From a virus: a stretch of DNA of 40,527 nt. The position numbers and the translations under genes were made by a program. Below are positions 1 to 40,527 of this stretch, piece after piece (the first letter of the stretch is position 1; each line of letters opens with the position of its first letter). The stretch lies in IMG/VR virus record IMGVR_UViG_3300045007_000065, positions 1 through 40,527 of that record; one strand, written 5' to 3'. The notes beneath the pieces were generated by a model, which worked only from the letters and a program-made list of their open reading frames with translations, made no database searches and was not told the DNA's origin.

Positions 1-14
1 TCTTCTTTTTTCAT
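1..14 (-). CDS. Start of a leftward gene cut by the window edge
   Basis: An ATG at 14-12 on the minus strand begins Met-Lys-Lys-Glu and runs off the left edge. Its ribosome site is the GAGAGGTGAGG just upstream, and its ATG overlaps the TGA of the methyltransferase-like gene (ATGA). The same 14 bases end the window, where they begin the 116-residue gene at 40527. If the molecule is circular, this is the start of that gene with its ribosome site restored. Confidence 0.6.
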
Positions 15-583
15 GGCCTCACCTCTCTTTCATCAAAATTACCCCACTGATTTCCCATTGCTTCTGCAATTCCAGTATAAGTGATAGACCTGTTCTTGCT
101 CCGGTTCTTTGATGGACTCATATTATGTATTCTTTTCAGTCTCCCATCTACGATATTTTCAGGGACAAGTTTTGGTAAATTTTTTAGCCATAAACAGGTT
201 GCTTTTGTCTCTCCGTGACCAAACATCCATGGCTGTATAATCTGATCTGGTTTTCGTATTTTTGTGGAGATTACTCCGATTGGGTTTTCAATCGCAATAC
301 GGGGTATTGGTGCATCCATCAGGGTCTGCACAAATTGTAGTGCTTCTTCTTGAAGTGGCATCCTGTCCTTGAACCATCTTGCTCCTGATACGCATAAATA
401 TGTACATGGTGGGTGTGCTATCATAAGATCCCATCCGTCATTTATTATATCAAGTACATTTCCCTGATAATGTTTTCCTGGTATACTTGTCGGAAGTAAA
501 TCGCATGATAATGCGAAATGTCCACGATCAGAAAAGGCTTCCCTTACTATACCAGAAAACTCACAAGCGATTAGAACTTTCAT
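11..583 (-). CDS. Phage DNA cytosine methyltransferase-like protein
   Basis: About 190 residues from Met-Lys-Val-Leu. The start at 583 is preferred over 610 because GAGAGGTGAGG lies just upstream and the ATG overlaps the upstream stop (ATGA). From this Met, a SAM-binding-like N-terminus (VLIACEFSGIVREAF) is followed by HPPCTYL near residues 57-63 and IENP near 98-101. These resemble motif IV (Pro-Cys) and motif VI (Glu-Asn-Pro) of C5-cytosine methyltransferases. The segment FGHGETKATCLWLKNLP near 121-137 is typical of short phage proteins annotated as DNA cytosine methyltransferase. It is far shorter than cellular C5 enzymes and shows no clear target-recognition domain, so the activity is inferred. 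It may protect phage DNA from restriction. It sits mid-operon with small Cys-rich proteins. Confidence 0.75.
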   Translation of the reverse strand: MKVLIACEFSGIVREAFSDRGHFALSCDLLPTSIPGKHYQGNVLDIINDGWDLMIAHPPCTYLCVSGARWFKDRMPLQEEALQFVQTLMDAPIPRIAIENPIGVISTKIRKPDQIIQPWMFGHGETKATCLWLKNLPKLVPENIVDGRLKRIHNMSPSKNRSKNRSITYTGIAEAMGNQWGNFDEREVRP

Positions 584-804
584 GGCCTCACCTCTCTGTA
601 ATAAACACAATGCCGTTCAAGCTCATCTCTCCGGTTAATGATAAACGACGAGTTATAAATATATGGTCCACCAACTAAAGATGAGCACGCTGGTAACTCT
701 GGCATTTTGTATGTATAGGTACATGTCCCATCACCAGACGGATGCAACTTACCCACCTTTGTCCTGCGCCATTCTGCATGTATACATTTTTTGCAGTTTC
801 TCAT
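580..804 (-). CDS. Small Cys-rich protein, unknown function
   Basis: A 74-residue protein with an N-terminal CKKC pair (residues 4-7) and further cysteines near residues 28, 40 and 67, which suggests metal binding. The start has AAGGAG upstream and overlaps the previous stop (ATGA). The stop also overlaps the next ATG. The last five residues (REVRP) are identical to those of the downstream methyltransferase-like gene, because the coding end doubles as the next ribosome site in a duplicated junction. No function recognised. Confidence 0.7.
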   Translation of the reverse strand: MRNCKKCIHAEWRRTKVGKLHPSGDGTCTYTYKMPELPACSSLVGGPYIYNSSFIINRRDELERHCVYYREVRP

Positions 805-1115
805 TCCTCAACTCCTTCCGGCTTAGGAACTACATCTCGAATAAGCCGAGCATACTTTACGCGCTCCTCGTCATTGTCTGTTAATAGCCATCTGGTAAAA
901 TAACTGTTTATGGTTGCACATTTAGATATTTTACCAAGTTCGCAGTTACAGCAATTTGCGGAATAAATCATACATAGATAACAATTATAAGGTATTTTTT
1001 CTGCATCTTCAGGAAAGCACTCTTTTAAAGCGCACTTTTTATCTTTATCGAAGTGTTCACTAAGATAGTTCCATATTATCCAATGTTTCCTTTTTAATTC
1101 TCTTACTCTTCTCAT
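801..1115 (-). CDS. Cys-rich hypothetical phage protein
   Basis: 104 residues with eight cysteines between about 28 and 66, including CYLC, CCNC and a C-x4-C pair. This pattern suggests a small zinc-binding fold. It resembles small Cys-rich proteins common in phage early operons, but I recognise no named family. Its ATG overlaps the upstream stop, and its own stop overlaps the ATG of the next gene, so it is probably translated by coupling. Confidence 0.7.
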   Translation of the reverse strand: MRRVRELKRKHWIIWNYLSEHFDKDKKCALKECFPEDAEKIPYNCYLCMIYSANCCNCELGKISKCATINSYFTRWLLTDNDEERVKYARLIRDVVPKPEGVEE

Positions 1116-1294
1116 TCACTCCTCTCCTTCCTGCACACCTCAGACCGGCACTGTTCCATGTGCTTTGTGCATAAGGAAAAATAGCCTGAATCGCCTATAC
1201 CCTTCACGACGATCTCTTTCCTGACACCATTTCTGCCACATTCCCTGAACTGTTCCGTGAAGGACTTTTTTACGTCCGGCATCTCTTTATTCAT
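1112..1294 (-). CDS. Small Cys-containing hypothetical protein
   Basis: 60 residues, charged, with cysteines near residues 19, 42, 49 and 54 (a C-x6-C-x4-C cluster at the C-terminus). AAGAGG lies at suitable spacing upstream of the ATG. The stop overlaps the ATG of the 104-residue gene. It is kept as a gene because of the ribosome site and the tight coupling. Function unknown. Confidence 0.6.
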   Translation of the reverse strand: MNKEMPDVKKSFTEQFRECGRNGVRKEIVVKGIGDSGYFSLCTKHMEQCRSEVCRKERSE

Positions 1295-1318
1295 TTGATT
1301 TTTCCTCTTGTCTTTTCC

Positions 1319-1339
1319 TCAATTTAAGTCATCGCTCAT
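1319..1339 (-). other. Six-codon micro-ORF in an operon gap
   Basis: ATG AGC GAT GAC TTA AAT TGA lies in the 53-base gap between the PAPS-reductase-like gene and the next gene. It is one of three six-residue frames found in gaps of this leftward operon; the other two are at 38774-38794 and 39065-39085. It may be chance, or may keep ribosomes moving across the gap. It has no recognisable product. Confidence 0.2.
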
Positions 1340-1347
1340 TTCTTACT

Positions 1348-2121
1348 TCACTCAAATATCACCAACTGGTCCTTGTCAGTTTTACGATCCTCTTCCATCC
1401 ACCACCTGAACATGGCATCTCCGTCAGCCCATTTGATAAACGGATTATTTTGTATTTTCCTCAACTGAACTAGTCTATCAAACGTTCTCCGATACATGGT
1501 TTCAAATATGGGCCACCTTTTAAAATGCTCAATTCTGTTCTTTCTATTCGTCATGGGGCAACCGATACAACCAATGCGTTTGAATCCCTCATCATACAAA
1601 GATGGATATACTAGATTGTTTTCTTTAATGTATTGCCATACGTCTTTATTAGACCAATCTATAATCGGACTAAGAAATCTTCGTGTTCTTCCGGTCGTAC
1701 ATGATTCGACCATTTTGCGTTTTGCTCGTTTTGCGCTTTCTGCCCATCGGACACCGAGGACAACAAACCTATCTGTTCCACTACCCTCCTTAAGCACCTG
1801 ACAACAGTACCTTGCTATCCTCGTTGGTGGCATCTGTTTCAGTTCAATCAACTTCCACATAGACATGACCGGTTTGTGCCTGATGACATCGGGATAGTTC
1901 TTTTTCACAAACCTTACCAACTCAGGTGGATCAACGCTTGTCATGTTCATATGGGCATCATGTTTGACGCCTGATTTCCTGACTAGGTCGAGCACTACAA
2001 TGGAGTCCTTTCCTCCTGAGAATGCCACATAATAGCCTTCCTCTGGTTCAAAGGCTTGTATGCGCTCTATTGCCAGCTTAACTTTGTCAATATGATCAAA
2101 CAGGGTGTCTTCTATGAGCAT
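1348..2121 (-). CDS. Phosphoadenosine phosphosulfate reductase-family PP-loop protein
   Basis: 257 residues. The N-terminal SGGKDS (35-40) is the PP-loop ATP-pyrophosphatase signature shared by PAPS reductases and DndC-like proteins. Later come RYCC, GVRWAESAKRA and a CIGCP cluster, so four cysteines could hold a metal or Fe-S centre. Phage members of this family are common, and their true substrate is generally unknown. A role in sulfur chemistry on nucleic acid or in nucleotide metabolism is inference. The start is supported by AGGTAAGG upstream. The gene overlaps the end of a 58-residue gene by 10 bases. No other phosphorothioation gene (DndD or DndE) is visible, so a full Dnd system is not indicated. 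Confidence 0.85.
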   Translation of the reverse strand: MLIEDTLFDHIDKVKLAIERIQAFEPEEGYYVAFSGGKDSIVVLDLVRKSGVKHDAHMNMTSVDPPELVRFVKKNYPDVIRHKPVMSMWKLIELKQMPPTRIARYCCQVLKEGSGTDRFVVLGVRWAESAKRAKRKMVESCTTGRTRRFLSPIIDWSNKDVWQYIKENNLVYPSLYDEGFKRIGCIGCPMTNRKNRIEHFKRWPIFETMYRRTFDRLVQLRKIQNNPFIKWADGDAMFRWWMEEDRKTDKDQLVIFE

Positions 2122-2288
2122 TTCCTTACCTCACTGAGCCTGCACACCGGGGCCTTCTTCCACTGCGCTATTCCTTCCCTGAGAAAGTCCTCATAGGTGT
2201 ACCAGACCCATCGACCATGGTCCCTTGAGTAGATTCTGACCTCTTCCTTCTCCGTGTCGATCCGGGTGGTGTGGAGATGGTCTTTCAT
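2112..2288 (-). CDS. Small hypothetical protein (58 aa)
   Basis: A short frame starting MKDHLHTTRID, with a Trp-rich middle (GRWVWYTYEDFL) and a basic C-terminus. The ATG at 2288 overlaps the TGA of the upstream gene (ATGA), and the stop lies inside the start region of the PP-loop gene. Continuous coupling on both sides makes it a likely gene. It resembles small phage proteins of unknown function and carries no motif I can name. Confidence 0.65.
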   Translation of the reverse strand: MKDHLHTTRIDTEKEEVRIYSRDHGRWVWYTYEDFLREGIAQWKKAPVCRLSEVRKCS

Positions 2289-2470
2289 GCGAGCATCCCC
2301 AATATCGCCTTCATTCCTGCAAGATCCCTATAGTAGCCGGTATAAGGCTCGTTGCTCTTGTCGTACTCTTTGCATGCCTTTGCCTCTGGCGCTGTGTACT
2401 TCATCGTGAGGAGGCATTTATGATCTGTTCCTGATGCAATGATGAAGCAGCATGATTTGCAGGTTGTCAT
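2285..2470 (-). CDS. Small Cys-rich protein, unknown function
   Basis: 61 residues from MTTCKSC. The start at 2470 is chosen because GGAAAGGAATAAT precedes it and the upstream Erf-type gene stops at 2472; the longer reading from 2509 would lie inside that gene. A CKSCC cluster at the N-terminus, a cysteine near residue 19 and a C-terminal KACKEY suggest a small metal-binding knuckle. Function unknown. Confidence 0.65.
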   Translation of the reverse strand: MTTCKSCCFIIASGTDHKCLLTMKYTAPEAKACKEYDKSNEPYTGYYRDLAGMKAILGMLA

Positions 2471-2471
2471 A

Positions 2472-3137
2472 TTATTCCTTTCCTGCTGAAAGGATATAGT
2501 CATAGACAAGATTGAGGTCAGATTCTTTTATCTCCGACAGTTTCTTGATGCCGAAGTTTGCCATGAACGCTTTGCCATCTATGCCTCTCTGCTTCATCTG
2601 TAAAACTATATCTTCGGCTTGGACCTTGTTTATTAATGAATCACTCTTCATGTCTATAGGTGTTGATTCTTGCTTGGGTTCCAATATATCTTTAATAGAA
2701 TCAACTTGAGACTTGTTTGATTTATTAACTTGATTGCCTTGTAGTATAGATGCATTATTTCCATCATCGTCTTCAGGAGATACGCCAACTATTGCCGCTA
2801 GAGAATATCGGCGCATATATGTTATGCATGACCCTATGGCTTGTGGATCATTTTTGACCGGTTTCATTCTTAACATACTTGATACCCATTCACCAGAAAC
2901 ATGGCTCAATATTGTTTCAAGCGAAATATACTCTAAATCTTCTGATGGAACGGTTACTTGTATAATAGCAAGCCCATTGTCCGACAATTGCTTTCTGCAA
3001 GCCCTCCATACTGAGGTTAGGTCTGCATATTTGGATTTAAAATATGGATTGTTGGAATCAGTTAATGCTCCCTCAAGAGATCCTTGCACCTTTGCTAATG
3101 CTTCTGTGAGTTTACTAATATTTTCACTCTTATTCAT
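2472..3137 (-). CDS. erf: Erf-family single-strand annealing protein
   Basis: 221 residues. The N-terminal half has the Erf family pattern: a leading coiled segment, NPYFKSKYADLTSVW (residues 30-44), and then a core ending DPQAIGSCITYMRRYSLAAI with GVSPEDDDGN after it. Erf proteins anneal single-stranded DNA in phage recombination and genome circularisation, as in P22. The C-terminal part is a variable linker and helical tail. AAGGAGG stands upstream of the ATG. The gene overlaps the upstream YqaJ-type exonuclease gene by eight bases, forming an exonuclease-annealase pair like lambda Exo and Beta. Confidence 0.93.
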   Translation of the reverse strand: MNKSENISKLTEALAKVQGSLEGALTDSNNPYFKSKYADLTSVWRACRKQLSDNGLAIIQVTVPSEDLEYISLETILSHVSGEWVSSMLRMKPVKNDPQAIGSCITYMRRYSLAAIVGVSPEDDDGNNASILQGNQVNKSNKSQVDSIKDILEPKQESTPIDMKSDSLINKVQAEDIVLQMKQRGIDGKAFMANFGIKKLSEIKESDLNLVYDYILSAGKE

Positions 3138-4113
3138 TGTCTACCTCCTTTAATGGATTATTTGTAATTAACGTTTTCTTTTCTTTAATGCTGAATCTCC
3201 GATAATCGGCACCAGGCTTCATGTACTTCTGAAAGAGTTCGGGCTGGTCTTTCTCTAGTTGTTTGGAATCGAAACCAACCCGACCCTTTACGGTTGTCCA
3301 TGAAATCCCATAGGTGGTATTGCTGTTCTGATAAACTCCTTTTGCCGCCTCTCCCATTGCTGCCTTAATAATTGCTTCAGAATCCTCTTTCTGTTTCGTG
3401 TAAGCCTCAAGGTGGGCTTTCGCATCGAGATATGATACAATCGCACTGCCTACCTCATCAGAGGTCAATGTGAGGCTCGTTCCATTATCCCGAGAATAAA
3501 TGCGGGATAGAACATCTAGGCTTGCTCCTGTTGGATTTGGAGGAATGTTTTCAGAAACATTATTGAACCAAAATGACCTCTCTTTTTGAATTATGAGAGA
3601 TATGAGATCCTCATCACGGTCAAAATCAAAATATCGAAACTCGCAACCACCAATAAGGACCGCGAGAGCGCCCCACGAAAAACCGGTGACGGCAATCTCA
3701 TGATAAAGTTGGATAAAGTATTCTCTGGGAACTAAATCACCCCATTCTGATTGTGAAAACCTATCAACATTTTTGCACTGGACAACACCCGGACCTTTTT
3801 CAGGATGGTATGCTATCCCGTCCAGAGTACAGATAAGCCAGTCATGATCAGGGTTGCATGATATTTTCTGAGTTGAGTTGTGTTCAACCTTCAATCTGGT
3901 CCTGATGCCGTATTCTGCGAGGATGATGGGTTCAAGTTTCAGGCCCCATTCCATACGTTCGGTTGATTCAACCGGTACACCTTCACCTATTTTGTCGAGG
4001 TAGACGGCAAGCGGTGATTTGTAGCGAGATAGGCCAAGGACAGCGGCAGCATCGGAACCGCCTATACCCTTGCATCTTTCTTTCAGCCATGCTTCTCTTG
4101 ATATGTTATACAT
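3130..4113 (-). CDS. YqaJ-type viral recombinase exonuclease
   Basis: 327 residues. GIGGSDAAAVLGLSRY (16-31) is the YqaJ family N-terminal signature. E61, D98 (in TLDG) and a K114 triad element follow the PD-(D/E)xK nuclease layout. At the usual E-x-K position the sequence reads VVQCKN, so glutamine 112 replaces the acidic residue. I recall this variant in other phage YqaJ proteins, so activity is not excluded. The expected role is 5'-3' resection that feeds the Erf annealase. GGGAGGTGATCC precedes the ATG. The upstream 47-residue membrane-protein gene overlaps its first eight bases. Confidence 0.9.
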   Translation of the reverse strand: MYNISREAWLKERCKGIGGSDAAAVLGLSRYKSPLAVYLDKIGEGVPVESTERMEWGLKLEPIILAEYGIRTRLKVEHNSTQKISCNPDHDWLICTLDGIAYHPEKGPGVVQCKNVDRFSQSEWGDLVPREYFIQLYHEIAVTGFSWGALAVLIGGCEFRYFDFDRDEDLISLIIQKERSFWFNNVSENIPPNPTGASLDVLSRIYSRDNGTSLTLTSDEVGSAIVSYLDAKAHLEAYTKQKEDSEAIIKAAMGEAAKGVYQNSNTTYGISWTTVKGRVGFDSKQLEKDQPELFQKYMKPGADYRRFSIKEKKTLITNNPLKEVDNE

Positions 4114-4249
4114 GGATCACCTCCCGATTGTTCCAGATCCAAGCCCCACAGCTCGCCAACATGATGACAAGCCATGGCAGGATATCATTGTCCGTCATTG
4201 GAAAACTCAGGAACACTACGAAAAGAAGGGCGTTGATGAAGGGCTTCAT
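4106..4249 (-). CDS. Small membrane protein (47 aa)
   Basis: The frame runs from MKPFINALLFVVFLSF to a stop inside the exonuclease start region. Two hydrophobic stretches (about residues 4-17 and 23-39) suggest one or two membrane segments. Its start is fused to the upstream stop as TAATG, and its stop overlaps the next gene. Function unknown; small membrane proteins in phage early operons often act in exclusion or host takeover. Confidence 0.55.
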   Translation of the reverse strand: MKPFINALLFVVFLSFPMTDNDILPWLVIMLASCGAWIWNNREVIHV

Positions 4250-4818
4250 TATTTCACCATTCCCAAAACAGACTTTACATCCTCTATTTGCAAGATATAT
4301 TCATTTTCAATGGCGGCGGACTCGGCGGACTCGGCGGCAGACCTGGCGGCAGACTCGGCAGACCTGGCGGCAGACCTGGCGGCATACCATGCGGCAGACT
4401 CGGCGGCAGACTCGGCGGCAGACTCGGCAGACCTGGCGGCAGACCAGGCGGCAGACCTAGCAGACCAGGCGGCAGACCTGGCGGCAGACCATGCGGCAGA
4501 CCTGGCGGCAGACTCGGATTTATCAGAACCATTAAGCCAATTATATGCCCATTTCTCTACTTCGGATATGCCGCAATTAAGTGCGCTGCGCTTGACTGAT
4601 CTATCGACAATCGCACCAAGAACTCGTGCAAGCTGATATTTGGTTAATGCCCCCTTTCTCCACACCACCCACATTTTATCAGCGGCAGGTATAGGCATTT
4701 CAAAAATATCAAGAAGGGATGCTTTTTCTCTTCCAGCCCACAACTGAACAAGATACTCAATCGTGTAAGTATTGCACGGCTTTTCTTCCATCAATTGCTT
4801 CACTGTCCAAGTCTTCAT
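4249..4818 (-). CDS. Alanine-rich tetrad-repeat protein, first gene of leftward operon
   Basis: 189 residues. Residues 1-100 form an ordinary globular-looking domain (Trp-rich, VVWRKGALTKYQLARVLG). Residues 103-169 are an almost pure series of SAAx tetrads, with x being Arg, Trp, Glu or Tyr, broken by SAx triads. The last 20 residues are again normal sequence. The repeat is probably one long amphipathic helix. I recall similar 'AARSAAWSAA' proteins in other phages, without a firm function. GGGGAGGTCAA precedes the ATG, and the gene is first after the leftward promoter. The other frames over the repeat are also open, but only because of its composition. Confidence 0.75.
   Translation of the reverse strand: MKTWTVKQLMEEKPCNTYTIEYLVQLWAGREKASLLDIFEMPIPAADKMWVVWRKGALTKYQLARVLGAIVDRSVKRSALNCGISEVEKWAYNWLNGSDKSESAARSAAWSAARSAAWSARSAAWSAARSAESAAESAAESAAWYAARSAARSAESAARSAAESAESAAIENEYILQIEDVKSVLGMVK
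4312..4512 (-). repeat. 12-bp/9-bp coding microsatellite (SAAx tetrads)
   Basis: A tandem array of GCGGCAGAC-type units on the plus strand, mostly 12 bp with some 9-bp units. All lengths keep the minus-strand frame, and variation is concentrated in the fourth codon (Arg, Trp, Glu, Tyr). It should be prone to slippage and to length differences between related phages. Confidence 0.9.
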
Positions 4819-4847
4819 TTGACCTCCCCATTATTCATTCTTAACTA

Positions 4848-4876
4848 CCAATAAACTACTAACAATTTACTGTCAA
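4848..4876 (-). promoter_or_regulatory. Leftward early promoter
   Basis: Read leftward, TTGACA (4876-4871), a 17-base spacer and TATTGG (4853-4848). The -35 is perfect and the -10 weak, which suits a regulated promoter. It lies 30 bases upstream of the first leftward gene. The 8-mer TGTCAAGA here is the exact inverse of TCTTGACA at the rightward promoter (4961-4968). Confidence 0.6.
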
Positions 4877-4888
4877 GAAAAATCTTCA

Positions 4889-4926
4889 CTAAGAATAAAA
4901 TTCATTAGCTAAAATGATCTAAGAAT
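4889..4926. promoter_or_regulatory. Possible operator repeats between divergent promoters
   Basis: The 8-mer CTAAGAAT occurs at 4889-4896 and 4919-4926, 30 bp (about three helical turns) apart, midway between the opposed promoters. A further TTGACA occurs at 4936-4941. This is where a lambda-like regulator would bind, but no binding site can be proved from sequence. Confidence 0.3.
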
Positions 4927-4962
4927 CTGTTATTATTGACATATTAAATGTAAATAAACATC

Positions 4963-4991
4963 TTGACATTGAAGAGTAAAAAGAATATTAT
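4963..4991 (+). promoter_or_regulatory. Rightward promoter giving a probably leaderless mRNA
   Basis: TTGACA (4963-4968), 17-base spacer, TATTAT (4986-4991). The ATG at 4998 is seven bases after the -10, which is where transcription should start. No Shine-Dalgarno sequence lies between. The arrangement matches lambda cI transcribed from PRM. Confidence 0.75.
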
Positions 4992-4997
4992 CTATCT

Positions 4998-5198
4998 ATG
5001 GCGATAGAACTAAATGTAGATCTAGTTAAAAAGCAAATGAAAAGAGCCGGTATTGGGCCTGTAGAAATGTCTGCTTTATTGGGTTACACGACCAGGCAAG
5101 GATTCTATTACATGATGGATAGCCGGAGCCTTAAAAAGATTAACAAATTATCTGAGATATTCGGGATTGATAAAAATGCCTTCGTCATCATCTCATAA
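4998..5198 (+). CDS. Small HTH regulator, Cro/CI-like, leaderless
   Basis: 66 residues. The segment MKRAGIGPVEMSALLGYTTRQGFYYMMDSRSLKKINKLSEIFGI fits a lambda-repressor-type helix-turn-helix with five short helices. There is no C-terminal dimerisation or cleavage domain, so it is closer to a Cro-sized protein. The promoter -10 ends seven bases before the ATG and no ribosome site is present, so initiation on a leaderless message is likely. It stands at the head of the rightward operon, facing the recombination operon, the normal place for an early-switch regulator. Two terminators follow it. Confidence 0.7.
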   Translation: MAIELNVDLVKKQMKRAGIGPVEMSALLGYTTRQGFYYMMDSRSLKKINKLSEIFGIDKNAFVIIS

Positions 5199-5237
5199 GC
5201 CAGTCCCAGGCCCCCATGGCCTGAAGACCTCCTTTGG

Positions 5238-5276
5238 CCGGAGGAGCAGCAAGCTCTCACTCCTCCGGTATTTTTT
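5238..5276 (+). terminator. Intrinsic terminator after the regulator gene
   Basis: A 9-bp perfect stem (CCGGAGGAG with CTCCTCCGG), 13-base loop, then TATTTTTT. It lies 40 bases past the regulator stop. A weaker competing pairing of 5228-5232 (CCTCC) with 5240-5244 (GGAGG) would disrupt it, so attenuation is conceivable. Confidence 0.85.
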
Positions 5277-5297
5277 CGCAATAATAGGCTCGTTTTT

Positions 5298-5332
5298 ACT
5301 CCCCGTTCCAAGGCAGAGCGGGGAGGCTTTTT
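5298..5332 (+). terminator. Second tandem intrinsic terminator
   Basis: A 7-bp GC-rich stem (CTCCCCG with CGGGGAG), 13-base loop, then GCTTTTT. It ends 12 bases before the next ATG. The pair of terminators separates the regulator from the downstream early genes, so these must be transcribed by read-through, antitermination or an unseen promoter. Confidence 0.75.
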
Positions 5333-5343
5333 CGAGGTGAAAG

Positions 5344-5703
5344 ATGATTAAAGTCTATGTAGCAGGAAAATATTCTGATGATAATGTTCTGAGTGTATTA
5401 GGTAATATTGCAAAGGGTTTGCGGATTTGCAAAGACCTTTTTCTTGCGGGTTATGCCCCATTCTGCCCGTGGCTTGATCATCAATATGTATTGCAGATGA
5501 GCAAGGACGAAATAGACGCTTTAACCGTCAAGATGTTCCATGATTACTCAATGATTTGGCTTGAGTGTTCGGATTGTATGCTTGTCCTTCCAGAAAGAAT
5601 TGAAAACAGTAAAGGCGTAAAGGCTGAACTTGATCGTGCTGTTGAGATTGGCATTCCAATATTCTTCTCGATTCAAGATTTGAGGGGGTTTTATGAATTA
5701 TGA
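5344..5703 (+). CDS. SLOG / nucleoside 2-deoxyribosyltransferase-like protein
   Basis: 119 residues. The start VYVAGKYSDDN (4-14) is the YxAGxYS nucleotide-binding loop of the deoxyribosyltransferase/DUF4406-like superfamily. The later VLPERIENSKGVKAELDRA (about 81-99) holds the SxGxxxE segment with the candidate catalytic glutamate. Members cleave or exchange the bases of nucleotides, or sense nucleotides. In phages they may act in nucleotide salvage or in making modified bases; which one applies here is unknown. GAGGTGAAAG precedes the ATG. It overlaps the helicase-methyltransferase gene by 11 bases. Confidence 0.75.
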   Translation: MIKVYVAGKYSDDNVLSVLGNIAKGLRICKDLFLAGYAPFCPWLDHQYVLQMSKDEIDALTVKMFHDYSMIWLECSDCMLVLPERIENSKGVKAELDRAVEIGIPIFFSIQDLRGFYEL

Positions 5704-7960
5704 TGACTTTATAAAATCAAAAGAATTTCGAGTAAGAGCAAGTGGTTTCTATCCTACTCAAGATATAAATCAAAAACTGTTTGATTTCCAGAGAGACATT
5801 GTAAGATGGTCCTTAATCCGTGGCAAGTCTGCCGTGTTCGCTGATTGTGGCCTTGGTAAAACTCCAATGCAACTTGAATGGGCTTACCATGTATACGAAC
5901 ATACTAAATTGCCTGTAATTATCCTTGCGCCTCTTGCGGTGTCAAAGCAGACCATAGGAGAAGGCGTTAAATTTGGGATAGAAGTTAATCCATGCAGGTC
6001 AGATGGGGATGTTAAGTTAGGGGTTAATATTACCAATTATGAAATGCTCCATGCCTTTGATGCTTCGGTATTCTCAGGCGTGGTACTTGATGAAAGTTCC
6101 ATTTTGAAATCATTTTCAGGCAAGATCAGAACACAAATAATAGAAACATTCATTAATACACCTTACAAAATGGCTTGCACAGCTACTCCTGCCCCTAATG
6201 ATTTTATGGAACTTGGGAACCATGCTCAATTCCTGAACGTCATGACAAGGGAAGAGATGCTTGCCATGTTTTTTATAAATGACGGTGGTGATTGCGGCAA
6301 GTGGAGACTTAAGGGACATGCTCAATCTGAGTTCTGGAAATGGATATGCCAGTGGGCAATCACTATCAGGAAACCTTCCGATCTTGGATATAATGACAAT
6401 GGATTTATCCTGCCAGAGATCCATTTCCATGAGCATGTTGTGGAAAGTGGATTTACAACTGATAGACTTTTTTCAACAGATGCAAAAACCCTTGAAGAAA
6501 GGAGGGAAGCACGAAAGGCGTCTCTTCCTTCTAGGGTGGACATGGCTGCTGAACTTGCTAATAATTCGACAGATCAATGGCTTATTTGGTGTGATCTAAA
6601 CGATGAAAGCAAGGCTCTATATAATGCCATTAGTGATTCTATAGAGGTAAAAGGATCTGATGAAAACGAACATAAAGAACAATCTGCCATTGACTTTACT
6701 AATGGAAAGATAAGAACCCTCGTCAGCAAGCCTTCAATATTCGGGTTCGGATTAAATTTTCAGTCCTGTCATAATGTGATTTTCACCGGCCTATCTGATT
6801 CTTATGAACAATTCTATCAGGCTGTAAGGCGATGTTGGCGGTTTGGTCAAAAAAATAGTGTTAATGTCCATATCATCATATCTGAATCAGAGGGAGCTGT
6901 ACTTTCAAATATCAAACGAAAGGAGTCTGATGCAATGGAATTGGCGAAGGGAATGGTTGAACATATGGCCGATATTTCAAAGGCTATCTTGCATGATAAT
7001 GAATATCAAATACCTGAATACAAGATAGGATCGGTAAAAGATAAAAACTGGGAAATGCACCTTGGAGATTGTGTAGATGTTATTAAAAATATTGCAGATG
7101 ATTCAATAGGATATTCTATATTTTCACCGCCTTTTGCATCACTGTTCACCTATACCAATAGCCCTAGAGATATGGGTAACAGTAAAACACAGGAAGAATT
7201 TATGCATCACTTCAGATATTTGGTAAAAGAAATTCATCGGGTAATCATGCCTGGGCGTTTGGTTTCATTCCATTGTATGAACCTTCCAGCAACTATTACC
7301 CGTGACGGTTATATAGGCATGAAGGACTTTCGAGGTGATCTTATCCGTATTTTTGAAGGTGCGGGATTTATATATCATTCAGAAGTTTGTATATGGAAAG
7401 ATCCTCTTGTGCAGGCAACTCGTACAAAGAATCTCACCCTTGCACATAAGCAGATCAGCAAAGATTCTTCCCGGTGTGCTCAAGGATTACCTGATTATGT
7501 TGTTACCATGAGGAAATTGGGAATCAATCCTGAACCTATTTCACACGGCAGAGGATTTGAGTCTTATGTGGGAGAAATGCCAGAACCTAACGATCCAAAA
7601 TCAGACAATCCTAAAATAAATAAATATTCTCATCATGTATGGCAGAGGTACGCATCCCCTGTTTGGTTTGATATCAGGCAGACAAGGACGCTTAATGAGA
7701 GAGCAGCACGAGAGCACTCTGATGAAAGGCATATTTGCCCGTTGCAACTTGATACAATAGAGCGATGTCTTGATCTTTGGAGCAATCATAGGGATGTTGT
7801 CCTTTCTCCCTTTGCTGGTATTGGTTCGGAGGGTTACTGTTCAATCAGGATGGGCCGTAAATTCATCGGCATCGAACTAAAGGAATCCTACTATAACGAA
7901 TCAATAAGAAATCTTCGTAAGGCACAAGATGAAATGACTCAGGATGTATTATTTGGGTGA
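5693..7960 (+). CDS. Fused SNF2-type helicase and N4/N6 DNA methyltransferase
   Basis: 755 residues in two modules. Residues 25-430 form a SNF2/superfamily-2 ATPase: ADCGLGKT (50-57, Walker A), LDESS (132-136, DEAH-like), TATPAPND (163-170, motif III) and QAVRRCWRFGQ (376-386, motif VI with arginine fingers). Residues 455-755 form a beta-class amino-methyltransferase: HLGDCVDVI (456-464), the catalytic SPPF (478-481, a DPPY variant) and, at the C-terminus, the SAM-binding SPFAGIGSEG (705-714) with IGIEL after it. No nuclease motif is visible, so this is not an obvious restriction enzyme. A translocating methyltransferase that protects phage DNA, comparable in idea to P1 DarB, is the best inference. 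Start: GAGGGGG four bases upstream of the ATG. Confidence 0.9.
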   Translation: MNYDDFIKSKEFRVRASGFYPTQDINQKLFDFQRDIVRWSLIRGKSAVFADCGLGKTPMQLEWAYHVYEHTKLPVIILAPLAVSKQTIGEGVKFGIEVNPCRSDGDVKLGVNITNYEMLHAFDASVFSGVVLDESSILKSFSGKIRTQIIETFINTPYKMACTATPAPNDFMELGNHAQFLNVMTREEMLAMFFINDGGDCGKWRLKGHAQSEFWKWICQWAITIRKPSDLGYNDNGFILPEIHFHEHVVESGFTTDRLFSTDAKTLEERREARKASLPSRVDMAAELANNSTDQWLIWCDLNDESKALYNAISDSIEVKGSDENEHKEQSAIDFTNGKIRTLVSKPSIFGFGLNFQSCHNVIFTGLSDSYEQFYQAVRRCWRFGQKNSVNVHIIISESEGAVLSNIKRKESDAMELAKGMVEHMADISKAILHDNEYQIPEYKIGSVKDKNWEMHLGDCVDVIKNIADDSIGYSIFSPPFASLFTYTNSPRDMGNSKTQEEFMHHFRYLVKEIHRVIMPGRLVSFHCMNLPATITRDGYIGMKDFRGDLIRIFEGAGFIYHSEVCIWKDPLVQATRTKNLTLAHKQISKDSSRCAQGLPDYVVTMRKLGINPEPISHGRGFESYVGEMPEPNDPKSDNPKINKYSHHVWQRYASPVWFDIRQTRTLNERAAREHSDERHICPLQLDTIERCLDLWSNHRDVVLSPFAGIGSEGYCSIRMGRKFIGIELKESYYNESIRNLRKAQDEMTQDVLFG

Positions 7961-7967
7961 TAAAAAA

Positions 7968-8042
7968 ATGGTAAGACAACTCTTCGAAATCTCAATCTAT
8001 GCCCTTCTTCTCTGGCATCTCACGGAGGGAATGCCATGGTGA
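7968..8042 (+). CDS. Possible 24-aa hydrophobic peptide
   Basis: MVRQLFEISIYALLLWHLTE and a short tail, with one hydrophobic stretch. It starts eight bases after the helicase-methyltransferase stop with only a weak GGTGAT upstream, and its stop overlaps the start of a second tiny hydrophobic frame. Plausible as a micropeptide pair, but too short to be sure. Confidence 0.3.
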   Translation: MVRQLFEISIYALLLWHLTEGMPW

Positions 8043-8113
8043 TCTGCGACGGTATCTATCTCGTGGTTATGGTAGCAACCCTGCTGCTTATCATTGCACT
8101 CTTCAGTAGCTGA
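8036..8113 (+). CDS. Possible 25-aa single-pass membrane peptide
   Basis: MVICDGIYLVVMVATLLLII and a short tail, almost entirely a transmembrane helix. GGAGGG lies upstream at workable spacing, and the frame overlaps the preceding 24-residue frame by seven bases. The composition and ribosome site make it more credible than its partner. Function unknown. Confidence 0.4.
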   Translation: MVICDGIYLVVMVATLLLIIALFSS

Positions 8114-8133
8114 AACGGCGCTCAAAATAGTTT

Positions 8134-8205
8134 GTATAGCTATACCAACTGTCAACTATCAGTTTACAGTTGGATTATTGGTTAACTTAGTTAATATTTT
8201 ATTAA
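8134..8205. promoter_or_regulatory. Cluster of four palindromes in AT-rich DNA
   Basis: GTATAGCTATAC (8134-8145) is a perfect 12-bp palindrome. 8145-8173 is a 29-bp dyad with 13-base arms matching at 12 of 13 around ATC. TTAACttaGTTAA (8182-8194) and TTAATAtttTATTAA (8191-8205) follow. The cluster lies just upstream of a promoter and the primase operon. Operator array or replication origin are the two obvious readings. Confidence 0.6.
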
Positions 8206-8217
8206 TACAAAATATTC

Positions 8218-8246
8218 TTGACATGCAACAAATGGTATGATTTATA
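8218..8246 (+). promoter_or_regulatory. Promoter for leader RNA and replication genes
   Basis: TTGACA (8218-8223), 17-base spacer, TTTATA (8241-8246). The predicted start near 8253 falls right at the base of the first long stem of the structured leader. The palindrome cluster lies directly upstream. Confidence 0.6.
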
Positions 8247-8252
8247 TCTGAT

Positions 8253-8356
8253 ATGGCTAAGGTTTATGATAAACAAATCCTTTTCGAGCGCAGTCTCAAT
8301 CTTTTCCTGTGTCGTAGACCTTAGCCGATTTACGTAACGGGTTGGGGCTGCGCTCC
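8253..8356 (+). ncRNA. Structured leader RNA: two interleaved long stems
   Basis: Stem A pairs 8255-8270 with 8311-8326 (16 pairs: 13 Watson-Crick, 3 G-U). Stem B pairs 8286-8300 with 8341-8355 (15 pairs: 12 Watson-Crick, 3 G-U). The 5' arm of B lies in the loop of A and the 3' arm of A lies in the loop of B, so they form either a pseudoknot (connecting segments of 15, 10 and 14 bases) or two alternative folds. The G-U pairs occur only in the plus-strand RNA; on the minus strand they would be A-C mismatches. The AGGAG of the next gene (8360-8364) starts five bases after stem B. There is no U-tract after B, so it is not a simple terminator. I recognise no known RNA family. Confidence 0.7.
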
Positions 8357-8372
8357 AATAGGAGTTGGTTCT

Positions 8373-8513
8373 ATGAATAAAGCCATCCTTGAAGAGTTGA
8401 TTGATATAATTACGGAAAAGGAATATACTCAAGAAAGATCTCTTATTGTAGATGCTGCAATGATTATTAAAGAACTTATAAACTCAAAGAGTATGGAGAG
8501 GCCCTATGAATAA
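8373..8513 (+). CDS. Small helical protein before the primase (46 aa)
   Basis: 46 residues starting MNKAILEELIDIITEKEYTQ, acidic and probably all-helical. AGGAG lies eight bases before the ATG, and the whole 5' leader is the structured RNA. It overlaps the primase-helicase start by eight bases. It is the immediate target of any control by the leader. Function unknown. Confidence 0.6.
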   Translation: MNKAILEELIDIITEKEYTQERSLIVDAAMIIKELINSKSMERPYE

Positions 8514-10626
8514 TTTAGAGCAAGCCATACTGTATGCAGAAAAAATGAAATGGCGCATCTTGCCGTGCAATCTTGAAAAAGTAGCACTATTAAAAGACTG
8601 GACAAACAAGGCAACCTGTCAAGCAGATATTATAACTCAGTGGTGGAAATCTAACCCTAACTGTTCCATTGGCGTTGCATGTGGCCCTGAGTCTGGCATA
8701 TGGGTTTTAGATATTGACCTCCCAGACGGCCCGAATACAATAAAAGATTGGGAGAATAATGGGCTTATTCTCCCTCAAACGCTAACCCAGGAAACAGGCA
8801 GTGGTGGTACCCAATATTTTTTCAAATGGAATGGCAAGGAAGTACGCAATTCTTCAAAAAAACTAGGACCAGGAATTGATGTCCGTGGAGATGGTGGTTA
8901 TGTAATAGTTCCACCGTCAGGCCATCTATCAGGCAATAATTATAAATGGATCAATAAAACACAACCTGTAAGCGCACCAGATTGGTTATATGAACTAATA
9001 CAGAAAACTAAAGAACCGGCATCTAACCAATGTACATCGTCAAGTTATGGAGAGTCTGCACTAACTCAGGAAATCATGAAACTATCACGAGCTACAGAGG
9101 GGCAGCGCAATGAAACTCTAAATTCTGCATCATATTCCCTCGGACAGTTAATAGCAGGAGGAGAGCTTGAACGTGAAAGGGTCGAGTCAATGTTGCTAGG
9201 TGTGGCTTTAGGAGTTGGCCTGAAAAACAAAGAAGCAAACGCTACAATTAATAGCGGAATAATAGCCGGTATGAAAAACCCAAGGCAAAATCCTCATGCT
9301 AATAATTCACTATCATACGACATAGGCGACATAGGCGACACATACGACAATGGCGACAACCGGGACAATAGGCGACAGTATACGACACTAGGCGACACTA
9401 GGCGACAGCAGGCGACAACAGGCGACAACGAAAATCAGGATAATTCAGAGAATAATCTGTTTGCTCTCATAGGCGAATACATAACAAATTCAACAGGTTC
9501 TTTCACTGACAGCCAAATAGACAACGAGTTCTGTCTTAGGACCAGGGCAGAGAAGAAACACAGATCTAAATGTCTCTCTATATATAAAAATAAAAAACTA
9601 ATAAAAAAAGATAAAACTATAAAAGGTAAATGGTACGTTATATCTTCTCAAGTGCAGTGGGTCGATCTCGATCAAGCAGATGAATCACCTTTTCAGATAA
9701 TCCTCCCATTTGGTTTGCATGAAAAAATATCCATACCTCCCCGGTCGATTATTGTTGTTGCCGGATCAACCAACTCTGGCAAAACGGCTTTCATCTTAAA
9801 CACTCTCAGGCTAAACATAAATCAAGAATACGATAAAATATATTGCATGTCTGAAATGGGAAGCAGTGAATACAAGGACCGAGTGAAATCCTTTGGAGAT
9901 AGTTTAAATACATGGAAAGCCAATATAAAGGCTGCTGAACAGTCATATGACTTCGATGGTCTAATACAGCACCATAACCCTAATGGTTTGACTTGTATTG
10001 ATTACTTGGAAGAAATTGATGGAGAATATTTTAAAATACCTTCCAGTATAAGAGATATTTATGATTCTCTTGAAACTGGTGTGGCCCTTATTGCTATTCA
10101 GAAAAAAACTGAAGCTATTGTGGGTCGTGGAGGAGAAGCAACAAAAGATAAGGCAAGGCTCTATATGACTATAGATTTTCTTTGTTCTTTGGATCATGGC
10201 ATTGCTTGCGCTCTTAGATTAACCAAGGTGAAAAAGTCTCTCCATGAAAATATGCAGGACAAGGAGTTACATTTTAAAATCGAGCGTGGATGCGATTTAT
10301 CTATTCTGATGGATTGGACTTTTTCATCAAATGTAAACAGATCACAATGTATTTTAAAATATTCCGGGTTAAAGCACCAGAATATAACTCCGTACGATCC
10401 ATGTAGTTTTATGACAGTAGAGCAGATTGAAGTAACCCTATCAGAAAAAGATTTCAGAGAATGGGAAAACTCTTATAAGGGTTATGATCTAAGAAAGGAA
10501 TTGGCTAGAGTCTCAGGTATGTCATACACAGCGGCATGGTTAAATAAAAAGAACTGGTATTGGCAACTAGGAAGACATTTGGATAAAAAGTACAAAGAAC
10601 ATAAAGAACTTAATAATCGGAGGTAA
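8506..10626 (+). CDS. Prim-pol / RecA-fold helicase replication protein
   Basis: 706 residues. Residues 1-160 match the bifunctional primase-polymerase domain: GVACGPESGIWVLDIDL with catalytic D69 and D71, TGSGGTQYFF (97-106) and RGDGGYVIVPPSGH (127-140). In the GGT-Q segment a glutamine stands where many relatives have histidine. Residues about 271-308 are a low-complexity linker encoded by the iteron-like DNA array. The C-terminal part has GSTNSGKT (420-427), a Walker A of the DnaB/RepA-type RecA fold, so the protein probably primes and unwinds at the phage origin. The C-terminal 100 residues may bind DNA. GAGAGGCCCT lies upstream of the ATG. Confidence 0.85.
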   Translation: MNNLEQAILYAEKMKWRILPCNLEKVALLKDWTNKATCQADIITQWWKSNPNCSIGVACGPESGIWVLDIDLPDGPNTIKDWENNGLILPQTLTQETGSGGTQYFFKWNGKEVRNSSKKLGPGIDVRGDGGYVIVPPSGHLSGNNYKWINKTQPVSAPDWLYELIQKTKEPASNQCTSSSYGESALTQEIMKLSRATEGQRNETLNSASYSLGQLIAGGELERERVESMLLGVALGVGLKNKEANATINSGIIAGMKNPRQNPHANNSLSYDIGDIGDTYDNGDNRDNRRQYTTLGDTRRQQATTGDNENQDNSENNLFALIGEYITNSTGSFTDSQIDNEFCLRTRAEKKHRSKCLSIYKNKKLIKKDKTIKGKWYVISSQVQWVDLDQADESPFQIILPFGLHEKISIPPRSIIVVAGSTNSGKTAFILNTLRLNINQEYDKIYCMSEMGSSEYKDRVKSFGDSLNTWKANIKAAEQSYDFDGLIQHHNPNGLTCIDYLEEIDGEYFKIPSSIRDIYDSLETGVALIAIQKKTEAIVGRGGEATKDKARLYMTIDFLCSLDHGIACALRLTKVKKSLHENMQDKELHFKIERGCDLSILMDWTFSSNVNRSQCILKYSGLKHQNITPYDPCSFMTVEQIEVTLSEKDFREWENSYKGYDLRKELARVSGMSYTAAWLNKKNWYWQLGRHLDKKYKEHKELNNRR
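9325..9427 (+). repeat. Iteron-like array of GGCGACA, 9-10 bp period
   Basis: Exact GGCGACA starts at 9325, 9334, 9352, 9371, 9391, 9401, 9411 and 9421. TACGACA variants occur at 9343 and 9381, and CGGGACA at 9361. From 9371 on, the spacing is exactly 10 bp. Ten is not a multiple of three, so the repeat passes through all reading frames (GD, then RRQ, then TTG), which indicates a repeat conserved as DNA rather than as protein. It is followed by AT-rich sequence. Confidence 0.8.
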
Positions 10627-10630
10627 TTAT

Positions 10631-10897
10631 ATGGCATTTGAACAGAAGGATAATACTGGATCATTATTCAAAAACTCAAAGAAGGAAAACGAGAAACAGC
10701 CAGACTATACGGGAACGGCCCTTGTCGATGGCATTCCAAAACGATTAGCTGCATGGATAAAAACATCAAAGAAAGGAACGAAATATATCTCTATTTCCAT
10801 CAAGAGCGATGAAGAAAGGCCCAAGCCTATAAACAGCGCTGAAGACGATGGTTACAAGCCCGCTGAATTATCGGCGTATGATGATATACCGTTTTAA
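10631..10897 (+). CDS. SSB-like protein with acidic DDIPF tail (DUF736-like)
   Basis: 88 residues. NTGSLFKNSKKENEKQPDYTG at 8-28, then a predicted OB-like beta region with AAWIKTSKKGTKYISISIK, matches the small phage DUF736-like family. The last residues (DDIPF) are the conserved acidic tail by which bacterial SSB recruits partner proteins. A role in coating or organising single-stranded DNA with the primase-helicase is inferred. AATCGGAGGTAATTAT precedes the ATG, immediately after the primase-helicase stop. Confidence 0.75.
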   Translation: MAFEQKDNTGSLFKNSKKENEKQPDYTGTALVDGIPKRLAAWIKTSKKGTKYISISIKSDEERPKPINSAEDDGYKPAELSAYDDIPF

Positions 10898-10940
10898 ACT
10901 TTAAGACATGAACGAAAGCAAATTGAGAAAGGATCCTACT

Positions 10941-11201
10941 ATGGCAGGAATTGGAGAACAGACAAGAAAAAAGATCATTGAGGGTGTCGATGCCTTGTTT
11001 GAATCATACCAGGGCATTATCGAATCCGTTTATCTCAAATCCGAGAAAGACCTGAAGATATCATTCCCTGTATCATTGTCTCCGGGAGACAAACCCGATG
11101 ACGTAGCGGTCAATGTAGAGATTAGCTTCAGTACGGGAAAAATCAAGGACAAAATATCTCTCGTGGCAAACGAGCGACAGGAGACTATGTTTAAATCATG
11201 A
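10941..11201 (+). CDS. Hypothetical early protein
   Basis: 86 residues from MAGIGEQTRKKIIEGVD. An in-frame ATG at 10908 has no ribosome site, whereas AAAGGA stands about seven bases before 10941, so that start is preferred. It looks like an N-terminal helix followed by a beta sheet with alternating charged and hydrophobic residues. The stop overlaps the ATG of an eight-residue frame (ATGA). I do not recognise a family. Confidence 0.6.
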   Translation: MAGIGEQTRKKIIEGVDALFESYQGIIESVYLKSEKDLKISFPVSLSPGDKPDDVAVNVEISFSTGKIKDKISLVANERQETMFKS

Positions 11202-11224
11202 AAGCAAATGGGTATGAAGTATGA
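11198..11224 (+). other. Eight-codon bridging micro-ORF
   Basis: MKANGYEV and a stop. Its ATG overlaps the upstream TGA, and its TGA overlaps the ATG at 11221, so it links two genes by double ATGA coupling. The peptide itself probably has no function. Confidence 0.3.
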
Positions 11225-11592
11225 GATGGTCGGAGGAAGACCTGAAAATGGTTCAGGAAAGGATAAACAATGGCAGAAATAAAAATCACCCTTCCATTTC
11301 CCCTGATCACATGGAACAGACTACTCGCCATGAACCATTGGGAAAGAAAAAAGTATCGAGATTGGGTTCACCGTGCAGTATCCATATACACTCAAAACGT
11401 CACCGGCTCTCTGACGCAGATGGGATTAGTGGAAAAGCAGTCATTGATGGACTTGTCCATGCAGGACTATTACAGGATGATTCGCCCGAATATGTCAAAG
11501 AAGTTACCTACTCACAAGAGAAAATTAACAGGAAAGAAAACGAAAAAACGATACTGACGATAAAGTGGGGTGAGGAATGCCGGAGCAAATAG
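11221..11592 (+). CDS. RusA-like resolvase, C-terminal catalytic half (frame 1)
   Basis: 123 residues. Residues 53-117 look like the catalytic half of a RusA-type Holliday-junction endonuclease: SIHIHSKRHRLSDADGISGK with D65 and D67, VIDGL with D76, then GLLQDDS with D86-D87. The first 20 residues (MRWSEEDLKMVQERI) read like a separate small phage protein, and residues 21-50 do not look like the RusA N-terminus. That N-terminus lies in the overlapping +2 frame from 11270. The product could therefore be made from 11221 with a foreign N-terminus, or from 11270 by a -1 frameshift. The ribosome site at 11221 is poor and relies on coupling. Confidence 0.6.
   Translation: MRWSEEDLKMVQERINNGRNKNHPSISPDHMEQTTRHEPLGKKKVSRLGSPCSIHIHSKRHRLSDADGISGKAVIDGLVHAGLLQDDSPEYVKEVTYSQEKINRKENEKTILTIKWGEECRSK
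11270..11557 (+). CDS. RusA-like resolvase, N-terminal half (zero frame)
   Basis: 95 residues. The first 38 read like a RusA N-terminus: IKITLPFPLITWNRLLAMNHWERKKYRDW. AGGAAAGGA at ideal spacing makes this the best start in the region. The remainder is the out-of-frame shadow of the catalytic half (Met-, Ser- and Lys-rich, ending KKTKKRY). A -1 slip at A AAA AAG (11347-11353) would join residue 28 to frame 1 and give a 107-residue protein, close to the 120-residue size usual for RusA. Alternatives are a natural or sequencing indel between 11353 and about 11400, or a real zero-frame product. Confidence 0.6.
   Translation: MAEIKITLPFPLITWNRLLAMNHWERKKYRDWVHRAVSIYTQNVTGSLTQMGLVEKQSLMDLSMQDYYRMIRPNMSKKLPTHKRKLTGKKTKKRY
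11347..11353 (+). promoter_or_regulatory. A AAA AAG slippery heptamer
   Basis: In the 11270 frame the codons read AGA AAA AAG, giving the heptamer A AAA AAG, the same slip site as in E. coli dnaX. A -1 slip enters exactly the frame carrying the RusA catalytic motifs. I see no strong hairpin just downstream, so stimulation is uncertain. Confidence 0.5.
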
Positions 11593-11718
11593 TCTAAAAA
11601 CCTATCTAATAGGCTCACCATTGGACAGGAAGAGACAAAACCATGTAAACGTATTGCTTGTGATAAAAAATCTAGCCATGAGGCTATAAACGCCAGAAAT
11701 GATAAAGGGAGAAAATAA

Positions 11719-12168
11719 ATGAGACAGAAGGATGGAAATAATCAATTTGATTCAACGGGATTTTATATGCCACTTGATACTGATGAACAGGTAATTTCAG
11801 TGAAAAATGATCCGACTCATGAAAAAAAACCCGATATTGTGAAGCAATTCAAAGATTATTATGAACCTATATACCAGGAAGTTAGTCCGATGGAGAAAGA
11901 TTGGTTGCAATTTTCGAATGATATGGTTGATCACATAGAGCAAATGAGAAAAAAATACGAAGTTAACGAAGGGGTTGAAATAGCGCAATTACTCCCGTAC
12001 TCTTGGGCCATAGGGGATGCCATGAAATACATCTATGAGGTTGTTCGGTGGATTGAGGATCCTGAAATAGCCAGAAGAGGAAATATTCAGTTTATAATAA
12101 AAGAGAATTTGCTCAAAGCTGCCCATTGCTGCCAGATAGCATACTCAAAAATAGAAAATGGTAAATAA
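11719..12168 (+). CDS. Hypothetical protein, possibly DUF3310-like
   Basis: 149 residues. The second half (LLPYSWAIGDAMKYIYEVVRW, then ENLLKAAHCCQIAY) resembles the helical DUF3310 pattern 'GNAIKYI...DLxKA' seen in small phage proteins. The match is partial and the N-terminal 70 residues are unlike it. AAAGGGAGAAAATAA precedes the ATG. The roughly 125 bases before it hold only two short hairpin-like repeats. Confidence 0.5.
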   Translation: MRQKDGNNQFDSTGFYMPLDTDEQVISVKNDPTHEKKPDIVKQFKDYYEPIYQEVSPMEKDWLQFSNDMVDHIEQMRKKYEVNEGVEIAQLLPYSWAIGDAMKYIYEVVRWIEDPEIARRGNIQFIIKENLLKAAHCCQIAYSKIENGK

Positions 12169-12208
12169 CAATCATAAAAAAAATATAATTTGAGAAAAGG
12201 AGAATTGC

Positions 12209-12484
12209 ATGGACTCATGGACAATTAGAAACATAGTTGGGGGAATTTTCATTTTTTGCTGCTTTTATCTGGTCAATCCTCTGCAAGCCTCAGATACACC
12301 AAGGCAACCAGAGCCAACGCTCAGGGAATATCAGCTCGAAGCAATCGCGCTCGAAGCGCAATTTGAAAACCTGCAATACAAATCACTGGCACTTAAAGAG
12401 AGACATGCGAAGGTTAAAGCTGAGATCGAAAGACTGACGACCAGGGCAGAGAAGAAGGAAGCCAAGAAAGAAGAGAAAAAATAA
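12209..12484 (+). CDS. Small exported or membrane-anchored coiled-coil protein
   Basis: 91 residues. An N-terminal hydrophobic segment (residues 8-23) ends in a possible signal-peptidase site (LQAS). It is followed by a charged coiled coil (about 38-90) ending in a Lys/Glu run. The topology resembles an inner-membrane spanin or other lysis accessory, but no outer-membrane partner is adjacent, so this is only a possibility. AAAAGGAG precedes the ATG. It is the last gene of the rightward early operon and faces the leftward transglycosylase gene. Confidence 0.6.
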   Translation: MDSWTIRNIVGGIFIFCCFYLVNPLQASDTPRQPEPTLREYQLEAIALEAQFENLQYKSLALKERHAKVKAEIERLTTRAEKKEAKKEEKK

Positions 12485-12509
12485 GAAAATTGATGAAATT
12501 AAGAGAAAA

Positions 12510-12534
12510 GGGGTGAGATTAAAATACTCACCCC
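12510..12534. terminator. Hairpin between convergent genes
   Basis: GGGGTGAG (12510-12517) pairs with CTCACCCC (12527-12534) around a nine-base loop. The flanks are AAAA on the left and GGTTATTTC on the right. It separates two convergent operons, so it may terminate both strands, although the T-tracts are imperfect. Confidence 0.6.
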
Positions 12535-12546
12535 GGTTATTTCAAC

Positions 12547-13170
12547 TTATCTGGTATCAAGAGCATATAATTTGCTGGTATTACCTAGTATTTCGAGCTT
12601 GTACTCTTTCCATCCATGCTTTGAGCCAACATACCTACCAAGAGCCTCTTGATGGGATTGAGATTGATCCATCATACCCTTGAGTAATTTGCATCCTTCC
12701 TTGATGTTTACGTCGATATTGCATAGATCAGATAGGCTATAATTCCATCGTAAATACTCATGGGCTGAAGGATTTATCTGCATTAGGCCATAAGCACAAG
12801 GTATTTTCTGCTTTCCCTTTACTGTATAGCTCATAGCTCTGGGGTTGAAATCGCTTTCCGACTTTATAAGCGCTGTCACCAGCTCGGGTGGAAGATCGTT
12901 TGCAAATGCTTCCCTGTCTATTGCATGAGCTATTCTATCCTTGATGACCGGATCTATGCCGGGTTTCAGAACCTCGATATAGTCCAGGGTTCGGGATGCA
13001 TAGACATACTCGTATTGTGCCTCTTCCTTGCTTTCCTGGTATTGGTTTACCCCGTATGCCACACATGCCAGTATTCCTAGCAGGACAATAAAAAATATAA
13101 ACCTGCCTAGCCGATAGAAAAATGTTCGCTGAGTATGTGCCTTTTCTGCACTTGCTTCGATTAAGCGCAT
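12547..13170 (-). CDS. Membrane-anchored lytic transglycosylase (SLT domain)
   Basis: 207 residues. A basic N-terminus and a transmembrane segment (about 21-41) are followed by a linker and, from about 78, an SLT/lysozyme-like domain. ALIKSESDFNP carries the catalytic glutamate (E105), and AYGLMQINP (126-134) is the conserved GLMQI motif. It cleaves peptidoglycan on the outer face of the inner membrane, so a signal-anchor lysis enzyme is likely. It lies with small genes in a leftward block facing away from the late operon. The start overlaps the preceding 62-residue gene. Confidence 0.88.
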   Translation of the reverse strand: MRLIEASAEKAHTQRTFFYRLGRFIFFIVLLGILACVAYGVNQYQESKEEAQYEYVYASRTLDYIEVLKPGIDPVIKDRIAHAIDREAFANDLPPELVTALIKSESDFNPRAMSYTVKGKQKIPCAYGLMQINPSAHEYLRWNYSLSDLCNIDVNIKEGCKLLKGMMDQSQSHQEALGRYVGSKHGWKEYKLEILGNTSKLYALDTR

Positions 13171-13349
13171 AAATTCTCCTTTCTTTTTGTGATCTTCTGA
13201 ATAAATTCATTCTCATCCTTGGCAACAAATGTACTTCTGGTCTCGTCATTGAATCCATGAAATATGATTCTGTTGTCGTCATCAAGGAACGGGCCAATGT
13301 ATTCAACCCCGTGTTTTTTTGCAAGATAAGCTGCGTATTCTTCGTCCAT
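13161..13349 (-). CDS. Small hypothetical protein
   Basis: 62 residues, acidic N-terminal half (EEYAAYLAKKHGVEYIGPFLDDD) and a short beta-like region. GGAGGACAATATT precedes the ATG, and the stop overlaps the transglycosylase start. A longer frame over the same DNA (12935-13324) lacks a ribosome site and is rejected. No family recognised. Confidence 0.65.
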   Translation of the reverse strand: MDEEYAAYLAKKHGVEYIGPFLDDDNRIIFHGFNDETRSTFVAKDENEFIQKITKRKENLCA

Positions 13350-13370
13350 AATATTGTCCTCCGATATTAT

Positions 13371-13487
13371 TTAGAATCCCATTAAAACACCGATGGCCGT
13401 TGATACTATAAACAGCCATAGTCCGAACGCTAGTGCGATAATGCCCGTCATTATTGTTTCCCGTATTGGTTCTGGTTTGTTCCGCAT
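13371..13487 (-). CDS. Tiny single-pass membrane protein (38 aa)
   Basis: MRNKPEPIRETIMTGIIALA begins a polar N-terminus plus one transmembrane helix (about 13-36) ending MGF. The ribosome site is GGAGG six bases upstream. Its place beside a membrane transglycosylase makes a lysis or holin-like role possible, but size alone cannot show that. Confidence 0.6.
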   Translation of the reverse strand: MRNKPEPIRETIMTGIIALAFGLWLFIVSTAIGVLMGF

Positions 13488-13498
13488 GTATACCTCCA

Positions 13499-13669
13499 TT
13501 ATAGTTTCCTGATCAATTCAATCAGTAAATCTCTATACTTATCATAGAGCACCACACTCTCATAGCATGATAGCTCTAAGGCCTGTCTTTTAAGCCGTGT
13601 GTACTCCTGGAGGAGTATCCATACGATACTATCAAGCGGCTCTGTTTGGATCATTTCACGTGTGATCAT
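13499..13669 (-). CDS. Small helical hypothetical protein (56 aa)
   Basis: 56 residues starting MITREMIQTEPLDSIVW, predicted helical, with alternating charged and Leu/Ile residues (YRDLLIELIRKL at the end). GGAGG precedes the ATG at suitable spacing, and the stop is close to the ribosome site of the next gene. Function unknown. Confidence 0.6.
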   Translation of the reverse strand: MITREMIQTEPLDSIVWILLQEYTRLKRQALELSCYESVVLYDKYRDLLIELIRKL

Positions 13670-13685
13670 GACTTAGACCTCCATT

Positions 13686-14399
13686 TTATTGATTAATTTT
13701 TTTGACTAGATACGCAGCGTCTACAGTCCTTTTTCCTCGGTTAGTGTATCCAATTCTGACACCATCTCTGTTTTTTGCGGTCGGGTTATAGCCAGATGAT
13801 CTATGTATTACTGTATACTCAATTGGTGATTTATCTGGGTTTTTTTGGAAAAATGATAGCGCTTTCCGTTGGCGTGTTATTACCTCGTTTTCTAGTTCTG
13901 GGATGGAATCAATCAGTTGTTTTAATAGTTGTAGTTCGATACATGAGCTGCATTCCTGGTGGTTTTCGAAATGTTCGACAACATCTGTAGAGTATTCACA
14001 TATAAAATTATCCACTCTAGCGGGTTCACCATTTCCCCACAGTGCTGTTTCGGGAGAATCGGATACCCACATATGCGTTGACCACGTAGCACCGCATGAA
14101 CACGTGTGTTTAGTGGTGTGTTTTGTCTCCGTTGCTATATTGTATAAAACAGGAATTTGTAAATCAGTTCTGTTGATTTTTTTTAACCATGTGTTAATTT
14201 TTTCAATATATAGATATCTGTAGAAACATTCTCCCGTTTCATTGGGATTATTCAATATGTTTTGAACAATCGTTTCTGGGTTTGTATCGTTCCAGTTCCC
14301 TTCTGTCATATAGCACGTGAATATTATGCAGCCGTTAGGGAGTAATTTAGTACCGTTAAAATCTTTAAACGCCTCACGAATTTTAATTTCCTGTTTCAT
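13686..14399 (-). CDS. Unknown protein with Cys pairs
   Basis: 237 residues, first gene of the leftward block. The middle part has CSCGATW near residues 98-104 and a second cluster, ECSSC, near 148-152, which could bind zinc. The C-terminal part is basic (YNPTAKNRDGVRIGYTNRGKR). GGAGGTAATAAA precedes the ATG. I recognise no family. As the promoter-proximal gene of the block it could be regulatory, but nothing in the sequence shows this. Confidence 0.6.
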   Translation of the reverse strand: MKQEIKIREAFKDFNGTKLLPNGCIIFTCYMTEGNWNDTNPETIVQNILNNPNETGECFYRYLYIEKINTWLKKINRTDLQIPVLYNIATETKHTTKHTCSCGATWSTHMWVSDSPETALWGNGEPARVDNFICEYSTDVVEHFENHQECSSCIELQLLKQLIDSIPELENEVITRQRKALSFFQKNPDKSPIEYTVIHRSSGYNPTAKNRDGVRIGYTNRGKRTVDAAYLVKKINQ

Positions 14400-14421
14400 T
14401 TTATTACCTCCATTTTTTATT

Positions 14422-14509
14422 CATGCCATTATATAAGCAACCACCATGCCAAGTTTATAAGCACACAATATCACTGAGTAATTACAAATATAACCATGCC
14501 ATAAGCCCA
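14422..14509. repeat. Three direct repeats CATGCCA-n-TATAAGC
   Basis: CATGCCATTATATAAGCA (14422-14439), CATGCCAAGTTTATAAGCA (14445-14463) and CATGCCATAAGCCCA (14495-14509). Read leftward, each carries a CTTATA box that could serve as a -10. They lie just before the leftward gene at 14399 and may be activator or repressor sites. Confidence 0.5.
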
Positions 14510-14748
14510 TAAACTGTAAAGCCCACCGACATATTGTAAACATAACTAGCTGATATTATTACAGACAGGGGTGTCGGACTAACTGTCGGCAATTTTTACT
14601 ATCAGAAACATATAAGTATATCGCTAGGTTACAAGGGCATAATCTGACACCTATCGAAAAACGAAGGAAATGGCTGATAATTATATGTTGTCATAGGGTA
14701 GATTGATCCTAATTGCCAGCCATTGGTTATAATCGCCCATAACTGCCA

Positions 14749-14778
14749 TTGACAAGCTACATGCCAATATTGTAATTA
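14749..14778 (+). promoter_or_regulatory. Candidate late rightward promoter
   Basis: TTGACA (14749-14754), then TAATTA (14773-14778) at 18-base spacing. It is oriented toward the terminase genes and lies upstream of the hairpin trio, which would be in its transcript. Confidence 0.45.
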
Positions 14779-14802
14779 TTCCCCAACGCGTGCGCGTCTA
14801 AA

Positions 14803-14865
14803 TATCACCGCTAGGTGATACCCTGGAGACATACCTCAGTATGTCGGTTATGCCCATGAGGGCAT
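14803..14865 (+). other. Three consecutive tetraloop hairpins
   Basis: TATCACC-gcta-GGTGATA (14803-14820), GACATAC-ctca-GTATGTC (14828-14845) and ATGCCC-atga-GGGCAT (14850-14865). All are perfect, with four-base loops and 4-7 base gaps. None has a T-tract. They could be antitermination or RNA-stability elements, or DNA recognition sites for packaging. Confidence 0.7.
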
Positions 14866-14873
14866 CAAGGCAT

Positions 14874-14893
14874 CTAGACTCCTAGACTCCTAG
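14874..14893. repeat. Short direct repeat CTAGACTC
   Basis: CTAGACTC occurs twice without a gap (14874-14881 and 14882-14889), followed by CTAG. It lies between the tetraloop hairpins and the GC-rich hairpin at 14919-14939. Confidence 0.6.
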
Positions 14894-14918
14894 TATCTCC
14901 CTATATAACCACGTCAAA

Positions 14919-14939
14919 GCCCGCCCATACAAGGCGGGC
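14919..14939. other. GC-rich hairpin before the terminase genes
   Basis: GCCCGCC pairs with GGCGGGC around a seven-base loop. Read leftward it is followed by TTTGACG, so it could be a weak leftward terminator. Read rightward there is no T-tract. Confidence 0.4.
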
Positions 14940-15018
14940 GATAGATATAGCCAAAACTTTGACTCCACCACTTGACAATTATATACCACCTACGCTATTA
15001 ACTAACCATGGAGACGAT

Positions 15019-15528
15019 ATGCTAGATGATTGCGATCGTATGGTTAATCCTGATAACGCCACCCTTAGTCATAGCGAAATCTCAAAACCTAAATACATAG
15101 ATCATTCTTTGACGGTAAAAATGAGAGCTGGAGGCATGACATGTCAAGAAATCGCCGATGTTCAAGGATGTTCAAAGACTAATATCGTTAATGTGTTGCA
15201 AAGATACGATGCCAAAAAGGGAGAAGTCGAGGATTTTAAACGACATAGAGCTGATATTCTGGCGGCTATGCAGCAGAGGATTTTACGAAACGTTACCGCT
15301 GAAGACATCGCGAAAGCTCCTCTAAGCGTCAAATTATTGTCAATGGGTATAGCCTACGACAAGGAAAGGCTGGAGCGTGGCAAAGCAACAAATATCAGTG
15401 TTTCCGCTAAGTTAGAGATGACCGAGAAAGCCTACGAGAAGATGATCCGAAGGAAATATGGAGAGATTATTGACGCTCCAGGAGAAGAAATAAGCGAGGA
15501 CGTAGCTGATATGGCACCTGCTGAATAG
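15019..15528 (+). CDS. Probable terminase small subunit (HTH)
   Basis: 169 residues from MLDDCDRMV. An upstream TTG at 14959 extends the frame by 20 residues but has no ribosome site; GGAGACGAT before 15019 favours the ATG. LTVKMRAGGMTCQEIADVQG and the segment after it form a helix-turn-helix typical of small terminases that bind the packaging site. A helical centre and an acidic C-terminus follow. Its place just before the large terminase gene supports the call, but similarity is limited to the HTH and overall layout. Confidence 0.65.
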   Translation: MLDDCDRMVNPDNATLSHSEISKPKYIDHSLTVKMRAGGMTCQEIADVQGCSKTNIVNVLQRYDAKKGEVEDFKRHRADILAAMQQRILRNVTAEDIAKAPLSVKLLSMGIAYDKERLERGKATNISVSAKLEMTEKAYEKMIRRKYGEIIDAPGEEISEDVADMAPAE

Positions 15529-15814
15529 GCCCATAGATGCAACCATCGTGCCAAAGAAAAAACATCGATCCTGAACCACAAGACAACGTCCAGCACAAGC
15601 CCTATGTTCTTGATATCATTTGGTATGCCGATAATATACATTATGACAAGTTGTGTAAGATATATCCTACATATGTAATATCAAGTAGTTGCGCATGGTC
15701 CCCGTTGCCTGTAGGGTCCGAGGGTAGGGGGGGGGAGTCCGGGGGTAGGCGATTGTAGTGAAGAAGATATGCATATACCCCTCTTTCCAGCGAATATAAA
15801 CAAAAAGGAGGTAA
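15529..15814. other. Gap in the packaging region, no convincing gene
   Basis: 286 bases between the small terminase gene and the next start. A 73-codon frame at 15537 ends in Gly/Arg/Ser low complexity through the G-rich tract and has no ribosome site, so I do not call it. The notable content is the G-rich tract at 15714-15745. Confidence 0.6.
15714..15745 (+). other. G-quadruplex-forming tract
   Basis: Four G-runs (GGG, GGG, GGGGGGGGG, GGGGG) separated by TCCGA, TA and AGTCC satisfy the usual quadruplex pattern on the plus strand. It is by far the most G-rich stretch of an AT-biased genome, between the two terminase genes. Confidence 0.7.
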
Positions 15815-16012
15815 TTGATTATAGATACTCATGGAAGATTTACAGTAGGCGATATGAAGAGGTTTTTAGATGATAAGCCTGATGACGAGTGTATAGCGAT
15901 TGAGAGTTACCATCCTGGCGTGGCTTTGATGTTGAGTTTCACGCCTTACATAGAGGAGAGGGAGTTGAGTGCTAAGGGTAGGAAGTGGGTAGTTATTAGG
16001 GACTGTGAGTGA
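15815..16012 (+). CDS. Small hypothetical protein with TTG start
   Basis: 65 residues. A textbook AAAGGAGGTAA stands directly before TTG at 15815, and no in-frame ATG is available before the core, so TTG is the start. FTVGDMKRFLDDKPDDECI resembles small phage proteins with a 'TVGELxxxLxxxPDD' start, followed by a beta-rich body. Function unknown. The stop overlaps the large terminase start by eight bases. Confidence 0.65.
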   Translation: MIIDTHGRFTVGDMKRFLDDKPDDECIAIESYHPGVALMLSFTPYIEERELSAKGRKWVVIRDCE

Positions 16013-17576
16013 GGTATTTAGAGATATGGCTAGGAAAAGCGAGGAAAACGAAGGTATATCTAATGAGCAGGCCAAATTGGTCTGGAGGCAGTATCCTGAG
16101 ATATTTTTCAAGGATGTGATGGGGTTTACTCCGACGAATCAGCAGTTGGAGGCAAGCAAGCTATTGGCTCGTTTATGTGAGTTGAAGTTTGCGAAGTCCA
16201 AGGGTCTCCGATTGACGCCAGAGGATGAGGCGTTCAGTAAGAAGATAGGCATTTCGATTCATTCCGGTCATGGTACTGGCAAGGATGCGTGGTTGAGTAA
16301 TGTTATATTTTGGTGGATGACATGCTGGTCGTATTCTGAGGGGAGGGTTACGGCTCCAACTGCGAGTCAGATTAAGGATGTTTTATGGAAGGAGGTACGG
16401 CAGTGGAAGAGAAGGAGTCTGTATCCTATTGTGAGGGATACGATAGAGGTACAGAGTGATAAGATATTCAATGTGAGTGAGAAGGGTGAGTGGTTTATCA
16501 CGGCCAGGACTACGAATGCCAGGGCGAGTTCAGACGAACAGGCTGAAACATTGGCAGGTGCTCACAAGGAATATCTGCTGATGGCTGTTGATGAGGCGTC
16601 TGGTGTGCCTGATGGCGTGTTCAAGCCATTGGAGGGTGCACTTACTGGCAGGGTGAACATAGCGATACTTATTGGGAATCCTACCAGGAGTACTGGGTAT
16701 TTTGCGAGGACTCATACGAGCGATAGGGAGTTTTGGATACCGCTGAGATGGGACTGTGAGGATAGTAATATTGATGAGGTGACTGGATCTACAGGCATGA
16801 GGGATTATGTAGACAGGCAAGCTAAAAAGTATGGCAAGGAGAGCAATACTTACAGGGTGCGAGTAAAGGGGCTTCTACCGCTTGCAGATCCTGACACATT
16901 AATACCGTATGACTGGATAATGGATGCGGTTGATAGGGATATAAAGCCCCTGGAGGATTCACCAGAGGTTCTTGGGATAGATGTGGCTGCTGGTGGGTCT
17001 AATAAGACAATAGCAGTTCTCCGCCATGGTCCGGTTATAAAGAGGATATACGAAAAGGATGAGCGGAAATCAGAGTATCTTGCTGATTATATAGCCGGTG
17101 AGTTCGGAGGCGAGAGTTGCCCCGATGTCACGGCGGTTGATATTGTAGGAGTCGGGTGGGGATTCGCTGGTCTTTTGAAAGATAGAGGATTTAAGAATGT
17201 TAGGCCATATGGTGGAGGAGAGAAGGCCAGAGATACAGATAGATTCAGAAATAAGAGGGATGAGGATTATTGGAATCTTCGCCAAAGATTTGAACAAGGA
17301 ACCATATCTATTATAAATGATGACGAACTTATCGGACAACTATCGTCAATAAAATGGCGCCCTGCCGGTGCCAATTCTATCCATGTGGAGAGTAAGAAGG
17401 ATATGAAGGCCAGGGGGATAGAGTCTCCTGATAAGGCTGATGCAGTTAGTATAGCCTATTCTATCCAAGACTTGTCGTATAGGAAGATGGATGGAGAAGA
17501 TAAAGAAGACGAGCGGGCATCAAGGAAAAAGATGAGGGATAAGGTCACTGACTTCTTATCTTGGATGGCGTCATAA
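16005..17576 (+). CDS. terL: Terminase large subunit
   Basis: 523 residues from a GTG that overlaps the previous stop; an ATG at 16026 is the alternative. SGHGTGKD (87-94) is the Walker A of the packaging ATPase and LLMAVDEAS (191-199) the Walker B with its glutamate. ILIGNPTRSTG (221-231) fits the coupling motif. GIDVAAGG (324-331) with D326 starts the RNase-H-like nuclease, with further acidic residues in TAVDIVGVG and DKADAVSIA. It cuts concatemeric DNA and drives it into the procapsid. The DNA has a distinctly G-rich, AGG/GAG-rich plus strand compared with its neighbours. Confidence 0.95.
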   Translation: MSEVFRDMARKSEENEGISNEQAKLVWRQYPEIFFKDVMGFTPTNQQLEASKLLARLCELKFAKSKGLRLTPEDEAFSKKIGISIHSGHGTGKDAWLSNVIFWWMTCWSYSEGRVTAPTASQIKDVLWKEVRQWKRRSLYPIVRDTIEVQSDKIFNVSEKGEWFITARTTNARASSDEQAETLAGAHKEYLLMAVDEASGVPDGVFKPLEGALTGRVNIAILIGNPTRSTGYFARTHTSDREFWIPLRWDCEDSNIDEVTGSTGMRDYVDRQAKKYGKESNTYRVRVKGLLPLADPDTLIPYDWIMDAVDRDIKPLEDSPEVLGIDVAAGGSNKTIAVLRHGPVIKRIYEKDERKSEYLADYIAGEFGGESCPDVTAVDIVGVGWGFAGLLKDRGFKNVRPYGGGEKARDTDRFRNKRDEDYWNLRQRFEQGTISIINDDELIGQLSSIKWRPAGANSIHVESKKDMKARGIESPDKADAVSIAYSIQDLSYRKMDGEDKEDERASRKKMRDKVTDFLSWMAS

Positions 17577-17585
17577 AATTGACTA

Positions 17586-17615
17586 TTGACAAATGTATTT
17601 TATTGTTTATGTTAT
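17586..17615 (+). promoter_or_regulatory. Candidate promoter before the portal gene
   Basis: TTGACA (17586-17591) and TGTTAT (17610-17615) at 18-base spacing lie in the short gap after the large terminase gene. It would drive head genes separately from the terminase. Confidence 0.45.
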
Positions 17616-17634
17616 GTAGCACGAGGTGGTTGTT

Positions 17635-19689
17635 GTGGCTGTGCTTCTAAAGACTAGGAAGTATAAAAATCAACATACCCACATTGTTTATCTGAGGGAT
17701 GATGGTTCTGGTGTAACCTCTGTATCTGAAAAGCATTCTCATTCCATTAATCAAGGCGTGGTGGAGCCTGCCCAGGATGGGCATATCCATGAGGCTGATG
17801 AGTACCCGTTGAAAGATGAGGGTGGAGATCCCAAATTAAAGGATTCAGAAGTTCTTGACAATATATTGACGCTTTATAAGGAAGCTAGAGATATTGAGAA
17901 GGAATCCCGCGATGCTGCGATAGAAGCAGAGGAAATGTATTCCCATAAGCAGTGGGAGGATGCAACTGCAAAGGATCTGGCTACTAAAGACAGGGCAGCT
18001 ATAACTATAAATCAACTAGAGGCAAAGATTGATAACTTATCCGGCTATCAGAGGCAGAACCGTACTGAGATAAGATACATCCCAATGGAAGGTGGAGACA
18101 GTAGAGTCGCAGACATTCTTAATTATGTTGTAAAAGACATTCTTGAGAACTGTTATTACCAGAGGGAGAAAACAAAGGTATTTGAGGACGTATGTGTTCC
18201 GGGACGAGGGTTCTTCAATCATTATGAGGACCGTGATAAGAATATACTCGGCGACGTAGTTGTAGAACGATACGAATGGGATGGTGCAGCTTGTGGCCCT
18301 CACGAAAAGGATGATCTTTCTGATTGCGACTATATAGTCAAGTGGAAGTGGTTTTCGCTTTCCAAGATCAAGGAAATGCATCCCGAAAAGGCTTCACGAA
18401 TTGTACCTGAAGACAAGGAATCCGAAGTACCGGCTAACTCCAGATCCGAAGATTGGGATAAGCGTCATTCAGAATCAAAATCAAGTGGCTGGTCCAGTTA
18501 TGATATGGTTGATGTTGCCAAGAAGCAGTACCGGGTTGTTCAGATCGAGCAGAAAGAGTATCGCAGGGTTAATATTATAGTAAATGCTAATGATGGATTT
18601 GTATTTAATTCTGATGGATGGTCTGATGCTGATGTTAATGCGGTAAAAACTATGCCTGGATTCTCACTTATCCCTCGTGTTACGTTTAGAATGAGGATGA
18701 GTAAGGCTGCTGGTGGCGTTGTTCTAGAAGATTATTACCCGGACCTTGCCGTTCAGGATTTCAGTATTGTTCCAGTGTATGCAAAAAAGAGGGGAAATAA
18801 ATGGTGGGGTAAGGTTGAGGGCGTAAAAGACCTCCAGAGACTGATAAATAAGTCATATAGTCAATTTGTTGACATATTGAATAAGGTAGTTAGCTATGGC
18901 TGGTTCTATGACGAAAACACCTTCGCGGATAAAAAAGAGGAGCAGAAGTTTAAGAATAATGCATCTTCTCCTGGTTTTATATCTAAGTTACAGGATTTAA
19001 ACAGAAAGCCGGTAAAGGAAGAAGGAGTAAAGTTCCCTGCCGAGCTTGTAAATGCGATAAGTCTTTTTTCTCAAAACTTGAGAGAAATAATCAATGTAAA
19101 TCTTGAGATGATGGGTGCGGAAGGAGGGAATCAGTCCGGTATAGCTCTTAGGCAGAAGATTGTTCAGCAATTATTGGGCAACGATTTCATTTTTGATAAT
19201 TTGAGTTTTGCTGAAAAGAAGTTAGGCAAGCTCCTCATATCGTATGTTCAGAAACTGTATGATGCTAAGAGGATAATGAGGGTTCTGATTAATCAGTCTT
19301 ATAAAAATCCCAATGAGGCAGTAACCCTTGGTGGTATTCCAATAGATCAATTTACGGTAGATTCTATTGATTATATCCTAAAAACAACTGATTTAAGCGC
19401 CCATGATGTTAATATCTCCGAATCTCCAGCATCTCCTTCGGCTATGATGAGTAATTTCCTAGCGTTATTAGAGCTAGCTGGTAAGGGGGTTCAGATACCT
19501 CCGTCGTTATTCTTCAAATATGCACCTATACCCGACAAGGATCAGGCTCTTGCGGAGGTTAATGCAATGATGCAGCAGCAGATGACACAGGAAAACAAGA
19601 AGTACGAAACAGAAATAATAAAGGCAAAAATAGCTCAAGAAGGGAGAGGTATGGCTTATAGCTCTTCCCCATTTGATGGAGGGCAGTAA
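17635..19689 (+). CDS. P22-like portal protein
   Basis: About 684 residues. GAGGTGG five to six bases upstream favours GTG at 17635; GTG at 17626 would overlap that site. The N-terminal 60 residues hold three His-x-His motifs (HTH, HSH, GHIH) and may bind metal. From about residue 80 the sequence follows the P22 portal layout: acidic helical start, DLATKDRAAITINQLEAKID, GYQRQNRTEIRYIP, and VKDLQRLINKSYSQFVDI further on. The C-terminal 60 residues are Met/Gln-rich and helical (MMQQQMTQENKK). It forms the dodecameric ring through which DNA enters and leaves. Confidence 0.9.
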   Translation: MAVLLKTRKYKNQHTHIVYLRDDGSGVTSVSEKHSHSINQGVVEPAQDGHIHEADEYPLKDEGGDPKLKDSEVLDNILTLYKEARDIEKESRDAAIEAEEMYSHKQWEDATAKDLATKDRAAITINQLEAKIDNLSGYQRQNRTEIRYIPMEGGDSRVADILNYVVKDILENCYYQREKTKVFEDVCVPGRGFFNHYEDRDKNILGDVVVERYEWDGAACGPHEKDDLSDCDYIVKWKWFSLSKIKEMHPEKASRIVPEDKESEVPANSRSEDWDKRHSESKSSGWSSYDMVDVAKKQYRVVQIEQKEYRRVNIIVNANDGFVFNSDGWSDADVNAVKTMPGFSLIPRVTFRMRMSKAAGGVVLEDYYPDLAVQDFSIVPVYAKKRGNKWWGKVEGVKDLQRLINKSYSQFVDILNKVVSYGWFYDENTFADKKEEQKFKNNASSPGFISKLQDLNRKPVKEEGVKFPAELVNAISLFSQNLREIINVNLEMMGAEGGNQSGIALRQKIVQQLLGNDFIFDNLSFAEKKLGKLLISYVQKLYDAKRIMRVLINQSYKNPNEAVTLGGIPIDQFTVDSIDYILKTTDLSAHDVNISESPASPSAMMSNFLALLELAGKGVQIPPSLFFKYAPIPDKDQALAEVNAMMQQQMTQENKKYETEIIKAKIAQEGRGMAYSSSPFDGGQ

Positions 19690-20051
19690 TGGCTACTATT
19701 GATCTTGGTGTAACGAAGGAACAAAGGGAGCGCTTCGGGCCATATACAATCCTGAGTGCCGTTGTTGCAACAGGTGACAGCGATGTACTGGCGCTCGGAA
19801 ACATCATGAGCGCATTTACCTGGGATATTGTATATGCAGGTGGAACGCTGACAGCAACGAGTATAACATTGAAGGGAAGTCTAGATAATAGCAATTGGGG
19901 AGATCTTGACACATCCACGAATATATCTGGTGAGATGGTTCATATTGTTAATAAACCGGTCAGATATCTTAAGGTAAATTGGGGTACTAGAACTGTAAAT
20001 ACTGGTACACCAGCGGCTACTGTCAAAGTTAGTGGAAGAATAGAATCATAA
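19689..20051 (+). CDS. Small beta-rich virion protein
   Basis: 120 residues, TAATG-coupled to the portal gene. Alternating Thr/Val/Ile strands (TLTATSITLKGSLDNSNWGD) suggest a beta-sandwich, and the DNSNWGDL segment occurs in small discoidin-like or decoration proteins. Its place between portal and scaffold makes a head-surface or portal accessory likely. Identity not recognised. Confidence 0.6.
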   Translation: MATIDLGVTKEQRERFGPYTILSAVVATGDSDVLALGNIMSAFTWDIVYAGGTLTATSITLKGSLDNSNWGDLDTSTNISGEMVHIVNKPVRYLKVNWGTRTVNTGTPAATVKVSGRIES

Positions 20052-20081
20052 AATAAAAAAGGACACGAAGGAGCCTTAAAA

Positions 20082-20945
20082 ATGGAACAGGAAATGACTA
20101 ACGAAGTTCAGGAAACTCCGGTTTCTTCAATGAGCGCTGATGAACTGGCTACGGCCCTGAAGGGACAGCCAATAAATCAGACCGTTGAGGATGAAGGAAC
20201 GCCTGAAAGTAAGAAAACTGGAGTGGACGATAAATCTGCTGAAGGAACTGATACAAATGGAACAGTTTCCAAAGAAGATTTTGATGCTCTTCAGGAAAAA
20301 TGGTCAGCGGCACAGAAGAAAGCCGAGCATCAGGACAAAATGCTTGCCAGACTTGGAACTGAATTGGGACTCTTGAGGAAGAGCACACCCGAAGATGAAA
20401 CAGCAAGATTAGAACAAATCAGGCAGGTTTATTGGGAAGATCCTGTTGCCGGTCATAAGGCATTAGAAGAATGGAGGATAGAGCAGAAAACAAGGGAAAA
20501 TCAAAAGCATCAGGATGAACAAATTGAAGCATATGAGAAAAATAGATCGAATGTTACATCCTGGTCACCTGATTTTGAATCGTCTATTGATGATATGGCT
20601 GAAATTATCAAGCAGGATGGTGTAGATGCAGCATCAATAGAAGCATTCAAAAAGCAACCCTATGTTCTTGATGCAACAACCCTCTATAACTTAAATATGA
20701 GGGCAAAACTCTATAAATCAAATGCCGTTTTACAAGCAGAACTTGAATCACTCAAGAAGGAAAATGAGTCTTTGAAGGCGAAGCCTTCTGAGTTGGTTGA
20801 AAAGATTGAAAAAGCTGCAACTCAGTCAAAAACCATAACGGCTAAAACCGGTGGCGGGAAAACAACAGAAACCATAGAAAATACAAAGCCCGTTTATCGC
20901 ATGTCGAGAGAAGAACTGCAACGGGTATATAAGGGAGGAATGTAA
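20082..20945 (+). CDS. Scaffolding protein
   Basis: 287 residues, acidic and helical, with coiled coils near 75-105 and 225-250 (LQAELESLKKENESLK). There is no globular core, and the C-terminus is short and mixed-charge (YRMSREELQRVYKGGM). This composition and its place right before the major capsid gene are classic for a scaffold that shapes the procapsid and is then expelled. AAGGAGCC precedes the ATG. Confidence 0.8.
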   Translation: MEQEMTNEVQETPVSSMSADELATALKGQPINQTVEDEGTPESKKTGVDDKSAEGTDTNGTVSKEDFDALQEKWSAAQKKAEHQDKMLARLGTELGLLRKSTPEDETARLEQIRQVYWEDPVAGHKALEEWRIEQKTRENQKHQDEQIEAYEKNRSNVTSWSPDFESSIDDMAEIIKQDGVDAASIEAFKKQPYVLDATTLYNLNMRAKLYKSNAVLQAELESLKKENESLKAKPSELVEKIEKAATQSKTITAKTGGGKTTETIENTKPVYRMSREELQRVYKGGM

Positions 20946-20948
20946 AAA

Positions 20949-22037
20949 ATGTCTAGGACTACTATTACTACTTCTGATGCTCTTCGTAAGGAGAGTTGGG
21001 AAGAGACTTTATTTAGGGATACCATTAAGGCGTCATATTTTGCTTCTCGTCTTGGTGGTGATGCGCTCACAAAACTCAATGCTGGTGAAGATTTTGAATC
21101 AAGCCCGAATGATGTGCTTTACATCAAGACGAGTCTTGGTTCCAAGGGCAAGACCAAGACCAGGGATGGTGACAAGGTTACATTTGGTCTTATTCCAAGG
21201 CTTGATCCTGCTACCTATGCTGGTGTTACTTCTGGTCAGACCCTTAAGGGAAAAGAAGTAGCATTGACTACCTATAATCAGACCCTAGAACTTGAGCGGT
21301 ATCGTCAGGCTGTTTCTGCTGGTGCTCCTATGGATTGGGCAAGAGCGTCATTCGATATGCCAGCAGAGTCAAGAACTGCGCTTCTTAATTGGGGTGCTGA
21401 AAAAATTGATTCCCTGTGTTTTACTGCACTTGATGCTTCACCTACAAAACTGATTTATTCAACATCAGGGACTATAACAGGCACCACTACTGAAGCAACA
21501 GCGAAGGCAGCTATTACTGCTTCTGATAAGCTTACTCCTTCAATGGTGTCAGCACTTAGAGTATGGGCTAAGACCGGAGGCGGAAGGGGGCAGATTCCCA
21601 TCAGGCCGGTAAAGATTAACGGGCGAGATTACTATGTTCTTATCGTCTACCCCGATGTTCTGTATGATTGGAAGACTAATTCAACTGTTCAGCAGTCGTA
21701 TAGGGAAGCAATGCAGCGTGGGAGTGATAATCCTTTGTTCACAACTGCATCTTACGTATGGGATGATGTGATTATCCATGAATCTGAATGGATTACAACG
21801 GGTACTGATGGGGGTGGTGCATCTGTCCCTTATGCGAAGTGTCAATTACTTGGCGCTCAGGCTCTTCAGGCGGCATTCGGTGAAAGACCTTCTATCGTAG
21901 AAGATTCTGAAGATTATGAGGAAGATTGGTTCTATGCCTGGAGAATGACCTTCAAGGTTCAGAAGGCTAAATTCAACTCTAAGGATTATGGGGCGCTCTG
22001 TCTGTACGTTGCTAGAAGCAATATGAGCGGTCTGTAA
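20949..22037 (+). CDS. Major capsid protein (N4 gp56-like family)
   Basis: 362 residues. The N-terminal layout, with WEETLFRDTIKASYF and LIPRLDPATYAGVTSGQTLKG after GDKVTFG, and the QTLELERYRQAV segment match the N4-gp56 (DUF4043) major capsid family, an HK97-fold shell protein. The conserved GDKVTF and RPVKINGRDYYVL strands are clear. No internal cleavage site is evident. The gene follows the scaffold gene after a three-base gap. Confidence 0.88.
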   Translation: MSRTTITTSDALRKESWEETLFRDTIKASYFASRLGGDALTKLNAGEDFESSPNDVLYIKTSLGSKGKTKTRDGDKVTFGLIPRLDPATYAGVTSGQTLKGKEVALTTYNQTLELERYRQAVSAGAPMDWARASFDMPAESRTALLNWGAEKIDSLCFTALDASPTKLIYSTSGTITGTTTEATAKAAITASDKLTPSMVSALRVWAKTGGGRGQIPIRPVKINGRDYYVLIVYPDVLYDWKTNSTVQQSYREAMQRGSDNPLFTTASYVWDDVIIHESEWITTGTDGGGASVPYAKCQLLGAQALQAAFGERPSIVEDSEDYEEDWFYAWRMTFKVQKAKFNSKDYGALCLYVARSNMSGL

Positions 22038-22048
22038 GGGGGTGTTAA

Positions 22049-22462
22049 ATGGCATACGCACATGATTGGTCAAAAGATGTAGGAAACTATAATGTAGGTA
22101 AGAAGATTCTCGACGAGGTTGTTACTCTTACGAGATATATTAACACTACGGTATCAGGTTATGATGTCGGGAATAATGAGTACATCAAGGTGATGGCTGT
22201 ACCAGCCAATTTTGCTGTTCTAGAAGCATATCTTATTACTGCGACAGCAGAAGGAACTGATGCTCTTGATGTAACAGACGATGATTCCGCAACGACAACC
22301 TTTGTCACTAACCATCCCCAGTCTGCTGGAACGGTTACGGCAACAAATGCCAGAAAACTTTATACGTCAGCAGGGTTTATAGTTATTCATGGTGATGCTG
22401 CTCATACAACCGGAGCTTTCTGGGTGGTTATTAGAGGAATTATCCTCAACACAAGTATGTAA
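22049..22462 (+). CDS. Capsid-associated protein, copy 1 of a tandem pair
   Basis: 137 residues, beta-rich. It is a paralogue of the next gene: both begin MAYA, then share YNVGKKILDE/YNVGRKILDE, VPANFAV/VPANFSV, the DDD-x-TTTFV region, a KLYTSAGFI/KVYSSAGFI strand and an ILN end, and both are 137 residues long. Position right after the capsid gene suggests head decoration or a head fibre. Function inferred from location only. Confidence 0.7.
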   Translation: MAYAHDWSKDVGNYNVGKKILDEVVTLTRYINTTVSGYDVGNNEYIKVMAVPANFAVLEAYLITATAEGTDALDVTDDDSATTTFVTNHPQSAGTVTATNARKLYTSAGFIVIHGDAAHTTGAFWVVIRGIILNTSM

Positions 22463-22474
22463 GGAGGTAATCCA

Positions 22475-22888
22475 ATGGCATATGCAGCGGATTACACTAA
22501 GGATTCAGGTGCCTATAATGTAGGTAGAAAGATACTTGACGAGGAGATAACTCTTGTCAGGTATGTCGATACCTCGACAAGGAACCTGGCGAGTGGATCT
22601 TTTTACAAGTTGTTTGCTGTTCCTGCGAACTTCTCTGTAAATGAGGTCTACGTTGTAACGGGAACAGGGGAAGGTGCTACGGCAACCATTGACATAACTG
22701 ATGACGATGTTGTTACGACTACATTTGTCAACGATACAAGTGTTCAGACTGCCGGGGTAATTGGCAAGGGAACGGCGCGGAAGGTATATTCCAGTGCTGG
22801 TTTTATATGCGTACTTGCCAATCATACTCTTGATGCTGCTGGATTTTGGGTAATTGTTCTAGGCCAGATTCTAAATGACAAGATGTAA
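22475..22888 (+). CDS. Capsid-associated protein, copy 2 of a tandem pair
   Basis: 137 residues, the diverged duplicate of the gene before it. Conserved blocks are the N-terminal YNVGRKILDE, the VPANFSVNE strand and the C-terminal SAGFICVL; loops differ, so the two may have separate roles or form a hetero-oligomer. AAGGAGGTAATCC precedes the ATG. No homologous family known to me by name. Confidence 0.7.
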   Translation: MAYAADYTKDSGAYNVGRKILDEEITLVRYVDTSTRNLASGSFYKLFAVPANFSVNEVYVVTGTGEGATATIDITDDDVVTTTFVNDTSVQTAGVIGKGTARKVYSSAGFICVLANHTLDAAGFWVIVLGQILNDKM

Positions 22889-22902
22889 AAGGAGATAGCT
22901 AA

Positions 22903-23076
22903 ATGATTCAGGACTTAGTGATGTTGAAACAGACATTACTATGCATCGATCGTCAACCCGGAATACAAAAGGTTGTATGCTATATCTCCAGGAAAGAAAC
23001 TTTGGGAAAGGGGATGGGTACATATATTAATGGTGCCCATCCCCATATTCCCGACAAATCGGATTTTTATGAATGA
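22903..23076 (+). CDS. Small hypothetical protein (57 aa)
   Basis: MIQDLVMLKQTLLCIDRQPG begins a 57-residue frame with AAAAGGAGATAG before the ATG. The C-terminal half is Gly/His/Pro-rich (YINGAHPHIPDKSD). It sits between the decoration-like genes and the acyltransferase. Function unknown. Confidence 0.55.
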   Translation: MIQDLVMLKQTLLCIDRQPGIQKVVCYISRKETLGKGMGTYINGAHPHIPDKSDFYE

Positions 23077-23112
23077 ATATGCCCATTATTAGGTAAGAAA
23101 AGGAGATCGTCG

Positions 23113-23748
23113 GTGCCGAAGGGAAGGCCAAGAAAAGACAACATTAGAAGGAATGAAAGAGATGGCTCCGATTTGTGTCTCGCTAATAAAGGAGTATGTA
23201 ACTGGAATTACGCAGGAGATAGTAAGAAAATGATAGATGAGTCTGTCAAAATAGGTAGCAATACAAGGATAGAGCCTACAGCTATAATACAGAAAAACTG
23301 CGTAATTGGAGATAACTGTTCCATCGGGCATTATGTGATAATGAGTCCAGATACAAAAATAGGAAATAATACTACGATCGGGCATCAAACAGTGTTTGAG
23401 GGCGAATGTAGCGTTGGTAATTATTGCCTGATTCATTCTCAGTGCCACATTACAAAGGGTGCTGTGATTGAGGATAATGTTATTATTGCTCCTATGTTTG
23501 TTGGTAGCAATGATAATATGATGCTCCAACATAGGAAGAACCTCCAGGAGATTAAGCCAAATGGTTATCATATATGCAAGGGTGTAAAAATAGGTGCGAA
23601 CGTATCTGTTCTTCCCGGTGTTTTCATCGGAGAAAATTCTATTGTTGGGGTAGGGTCTGTAGTAACTCGTGACATACCTGAATACTCGATAGTGCACGGT
23701 TCTCCTGCCAGAGTCAGGGGGATCGTGGAGGAAGAGGAAATCATTTAA
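23113..23748 (+). CDS. Hexapeptide-repeat (left-handed beta-helix) acyltransferase
   Basis: 211 residues from GTG with AAAAGGAGATCG upstream. From about residue 45 the sequence is a run of hexapeptide repeats (IGSNTRIEPTAIIQ, IGDNCSIGHYVI, IGNNTTIGHQTV), then a loop (about 138-155), then a closing repeat set KIGANVSVLPGVFIGENS. It ends with the SPARVRG cap typical of WbpD/serine-acetyltransferase-like sugar N- or O-acetyltransferases. It probably uses an acyl-CoA donor. The basic N-terminus (PKGRPRKDNIRR) is AT-hook-like. Placement amid head genes is odd: it may be a moron changing host surface sugars, or may modify a virion component. Confidence 0.85.
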   Translation: MPKGRPRKDNIRRNERDGSDLCLANKGVCNWNYAGDSKKMIDESVKIGSNTRIEPTAIIQKNCVIGDNCSIGHYVIMSPDTKIGNNTTIGHQTVFEGECSVGNYCLIHSQCHITKGAVIEDNVIIAPMFVGSNDNMMLQHRKNLQEIKPNGYHICKGVKIGANVSVLPGVFIGENSIVGVGSVVTRDIPEYSIVHGSPARVRGIVEEEEII

Positions 23749-24578
23749 TGGCTACGAGCGGATCAACTGATTGGACCAGGACTAGAAATCAGATCATATC
23801 GCGAGCTTTAAGAATAGTAGGAATACTTTCCGCTGAAGATAGTCCAACGTCTAATCAACTTGAAAACGCCAATGAAGCTCTTAATTCAATGGTTAAAGCA
23901 TGGCAAAACGATGCGATATTCTTATGGACTAGGGATTGGGAAACAAAAACGTTCAGCGTATCTAGTGAGGTGACTGGCACTGATGGTAAAATATATGAAT
24001 GCATCAGGAGCCATACTTCCGCTACTGCAAACAAACCAATAACCGGAGCTGACTATTCTACTTATTGGTATAACAGGGGATCAACTGGTGGTACATGGGC
24101 AGATGCAACGTCTTATTCAGCTATAGGTGATTTTAATGTTGGATCTGATACCCTTGATATAGAGAAGGCATTTATTAGAGACAATAATAGTGACACGAAT
24201 GTTGAAATCGTAGCACTGGATAGATATCTTGATGTATATCAGAAATTTAATACCGGGAAGCCGTATATGCTGACTATCGATAAACAGCTTACCCCGAAAG
24301 TTTATTTATATCATCCACCTGATTCAACAAGTTATGTTCTGCATTATTTGAGGTCTAGGAAATTAGAAGACTTTGATTCTGCTGCAAATAACCCAGATTT
24401 TCCAGAAAGGTGGATAAATGCCTTGGTATGGGGTTTAGCTGATGAACTATCTGACGAGGTAGGACTCGCTCTACTTGAAAGAGCAAGGATATCAAATAGA
24501 TCCGATAAGTGGTATTTTATGGCTAAAAAAAATAACAAGGAGACAACTGACGGAGATTTCATAAAAGGAGCTTTTTAG
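23748..24578 (+). CDS. P22 gp4-like tail accessory/connector protein
   Basis: 276 residues, TAATG-coupled. The N-terminal 60 residues (TRTRNQIISRALRIVGILSA, then NEALNSMVKAWQ) follow the gp4 helical core that docks under the portal. Residues about 75-125 are an insertion with YECIRSHTSATANKPITG and a Trp/Tyr-rich strand, resembling a small carbohydrate-binding module. A C-terminal helical segment (PERWINALVWGLADELSDEV) closes the fold. P22 gp4 has muramidase activity; whether this one does is unknown. Confidence 0.85.
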   Translation: MATSGSTDWTRTRNQIISRALRIVGILSAEDSPTSNQLENANEALNSMVKAWQNDAIFLWTRDWETKTFSVSSEVTGTDGKIYECIRSHTSATANKPITGADYSTYWYNRGSTGGTWADATSYSAIGDFNVGSDTLDIEKAFIRDNNSDTNVEIVALDRYLDVYQKFNTGKPYMLTIDKQLTPKVYLYHPPDSTSYVLHYLRSRKLEDFDSAANNPDFPERWINALVWGLADELSDEVGLALLERARISNRSDKWYFMAKKNNKETTDGDFIKGAF

Positions 24579-26008
24579 TGGTGAAAATTCAATCATTTTT
24601 AGGATATCCATATGCCAATGTTGATGAGGTTGGATTGTCTGATGTATCACCTGAAATGTATAATGGATATTTAGATGATATGAAATATCGCCATAATAGG
24701 CCAGGTCTTGATGGATTTATTGATCTAAATATAAGCAAGCCAATATCAGGATTATATTGGTGGGAAACTGGGAAATGTGCAATAGCAGTATGTAATGGAA
24801 GGGTTTGGAGAATTAATGACTCAATTGGAACCAATATAGAATTAACCGGGACAACTCTTGAAACTACAGGTACAAGGGTCAGTTTCACAGAGTATGGTTT
24901 ATCAGGTAAATATTGTGTAATGGCAAATGGAGGTAGAATTGTATATACAGATGGTGCCACATTAACTAAACTTACAGCAACCAATTCCCCAACAAATGCT
25001 ACACATATTGCATCTATAGATCAATACTTATTAGCTAATAGTATTCCAAGCCCATATTTTTACTGGTCTAATATAAATGATATTACAACTTGGAATGCAT
25101 TATCTTTTGCTAGTAGTGAGGTTAATCCTGATAATATTGTTGCTATTAGCTCGGAATATGGTGAAATTTTCCTTGTGGGGAGCAAAACCATAGAATCTTG
25201 GTATAACGATGGTGTTAATCCATTTTCCAGACTGTCAGGTACTACGTCTGCAAGGGGTATATCTGCCCCGTACTCTTGGCAGTTTGCAGATAATACTTGG
25301 ATTGGATTGGATAACTATCATCATATTATCATGCTAAGTGGAAGATCACCGGTAATAGTATCAACACCATTCGATAAGCTACTACATGAAATGGAATATG
25401 TTGCTGATGCAATAGCAGATGTCATAAGTATATCAGGAAGATATATATATGTCATATCCTTTCCGTCTGAAGATTTGACACTTGCATTTGATGTTGCAAC
25501 TAAATCTTTCGTAGGGAAGTGGTCTTGGTGGAATCAATTAAATGTTACTCATGAGCGATGGCTTGGGAATTGTTATTGTTATGCCAAGGATTGGAACATT
25601 CATTTGGTTGGCGATAGAAGAACCGGTAAAATATATAAATTATCAACGGATTACTATACTGATAATGGTGACACTATAAGGCATTCCTACAGAACGGGCC
25701 ATGTTGACCATGGAACGAGAAATAGAAAGAGATCAAAGGGTATAACTTTCAAATTTAAGAGGGGTAGCGGTATCACTGGAAATGAAACAACTGCTCCAGA
25801 AGTAATGTTGAGGTGGAGAGACAATAACGGATCTGAATGGAGTAATGAGAGAAAAATATCCTTGGGAGCGATAGGGAATACTGAATTATATGCAGAGATA
25901 AAACAATTAGGAACCTATAGATCTAGGCAATATGAGATGGTCTTAACCGATGATGCTCCGGTTGTATTAGTTGATGTTGATGAGGATGTGGAGGAATTAA
26001 TGCGATGA
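24578..26008 (+). CDS. P22 gp10-like packaged-DNA stabilisation protein
   Basis: 476 residues, GTG start with AAAGGAG upstream. The repetitive beta-strand pattern with Gly-rich turns (GLYWWETGKCAIAVCNGRVW, then IVYTDGATLTKLTA) is the propeller-like layout of P22 gp10. The match includes 'NPDNIVAISSEYGEIFLVGS' and SGRYIYVISFPSEDLT. It closes the portal channel and joins it to the tail needle and tailspikes. Confidence 0.88.
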   Translation: MVKIQSFLGYPYANVDEVGLSDVSPEMYNGYLDDMKYRHNRPGLDGFIDLNISKPISGLYWWETGKCAIAVCNGRVWRINDSIGTNIELTGTTLETTGTRVSFTEYGLSGKYCVMANGGRIVYTDGATLTKLTATNSPTNATHIASIDQYLLANSIPSPYFYWSNINDITTWNALSFASSEVNPDNIVAISSEYGEIFLVGSKTIESWYNDGVNPFSRLSGTTSARGISAPYSWQFADNTWIGLDNYHHIIMLSGRSPVIVSTPFDKLLHEMEYVADAIADVISISGRYIYVISFPSEDLTLAFDVATKSFVGKWSWWNQLNVTHERWLGNCYCYAKDWNIHLVGDRRTGKIYKLSTDYYTDNGDTIRHSYRTGHVDHGTRNRKRSKGITFKFKRGSGITGNETTAPEVMLRWRDNNGSEWSNERKISLGAIGNTELYAEIKQLGTYRSRQYEMVLTDDAPVVLVDVDEDVEELMR

Positions 26009-26277
26009 GTGTTCTTCAGCCTCCTCCAAAGACTAATGATTTTAGAGAAATTTATAGATGGATGAATGATATTTATAGGTCGTTAGCCGGAACAGAACTA
26101 ACATTATCTGATGTTGATGCTATTATATCAATGGTTTTATCTACTTCCTCGATGACAGAACCGTTGTTGGAATCTAGAATTAATGACGCAATTAAAAAAA
26201 TATCAATAATGGATAAATCTAATGATAGTGCGGTGGAGTTAGATAATAATAAAAGATTTATTATGGAGTTAATATGA
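26005..26277 (+). CDS. Small tail-assembly protein, unknown
   Basis: 90 residues. MSVLQPPPKTNDFREIYRWM is a start I have seen among P22-like tail operons, but no function is known to me. Helical overall. The ATG overlaps the gp10-like stop, and the stop overlaps the next ATG. It could take the place of the tail needle, but it lacks that protein's long coiled coil. Confidence 0.55.
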   Translation: MSVLQPPPKTNDFREIYRWMNDIYRSLAGTELTLSDVDAIISMVLSTSSMTEPLLESRINDAIKKISIMDKSNDSAVELDNNKRFIMELI

Positions 26278-26624
26278 TAAGAGAAACTATATTAATGACA
26301 GTTGGGACAGGAGATAGGCTGACAGGTTCAACTGCAACATATTATACTGTTGCTGCAAGTGAATCTGTTGTACTTAAATCTATAACTCTTTGCAATACTG
26401 ATACAACATCCATAGGCGTAACAATTTATCTTGTTAAGAGCGGGTCTAGTGCTTCTGATGATAATATCATTTACAAGAGTACCGGACTTGTTCTTGCTGC
26501 TGGAGAAACAAAGACTCTCTCTAGGAATGATGTGTTAGAGGCTGGTGATACTATACAGGCTAGTGCTGGAACAACTGAAAAAGTTGCTATTAGAATGAGC
26601 GGATACAGGATCATAGGAGTTTAA
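26274..26624 (+). CDS. Small beta-sandwich virion protein
   Basis: 116 residues, strand-rich, with LKSITLCNTDTTSIGVTIYL and a GETKTLSRNDVLEAGD turn, like small phage head/tail decoration proteins that form a jelly-roll. Coupled to both neighbours. Role inferred from position between tail connector and ejection genes. Confidence 0.6.
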   Translation: MIRETILMTVGTGDRLTGSTATYYTVAASESVVLKSITLCNTDTTSIGVTIYLVKSGSSASDDNIIYKSTGLVLAAGETKTLSRNDVLEAGDTIQASAGTTEKVAIRMSGYRIIGV

Positions 26625-27755
26625 ATGAGCGATAGAATGATGCTCAATGGAGATTCGTCGAGCTTTGGGAACGGTATCCAATGGCTCGATACGGATGGAA
26701 ATGTAAAAGCATTTAAAAATGCAGATGATAAACCGCGCATTTCTTGTACCCCTTATACTTACGATATAGCCAAGGGAGTTATATCTGGTCATTCTAATTG
26801 GACTAAAATAGGATTCAATGGTGCTCTAGTTGCCTCTACAGAGGCAGATATATGGTCTGCCACTGGAAATTATGCATTCCCTCCTTCTGCAATGCAGATG
26901 GAAGTTGTAAGCACTGACAATACTCAAGATCTAGCTACAGTCATCAAGGGCGATGCAACAGGAAACACATATCAGTCTACGGGTGGATCAACAACAACTC
27001 TCATTGATACTTCCCATGGAGCGACATATTTTACGGATGCTACATCTGTTGCTGCTGGTGATATAGTTATTCTCGATCCTCATGGTACAACTCCAGAATG
27101 GGGATATGTTACAAGCGTATCCGCGCAAACGATTACATGCTCTGGAGGGTTCTCGTCTGGTGGAACAGGCGCATCAAGATATTATGCTGTTATTGATTAT
27201 TCTGCTAATACCGGAGCAAAGGTTGTAAAAGTAGAATATCTTGATGGTTCATTTATTTCCAAATCTGAGATTTGCCTATTGAATGGGACAACTCCTATCG
27301 ACACGGTAAATACAGATATGTATAGAATTAATTCATTCAGAGTAATTGGTGCTGGTTCTAATAATAAGCCAGTTGGTAATCTTGCAATCAGGGAGACAGA
27401 TGGTGCTCCAAACTATTCGTATATAACAGCAGGTTTCACTAGGGCAAGGAATGTTCAATATACCGTACCATCAGGCAAGACACTATATATTCATACTATC
27501 CATTGGGCTTATGGATATTCTACAAATCAAACCCATTATTGCAGAATATATACACGAGCAAACTTGGAACCATCTACTAATTTCAGGACAGGTTCAATAT
27601 TTTATCCATTTTCTGAATCAATAGAAGCAAACACTTCAGGGACTATAAATTTAATAAATCCAACTAGATTACCATATGGTATAGATCTTAAGGTATCAGC
27701 GGTAGCAACATATGCAGGATCAGTTATGGTGTCTTTAAAGGGATGGATCGAGTAG
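26625..27755 (+). CDS. Virion structural protein, beta-rich
   Basis: 376 residues, almost wholly beta-strand, with Ser/Thr/Gly-rich turns and a C-terminal domain (NVQYTVPSGKTLYIHTIHW on). The C-terminal part resembles small adhesin-like domains of tail proteins. It starts one base after the preceding stop. No specific family recognised. Confidence 0.6.
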   Translation: MSDRMMLNGDSSSFGNGIQWLDTDGNVKAFKNADDKPRISCTPYTYDIAKGVISGHSNWTKIGFNGALVASTEADIWSATGNYAFPPSAMQMEVVSTDNTQDLATVIKGDATGNTYQSTGGSTTTLIDTSHGATYFTDATSVAAGDIVILDPHGTTPEWGYVTSVSAQTITCSGGFSSGGTGASRYYAVIDYSANTGAKVVKVEYLDGSFISKSEICLLNGTTPIDTVNTDMYRINSFRVIGAGSNNKPVGNLAIRETDGAPNYSYITAGFTRARNVQYTVPSGKTLYIHTIHWAYGYSTNQTHYCRIYTRANLEPSTNFRTGSIFYPFSESIEANTSGTINLINPTRLPYGIDLKVSAVATYAGSVMVSLKGWIE

Positions 27756-27767
27756 AGAGGTTATTGT

Positions 27768-28511
27768 ATGGGTCTTAAAAAATTTCTTAATCGTGTTGGT
27801 AGTGTTGGTAGAGGGCTTTTGGGGGTTGGAACATTAGGCCTTTCTGAGTCTTTGTATTATCAACCTAGAAAAGCCGCAAAGGATCAAGAGGAATCTATAG
27901 AGGCCGCTCAAGCTCAGCAGGCTACACAATATGATCAGTCACAAAGAGAGCTAGAGCCATTCAAGCAAAGCGCATATAGGATTTTACCATTACAGGAAGA
28001 CCAGTACAAGAGATCATTTGAAGACCTTAATAAGATGCGTGAATACGCATATAATCCTGAGTCTTCCCCATGGTTTAAATTGCAGATGGATGAAGTTATC
28101 AATAACTTAAATAAGCAACTTGCAGCAAGGGGATTATATAATTCTGGTGCTGGATTGGAACTTATACGTAAAGGTACTGAGGATATAGCAGCAAGGGAAG
28201 CAGCAAACAAATATACGAATCTTGCAAGTGTTATTAATGCAGGACAAGGATTATCTCCAATGGGTTATAATACAAGTGCAATAGCTCAAGGACTAAATTT
28301 AGGATCTAATTATGGAGATAATATGGCTAACCTTATGTTGGCTGGCGGTCAGAATAGGGCAGGTCTTCATGCCAATTATGCAAATGCTATAAAGGATCTA
28401 TGGGGCTTAGGAGCTAAGGTTGCTGGTATGGGGGGTGGCCTATTTTCAGGGATAGGTGATTTAGGTTCTAGTATACTACAGGCACCTGGAATGAATATAG
28501 GTGAAGGGTAA
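27768..28511 (+). CDS. Ejection (internal virion) protein, gp7-like
   Basis: 247 residues. Gly-rich hydrophobic N-terminus (SVGRGLLGVGTLGLSESLYY), Gln/Ala-rich helical centre (EAAQAQQATQYDQSQRELEP), and QLAARGLYNSGAGLEL, which recurs in podovirus internal proteins. A Gly/Leu-rich C-terminus could insert in membrane. Together with the next two genes it forms a three-gene ejection set like P22 gp7, gp20 and gp16. Confidence 0.7.
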   Translation: MGLKKFLNRVGSVGRGLLGVGTLGLSESLYYQPRKAAKDQEESIEAAQAQQATQYDQSQRELEPFKQSAYRILPLQEDQYKRSFEDLNKMREYAYNPESSPWFKLQMDEVINNLNKQLAARGLYNSGAGLELIRKGTEDIAAREAANKYTNLASVINAGQGLSPMGYNTSAIAQGLNLGSNYGDNMANLMLAGGQNRAGLHANYANAIKDLWGLGAKVAGMGGGLFSGIGDLGSSILQAPGMNIGEG

Positions 28512-28515
28512 TATT

Positions 28516-29817
28516 ATGCCACTACAAATACCAAATATGATGAATGTATATGGTATGCTTGGTGACTCTACAAGCAAACTTGCAGAAGCTCCCTATCAGG
28601 CACTAAAGGATGCCTATACGATAAAGCAGAATGAACAGCAGATGCAGTTTAATAAAGAAAAGATGGAGCAGGATATAAAGCAGAAGCGGATAGAGTCTAA
28701 GTTGGATTTTTTTGAATCCATGATTAAAGGAGTCAAGACCAAGAAGGATCTTAAACAGGAAGAACTTGATGGAATTGTTACTAGTATGCAATCTGATCCT
28801 GATTTAGTAGGTATATTACCTGAGAATTTTAAACTCTATCCCGGAAAAGATGATAAAAAATACGGATCATATATTAAGCGCTACAAGAAGGGTGAGTTTC
28901 CCGGTAATCCTGATTTAGAGGGGCCAACGGAGATAGATGTAAACGAAAATGGTGATGTTATTGGTTATAGACAGATAGAAGAAGGTGTCAAGATAGGAAC
29001 GATTAGAGACTTTCCTGTTGGTAGAACAACAGTACCAAAGGAATATATGGGTAAAGGTGTATGGAAAGATAGGTCCGAGTTAGGTGTTGGATCTAAGGAT
29101 AATCCAATAATTATTAATCAGTATAGTGAGGACGAGGTTCTATCTTCAGTAGAAGGAATAATTAAAGCAGGAATATATGATCCAACAACGTACTCAACTA
29201 GAAATAATTTCAGGGCAAGAATTGACAACGCTTTGAAGAGTAGGCTTACAGAACTTGGGCAAAGTGATAAATATGGACAGTTAGTACAATCGGGTAAGTT
29301 CTATAAGGATACAGTCAACGCTAGGGCAATTCCTATGTTACAGACAGCTATTGCTCAGGCAGATGAAGTTGAGCAGGCATTGCTTCAATTCAAGGGTGGA
29401 TCAAAGGTTAAAAGCAAATCGGCAGAAATTGCCTTAAATGCAAAAAATGAATCTCTTAGGAACCCCGGAGACGAGGGTAATATCTGGGATAAGGCCAAAT
29501 CTACTTTTGATAACTATATACTTGAGCAAAAATTAGATCCTGCTCAGGTGGCTTATGAAATGGCTGTTTTTTATTATATTAGGGAATCAAATAGGGCTTT
29601 AACTGGTTCATCTGTTACTGCACAGTCATCTTATGATCAGGAGTCAAGATATTTTGCAAGAGAATTATCTATACCACAGATAAAAGCCATTTTACAAAAA
29701 AGTAAAAATACTCTTAATAATGCTATGAAGGCTAGAACACAATATAAAAACCCATTAGGCAGAGATGAATCATCCCAGAAGGCAGATGCTATCTTGAAAA
29801 AGCATGGGATAAAATAA
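28516..29817 (+). CDS. Ejection (internal virion) protein, gp20-like
   Basis: 433 residues from MPLQIPNMMNVYGML. The ATG at 28516 is favoured over GTG at 28501 because GGTGAAGGGT lies just upstream. N-terminal Met/Gln-rich coiled helix (NEQQMQFNKEKMEQDIKQKR), Lys/Asp-rich centre and helical C-terminal half. The order between gp7-like and gp16-like genes supports the role. Direct sequence match is weak. Confidence 0.65.
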   Translation: MPLQIPNMMNVYGMLGDSTSKLAEAPYQALKDAYTIKQNEQQMQFNKEKMEQDIKQKRIESKLDFFESMIKGVKTKKDLKQEELDGIVTSMQSDPDLVGILPENFKLYPGKDDKKYGSYIKRYKKGEFPGNPDLEGPTEIDVNENGDVIGYRQIEEGVKIGTIRDFPVGRTTVPKEYMGKGVWKDRSELGVGSKDNPIIINQYSEDEVLSSVEGIIKAGIYDPTTYSTRNNFRARIDNALKSRLTELGQSDKYGQLVQSGKFYKDTVNARAIPMLQTAIAQADEVEQALLQFKGGSKVKSKSAEIALNAKNESLRNPGDEGNIWDKAKSTFDNYILEQKLDPAQVAYEMAVFYYIRESNRALTGSSVTAQSSYDQESRYFARELSIPQIKAILQKSKNTLNNAMKARTQYKNPLGRDESSQKADAILKKHGIK

Positions 29818-29818
29818 T

Positions 29819-31558
29819 ATGGCTACCAGAGAAGAAATTAAAGCCAATGTAGTAAAACTTATAGAGGCTGGTGCTCCAGAGGCAGACATTGACGCCTATG
29901 TATCATTAGTTAAGAAAGATCTGAGTCGTGGCGTAACCGGCTCATGGGAAGAAGAACCAACTGAACCTGGGTTGCTACAGAAAACCGGATCTGATGTTGT
30001 AAAAAGAGGCAAGCAATTTGGCAAAGCTTTTATGCAACCTATTTCACCAACAAATATGTTGAGACAGGCCGGTGCTGTTGCTGGTCTTGTCGGTGATATA
30101 GGTGGTAATATAGGTGGTGCTTTATACTCTCAATTAGTACCACAAGAAGCTCAAGATATAATAGGATCTGGAGTTGGTTATGTGGCTGGAAGCAAGCCTG
30201 TTCAATATGCATTTGGAAAAGCACAGGAGTTTGAAGAGAAAAATCCTGAAACTGGTCAGTCTATAAGGGATATTGCTAACATTCTAACAGTTGTTCCGGT
30301 CGGAAAGGTAGCATCAACAGGTGCAAGCAAAATAGCAATGGCAACCGCAAAATCGGAAGCAAATCTGAACAAAGCCATGAGGGGTGTTGTAAAGAGAGAT
30401 TATCCAAAGGCTGTACGTCCTACTTATGTTGGTAAATCCAATGCGCCTGCAATGAATAAAGCCATAGATAATCAGACTGCTGCCGTAAAATCAATAATCA
30501 CAAGGAATGTTGATAATGTAGTACCTGAAACACTTGAGCAATTCTCAAACTCTATTTCAAAGACAAAGAAGCAGGTGTTTGACGAATATCATAAAATGGC
30601 TGTCGATGCTGGTGAGAATGGCGCTATGGTAGATATTGTTCCTGTAAAAAAAGAATTTTTAGATATTTTAAATGCTAATAATATTCCTGAGGCATATAAG
30701 GATTCAGCAAAAGAAGTCTTAAGGCAGATGGATAGTTTTGATGATTTAGTGGAACCGTCTAAGATAGAAGACCTTATAGCCACGTTTAATACAAAAACCA
30801 AGTCTTTTTGGGCTAATAAAAACCCATATGCTGCTACAGAAGCCGTTATGTTTGAAAGGGCAAATAACACCATAAGAAAACAATTAGACGATGCTATAGA
30901 TGCTTATAGCGGACCAGGATATCAGGAACTCAAGAATGAATACGGGGCTTTGAAGTCTATTGAAAAAGAGGTGGCTGATAGGACTCAGGTTGATTTAAGG
31001 AAAAACGAAAAAGGCTTTTTTAATCTTGCAGATGCACCAAAGTTGGGTACGTTTGCACTCGGTTTACATAACCTTGATCCAGGCTTGCTGCTTTCTAGTG
31101 CTGCAATGCATTTGGGGCAGAAGTACATACAACATCTTAATGATCCAAATACTTATGTAAAAAGAATGTTTAGAGATGTTGGAAAGCTGGTTGATAAGAA
31201 AAATAAATTATACCCTCCTTCCAATATTAGTTTAACAGGTAACAAGGCTAAAAAAGCCACAAAACAAACTGGCAAAATGGATGATGTTGTAGATGATTCA
31301 TATATAAGAGAAACAACGGGAATTGGGTCGTTGCCGACTAATAAACTACAATTAACAGAGGCTGAAAAACCAACTTTAGGGGAATTACTAAGTGGTCGAA
31401 TAAGAATGGTGCCATATAAGCCCACCAAAAATCCAACTGAATTTTTCGGAGATGATCCACTTTCTATGATTCAAGAAAAAATTTATAAACGTCCTAAAGA
31501 TATTCCATCTGATGATGAAATTATGGAACTTATTAAAAAAAATAAAAAAAAACAATAG
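29819..31558 (+). CDS. Ejection (internal virion) protein, gp16-like
   Basis: 579 residues. Hydrophobic Gly/Ala segment near 85-125 (AGAVAGLVGDIGGNIGGALY) could cross a membrane, followed by long helical regions (NKAIDNQTAAVKSIITRNVD on) and a Lys-rich tail. This mix is typical of the large protein of podovirus DNA-ejection sets, which builds a conduit in the cell envelope during injection. No lysozyme motif is visible. Confidence 0.7.
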   Translation: MATREEIKANVVKLIEAGAPEADIDAYVSLVKKDLSRGVTGSWEEEPTEPGLLQKTGSDVVKRGKQFGKAFMQPISPTNMLRQAGAVAGLVGDIGGNIGGALYSQLVPQEAQDIIGSGVGYVAGSKPVQYAFGKAQEFEEKNPETGQSIRDIANILTVVPVGKVASTGASKIAMATAKSEANLNKAMRGVVKRDYPKAVRPTYVGKSNAPAMNKAIDNQTAAVKSIITRNVDNVVPETLEQFSNSISKTKKQVFDEYHKMAVDAGENGAMVDIVPVKKEFLDILNANNIPEAYKDSAKEVLRQMDSFDDLVEPSKIEDLIATFNTKTKSFWANKNPYAATEAVMFERANNTIRKQLDDAIDAYSGPGYQELKNEYGALKSIEKEVADRTQVDLRKNEKGFFNLADAPKLGTFALGLHNLDPGLLLSSAAMHLGQKYIQHLNDPNTYVKRMFRDVGKLVDKKNKLYPPSNISLTGNKAKKATKQTGKMDDVVDDSYIRETTGIGSLPTNKLQLTEAEKPTLGELLSGRIRMVPYKPTKNPTEFFGDDPLSMIQEKIYKRPKDIPSDDEIMELIKKNKKKQ

Positions 31559-31581
31559 AATGTGACTTGTGGAGATAATTT

Positions 31582-32019
31582 ATGCATAGGCTTGATATTT
31601 ACAGATTAAGTAAATACGGACAGGACTATGGTACATTCTCAGAATGGAAAATAGATGGAAACAAATTTTGTTATGGAGTTGAGAAAGCTTGGAGGAACAA
31701 TCAGCGGAGAATATCGTGCATACCTATAGGAAACTATACCGCTACGATATATAACAGTCCTTTGCACGGGAGGGTATATCAGTTAAATAATGTACCAGGT
31801 AGGAGTTCTATACAGATACATTCTGCCAATTTTGCAGACGAGTTGGAGGGGTGTTTGGCTCCTGGTGAAAATATAAGTGAGTTCCCAGATGGTAAACTTG
31901 GGGTCACGTCGTCCAAGAAGGTTTTAAATGTTTTTATGGAATTATGTGAAAGAGACAGGACAATAGAAGTTGTAATTCATGCTGACAAAAAAGATGATGT
32001 GGAGGTAAAAAGTGGTTGA
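31582..32019 (+). CDS. DUF5675-family protein, possible lysis role
   Basis: 145 residues. CIPIGNYTATIYNSPLHGRVY, VPGRSSIQIHSAN and the GCLAPGE motif match the DUF5675 family, common next to phage lysis genes. The conserved His (IQIHSAN) and Cys (GCLAPG) resemble the catalytic layout of L,D-transpeptidase-like folds, so a peptidoglycan-directed activity is plausible. It is followed, with an eight-base overlap, by a holin-like gene. Confidence 0.75.
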   Translation: MHRLDIYRLSKYGQDYGTFSEWKIDGNKFCYGVEKAWRNNQRRISCIPIGNYTATIYNSPLHGRVYQLNNVPGRSSIQIHSANFADELEGCLAPGENISEFPDGKLGVTSSKKVLNVFMELCERDRTIEVVIHADKKDDVEVKSG

Positions 32020-32254
32020 CCTGAGTCCTGATGCAATGAATACATTCCTTGGTACAGTATTAATATCTATAGGTGGAGCAATAGGTGGTAACAGGGCGAT
32101 AGATAAATATAATAACAAGCATGGAAATGGTGCACATTGCCATGACCATTCAGAATGTTTCAAGGAGATAACGCACAGGTTAGATAAGAGGGACGAGGAT
32201 ATAACATCGATCAAAGAAGGTATAGCATTTATTCGTGGCAAAATGGAGGGTTAA
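32012..32254 (+). CDS. Holin-like small membrane protein
   Basis: 80 residues, GTG start with GGAGGTAAAAA upstream. One Gly/Ile-rich hydrophobic segment (residues 10-27), then a His-rich loop (HGNGAHCHDHSE) and a charged coiled coil. Size, topology and the overlap with the DUF5675 gene fit a holin or pinholin. The His/Cys cluster may bind metal. Confidence 0.6.
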   Translation: MVDLSPDAMNTFLGTVLISIGGAIGGNRAIDKYNNKHGNGAHCHDHSECFKEITHRLDKRDEDITSIKEGIAFIRGKMEG

Positions 32255-32276
32255 GTTTATGGGGAGGCATGGGCAT

Positions 32277-32330
32277 ATGACGATATGCGGTCAGCTCGGA
32301 TATTGTCTGCGCTGGAGAGGTGGAGCATGA
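32277..32330 (+). other. 17-codon micro-ORF before the NlpC/P60-like gene
   Basis: MTICGQLGYCLRWRGGA, with GGGGAGG upstream and its TGA overlapping the ATG at 32327. It may be a leader that couples translation of the next gene. No function recognised. Confidence 0.3.
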
Positions 32331-32860
32331 GTGAAGTATTGCTGAGTAAAGCTGACATTCTGGCTATACCTGAAGAGTTGTGTCCTATGATGGTATTTTC
32401 CGATAATCTAAGGTCGTTAATATCGTGGGGTATCAAAATGCATGAGAAGGGTAACTATAATCATGCAATGTGGTATCTGGGAAATGGGAAAGTGGCATCA
32501 CAGAATCTGTTGTTTGAGATTGAGCCTATTAAAAACTATTGGAGTAAATGCAGGTTAAAATTCTGGCATGCGCCGTTATGGTCCCGTGAGATGAGGAGAA
32601 AGATTAAGAGGGAAATAATTTATGATACGAATAAGAGGTGGTATAAGAGGTTATATGATCCACTAGCTATTGTTGGTCAGGCATTACATCTAGATTGGCT
32701 ACAAACACCTGGTTTTGATATATGTTCTGATAAGGCTAAGTATTTGGCGATTTTAGATCCGCTTTATGATTTGGAGCATCCTGATCCTGAAGATGTGAAC
32801 AGGTGGCTGGAGAAGAATCAGGGGCGGTATCAGGTTTATGGTAGATATGTTCCCGATTAA
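32327..32860 (+). CDS. Permuted NlpC/P60-like (YiiX-type) protein
   Basis: 177 residues from MSEVLLSKADIL. The ATG at 32327 follows GAGAGGTGGAGC and couples to the micro-ORF stop; an ATG at 32285 would add 14 residues. The core has NHAMWYLGNGKV (His first) and, late, FDICSDKAKYLA (Cys later), which is the permuted papain-like order of YiiX-type amidases and peptidases. It could act on peptidoglycan during entry or lysis. The match is limited to motifs. Confidence 0.6.
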   Translation: MSEVLLSKADILAIPEELCPMMVFSDNLRSLISWGIKMHEKGNYNHAMWYLGNGKVASQNLLFEIEPIKNYWSKCRLKFWHAPLWSREMRRKIKREIIYDTNKRWYKRLYDPLAIVGQALHLDWLQTPGFDICSDKAKYLAILDPLYDLEHPDPEDVNRWLEKNQGRYQVYGRYVPD

Positions 32861-32880
32861 TATAGAATAGGAGTATAGTT

Positions 32881-34740
32881 ATGGCCACAACGCAGGTTGA
32901 AGTTTTATTAGCCGGAATACGGGATACATCTGGAAATAGTTTGAATGGTGGTTTTGTATATACTTACTCAGCAGGTACAAATACAGCAAAAACTACATGG
33001 ACCGATAAAGATAAGTCATCTCCTGCTGCGAATCCCATAGTACTTGATTCAAATGGTAGAGCACAAATTTATGCTGATGGTGTGTATAAACTAATAGTGA
33101 AAAACAGTTCTGGAACTACTCTTTATACATGGGATAATCTTAAATATGGAGTCTCTGGTTCTTATTGGTCTAATTTCTCTGATTACGCATCTTTGTCTGC
33201 TGCTATCACTGCAATAGGTTCGACTGTTACAGAACTACGAGGAGATGCTTCTATAAATCTTGGAGGTAATTCTACTGTTCCATCCAATATTAGCATCATA
33301 ATGTCGAAGAAAGGATCAATAGTAAATGATGCCAGTTATAGTTTGGCAATAAATGGACCTTTTGAGGCAGGATGTTATGCTGTTTTTTCTGGTTTTAGTT
33401 CTGGTCTTACATTCGGAGCTGGCTCAACAAGTTTTGTGAGGCCGGAATGGTGGGGGGCTAAAACAGATGGAACAGATAGTTACTCTGCTTTACAATCTTG
33501 CTTTGCAGCAGTACAGGCATCTACATACAGGCCATTTATTCAATTTGTAGCAGGGAAATATACTTTCGGAACGGCTCTTACAATAAATAATGCAGAGGGA
33601 ATACGACTTGAGGGTGGATCTGGTGGATATTATACTCCTCAACCGGCTGGCTATTCTAGTAAGGTATCAATACTTTATTATACTGGGAATGGTATAGCTC
33701 TTCAAGTTGGAGATAATGTAAATACAACTACTGGATTCTGTATGAATAGTATTGCTATAAAGGGTACATCTTCTGCTGATGGTGGATTATTTTTCTATTC
33801 AGCGGGAGGAATAACTTTAAGGGATTGTGTTTTTCAGAATTTTACGAAAACGAATGCTTACGGTGTAAGAGGGCAAATATGGCAGGTAAGCTCACTTTAC
33901 AACTGCTCATTCCTGAATAATTATTATGGAGTGTTTGAGGATGCCCGTACATCTGCTGGAGTAGCCGCAACTTATGTTAATACGACCATAAAGTATCATG
34001 ATTGTGTTTTTCTTGGTAATACAAAAGCTGGATATTACAGTACCGGAAACGATATGTGTGCACTGTATAATCCAATTTTCCAGACGCATGAGGCTGGTGC
34101 TATCTTGATAAATATCCCGACAGGGGCAGGTGCTTCTAAATGCCTAAACATATTCAATCCATATTTTGAAGATAATTGTAAATCAGCCGAATCATATGTA
34201 ATAGACATTACAGGAGATAGTACAGTTGGATATAAGATTCGATCTTTGCATATATCTGGTGGATTTTATGCAGGGACTGGATATGCATATGACGGAATAA
34301 CTCATTTTGAGCGAGGATTTTGTCGGCTTAGGTACACTATGCAAACAATTATTGATTTTCCAAGAGTTTCAAATACATTGCCGAAACCATTTTATGTGAT
34401 AGATAATACTAAAAATACAGATATACTATTCATTAATTGGGATAAGACAATGACAAATGATTATTGTCAGGATGAGAGCGGCAATACTGAATCGTGGACA
34501 AGGATTATTCAGGAAACAGGAGCGTATGAAATTCATGGAGGATCTTCATCCCAGGAGATAATAAAGTTTAAGCAGATATCTACATCAGGTCCATTCATTA
34601 ATTTACATGGAACTTCTACGGCAAGTGTGGCGAGTAGTATTTCAACCTGGACAAATGGTGCATCAATAGATGGATTCATAAAATTGTATATAAATGGCGT
34701 AGCTAAATGGATGCCTTATTATACAGCTCCAACATCTTAA
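32881..34740 (+). CDS. Tailspike with right-handed beta-helix
   Basis: 619 residues. Residues 1-75 form a head-binding domain (VEVLLAGIRDTSGNSLNGGF) shared by many podovirus spikes. VRPEWWGAKTDGTDSYSALQ (about 187-206) is the pectate-lyase-3-type entry into a parallel beta-helix with Gly/Asn/Ser-rich rungs up to about 530. A short beta domain closes it. It should trimerise and bind or cut a host polysaccharide. Catalytic residues cannot be fixed from sequence. Confidence 0.85.
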   Translation: MATTQVEVLLAGIRDTSGNSLNGGFVYTYSAGTNTAKTTWTDKDKSSPAANPIVLDSNGRAQIYADGVYKLIVKNSSGTTLYTWDNLKYGVSGSYWSNFSDYASLSAAITAIGSTVTELRGDASINLGGNSTVPSNISIIMSKKGSIVNDASYSLAINGPFEAGCYAVFSGFSSGLTFGAGSTSFVRPEWWGAKTDGTDSYSALQSCFAAVQASTYRPFIQFVAGKYTFGTALTINNAEGIRLEGGSGGYYTPQPAGYSSKVSILYYTGNGIALQVGDNVNTTTGFCMNSIAIKGTSSADGGLFFYSAGGITLRDCVFQNFTKTNAYGVRGQIWQVSSLYNCSFLNNYYGVFEDARTSAGVAATYVNTTIKYHDCVFLGNTKAGYYSTGNDMCALYNPIFQTHEAGAILINIPTGAGASKCLNIFNPYFEDNCKSAESYVIDITGDSTVGYKIRSLHISGGFYAGTGYAYDGITHFERGFCRLRYTMQTIIDFPRVSNTLPKPFYVIDNTKNTDILFINWDKTMTNDYCQDESGNTESWTRIIQETGAYEIHGGSSSQEIIKFKQISTSGPFINLHGTSTASVASSISTWTNGASIDGFIKLYINGVAKWMPYYTAPTS

Positions 34741-34753
34741 TAAAGGAGATAAT

Positions 34754-35656
34754 ATGAAAAAAAACATGCTTGTTTTGATTATTATAATTATTTGCATATC
34801 AATGGTTGTAAACTTAAAAAATATTTATGCTGATACTAGGGTTGTTGGATCAGTGCTAGATGAGAATCTTATTCTACCAGGTTCTCTTACTCTTGGTGGC
34901 AATGTTGCTATTGGAGTTCATGAATTACAATCTACCGGAAATATAGTTTTACAACTTGGTGACGCCTCTGGCGCAAATAAATTGTCAATACAAGACTCAG
35001 CTTCTAGTGAGATATTTTCAGTCAACTCTGATGGAGGGGTTACTGCTACAGCAGGGACATTTACGACATTATCAGCCGGGGCAGGTGGATTATTAGTAGA
35101 TGCTGATGGAAATTTATCACCATTTGTTATGCCCTCTTCGGCTAACCCGTATAGGTATTTTAATTCTACCTCGGGTCAAGACTGGTGGAATGGTACAAAT
35201 GATTCTACATCCGAATATGAAGTTCGTCACAATAACATGGCTGGAAATTCTGTTGATCTTGGTATTAATACATCCGGTCAGATATATTTCAATATGGTGG
35301 AAACTGTCACTACTGCTGGTGTGACTTTTACAGCCAAACAGGTAAGGAACGGCTGTGTTGTGGTTACGTCTGCCGGAACAGTCACCCTTCCCGCCGTATC
35401 ATCCGTTGGCTATGGCGCACGGGTTATGTTTGTTGTTAGGGATGCCTCCGAGACCGTAATCATAGAGATAGACAATGCTGACAAGATCAACCTGTACGGC
35501 ACAGCCCTTGACGCTGGTGACACCATAGATAGTGCCGGTGCTGCCGGAGATGTGATTGAGCTTATTTCCACAACTGACTCAGACGGTAGTGGTACAGACG
35601 GATGGAGGGCTATTAAAACAGGTGGAATTACTTGGACCGATGGTGGGGCTACATAA
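34754..35656 (+). CDS. Secreted fibre-like beta-repeat protein
   Basis: 300 residues with a Sec signal peptide: KKN, hydrophobic stretch 5-20, and a cleavage site near residues 26-28 (YADTR). The mature part is Gly/Ala/Thr-rich with tail-fibre-like stretches (GDASGANKLSIQDSASSEIF, FTTLSAGAGGLLVDADG) and a C-terminal beta domain (QVRNGCVVVTSAGTVTLPAV). Such collar/fibre sequence normally lacks a signal peptide. AAGGAGATAAT precedes the ATG. Confidence 0.7.
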   Translation: MKKNMLVLIIIIICISMVVNLKNIYADTRVVGSVLDENLILPGSLTLGGNVAIGVHELQSTGNIVLQLGDASGANKLSIQDSASSEIFSVNSDGGVTATAGTFTTLSAGAGGLLVDADGNLSPFVMPSSANPYRYFNSTSGQDWWNGTNDSTSEYEVRHNNMAGNSVDLGINTSGQIYFNMVETVTTAGVTFTAKQVRNGCVVVTSAGTVTLPAVSSVGYGARVMFVVRDASETVIIEIDNADKINLYGTALDAGDTIDSAGAAGDVIELISTTDSDGSGTDGWRAIKTGGITWTDGGAT

Positions 35657-35686
35657 ATAATTATCTTATCTAGGAGGGTGACGATT

Positions 35687-37924
35687 ATGAAGTACACTAA
35701 GGAAATTACGTTTATAATTCTTATTATTTTATTATGTACATCGTGTTTTGGGGCAACTTACTATATTGATAATACTGCTACTGGAGCAGGTGATGGTTCA
35801 TCATGGACGGATGCTTATACCACATTTTCTGCGGCATTTGCAGCAAGGTCTGGCGTTAATACATATTATGTATCAGGAGGGACTAGCGGAAAAACATATT
35901 CTGAATCTGGAACGGCTGTTATAAATATCGGATCAAATGATGATGGATCAACGATCACTTCCAGCACTGATACTGGTCATAATGGAATAGTTACAATTAA
36001 TGGTGTTGCCAATGCAAACCATTGCGTAAATAGCACCATAAACTCGCCGGACGTTGTTATTAACGGGCTGTATTTAATAGCCGGAAGCACGAAGTATTGT
36101 GTTCTTAATTATGCACCTGGCATGATCGTAACTGGATGTACGCTCGATGGGGTATCATCAAGCCAGAGGTTACTTTTAACATCCGGCAATACTGCGACAA
36201 CAACGCTTACCAAGTGTATTTTTATAAATAGTACAAGTCCTAATTATAGTATTTATGGATCATCTGGAGGCGACAACACCCTTAATTATTGTAAGATTAT
36301 TGGTGGGGCAACCACCACGAATAATTATGTTTATTCTGGAGGAGGTGGCGCATTTACATCTAATAATTGCCTTTATACAAATTTGCCTGCTGGCGCATTC
36401 TATGCAGACACATCATCCAGCACTATAGTCTCTAATAATGATATGTTTATAGGTCTGCATAGATTATACCCTTCATCATCCTCTAATACCTTTATGGCTG
36501 CTGGTACTGGATCGGTAACAATAAATAATTCTTATTATGATGGAGCAGGTGGACGAACTCCAAGGGCAGATTATATTGATGGTGGAACTGTAACCATTAA
36601 TAATTCACATGGATATAAATATTCCAAGATTACCCATCATAGAAGACATGGCTTAGTAACAGTTTTGGTAGATTCATCAGATGAAACATATGTTAAGAAT
36701 TGTGCTTCTGTAGGTAATACTTATGGTATCCCCTTGTCTTTCGGCTTAAATCGGTACAGTGTACGAGACAGTCCCACTACTCAATGGGCTGACAACGAAA
36801 CAGAGGTTAAGGCTGAACTCTATGCGCTTACACAATCTCCTAATGAGGCACATGAAATAACAAATCATACAATATCCCACCCATATCTTAGCTTAACCAG
36901 TGCGTTTACGGCAACCTATTCAGGCGCAGGTGCTGGACAGATAATTATATCTGGGACATACCCCGATAAAATAGCAACTATTACATCAAATGGGGTAACT
37001 GTCGCAGAATTAGATATTACCGATGATGACTACGGGGCATATCATAGGGATCTAACAACCGTTGGTGGTTTAAGACTTGCAATAAATGATCTAACAAATT
37101 GGGCAACCTCTGCTGCATCTGGCGGTCCCACTGGATCTTTAAGCCGAGGTCTTAAAAATGGTACTTATACCATAACAACTGATACTGCGGTGCCTCAAGA
37201 TATTGATACTAATTATGATTTTTGGAAATCCGAGATAACCGGAATGACTGACTGGATAGAATCATTTATGGGCGCTAATTATGTAAAGGCGTTTATTATA
37301 CCATATGGTACTCGTGATGGAACCACATATACCGCAACGTGGCAAACATGGATGAATAATAATATTGCTACAACCCATTGCGGAGGGGCCAGAACTATGC
37401 ATGCTACCGAGGAAACATCTCCCACTTCATCCTTGCTTGCTGATGGTGTAGCACATATAATGGGTATTGGTACACAGGCATCTGTGCAGTTAGTAGTACC
37501 TGATTCAGAGAATGCTACCGAAACTTCTATCCGGGAAAATACTAGGGCTTGGGCTTCATGGGTGGCTGAAACTGGTGCTCTTGGGGTACTAACAGTACAT
37601 GAGACTGAATGTTCAGTAACACAGTTAGGGTATATTTTAGATGAAATAACTAAGGCGCAAGATATATCTATATATACGTTTGGTGGGCTTATTGACTACA
37701 TTCGCACAAGTGGTTTATGGGTGGATGCAGGAAGTGGGGCGTGGACTAGAACGTATACGGATTTATCCGACTACCATCTTCTGTCGGCATCTCCATGTAT
37801 TGATAGTGGCTCAAATCTCGGCAGTTCTTACCAACTAGACTATAACGGTAGCAATCAGAACTCTTACGGAAGCGGGTGGGATATTGGAGCTTATGTAGAC
37901 ACAAAAAACTACTCAGAGAAGTAA
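35687..37924 (+). CDS. Secreted beta-helix plus polysaccharide-deacetylase-like protein
   Basis: 745 residues from MKYTKEI. The ATG at 35687 is ten bases after AGGAGGG, whereas GTG at 35678 is too close to it. Residues 5-25 form a Sec signal peptide ending near CFGA. Residues 26-320 are Ser/Thr/Asn-rich beta-helix rungs. In numbering from 35678, VTVLVDSSDET (327-337) stands at the first acidic motif of carbohydrate-esterase family 4 deacetylases and ITNHTISHPYL (394-404) matches the HTxxH metal motif. The first motif is a variant, so activity is uncertain. The C-terminus repeats a beta-helix-type closing segment. Confidence 0.75.
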   Translation: MKYTKEITFIILIILLCTSCFGATYYIDNTATGAGDGSSWTDAYTTFSAAFAARSGVNTYYVSGGTSGKTYSESGTAVINIGSNDDGSTITSSTDTGHNGIVTINGVANANHCVNSTINSPDVVINGLYLIAGSTKYCVLNYAPGMIVTGCTLDGVSSSQRLLLTSGNTATTTLTKCIFINSTSPNYSIYGSSGGDNTLNYCKIIGGATTTNNYVYSGGGGAFTSNNCLYTNLPAGAFYADTSSSTIVSNNDMFIGLHRLYPSSSSNTFMAAGTGSVTINNSYYDGAGGRTPRADYIDGGTVTINNSHGYKYSKITHHRRHGLVTVLVDSSDETYVKNCASVGNTYGIPLSFGLNRYSVRDSPTTQWADNETEVKAELYALTQSPNEAHEITNHTISHPYLSLTSAFTATYSGAGAGQIIISGTYPDKIATITSNGVTVAELDITDDDYGAYHRDLTTVGGLRLAINDLTNWATSAASGGPTGSLSRGLKNGTYTITTDTAVPQDIDTNYDFWKSEITGMTDWIESFMGANYVKAFIIPYGTRDGTTYTATWQTWMNNNIATTHCGGARTMHATEETSPTSSLLADGVAHIMGIGTQASVQLVVPDSENATETSIRENTRAWASWVAETGALGVLTVHETECSVTQLGYILDEITKAQDISIYTFGGLIDYIRTSGLWVDAGSGAWTRTYTDLSDYHLLSASPCIDSGSNLGSSYQLDYNGSNQNSYGSGWDIGAYVDTKNYSEK

Positions 37925-37936
37925 GGGGATGAAACT

Positions 37937-38290
37937 ATGAAGACTATGAAAACGATCACCGTTTTATTGATAGTATTTCTAGCCTGTCTAAACCTTTATG
38001 CTGCAACGGTTGAAATATCTTGGAAACCTAACAGTGAGAGCGATCTTGCAGGGTACAAAGTATACTACGGCACAACTTCTGGGCAGTATGGAGCACCCAT
38101 AGATGTTGGAAATATCACTGTATATACGATGACTATTAGTCCTATCCATGGGGGACTTCACTACTTTGCCCTTACAGCTTACGACACTTCGGGGAATGAA
38201 TCTGGTAAATCAGAAGAAGTCTCTGTCTTTATCCCTGACTTAACATCTCCTCAAACTCCTGGACAGATTATAATCATCATAAGGCCATGA
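37937..38290 (+). CDS. Secreted fibronectin type III protein
   Basis: 117 residues. A signal peptide (KTITVLLIVFLACLNLYA) is followed by one fibronectin-III domain: the WKPNSESDLAGYKVYYGTTS start, and the YFALTAYDTSGNESGKSEEV end are typical. It may help the neighbouring secreted proteins bind sugars or a partner. It closes the rightward late operon and faces the leftward gene at 38423. Confidence 0.8.
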   Translation: MKTMKTITVLLIVFLACLNLYAATVEISWKPNSESDLAGYKVYYGTTSGQYGAPIDVGNITVYTMTISPIHGGLHYFALTAYDTSGNESGKSEEVSVFIPDLTSPQTPGQIIIIIRP

Positions 38291-38396
38291 AAAAGGGTTA
38301 GCATGAAGAAAGGGGTTATGAGTATGTGCCACCACCTGTTTATGGAGTTAATGTTTCTGGAGCAGTGACACAATAAATCAACTATATTAATGTTTT

Positions 38397-38413
38397 CCTG
38401 TCTGAGTGACAGG
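38397..38413. terminator. Hairpin in the convergent gap (weak terminator candidate)
   Basis: CCTGTC-tgagt-GACAGG, with TTTT before and ACAAAA after it. No run of T follows on either strand in the usual sense, so termination is only possible. The surrounding 38291-38422 has no convincing gene, only a 21-codon frame starting at 38302. Confidence 0.35.
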
Positions 38414-38422
38414 ACAAAAGGG

Positions 38423-38752
38423 TCATGGTTTATGTAGTTCAATCCTAAGAGCATCTATAATATATTTAATATCTTCATCCATCTTACACGGGGTATATGC
38501 AGATAGGTCACAAACTTCAATATTGTCAGCATATTTGCAATTCCGGCAAGATACCCGTAATTTCATATCACCTAATATACTTAAAAGATTATTTACTAGC
38601 ACATGTATAGGGTCATAGCACATTGCCTTAAGTAGTTCATCTCTGGCTTCAAGATATTTTCTATCCCATTCACTTATTACATATGGATCAACCATATTTG
38701 CTGCATGCATATAATTCTGTATAAGCTCTTCAGCTTTTGATATTTTTATCAT
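38423..38752 (-). CDS. Hypothetical protein with CxxC motif
   Basis: 109 residues, helical with a Cys cluster (SCRNCKYA around 68-75, then two more cysteines) suggesting a zinc knuckle. AAGGAAAG precedes the ATG. It is the last gene of the leftward operon, which appears to enter from the far end of the window. No family recognised. Confidence 0.6.
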   Translation of the reverse strand: MIKISKAEELIQNYMHAANMVDPYVISEWDRKYLEARDELLKAMCYDPIHVLVNNLLSILGDMKLRVSCRNCKYADNIEVCDLSAYTPCKMDEDIKYIIDALRIELHKP

Positions 38753-38773
38753 TATTCTTTCCTTACTTTCCCT

Positions 38774-38800
38774 TTACTCAGCCTTAACCGCCATCTTCAT
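38774..38800 (-). other. Micro-ORF (MKMAVKAE)
   Basis: Its ATG overlaps the stop of the 82-residue gene (ATGA) and it ends in TAA before AAGGGAAAG. The core ATG-GC-n-n-n-n-AA-n-n-n-GAGTAA recurs at 39065-39085 (MAIKSE), so two gaps of the operon carry a related six-residue frame. Confidence 0.35.
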
Positions 38801-39045
38801 CCAAGAGGAAAGCAATCGCATCTTCCCTTGATCCACAGTTTATCGTAGACGTTGTATGGCTGTGTGTATAAAGTGTCTGACTCCAGACCTTCTGCATTCC
38901 TTATTTCTACTTCACTCCAATAGTCATTAAAATATCTGTAGCTACGGCAACCTGCTATTTGGGCTGCCTTTGTTTTCGATGTCGTTACGATAAGGCCTCG
39001 ACGTAATCCGTCTAGATTTCCGGTGTAGCATTTTAGTTTGCTCAT
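38797..39045 (-). CDS. Small phage protein with YTGNLDG start
   Basis: 82 residues. KLKCYTGNLDGLRRGLIVTT and the later KTKAAQIAGCRSYRYFNDYW recall a widespread small phage protein of unknown function. Overall basic with an acidic C-terminal third. The ATG has AGATAAAAAG upstream, a weak ribosome site. Confidence 0.6.
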   Translation of the reverse strand: MSKLKCYTGNLDGLRRGLIVTTSKTKAAQIAGCRSYRYFNDYWSEVEIRNAEGLESDTLYTQPYNVYDKLWIKGRCDCFPLG

Positions 39046-39064
39046 CTTTTTATCTCGCTTTCAT

Positions 39065-39085
39065 TTACTCTGATTTTATTGCCAT
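39065..39085 (-). other. Micro-ORF (MAIKSE)
   Basis: Seven codons including the stop, in the gap downstream of the 69-residue gene. It is related in sequence to the micro-ORF at 38774-38794 (MAVKAE). See that entry; the significance is unproven. Confidence 0.3.
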
Positions 39086-39087
39086 CT

Positions 39088-39297
39088 TCAGGCGATCAGG
39101 GTGTCTCTTTGGTGAGTGTTATGTTGTATTTCATCCTTATCCTCCTCAACTTCCACGCACTTAACCAATTGTCCGTCTGATCCACAAATTACTTCCTTTG
39201 TGCAGTCATCGTTTTCGTCTATGTAAGGATTATGTGGTTTTCTATGTTTGCACCTAAGCGCACACGTTTCATCAATTTCGTTACAGATTACCTTCAT
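39088..39297 (-). CDS. Small Cys-rich protein
   Basis: 69 residues with cysteines near 5, 12, 16, 32, 38 and 47 and HRKPHNPY in the middle, so probable metal binding. It belongs to the family of short Cys/His-rich phage proteins seen elsewhere in this operon. It overlaps the lipoprotein stop (ATGA). Function unknown. Confidence 0.6.
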   Translation of the reverse strand: MKVICNEIDETCALRCKHRKPHNPYIDENDDCTKEVICGSDGQLVKCVEVEEDKDEIQHNTHQRDTLIA

Positions 39298-39596
39298 TTT
39301 TCACACTCCCTTAAAAGATGTCTTATTTCTTCATATTTATTAACCCTACATATAGCCACCCTAAATGCCTCGTCTAAAGTAGGTTGATAATTAGATGATA
39401 TAGATTCAAAAGAATTATTTATGCTGATATTGACACTATACCCAAAGTTATCATCATAGAATATATGAATACTTTTTGCCCTAGCTTGTGTTATTGTTCC
39501 ATTAAGGTGCTGAACATTAATAGTTGCTTCATTATTAAATTTTTCACAACCAAACAGGGACAATAGAATTATTACTGTGATAAGTATCTTTTTCAT
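39294..39596 (-). CDS. Small lipoprotein
   Basis: 100 residues. MKKILITVIILLSLFGC is a lipoprotein signal with lipobox LFGC, cleaved before C17. The mature part has beta-strand character (NVQHLNGTITQARAKSIHIF) and a helical end. Membrane-anchored phage lipoproteins of this size often act in superinfection exclusion or as lysogenic-conversion proteins; here that is inference. The start follows AGGATGA. Confidence 0.75.
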   Translation of the reverse strand: MKKILITVIILLSLFGCEKFNNEATINVQHLNGTITQARAKSIHIFYDDNFGYSVNISINNSFESISSNYQPTLDEAFRVAICRVNKYEEIRHLLRECEK

Positions 39597-39597
39597 C

Positions 39598-40011
39598 CTA
39601 ATCCACCTCCACCCACCGCTCGCCGGTGAGTTCTACGCAGTCGATTCTGTCCTCTCCTCCCTGTTCGTCTGCCTCAGCCCTAGTTAGATGGTGACTCACA
39701 TGATCGTAGGGATATATATTCTGGAATACTCTTACTCTCACCTTAGCCTTCCTTTTTTTCGGTTTCGCGGGCCCGACCAGATCGAATGGGCCGTGGAAGA
39801 GATCGGGGTAGAGCTGATCTGGGTGGTACTTTCCGTCTGCAAAATATGATACTGTAAACTTAATGGCGTTGAACTTTATATTAATTAGCAATGTTTCCTG
39901 AATACTTATCCCGTTGCTGATAATAACTCCACTTCCAAAAATGGTAGACCATACCGGATCTCCCACCTTTGCCGTCTTCCCATCGAAGGGATTTTCTATT
40001 CTTATAGTCAT
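39598..40011 (-). CDS. Hypothetical protein with SH3-like start
   Basis: 137 residues. The beginning (KVGDPVWSTIFGSGVIISNG) resembles a KOW/SH3-like barrel widespread in phage proteins of unknown function, followed by a 'YFADGKYHPDQLYPDLF' strand. A Lys/Arg linker and an acidic tail follow. Its ATG overlaps the 55-residue gene stop. Confidence 0.65.
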   Translation of the reverse strand: MTIRIENPFDGKTAKVGDPVWSTIFGSGVIISNGISIQETLLINIKFNAIKFTVSYFADGKYHPDQLYPDLFHGPFDLVGPAKPKKRKAKVRVRVFQNIYPYDHVSHHLTRAEADEQGGEDRIDCVELTGERWVEVD

Positions 40012-40175
40012 TTAGTTCCCTCCTTGTTCTCGTCCTCACCACAAAGCCGTGAGATGATCTCCCTTTTGACCTCCTCAACATGCTCAGCCACTCTAAACTC
40101 ACATGCCGAGATAACATAACCGATAACATAACCAATAAGTCTGTTTACTAACTCCGCAGCTTCTTCTTTTTTCAT
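40008..40175 (-). CDS. Small hypothetical protein (55 aa)
   Basis: MKKEEAAELVNRLIGYVIGY begins a helical protein with a hydrophobic stretch (residues 12-24) and a charged end (EEVKREIISRL). AAGGAGAGTTAAT is upstream, and the stop overlaps the next ATG. The first 14 bases are the same 14-mer that starts the gene at 40527. Confidence 0.6.
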   Translation of the reverse strand: MKKEEAAELVNRLIGYVIGYVISACEFRVAEHVEEVKREIISRLCGEDENKEGTK

Positions 40176-40176
40176 A

Positions 40177-40527
40177 TTAACTCTCCTTGATCTCGGTAAA
40201 GGTTATTCCTGCAAAGTTATCTAAACATACTCCTTTAAATCCTGAATAGTCGACGAGCATCTCGCTACAAATACGTTGATATTCCATAGGACATATATCT
40301 TTACGATCACAGTCATGTACTGTAGCAGATACATGCATCATATACTGCTTGCCTGGGATCGGCGTTACCGGATTAGGAAAAATAAGAGAGACAATATGGT
40401 TGAAGGCTTTTTCTAGGATGTCTTCCTTTTCATAGAAATGAATGTTATGTCGCAATACTTCACCTTCCGCTTGCCTTGCTTTGTCGATTAAATCTCCTAA
40501 TAAGCTTTCAAACTCTTCTTTTTTCAT
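40177..40527 (-). CDS. Hypothetical protein starting at the window edge
   Basis: 116 residues starting MKKEEFESLLGDLIDKARQA, helical N-terminal third, then a region with two Cys (HDCDRKDIC) and mixed strands. The ATG occupies the last three bases, so no upstream ribosome site is visible here. If the window closes to a circle through the 14-base overlap, the site GAGAGGTGAGG at the other end lies just before it. No family recognised. Confidence 0.65.
   Translation of the reverse strand: MKKEEFESLLGDLIDKARQAEGEVLRHNIHFYEKEDILEKAFNHIVSLIFPNPVTPIPGKQYMMHVSATVHDCDRKDICPMEYQRICSEMLVDYSGFKGVCLDNFAGITFTEIKES

Follow-up and report, generated by a model that had tools for sequence, protein, structure and literature searches.

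Leader RNAs with alternative folds

The ColIb-P9 repZ leader works through a short loop-to-flank pseudoknot together with a leader peptide and an antisense RNA, and translation of RepY opens the RepZ start. The autogenous T4 gene 32 pseudoknot, a short one at some distance from the start site, serves to nucleate gp32 binding; the MS2 maturation gene and hok have metastable leaders. For the plasmid replication genes repZ and repA, pseudoknot switches are documented (cited in PMC10724649); for aapA3, metastable folds that delay translation of the toxin have been described (PMC6733600). The timP mRNA, which belongs to the type I toxin-antitoxin system timPR of enterobacteria, adopts mutually exclusive folds, and a pseudoknot-bearing form has been proposed to be the active one (PMC11228461). 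A literature search for the HK022 put RNA returned no papers. Descriptions of translational switches that set the timing of phage DNA replication are scarce outside a handful of model phages and plasmids.

The leader analyzed here comes from an uncultured bacterial virus (record IMGVR_UViG_3300045007_000065); the whole stretch of 40,527 nt is referred to as the window. By analogy, the leader may work like those of timP or ColIb-P9 repZ, a kinship in kind only, and no homology to the timP, repZ, repA or aapA3 leaders was found. It resembles timP in being a 5′ leader with mutually exclusive predicted folds and with a Shine-Dalgarno (SD) sequence buried in a stable hairpin (PMC11228461). Unlike timP, which is a toxin gene with an antisense RNA (TimR), the phage leader has long stems and no antisense RNA was found for it; the first gene of the phage unit is also unlike a membrane toxin. 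With repZ it would share a replication gene placed under translational control through alternative folds and through overlap with a small upstream ORF. However, it has long interleaved stems instead of a short loop-to-flank pseudoknot, and a conserved leader peptide with a ribosome site, as in repZ, is absent: the phage leader has only a leaderless frame, which is shifted in L001, a relative of the phage (IMG/VR 3300045008_000076). T4 gene 32 is likewise a phage replication gene with a leader structure able to control translation, but in the phage leader it is the start site itself that is paired. As in aapA3, the MS2 maturation gene and hok, folding order during transcription would decide ribosome entry, although the genes are unrelated and the folding order of the phage leader is computed only.

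Interleaved stems upstream of the primase gene

Protein family searches of the genome identified a P22-like portal (phrog_156), a major head protein, an Erf/YqaJ recombination pair, a helicase-methylase fusion, a PrimPol primase and an SSB-like gene, the last of which sits in the same operon as the leader. The gene for the PrimPol-type primase (8506–10626, plus strand; PF09250, E 2e-37), which has a C-terminal ATPase-like part, is preceded by a 46-residue ORF (ORF46; 8373–8513, plus strand). ORF46 is the first gene of the unit and overlaps the primase start by 8 nt; it has no Pfam, PHROG or phage match and may not be a real gene. The sequences CTATGAATAA and AAGCCAT(C/A)CT are common to the starts of ORF46 and the primase gene (8371–8389 and 8504–8531), and weak pairing of the leader's 5′ arm with the primase start is possible as well. 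Elsewhere in the genome, 5000–5275 holds a short frame that resembles a Cro-type HTH protein (by eye only) and, between this frame and the 5344 operon, a strong terminator-like hairpin; tandem repeats at 4311–4517 encode an Ala/Ser/Arg-rich stretch of a 189-residue ORF on the minus strand.

A likely promoter, recognized by consensus match only, lies at 8218–8248 on the plus strand, and its sequence is identical in L001. The original prediction placed the start of transcription at stem A. This is plausible, as the TTGACA at 8218–8223 is perfect, but the −10 candidates (TTTATA at 8241 and TATATC at 8243) are weak, matching 3–4 of 6 positions at spacings of 17–19. Judged from sequence, the transcript likely starts near 8253.

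Downstream of this site, two helices are interleaved in the order A-B-A′-B′, which is the stem order of an H-type pseudoknot; when re-derived, the coordinates and pair counts given for them earlier proved correct. The 5′ arm of stem A (8255–8270, plus strand) pairs with A′ (8311–8326) through 16 unbroken pairs, three of them G-U, with no A-C mismatch. The 5′ arm of stem B (8286–8300) pairs with B′ (8341–8355) through a core of 14 pairs, again with no A-C mismatch and with two G-U pairs; the third G-U, U8300-G8341, adds a 15th pair. When the whole window was shuffled 81 times with dinucleotide counts preserved, interleaved pairs scored no higher than 27, versus 38 observed, and single helices no higher than 39, versus 45 for B.

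Folding energy was also scanned along the genome in 1244 windows of 130 nt (both strands, coarse step). The largest excess in the genome was at 8256–8385 on the plus strand (−18.6 kcal/mol; the next was −13.9), versus −12.2 kcal/mol for the minus strand at the same site. Folding z-scores are −5.9 (plus) and −3.5 (minus). Together, the restriction of the core wobbles to G-U and the better folding of the plus strand point most naturally to a plus-strand RNA, as had been proposed from the G-U pairs. The second-largest folding excess of the genome (z −5.2) belongs to an intergenic run of about five hairpins at 14797–14945, upstream of an ORF at 14959, for which the Rfam match is weak and below threshold (CRISPR-DR28, E 0.13).

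The strand preference also bears on the possibility that the leader is a DNA-level element near the primase gene, such as a replication origin, a single-strand initiation hairpin or a recombination site. We regard this as very unlikely: an AT-rich (76%) palindromic stretch lies just upstream and the primase gene adjoins, but the wobbles are exclusively G-U, the plus strand folds far better than the minus strand, and the GC skew shows no turn at 8.2 kb. For the last reason, too, the proposal that the structure acts as a replication primer or entry structure found no support. The AT-rich stretch itself (8129–8173), located 5′ of the leader and upstream of its promoter, contains two adjacent palindromes, AGTTTGTATAG/CTATACCAACT and CCAACTGTCAACT/AGTTTACAGTTGG, that look like operator or initiator sites.

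A search of the whole window against Rfam 15 gave no match above the gathering cut-off (the best weak match, RAGATH-6, had 21.3 bits against a cut-off of 170), in agreement with the earlier statement that no named RNA family fits. Some other cis-acting RNA role, be it antitermination at the start of the early transcript, transcript protection or a riboswitch of a new type, would suit a leader that is predicted to open a transcription unit; given that Rfam offers no match and that pairing of the start codon would be left unexplained, we consider any such role highly improbable.

Predicted competing folds over the ORF46 start site

The core of stem B stands as originally predicted, but its outward continuation to 8274/8367 had been overlooked. 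In the extended helix, 8274–8302 lies opposite 8339–8367 and spans the SD of ORF46 (AGGAG, 8360–8364, plus strand), which begins five bases past the end of B′ at 8355, just where the ribosome site had been placed. The 5′ side of this extension opposite the SD (8274–8284) falls within loop 1 of the interleaved arrangement (8271–8285), which carries three differences in L001. Farther out, the 5′ arm of stem A together with 8253–8254 (8253–8270) pairs with the start-codon region (8371–8386, plus strand; ATG at 8373). As a whole, 8253–8302 and 8339–8386 form a single long imperfect hairpin with a computed energy of −54.4 kcal/mol, in which 8313–8318, part of A′, pairs with 8329–8334 instead of with A. 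Strand A therefore has two alternative partners, A′ or the start-codon region. In this most stable computed fold both the SD and the start codon are paired, as expected of a bistable leader that sequesters its SD.

When start regions were shuffled and paired with the fixed leader, 11 of 2000 matched the true pairing, and among 1022 ATG contexts of the same genome five, the true site included, paired with the leader as well. In a weaker test, in which the isolated 5′ arm was matched as a duplex to the ATG contexts, the ORF46 start ranked only 10th of 1022. It is thus the in-register continuation of helix B that carries the case, and not the 5′ arm alone.

For the growing transcript, the best nested fold was computed to be A:A′ from ~8324 to 8348, next the B hairpin and lastly the long hairpin. 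The A:A′ fold without pseudoknot has an energy of −42.3 kcal/mol and the B hairpin alone, at 8360, one of −37.9 kcal/mol. A pseudoknot of A and B comes to roughly −45 to −50 kcal/mol, estimated as a rough sum of stacking energies plus an assumed penalty of 9.6–14; this is better than the B hairpin alone as long as the start codon has yet to be transcribed, and is surpassed by the long hairpin from then on. The structure had been described as either a pseudoknot or two exclusive folds. That alternative was rightly drawn, and because the long hairpin beats both A:A′ and the estimated pseudoknot, the energies favor exclusive folds at equilibrium.

A stable H-type pseudoknot could still be the working form, with A:A′ and B:B′ coexisting and being read by the ribosome or by a protein (an autogenous repressor, for example the primase or the phage SSB, in the manner of T4 gene 32). 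Its core stems are both unbroken and include wobble pairs, its loops of ~15, 10 and 14 nt could span the stems, and, up to synthesis of the start codon, its estimated energy is better than that of the B hairpin alone. In addition, the loops vary and the stems are constant in L001, and an SSB-like gene is part of the operon. However, once the start region is present the long hairpin is ~5–9 kcal/mol more stable, stems that exceed one helical turn would require threading, and a pure pseudoknot gives no role to the extension of B over the SD or to the pairing of A with the start codon. We therefore treat a pseudoknot as working form as a tentative alternative, possible but doubtful.

The folds differ in how they expose the start site. 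Its opening costs 11.6 kcal/mol in the long hairpin versus 6.7 kcal/mol with A:A′ (8253–8324 masked), and the AUG bases are unpaired at 0–0.04 in the former versus 0.53–0.97 in the latter. L001 follows the same pattern, with opening costs of 11.0 versus 6.6 kcal/mol. The A:A′ state frees the AUG but is only partly open, because the SD is predicted to remain partly to mostly paired in a small local hairpin. On these modeled energies, the burial of the start site fits the earlier proposal that the structure could control early-gene translation.

Masking of 8253–8324 would equally describe a leader-peptide mechanism (translational attenuation), in which a ribosome on a leaderless frame prevents the 5′ arms from entering the long hairpin and frees the start of ORF46; the fall in opening cost on masking is what such a mechanism calls for. 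The candidate frame is speculative: 23 codons (MAKVYDK..., 8253–8324, plus strand) running from an ATG at the predicted +1 to a stop inside A′. In both strains the TAG lies within A′, at 8322 in the window and at ~8315 in L001. However, in L001 a one-base insertion puts the sequence beyond codon 7 out of frame, and the peptide is therefore not conserved; moreover, the frame has no SD, and a frame of 20 codons is expected by chance. We consider translational attenuation unlikely.

Our preferred reading, to which we assign a probability of about 0.5, is that the replication transcript would begin with a structured leader that serves as a two-state translational switch for ORF46 and, via the overlap, for the primase. 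In the nascent RNA, A:A′ would form first. When B′ emerges it could pair with B, and either a large pseudoknot that keeps A:A′ would result or A:A′ would be displaced. Transcription of the SD and start codon would then allow the long hairpin to form, with B extended over the SD and A exchanging A′ for the start codon. In the A:A′ states the AUG would be open and opening of the start site ~5 kcal/mol cheaper, and the long hairpin would shut the start site. We infer that the outcome would be a brief translation window or a control point for ORF46 and, by overlap, also for the primase. Candidate triggers are transcription speed, a ribosome on the leader, a phage protein or a ligand.

If the switch is real, it could time the onset of phage DNA replication. 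More speculatively, and with low confidence, the leader may represent a hitherto undescribed class of phage riboregulator, in which an internal competitor and the start codon share a single 5′ strand, translation of the replication operon is timed by the order of folding during transcription, and fast-changing loops act as sensors. The leader is compact and has clear competing helices, and nested-fold annotation by itself would overlook the competing stem A.

The leader in a related phage

By DNA similarity, no relative of the leader was found in phages and plasmids. Viral contigs were scanned with the primase, a primase alignment, the portal, the promoter and downstream flanks and degenerate stem patterns; L001 was the only carrier recovered (L009 and L011 are the same contig), and among same-population contigs the leader was not seen outside L001. 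No comparable interleaved stems were present in the distant primase relatives L002, L004 and L006–L008 or in loci of 19 genomes from the same phylum as L002.

Over an aligned length of 11.4 kb, 19 differences separate L001 from the window. Seven of these lie inside the leader (8271–8356), all in loops and none in stems; at the background rate, such clustering has a P of about 4e-11, and for the six leader substitutions all to miss the stems P is about 0.004. With respect to the long hairpin, one pair is gained (8277 A>C) and one lost (8279 C>A) in the helix opposite the SD. The positions changed by 8332 A>G and 8339 G>A stay paired, now as U-G and U-A, respectively, and 8356 remains a mismatch. 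The L001 hairpin has an energy of −53.7 kcal/mol, nearly that of the window. The differences are thus compatible with a constraint on both folds. L001, the sole homologue found, has no compensatory pair change and its stem pairs are unchanged; because it is a single other sequence with identical stems, a constraint on sequence is here indistinguishable from a constraint on pairing.

A strong local excess of differences, confined to loops, between otherwise near-identical phages would be in line with a target for an antisense or small RNA that controls replication or superinfection immunity, the variable loops being the specificity determinants. However, no convincing minus-strand promoter was found downstream of the leader, and the other clusters of differences point to mosaic patches and not to selection on loops, which makes an antisense target quite unlikely in our judgment.

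For similar reasons, we give less weight to the idea that the leader is a hot spot, whether hypermutable or selected. Further clusters of L001 differences occur at 9513–9567, 14711–14715 and 15501–15576, and each of the four differences in 9513–9567 affects the third position of a codon in the primase frame. This distribution suggests mosaic ancestry or mixed-strain assembly as the simplest cause of the clustered differences.
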